Positions 1 to 7,433 of a stretch of 7,433 nt of DNA are shown here, one piece after another. The notes below the pieces were generated by a model. It made no database searches. It had not been told where the DNA came from and saw only the letters and a program-made list of their open reading frames with translations. Made by a program: the position numbers and the translations under genes. Numbering within the stretch: the first letter of the stretch is position 1; each line of letters opens with the position of its first letter. The stretch comes from Ignavibacteriales bacterium (GTDB taxonomy: Bacteria; Bacteroidota; Ignavibacteria; Ignavibacteriales; Ignavibacteriaceae), in NCBI GenBank assembly GCA_027349615.1, contig DAIEML010000115.1, positions 1 to 7,433 of the forward strand. Reading direction: 5' to 3'.

Positions 1-1364
1 CGGTGTTTGGAAATTTCTTTCTTCCAATAATGCTTGGAGCGAAAGATGTAGCGTTTCCAAGAATTAATTTATTAACGTGGTATCTTTATATAATCGGTGG
101 AACTTTAATTCTTCTTTCCCTGGTTCTTCCAGGCGGTGCTGCTGATACTGGCTGGACATTTTATGTACCTTACAGTGTTCGAACCGGAACTAATATGATT
201 TTCACGTTAACGGCAGTATTTATTTTAGGATTTTCTTCAATCCTTACAGGCTTAAACTTTTTAACTACAATTCACCGTATGAGAGCGCCGGGTATGGGTT
301 GGTTTAAGATGCCACTTTTTGCTTGGTCGCTTTATGCAACTTCTTGGATTCAAGTAATTGTTACTCCGATTGTTGGAATAACATTGCTAATGGTTATAAT
401 TGAAAGAGTATTTCATGTTGGAATATTCGATCCTACACTTGGCGGCGATCCATTATTATTTCAGCATATGTTTTGGATGTATTCACACCCAGCAGTTTAT
501 ATTATAATTGTACCTGCGATGGGAGTTATTTCCGAAGTGATTCCAGTTTTTTCTCAGCGGACAATTTTTGGTTACAAATTTATTGCTTATTCTAGTTTAG
601 GCATTGCGGTATTCGGCTCGTTGGTTTGGGCGCACCACATGTTTGCAACTGGAATGAGCGACACTGCCGAATTTGTTTTTTCTCTTCTAACTTTTCTTGT
701 CGCTATTCCAAGCGCGATAAAAGTATTCAACTGGACAGCAACTCTTTATAAAGGCTCAATTAAGCTTGAAGCACCAATGCTTTATGCGCTAGCTTTTATT
801 TTCCTTTTTTCAATCGGCGGATTAACAGGAATTATTCAAGGTGCACTTAATGTTGATCTTTATTTAACCGATACTTATTTCATTGTGGGGCATATTCATT
901 ATGTTGTTTTCGGTGGTACAGGATTCGGATTATTCGCTGCACTTCATTACTGGCTGCCGAAGATGTTTGGAAGAATGTATAATAAAAAAGTTGCGAAGGT
1001 TGCATTCTGGATTGTGTTCATCGGATTTAATGTGCTTTATTTCCCATTCTTTATTCTCGGCTGGATGGGAATGCCAAGAAGATCTTATCATTATCTTCCA
1101 CAGTTCCAGCTTTATCATGTAATTGCAACTGTTGGTTCATGGATTTTAGTTCTAGGTTTATTAATAATGATGGTTAATCTTTTAGTTTCATTAATTAAAG
1201 GTGAGAAAGTTACTGAAAAAAATATCTGGGGCGGCGAAACTTTAGAATGGAAAGTTTCCACTCCGCCAACTGTTGAAAACTTCGAAGAAATTCCGGATGT
1301 ATTTGATGGACCTTATGAATACAAACAAAATGAATTAGCGACTATGGAAGAGGAGGTAAAGTGA
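1..1364 (+). CDS. ctaD: Cytochrome c oxidase subunit I (A2-type heme-copper oxidase), 5'-truncated
   Basis: This is the catalytic subunit of a proton-pumping terminal oxidase in the cytoplasmic membrane, reducing O2 with electrons from CuA. Only the C-terminal 453 codons or so are present. The reading frame runs off the left edge, and the GTG at 3 is an internal Val codon, not a start. About 100 or more N-terminal residues are missing, including the first heme a histidine. Numbering from the GTG codon, the D-channel entrance N4, D15 and N22 is intact (GAKDVAFPR). YSHPAVY at 160-166 gives the CuB ligand H162 and the cross-linked Tyr166. H211-H212 are the other CuB ligands. K240 in IKVFNW is the K-channel lysine. 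H297 and H299 (GHIHY) ligate heme a3 and heme a, and GMPRR at 356-360 holds the propionate arginines. Ala164 replaces the Glu of HPEVY, and Tyr160-Ser161 is the A2-family substitute. The gene overlaps ctaE by 4 bases. Family assignment is very secure. Confidence 0.97.
   Translation, partial: VFGNFFLPIMLGAKDVAFPRINLLTWYLYIIGGTLILLSLVLPGGAADTGWTFYVPYSVRTGTNMIFTLTAVFILGFSSILTGLNFLTTIHRMRAPGMGWFKMPLFAWSLYATSWIQVIVTPIVGITLLMVIIERVFHVGIFDPTLGGDPLLFQHMFWMYSHPAVYIIIVPAMGVISEVIPVFSQRTIFGYKFIAYSSLGIAVFGSLVWAHHMFATGMSDTAEFVFSLLTFLVAIPSAIKVFNWTATLYKGSIKLEAPMLYALAFIFLFSIGGLTGIIQGALNVDLYLTDTYFIVGHIHYVVFGGTGFGLFAALHYWLPKMFGRMYNKKVAKVAFWIVFIGFNVLYFPFFILGWMGMPRRSYHYLPQFQLYHVIATVGSWILVLGLLIMMVNLLVSLIKGEKVTEKNIWGGETLEWKVSTPPTVENFEEIPDVFDGPYEYKQNELATMEEEVK
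1351..1357 (+). promoter_or_regulatory. Shine-Dalgarno that fixes the GTG start of ctaE
   Basis: AGGAGGT lies three bases before the GTG at 1361, inside the last codons of ctaD. It is the strongest ribosome-binding site in the window. It supports GTG as the true start of subunit III and suggests translational coupling through the GTGA stop/start overlap. Confidence 0.8.
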
Positions 1365-1981
1365 CCACTCAAGAACATGCAGTAGAACATGTACATCGAG
1401 ATGACATCCGCAGCAAAATGGGGATGTGGCTCTTTCTTTTTTCCGAACTTTTATTGTTCGGAGGTTTATTCTTTATGTACTCGGTTTATAGATTTATGCA
1501 CCAGCAGGATTTCAGCATTGCATCAAAAGAAATGAACACATTTCTTGGTACTTTGAATACTGTAATTCTTCTTACAAGCAGCTTAACTATGGCGCTTTCA
1601 ATTGCGGCTATTCAAAAAGGGAAGAAAGGTCTTTCCATATTTTTACAGATCGTTACAATTCTGTTTGGCTTAGCTTTTATGGTTAATAAAGTAATTGAAT
1701 GGAGTCACGAATTTGCCGAAGGAAACTTTCCCGGCTCTTCAATTCTTGCCAACAGACCTCCTGGACAAATTCTTTATTTCGGTTTGTATTATTCAATGGT
1801 TGGTCTTCACGGCTTGCACGTTCTCGTTGGAATGACAGTAATTGGTTTTATGACTGTCTTTACTATTAAAGGAAAAATTACTCAAGATAATTATGTTAAA
1901 CTTGAAGCTGCCGGTTTATATTGGCACCTTGTGGACATTATCTGGATTTTCCTTTTCCCATTATTTTATCTTATAACTTGA
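1361..1981 (+). CDS. ctaE: Cytochrome c oxidase subunit III
   Basis: This is the integral membrane subunit III of the heme-copper oxidase, which in this family stabilises subunit I and proton uptake. The 206-residue product is the short, five-helix form typical of bacterial caa3/bo-type enzymes. Family motifs are clear: KMGMWLFLFSELLLFGG (19-35) with the conserved helix-1 Glu29, GLHGLHVLVG (148-157), and the C-terminal EAAGLYWHLVDIIWIFLFP (182-200). Helices lie roughly at 22-42, 64-84, 92-112, 136-164 and 186-204. The N-terminus is His-rich and polar (EHAVEHVH). The start is GTG, overlapping the ctaD stop, and is supported by a strong Shine-Dalgarno sequence. No ATG fits better, because the next Met (M20) lies within the conserved first motif. 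The gene is part of the oxidase operon, 10 bases upstream of ctaF. Confidence 0.96.
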   Translation: MTTQEHAVEHVHRDDIRSKMGMWLFLFSELLLFGGLFFMYSVYRFMHQQDFSIASKEMNTFLGTLNTVILLTSSLTMALSIAAIQKGKKGLSIFLQIVTILFGLAFMVNKVIEWSHEFAEGNFPGSSILANRPPGQILYFGLYYSMVGLHGLHVLVGMTVIGFMTVFTIKGKITQDNYVKLEAAGLYWHLVDIIWIFLFPLFYLIT

Positions 1982-1991
1982 GGTTTGAAAG

Positions 1992-2291
1992 ATGGAAGAA
2001 TCTAAAGAGCATTCAAAACACGCACATGGTTATGGTCTATATGTTTTAGTTTGGCTGGCATTAGTAACTTTAACCGGATTAACTGCTGCCGTTGCAGGTA
2101 TAAACTTTGGAAAATTAAGTATTGTTGTTGCAATAATTATTGCAGTAATTAAGTCTTATTTGGTTTTAACTGAGTTTATGCATTTGAAAACAGAACAGAA
2201 AACTTTTAAGGCTTTTATATTTGTAGCGTTATTCTTCATTCTAATATCCCTAACTCTGTTATTTTCCGATTATTCTTTTTATGTAAGGTGA
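1992..2291 (+). CDS. ctaF: Cytochrome c oxidase subunit IV (prokaryotic COX4 family)
   Basis: This 99-residue membrane protein of the prokaryotic cytochrome c oxidase subunit IV type is a small accessory subunit that helps assemble or stabilise the subunit I/III core. It has a charged His-containing N-terminus (1-13) followed by three hydrophobic helices at about 14-36, 41-63 and 71-93. The signature of this family is visible as Lys54 in helix 2 followed by FMHL (62-65). Length and topology match the family. Ten bases separate it from ctaE, and the GAGG at the ctaE stop codon can serve as its ribosome-binding site. Position between ctaE and ctaC supports the assignment, since sequence conservation in this family is low. 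Confidence 0.88.
   Translation: MEESKEHSKHAHGYGLYVLVWLALVTLTGLTAAVAGINFGKLSIVVAIIIAVIKSYLVLTEFMHLKTEQKTFKAFIFVALFFILISLTLLFSDYSFYVR
2284..2291 (+). promoter_or_regulatory. Shine-Dalgarno of ctaC overlapping the ctaF stop codon
   Basis: TAAGGTGA matches the extended anti-Shine-Dalgarno complement and contains the ctaF TGA stop. It is six A residues from the ATG at 2298. This arrangement suggests that ribosomes finishing ctaF reinitiate on ctaC. Confidence 0.7.
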
Positions 2292-2297
2292 AAAAAA

Positions 2298-2939
2298 ATG
2301 TTTGCTGATGCATCAAATTTTGTTATACCGGTTGATAATACATTTATATTCATTGTTATTATCTGCGTTTTCTTTCTCATGCTGATTACCGGCATGATGA
2401 TTACATTCGTCATTAAGTATAATAGTAAAAGAAATAAAAAAGCAAAAAATATTCATGGCAGTGTTCCTTTGGAAATTACTTGGACGGTTATCCCAACCAT
2501 TTTAGTAATGGTGATGTTTTATCTCGGCTGGACTGGTTATAAGGATATGACTGATGCGCCAAAAGATTCTATGGTTGTAGATGTTTATGCTCAGATGTGG
2601 AGTTGGTCTTATAAGTATGCAAACGGTGTTGAATCGGATACTTTATTTGTTCCAATTAATAAACCGGTTAAAGTTCTATTACATTCGAGAGATGTTGATC
2701 ATTCTTTTTATGTTCCGGCTTTTAGAATTAAAAAAGATGTAATACCAAATCGAACGAATAGTGAATGGTTCCTTCCGAAACGCATTGGCTCTTATGACGT
2801 ATTTTGTGCTGAATATTGCGGCTTAAGGCATTCATACATGTACAGCACTGTGGTTGTATTACCGGAAGGCCAATACAATAAATGGATGAGCGATAAGAAA
2901 GCTCAGACAACTGAAACTGCACAGAGTACAACGCCATAA
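2298..2939 (+). CDS. ctaC: Cytochrome c oxidase subunit II (CuA domain, no fused cytochrome c)
   Basis: This subunit accepts electrons from cytochrome c at the binuclear CuA centre and passes them to heme a. Two helices (about 15-40 and 60-80) anchor a periplasmic cupredoxin domain. CuA ligands are all present: H135, C170, E172, C174, H178 and M181, in DHSFYVPAF and CAEYCGLRHSYM. The aromatic electron-entry patch is MWSWSYKY (100-107), with W101 at the position of the entry tryptophan. The N-terminus is very short, and no lipobox or cleavable signal is evident. The protein stops about 30 residues after the last ligand with a polar Thr/Gln tail, so it lacks the C-terminal cytochrome c domain that defines many caa3 enzymes. 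It follows ctaF by 6 bases. Subunit II usually precedes subunit I, so its place after I, III and IV is unusual. Confidence 0.97.
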   Translation: MFADASNFVIPVDNTFIFIVIICVFFLMLITGMMITFVIKYNSKRNKKAKNIHGSVPLEITWTVIPTILVMVMFYLGWTGYKDMTDAPKDSMVVDVYAQMWSWSYKYANGVESDTLFVPINKPVKVLLHSRDVDHSFYVPAFRIKKDVIPNRTNSEWFLPKRIGSYDVFCAEYCGLRHSYMYSTVVVLPEGQYNKWMSDKKAQTTETAQSTTP

Positions 2940-2952
2940 ATAAAAAATCAAA

Positions 2953-3867
2953 ATGAACACTTTAGCTATTACAGAAATACAAAATGTAAAACCAAAATTG
3001 AGCTTATCAGAAAAGCTTTCAATGGTTATTGAATTAACAAAACTGAGGATTACAACTTTTGTAACGTTAACAACAATGTTTGGTTTTGTTTGTTTTATAG
3101 GAAAAATTACTTTTGATATAATTGCGCCGACTTTAGGAATTTTATTGCTTTCTTCCGGATCTGCTGTTATCAATCATTTCCAAGAGAGAAAAACTGATGC
3201 CTTAATGAAAAGGACAAAGAATCGTCCTCTTCCTGCTGGCAAAGTTTCTCCTTTATCTGCTTTGTTATTTGCAATCTCATTAGTGCTTTCCGGTTCGGTT
3301 ATTCTACTTATTGGTTCAGGATTTTTAGCGTTTGGACTTGGCTTATTGAATCTTGTTTGGTATAATGGAATTTATACTCCTTTAAAAAAAGTAAATCCAT
3401 TAGCAATCGTTCCAGGCTCAATTGTGGGGGCTTTGCCGCCCATGGTCGGCTGGGTTGCCGCCGGTGGAAGTTTATTAGATCCACAAATATTGATTCTCGG
3501 ATTTTTCTTTTTCATTTGGCAGATACCTCATTTTTGGCTTTTGCTTATGATTTTTGGAAATGATTATGAACAAGCAGGCTTTCCAACTCTTACACAACTT
3601 TTTAGTGTTGAGCAGCTTTCGAGAATTACTTTTATTTGGATTATCGCAACTTTTGTAACAAGTATGTTAATACCGTTATTTGGGATATTAAAAAATAATT
3701 TTATTGAATTTGGTCTGCTTGCTGCAGGAATTTGGTTAACATGGAATTCGCTAAAATTGTTAAAATCTGAAAAAGAAAAAGTTTGGTTTCGTTTTGCCTT
3801 TAGAGAAATAAATATCTTTGCGATTTTAGTTGTTCTTCTTTTAACAATAGATAAATTGTTAATCTAA
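2953..3867 (+). CDS. ctaB: Protoheme IX farnesyltransferase (heme O synthase)
   Basis: This is a membrane prenyltransferase of the UbiA superfamily that transfers a farnesyl group from farnesyl diphosphate to heme b, making heme O, the precursor of heme A for subunit I. The first Asp-rich, Mg-diphosphate-binding motif is NHFQERKTD (74-82: N74, E78, D82), followed by the family block MKRTKNRPLPAGK (85-97). The second loop region includes YTPLKK (141-146) and GALPPMVGW (159-167), followed by WQIPHFW (189-195) and NDYEQAGFPTL (203-213). The product is 304 residues with about nine hydrophobic helices, the normal size. The roughly 30 residues before the first helix are a moderately long extension. 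No clear Shine-Dalgarno precedes the ATG (13-base A-rich gap after ctaC), so the exact start is less certain than the identity. Heme A synthase (ctaA) is not in this window. Confidence 0.95.
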   Translation: MNTLAITEIQNVKPKLSLSEKLSMVIELTKLRITTFVTLTTMFGFVCFIGKITFDIIAPTLGILLLSSGSAVINHFQERKTDALMKRTKNRPLPAGKVSPLSALLFAISLVLSGSVILLIGSGFLAFGLGLLNLVWYNGIYTPLKKVNPLAIVPGSIVGALPPMVGWVAAGGSLLDPQILILGFFFFIWQIPHFWLLLMIFGNDYEQAGFPTLTQLFSVEQLSRITFIWIIATFVTSMLIPLFGILKNNFIEFGLLAAGIWLTWNSLKLLKSEKEKVWFRFAFREINIFAILVVLLLTIDKLLI

Positions 3868-3915
3868 TTCCATCTAAAATATTTTATGAAATAAAAAGAA
3901 ATAGAGAGCTTTTAA

Positions 3916-5259
3916 ATGAATCTTTTAGACAAATTAGTTATACCTCTTTCGCCTGAACATATTACTTTGCTGCATTATATTTCGATGCTGATCTTCTTTT
4001 TGTTTGTTCCTTATATCAGCATTGTTTTAGGTGGAAATATCCTTTCGCTTTACTACAAATCAAAAGGAATAAAAGAGAATAATAAACTATATCTTCGTTT
4101 TTCACGGGATATTATTGAAACCGTTACAATTAATAAAAGTATTGGCATTATGCTTGGGATTATTACTCTTGTAACTTCAATTCTTATTTATGTTCAGCTA
4201 TTTCATAATGCAAATTTGGAGTCGGTTAACTTTTTAACTTGGGCATTTGTTTTTGTTACACTTGGTTTAATTTTGATTTATACTTATAGGTATTCATCTG
4301 CTTTCAGCGACTTATTTAATAATATTCATGATTATAAAACTGAAGATCAATCAGTACTTGCAGAACTTGAATCATATAGAGTAAATACTAGAAAACTAAG
4401 TTTTAAAGCTGGAAGATTTGGACTAGCATTTTTGTTTATTGGTATCTGGCTATTTGTAGCTGGAATTACAATTGCCTTCTTTACAAATGAGTGGAACGAT
4501 AAAAATATTTTGTCGATTTTGTTTTCATGGCCGGTTATCTCTAGATTTATTCCATTCGTTATCACGGCTTTGGCATTTACTGGAGCTACAATTTTATTTA
4601 GTTTTTTTTATTGGGATGGTGGCAAGAAAAATTTATCTGACGAGTACAAGAATTTTGTTAAGAATTTAGGAATTAATTTAACGGCAGTTTCATCTATCGT
4701 TCTTCCAATTTTTATTTTAATTGATATTACAAATTTACCAGACAATTCAATTTCAAGCAGTGTGTTTTTCTATTTGACATTAGGGCTTTTATTTTTATTC
4801 CTTGGTTATCATTATCTATATTCAATGTACAAAAATTCTAATACTAATTACAGCTTGCATATTTTTCTAGTAATTTTAATTACAATTTTTACGGTTATTA
4901 TTGCAGATCAGACTGCAATGAGCAATGCAAATCAAACTCAAACTTTTGTATTAGCACAAAATTTTGATAATGTAATGGCAAAGTTAACTGAAGGAAATAA
5001 ACCTAAAGTAATAAGTGGAGAAGACATTTATAAAAACATTTGCTCTGCTTGCCATAGCTTCGATCATAAAGTGGTAGGACCACCTTATAAACAGACGCTT
5101 CCGAAATATCGTGATGATGTAGATAAACTTGTAAAATTTATTTTGAATCCAACTCAAAATAATCCTGGTTATCCGCCAATGCCGAATCCAGGGCTAAAAC
5201 CGGATGAAGCAAAAGCGGTTGCAACTTATATTCTTAAAGAAGTAAAAAAATACGAATAA
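3916..5259 (+). CDS. Eight-helix membrane protein with C-terminal cytochrome c domain
   Basis: I do not recognise this 447-residue protein as a named family. Hydrophobic helices lie at about 16-45, 75-96, 105-125, 167-190, 208-231, 252-272, 282-303 and 313-330. The positively charged loops (46-74, 124-166, 232-250) would be cytoplasmic, placing both N-terminus and C-terminal domain in the periplasm. The C-terminal domain (about 363-447) is a class I cytochrome c: CSACH at 376-380 binds heme c, GPP at 388-390 is typical, and M422 in YPPMP is the likely axial ligand. Helix 1 (H20, FLFVPYISIVLGG) weakly recalls the first helix of cytochrome bd subunit I, but the acidic residues expected in helix 3 are absent. 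The gene is 48 bases after ctaB and last in the oxidase operon. Since subunit II lacks its own heme c, this protein may deliver electrons to CuA. That role is inference; the cytochrome c domain is secure. Confidence 0.88.
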   Translation: MNLLDKLVIPLSPEHITLLHYISMLIFFLFVPYISIVLGGNILSLYYKSKGIKENNKLYLRFSRDIIETVTINKSIGIMLGIITLVTSILIYVQLFHNANLESVNFLTWAFVFVTLGLILIYTYRYSSAFSDLFNNIHDYKTEDQSVLAELESYRVNTRKLSFKAGRFGLAFLFIGIWLFVAGITIAFFTNEWNDKNILSILFSWPVISRFIPFVITALAFTGATILFSFFYWDGGKKNLSDEYKNFVKNLGINLTAVSSIVLPIFILIDITNLPDNSISSSVFFYLTLGLLFLFLGYHYLYSMYKNSNTNYSLHIFLVILITIFTVIIADQTAMSNANQTQTFVLAQNFDNVMAKLTEGNKPKVISGEDIYKNICSACHSFDHKVVGPPYKQTLPKYRDDVDKLVKFILNPTQNNPGYPPMPNPGLKPDEAKAVATYILKEVKKYE

Positions 5260-5566
5260 AATTTAGAAATAATTTCTAACACCATTTCATCTCTTAGAAA
5301 TATAAATGGCAAATAAAATATTCTTATTTGCCATTTATTTTTTTAATCCTAAAAATAAATACCATTATATTAGCCAAAATTTAAAATTTCAGAAAAGTAA
5401 AATTGAAATTACTATGGATTAATAGGCGAATATATGCCTTGAAGAAAATTGATTTGGAAGCTGCAGAGAAATAAAAATTCTGGATAAATAATAAATCTTA
5501 ATAGAAAATCTTTTATAATATATAAAAAAAATTTTATAAAAATTATAGAAAGTCAATCACTGGATT
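5260..5566. other. Convergent intergenic region, non-coding
   Basis: This region between the 3' ends of the oxidase operon and the receiver-STAS gene holds the operon terminator (5302-5344) and, before it, a short TTAGAAA/TTTCTAA inverted repeat (5263-5269 / 5273-5279). The rest is very AT-rich. Next to the - strand gene, TATAAAA (5521-5527) can pair with TTTTATA on either side (5511-5517 or 5532-5538), next to an A8 run that reads as U8 on the - strand. This is the only hint of a terminator for that gene, and it is weak. No convincing gene is seen. Confidence 0.6.
5302..5344 (+). terminator. Rho-independent terminator of the oxidase operon
   Basis: A perfect 15-bp stem (5302-5316 with 5324-5338) encloses a 7-base loop and runs directly into a seven-T tract (5338-5344). 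It starts 43 bases after the stop codon of the cytochrome c membrane protein, which fits the end of a long oxidase transcript. The stem includes the GGC/GCC core; the rest is A-T pairs. Confidence 0.9.
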
Positions 5567-6583
5567 TTAAGATACTCTTTCCTTTTTAGCCGTTATTTCA
5601 TTAAAACAGTTTACTGCGAAATTTAGATTATCATAAATTTTAAAATTTCGTTTTACCCAATCTAAAATAAACGGATTAATAGTTGAACGATTGTTATCCA
5701 TTACTAATCTCATTTCAGTTTTGTTGTACATCCTAAATCTTTTAGCGGCTTCAACAAACACTCCCGTAAACGCAGAATCAATAAATTCAATTTGGCTTAG
5801 ATCTATTAAAATTTTTGCAGGATTTTCTGCGATAATGGGAAACAAAAAATTGCGAAATGAAATAGCTTCATTTTGATTGGCTACAGTTAAATTTATAATT
5901 ATTAGAGTGAGGTCATTAAATTTAAATTTCTCATAATCATTTAGGTTATTTCGTTCTGAACTCAGATAATTCAAAAATGGATTATTTTTTTCTTCGTCTT
6001 TCTTTGGATCATTATCGTCATTGTTGACTTTCGGGTCTACAATTTCAATATTGGGAGTAAAGTTTTCGATTTCACAATTATCAATTAATCTTTTATCTGT
6101 AGACAACATGTTGTCCCATTCTTGCTTAGAAAAAAGATCAGAACCAGGCAATGTTTCAGAAATGATTCTTAATAATTTATCTGCTTCTAAAGGTTTTTGA
6201 AGAAAATCTAATGCGCCTAAATCCATAGCTTCGCGAACTAGAAGACTAATTGAAAAATCACTCATAAAAATAAATTTAACGTCAAAATGTTTATTAAATT
6301 TATTTAATTCTTTCAATACAGTTAAACCATTGATGTCAGGAAGATTTATTTCAGAAATTACTATGTCTGGTTTTTGAACAATTATGCTATAAATTCCATT
6401 ATTCCCAGAATTAGAAGTTATTACTTCAAAATTATTTTTTTCAAGATAATATTTTAATTGATTGGCATAATGAGAATCATTATCTATAATTAATATCTTT
6501 CTTCTTGTATCGGTAATTTTAGTTGAAGTAAAAGGCAGGTTACTTAAACTTGTTTTGTTTAAAGTTTCAACTTGTGTAATCAT
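5567..6583 (-). CDS. Receiver-STAS fusion protein with atypical phospho-acceptor site
   Basis: This 338-residue soluble regulator has two domains. A CheY-like receiver spans about 29-145: KILIIDND (29-36), PDIVISEINLPDING (72-86), FMSD (106-109) and FLQKP (127-131). Aligned by these motifs, K130 and S108 keep the conserved Lys and Ser/Thr. The phospho-acceptor Asp is Glu78 (codon GAA at 6350-6352), and one of the paired acidic Mg ligands is Asn35. A charged Asn/Asp/Lys-rich linker (about 150-215) leads to a STAS-like domain (about 218-330) with ILIDLSQIEFIDS (258-270), the fold of anti-sigma-factor antagonists. S270 lies where SpoIIAA-type proteins are phosphorylated, but the following residues are AFTG rather than SGLG. 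There is no DNA-binding domain, so output is probably protein-protein. GGTGAAAG directly before the ATG supports this start. No kinase or anti-sigma partner gene is visible, and the target is unknown. Confidence 0.88.
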   Translation of the reverse strand: MITQVETLNKTSLSNLPFTSTKITDTRRKILIIDNDSHYANQLKYYLEKNNFEVITSNSGNNGIYSIIVQKPDIVISEINLPDINGLTVLKELNKFNKHFDVKFIFMSDFSISLLVREAMDLGALDFLQKPLEADKLLRIISETLPGSDLFSKQEWDNMLSTDKRLIDNCEIENFTPNIEIVDPKVNNDDNDPKKDEEKNNPFLNYLSSERNNLNDYEKFKFNDLTLIIINLTVANQNEAISFRNFLFPIIAENPAKILIDLSQIEFIDSAFTGVFVEAAKRFRMYNKTEMRLVMDNNRSTINPFILDWVKRNFKIYDNLNFAVNCFNEITAKKERVS

Positions 6584-6638
6584 CTTTCACCAGAGTAATT
6601 TTTAATTAATTTAATGTTAATTCACTAAATGATTTTGG

Positions 6639-6667
6639 ATTATACAAGTGTTATGCCGATAATTAAA
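6639..6667 (-). promoter_or_regulatory. Candidate promoter of the receiver-STAS gene
   Basis: On the - strand a perfect TATAAT (6639-6644) lies 17 bases from a poor -35 match, TTTAAT (6662-6667). A start near 6632 would give a leader of about 50 bases. The -10 match is good, but in sequence this AT-rich such matches arise by chance, and FCB-group promoters can use a different consensus. Confidence 0.35.
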
Positions 6668-6843
6668 TAAGTTAAATTGTGATCATTATTGGCTTTAATA
6701 AGAATAATTTAATTTTTAGTTGTTACTTTTTATCACAACCAAAATTTTATAACAAAAAAATTATACTGTTATGGTCAATAATTATACATGTTAGTAATTG
6801 ATTTGATTCCTTCTTATACAAATAGAACTTCTAAGACAAGTTA

Positions 6844-6867
6844 ATTTATAAAATCAGGTTTATAAAT
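6844..6867. repeat. 9-bp inverted repeat, possible operator
   Basis: ATTTATAAA (6844-6852) and its exact reverse complement TTTATAAAT (6859-6867) flank a 6-base spacer, ATCAGG. It lies about 70 bases upstream of the better promoter candidate for the lipoprotein gene. No T tract follows, so it is not a terminator. It could be a dimeric regulator site, but it is made only of A and T and could be chance. Confidence 0.35.
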
Positions 6868-6939
6868 ATTTTCTAGAATCCATTTTATCTATTTCATAAT
6901 TCGAATTAATATTGAATTATTTACAAACTATAATTCACA

Positions 6940-6967
6940 TTGATGAGTTTGTTTCATAAGTTATACT
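6940..6967 (+). promoter_or_regulatory. Candidate promoter of the small lipoprotein gene
   Basis: TTGATG (6940-6945) and TATACT (6962-6967) are 16 bases apart, matching four and five of six positions of the sigma-70 consensus. The leader would be about 58 bases. An alternative is TTAATA (6906-6911), 17 bases, TATAAT (6929-6934). The sequence alone cannot decide between them. Confidence 0.3.
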
Positions 6968-7032
6968 GCGTTTCAAAAATTTTAATTATTGAAGTATCAA
7001 CTCACAATCTTTAAACAATTAAAAGGCTAATT

Positions 7033-7353
7033 ATGAAACTTAATAGCGGAAATACTTCGAACAATTTATTATTCATATTTGCTGCAATTTTCTTCTTGTT
7101 ATTTTTAAGCGGTTGTGCAGATGCAATTCAATATCAGTATGATAAAAACATTATTGTAGTTGGATTTTGGTACGGTTTATGGCATGGATTAATCGCACCA
7201 ATTAGTTTTATAATTTCTTTGTTCAATGATAAAGTTGCAATTTATGCAGTTTATAATAATGGTGGCTGGTACAACTTTGGATTTTTACTTGGCGCTAGCA
7301 TTTCAATTGGCAGCGGAAGTAGAGCATCAAAAAACAAATCAAAAGCTGTATAA
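7033..7353 (+). CDS. Small predicted lipoprotein of unknown function
   Basis: This 106-residue protein carries a type II signal peptide: a polar N-terminus, a hydrophobic stretch (12-25), and the lipobox LSGC with Cys28 as the likely lipidated residue. The mature part is only about 79 residues. It contains a hydrophobic, aromatic, Gly-rich core: GFWYGLWHGLIAPISFIISL (44-63), then VAIYAVYNNGGWYNFGFLLG (68-87), and a Gly/Ser then basic tail ending KNKSKAV. The ordered Gly, Trp, His and Asn-Gly pattern looks like a conserved uncharacterised small membrane-associated protein and not random coding, but I cannot give a function. AAAGG six bases before the ATG supports the start. The gene stands alone, with its own putative promoter and a strong terminator right after the stop codon. 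Confidence 0.85.
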   Translation: MKLNSGNTSNNLLFIFAAIFFLLFLSGCADAIQYQYDKNIIVVGFWYGLWHGLIAPISFIISLFNDKVAIYAVYNNGGWYNFGFLLGASISIGSGSRASKNKSKAV

Positions 7354-7356
7354 ATT

Positions 7357-7382
7357 AAAAATCCCGCAATTGCGGGATTTTT
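7357..7382. terminator. Bidirectional rho-independent terminator
   Basis: A perfect 26-base palindrome has a GC-rich stem, TCCCGC/GCGGGA, around an AATT centre, flanked by five A on the left and five T on the right. It begins three bases after the lipoprotein stop codon. Because of the A and T tracts on both sides, it should work for transcripts from either strand, which fits a convergent gene on the right. Confidence 0.92.
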
Positions 7383-7403
7383 ATTAAAAGTATATAATAA
7401 AAG

Positions 7404-7433
7404 TTATTTTAAAATTGCAATTACTTCAGTTTG
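7404..7433 (-). CDS. Possible 3' end of a convergent gene, truncated by the window edge
   Basis: Reading leftward from the right edge, one - strand frame stays open for nine codons (QTEVIAILK) and then meets a TAA stop at 7404-7406. The other two - strand frames have stops within a few codons. The bidirectional terminator 22 bases further on is where such a gene's transcript would end. The fragment is too short to identify, and this could be chance. Confidence 0.35.
   Translation of the reverse strand, partial: QTEVIAILK

Follow-up and report, generated by a model that had tools for sequence, protein, structure and literature searches.

A derived CydA' carrying heme c probably links alternative complex III to a heme-copper oxidase in Ignavibacteria

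Results

The target ORF encodes a predicted derivative of CydA'

The last gene of an oxidase operon on an Ignavibacteriales contig encodes a protein (the product of the 3916-5259 open reading frame, hereafter the target) that we consider, with a probability of about two in three, to be a derived CydA' linking alternative complex III (ACIII) to a heme-copper oxidase (HCO), in which both invariant histidines of CydA' have been lost and the C-terminal heme c has been kept. The whole stretch of DNA analysed, called the window here, was 7,433 nucleotides long, and the following features were recognised in it.

3..1364, + strand: COX1, oxidase subunit I (PF00115, 440 bits), with its 5' end beyond the window
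1361..1981, + strand: COX3 (PF00510)
1992..2291, + strand: COX4_pro (PF03626)
2298..2939, + strand: COX2, CuA subunit without cytochrome c (PF00116, TIGR02866; no CXXCH)
2953..3867, + strand: CtaB, heme o synthase (PF01040; TIGR01473 just below cut-off, 201 vs 210.3 bits)
3916..5259, + strand: target ORF, 447 aa
3916..4950, + strand: target residues 1-345, eight-helix CydA-fold membrane part
3958..3960, + strand: H15, near-invariant in the target family, Asp in CydA'
4003..4005, + strand: F30, invariant His at the matching CydA' position
4195..4197, + strand: Q94, conserved in 178/181 rows of the target family and in 1/123 of CydA'
4552..4554, + strand: P213, second invariant His at the matching CydA' position
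5005..5259, + strand: target residues 364-447, class I cytochrome c (CXXCH at 5041-5055, Met422 at 5179-5181)
5302..5338, + strand: terminator-like hairpin 3' of the target (15 pairs, then a T run)

The operon runs in the order COX1-COX3-COX4-COX2-CtaB-target, and its COX1 appears to be of the A2 type, by analogy with the Melioribacter enzyme. Two terminator-like sites were found in 3800-5700, compared with 0.7 in shuffled sequences. Elsewhere in the window, a fusion of a response regulator receiver domain with a STAS domain is encoded at 5567-6583 on the strand opposite to the operon (-), and a 106-aa membrane or lipoprotein-like ORF without a Pfam match lies at 7033-7353 (+). The target is not a chance ORF, because 326 homologues were found among 7999 scored candidates and the same gene order is kept down to 28% identity (L062).

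The first-pass annotation had described an eight-helix membrane part fused to a cytochrome c, in an oxidase operon whose COX2 lacks a cytochrome c, and all of this was borne out. The AlphaFold model, built from a 34-row alignment (the window and 33 of 120 listed homologues, 326 having been matched), showed eight membrane helices and, C-terminal to them, a cytochrome c fold, with a mean pLDDT of 83.4 and a pTM of 0.72; the cytochrome c part was less confident (pLDDT blocks of 56-81). Lys/Arg counts were 0-1 in the four outer stretches and 1-5 in the four inner loops, which fits an N-terminus and a cytochrome c on the periplasmic side. The heme c site read by the first-pass annotation, CSACH at 376-380 with M422 as the likely distal ligand, also held: C376, C379, H380 and M422 were each present in 175/181 family rows, the remaining 6 having gaps there, and all 175 ungapped rows had the CXXCH and distal Met of class I cytochromes c. 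PF00034 was above cut-off for this part, and Pfam and NCBIfam matched only the cytochrome c part of the target, with no match to the membrane part. Some homologues of about 540 aa (P0044, P0048, P0053, P0058 and others) carry a second tandem C-terminal cytochrome c domain.

The membrane part is a member of the cytochrome bd CydA superfamily

The membrane part, previously said to match no family, has the CydA fold and falls within the cytochrome bd CydA superfamily. Profile comparison of the target with CydA' gave an E value of 2.1e-26, and the homology extends over the full length including the cytochrome c (394 columns, E 1.7e-41). The bridge to PF01654 is the CydA' row P0247, which passes the cut-off with 27.2 vs 26.2 bits; just 1 of 23 CydA' rows matched this model, most of them thus being without a Pfam membrane model. 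An aligned C-terminal CXXCH was present in 60/123 CydA' rows found here. CydA' proteins without cytochrome c include L108, P0189 and P0261, and two have another C-terminal extension with no CXXCH. Direct comparison of the target with three CydA-like rows gave no match (prob 0.5), Foldseek search of its model gave no PDB match at E 0.001 or better, and no CydA was seen among the 60 matches listed of the 77 that its profile had to PDB sequences. With hhalign, one ActC and one ActF (NrfD-like) gave a prob of 0.1-0.2. The CydA-like catalytic gene that neighbours CydA' is absent beside the target, and the window and its relatives have HCO genes there. In the tree, for which the tool warned of several long branches, a 100/100 branch split the target and the HCO-linked rows from outside the class (outer rows) from CydA'; the target rows formed one group (97/98), and the outer rows were grouped weakly (78/56).

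The invariant histidines of CydA' are lost in the target

In CydA', His 34 and His 192 (L108 numbering) were present in 123/123 rows each, as were M308, R312 and R316. In the target family, the first His position is occupied by F in 172/181 rows and by H in 2 (L078, L077), the second has no consensus (H in 9/181), and the other three residues are substituted in nearly all rows. The window residues at H34, H192, M308, R312 and R316 are F, P, V, D and M, respectively. We take the first position to be that of the TM1 heme-ligand His (E. coli H19) and the second to be that of the TM5 His, a heme b558 ligand (H186); P213 probably sits at the heme b558 ligand position of CydA'. The first His also aligned with H21 of Geobacillus CydA (5doq), in a weak profile match.

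The target itself has histidines at 15, 20, 97, 138, 299, 315, 380 and 384. It had been noted earlier that H20, H97, H299 and H315 cluster near the membrane faces, and an additional heme b had been thought conceivable. These residues are present, but they are only partly conserved (145, 130, 135 and 71 of 181 rows), and because the invariant histidines of the relatives are also replaced, an extra heme b is unlikely. We infer that the eight-helix bundle carries no b heme, with a small doubt left by H15, which is newly conserved in the target family (169/181), as are Q94 and D331 (162/181). A redox-active membrane part that binds a b heme via new ligands such as H15, H20 or H97, and reacts for instance with quinol, would agree with the conservation of H15, H20 and Q94 and with the CydA fold being a heme-binding fold; nevertheless, both invariant His of CydA' are lost, 18 rows have Arg or Lys in place of H20 and 51/181 lack His at position 97, which makes such a role very improbable.

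The target is linked by gene order to both ACIII and HCO

The order COX1-COX3-COX4-COX2-CtaB-target recurs in most sufficiently long loci. CtaB lies 3' of the target in L105, L107 and L110 and was not seen in L103, and the full COX/CtaB set is missing at L055, L058, L065 and L030. ACIII genes lie upstream, with SCO intervening, in 33 of the 34 loci that contain COX1 and extend more than 3.5 kb further upstream; in the remaining one (L062, Krumholzibacteriia), ActA comes directly 3' of the target. At 10001-11272, L055 and L058 hold a 424-aa target copy that has neither oxidase nor ACIII genes around it; a small membrane gene follows this copy, and two c-type proteins resembling NrfA/NrfH by eye are encoded nearby.

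In 149 drawn genomes of the class, the target was found in 67 and a COX2 match in 128. The COX2 open frames of target genomes (66/67 with a match, the exception being G313) were at most 272 aa long, except in G036 (322 aa) and G129 (323 aa), whose COX2 has its own cytochrome c domain, closest to the one in the outer loci. All 20 COX2 loci fetched from target genomes lacked a cytochrome c. The non-target COX2 loci, fetched from 40 of the 62 non-target genomes in which COX2 was matched, carried it in 17/40 and lacked it in 23/40; the COX1 beside 16 of these 17 (those with a visible COX1) was 57-64% identical, and that beside the 23 was more distant (34-46%). The co-occurrence with a COX2 lacking cytochrome c, suggested earlier as a check, thus holds for the fetched target loci but not for G036, G129 and the outer loci.

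Outside the class, target-like proteins (E <1e-50) were found in 6/80 genomes from the phylum to which the Krumholzibacteriia record belongs and in 5/82 from that of JdFR-76, a record titled Deferribacteres (the JdFR-76 phylum). In 9/9 fetched outer loci, the next recognised gene 3' of the target is actA, followed by actB, and the order, contig permitting, is SCO-COX1-COX3-COX4-COX2-CtaB-target-ActA-ActB-ActC-ActD-ActF. Wherever COX2 is visible in the outer loci (9/9), it carries a cytochrome c of its own, showing that the target coexists with a cytochrome c-bearing subunit II. On the 7-kb contig of L228 (G468), where neither CtaB nor a COX gene was seen, the target lies directly before actA with an SCO-like piece 5'. 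The slot before actA is taken by CydA', with a CydA-like gene 5' of it, in 4 further loci, all of the JdFR-76 phylum. In eight of these loci, the only CXXCH ORF besides the known genes was one of 731 aa beyond SCO in L229, in a listing whose overlap filter hid some known genes and could miss a small cytochrome. The ACIII-linked CydA' rows kept both His (4/4), the HCO-linked rows outside the class kept the first in 9/11 and the second in 1/11 (the 11 being the 9 fetched loci, L078, and L077 or L070, two ends of the JdFR-76 gene), and rows of the window's class have, as a rule, neither.

The target is retained beside ACIII after loss of COX1 and COX2

In L065 (UBA1304, 4370-11335) and L030 (BMS3Abin03, 3712-11269), ActA-F, COX3, COX4 and the target are open frames, and the locus has no COX1, intact COX2 or CtaB. 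L030 retains 87 residues of SCO and an ORF fusing the start of COX2 to the end of CtaB. Neither genome had a match to the window COX1 (E 1e-20) or to PF00116. G387 encodes a PF00115 protein of 708 aa, comparable to the Melioribacter one (707 aa) and cbb3-like by size, and G388 has weak PF00115 matches only, one with stops. Both cases are draft or metagenome-type assemblies; unless the deletions are assembly errors, the target would have a use beside ACIII without this oxidase.

Discussion

According to the proposed mechanism, menaquinol electrons would pass to the c hemes of ACIII, then to the heme c of the target and on to CuA of subunit II, while the CydA-fold bundle would dock ACIII and HCO and hold heme c between both. 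A physical ACIII-target-HCO complex is suggested by gene order and by a published membrane proteome, and it is, like this direction of electron flow, an inference. Ignavibacteria ACIII has its own monoheme c proteins, and therefore the extra heme of the target may be redundant. The solo copies in L055 and L058, distant from both complexes, also speak against this reading. Of the two roles put forward by the first-pass annotation, an entry point from another complex is the better supported, the other complex being ACIII.

The other role, a tethered donor where subunit II is without cytochrome c, fits most Ignavibacteria: all 20 fetched target loci have such a subunit II, compared with 17/40 non-target loci that carry the domain, 16 of them beside the closest COX1. 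We nevertheless consider it unlikely, since two cytochromes c stand side by side in the outer loci, G036 and G129, the very situation that had been named as evidence against it, and since the target outlives COX1 and COX2 in two genomes. The same two genomes, with ACIII-COX3-COX4-target (L065, L030), would suit an ACIII exit subunit serving several acceptors, such as cbb3 or other reductases, rather than this oxidase specifically, and the cbb3-like protein retained in G387 and a passage speculating on more than one acceptor for F. johnsoniae ActE (PMC8552683) are in line with it; but an acceptor-neutral role leaves the retention of COX3 and COX4 unexplained, and HCO genes lie beside almost every other copy whose flanks are long enough to tell, so this is less likely still. 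As for an assembly factor that would help to insert CuA or heme, the target adjoins CtaB and the cluster includes SCO, yet the target remains beside ACIII at loci that lack COX1, COX2 and CtaB, and its heme c site is intact; we give this role hardly any weight.

For the preferred reading, a derived CydA' between ACIII and HCO, the history may have begun with ACIII and a bd-like CydA/CydA' oxidase. The catalytic CydA would have been exchanged for an HCO with CydA' retained beside actA, and the cytochrome c of subunit II would then have been lost in most Ignavibacteria; it is probably ancestral and later lost in others, because it is kept in the outer loci, G036 and G129. The oxidase swap could thus be traced stepwise, with both, one or none of the His, and with the cytochrome c of subunit II kept and then lost. 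The bd-like oxidases and HCO, oxygen reductase families that are unrelated to each other, are tied together by one shared subunit at ACIII. More tentatively, the target might be a general ACIII adaptor, a pseudo-bd plug beside ActA that is conserved while oxidases (bd-like, HCO, perhaps others) are swapped, sometimes with no COX1/COX2. The conserved unit would then be the docking slot beside ActA rather than the oxidase, the pseudo-bd subunit would be left over from the swap of one oxidase family for another, and ACIII-COX3-COX4-plug would work without the COX1/COX2 catalytic core in some Ignavibacteria.

A published trace of the target exists in Melioribacter roseus. The gene order of G193 matches Mros0045-0033, and MROS_0033 was therefore taken to be the 446-aa target homologue. 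The published papers label it a soluble class I c551/c552 cytochrome, and in a membrane proteome it was detected reliably only in aerobic cells, likewise CoxI, CoxII, ActC and ActDE (PMC5492636). This label is corrected here, as the gene encodes a 446-aa homologue of an eight-helix membrane protein.

The link between ACIII and CydAA' is already known: in Nitrospirales, a bd-like CydAA' of type OR-N5 lies directly downstream of ACIII, as described in part of PMC12342949. Among the literature matches listed, there was no report of a CydA'-derived protein linked to HCO. The target resembles the OR-N type CydA' (PMC12342949, in part) in its CydA fold, its ACIII linkage and the C-terminal CXXCH shared with about half (60/123) of the CydA' rows, which may be OR-N types; it differs in having neither invariant His nor a CydA partner and in going with an HCO. 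Like ActE of ACIII, it has a monoheme c beside ACIII, whereas the R. marinus ActE is a proposed lipoprotein with no eight-helix part, according to sections of PMC5928083. The same sections place the wiring cytochrome c of the published ACIII-oxidase supercomplexes on subunit IIc in Rhodothermus marinus or on ActA in Flavobacterium johnsoniae (PMC5928083). In the caa3 oxidase of R. marinus, the cytochrome c domain between ACIII and CuA is within subunit IIc, and in F. johnsoniae an extra cytochrome c domain of ActA appears to replace that of subunit IIc; here, in contrast to both, the domain is carried by a separate CydA-fold protein of the bd family, suggesting a third location of the cytochrome c connecting ACIII with its oxidase.
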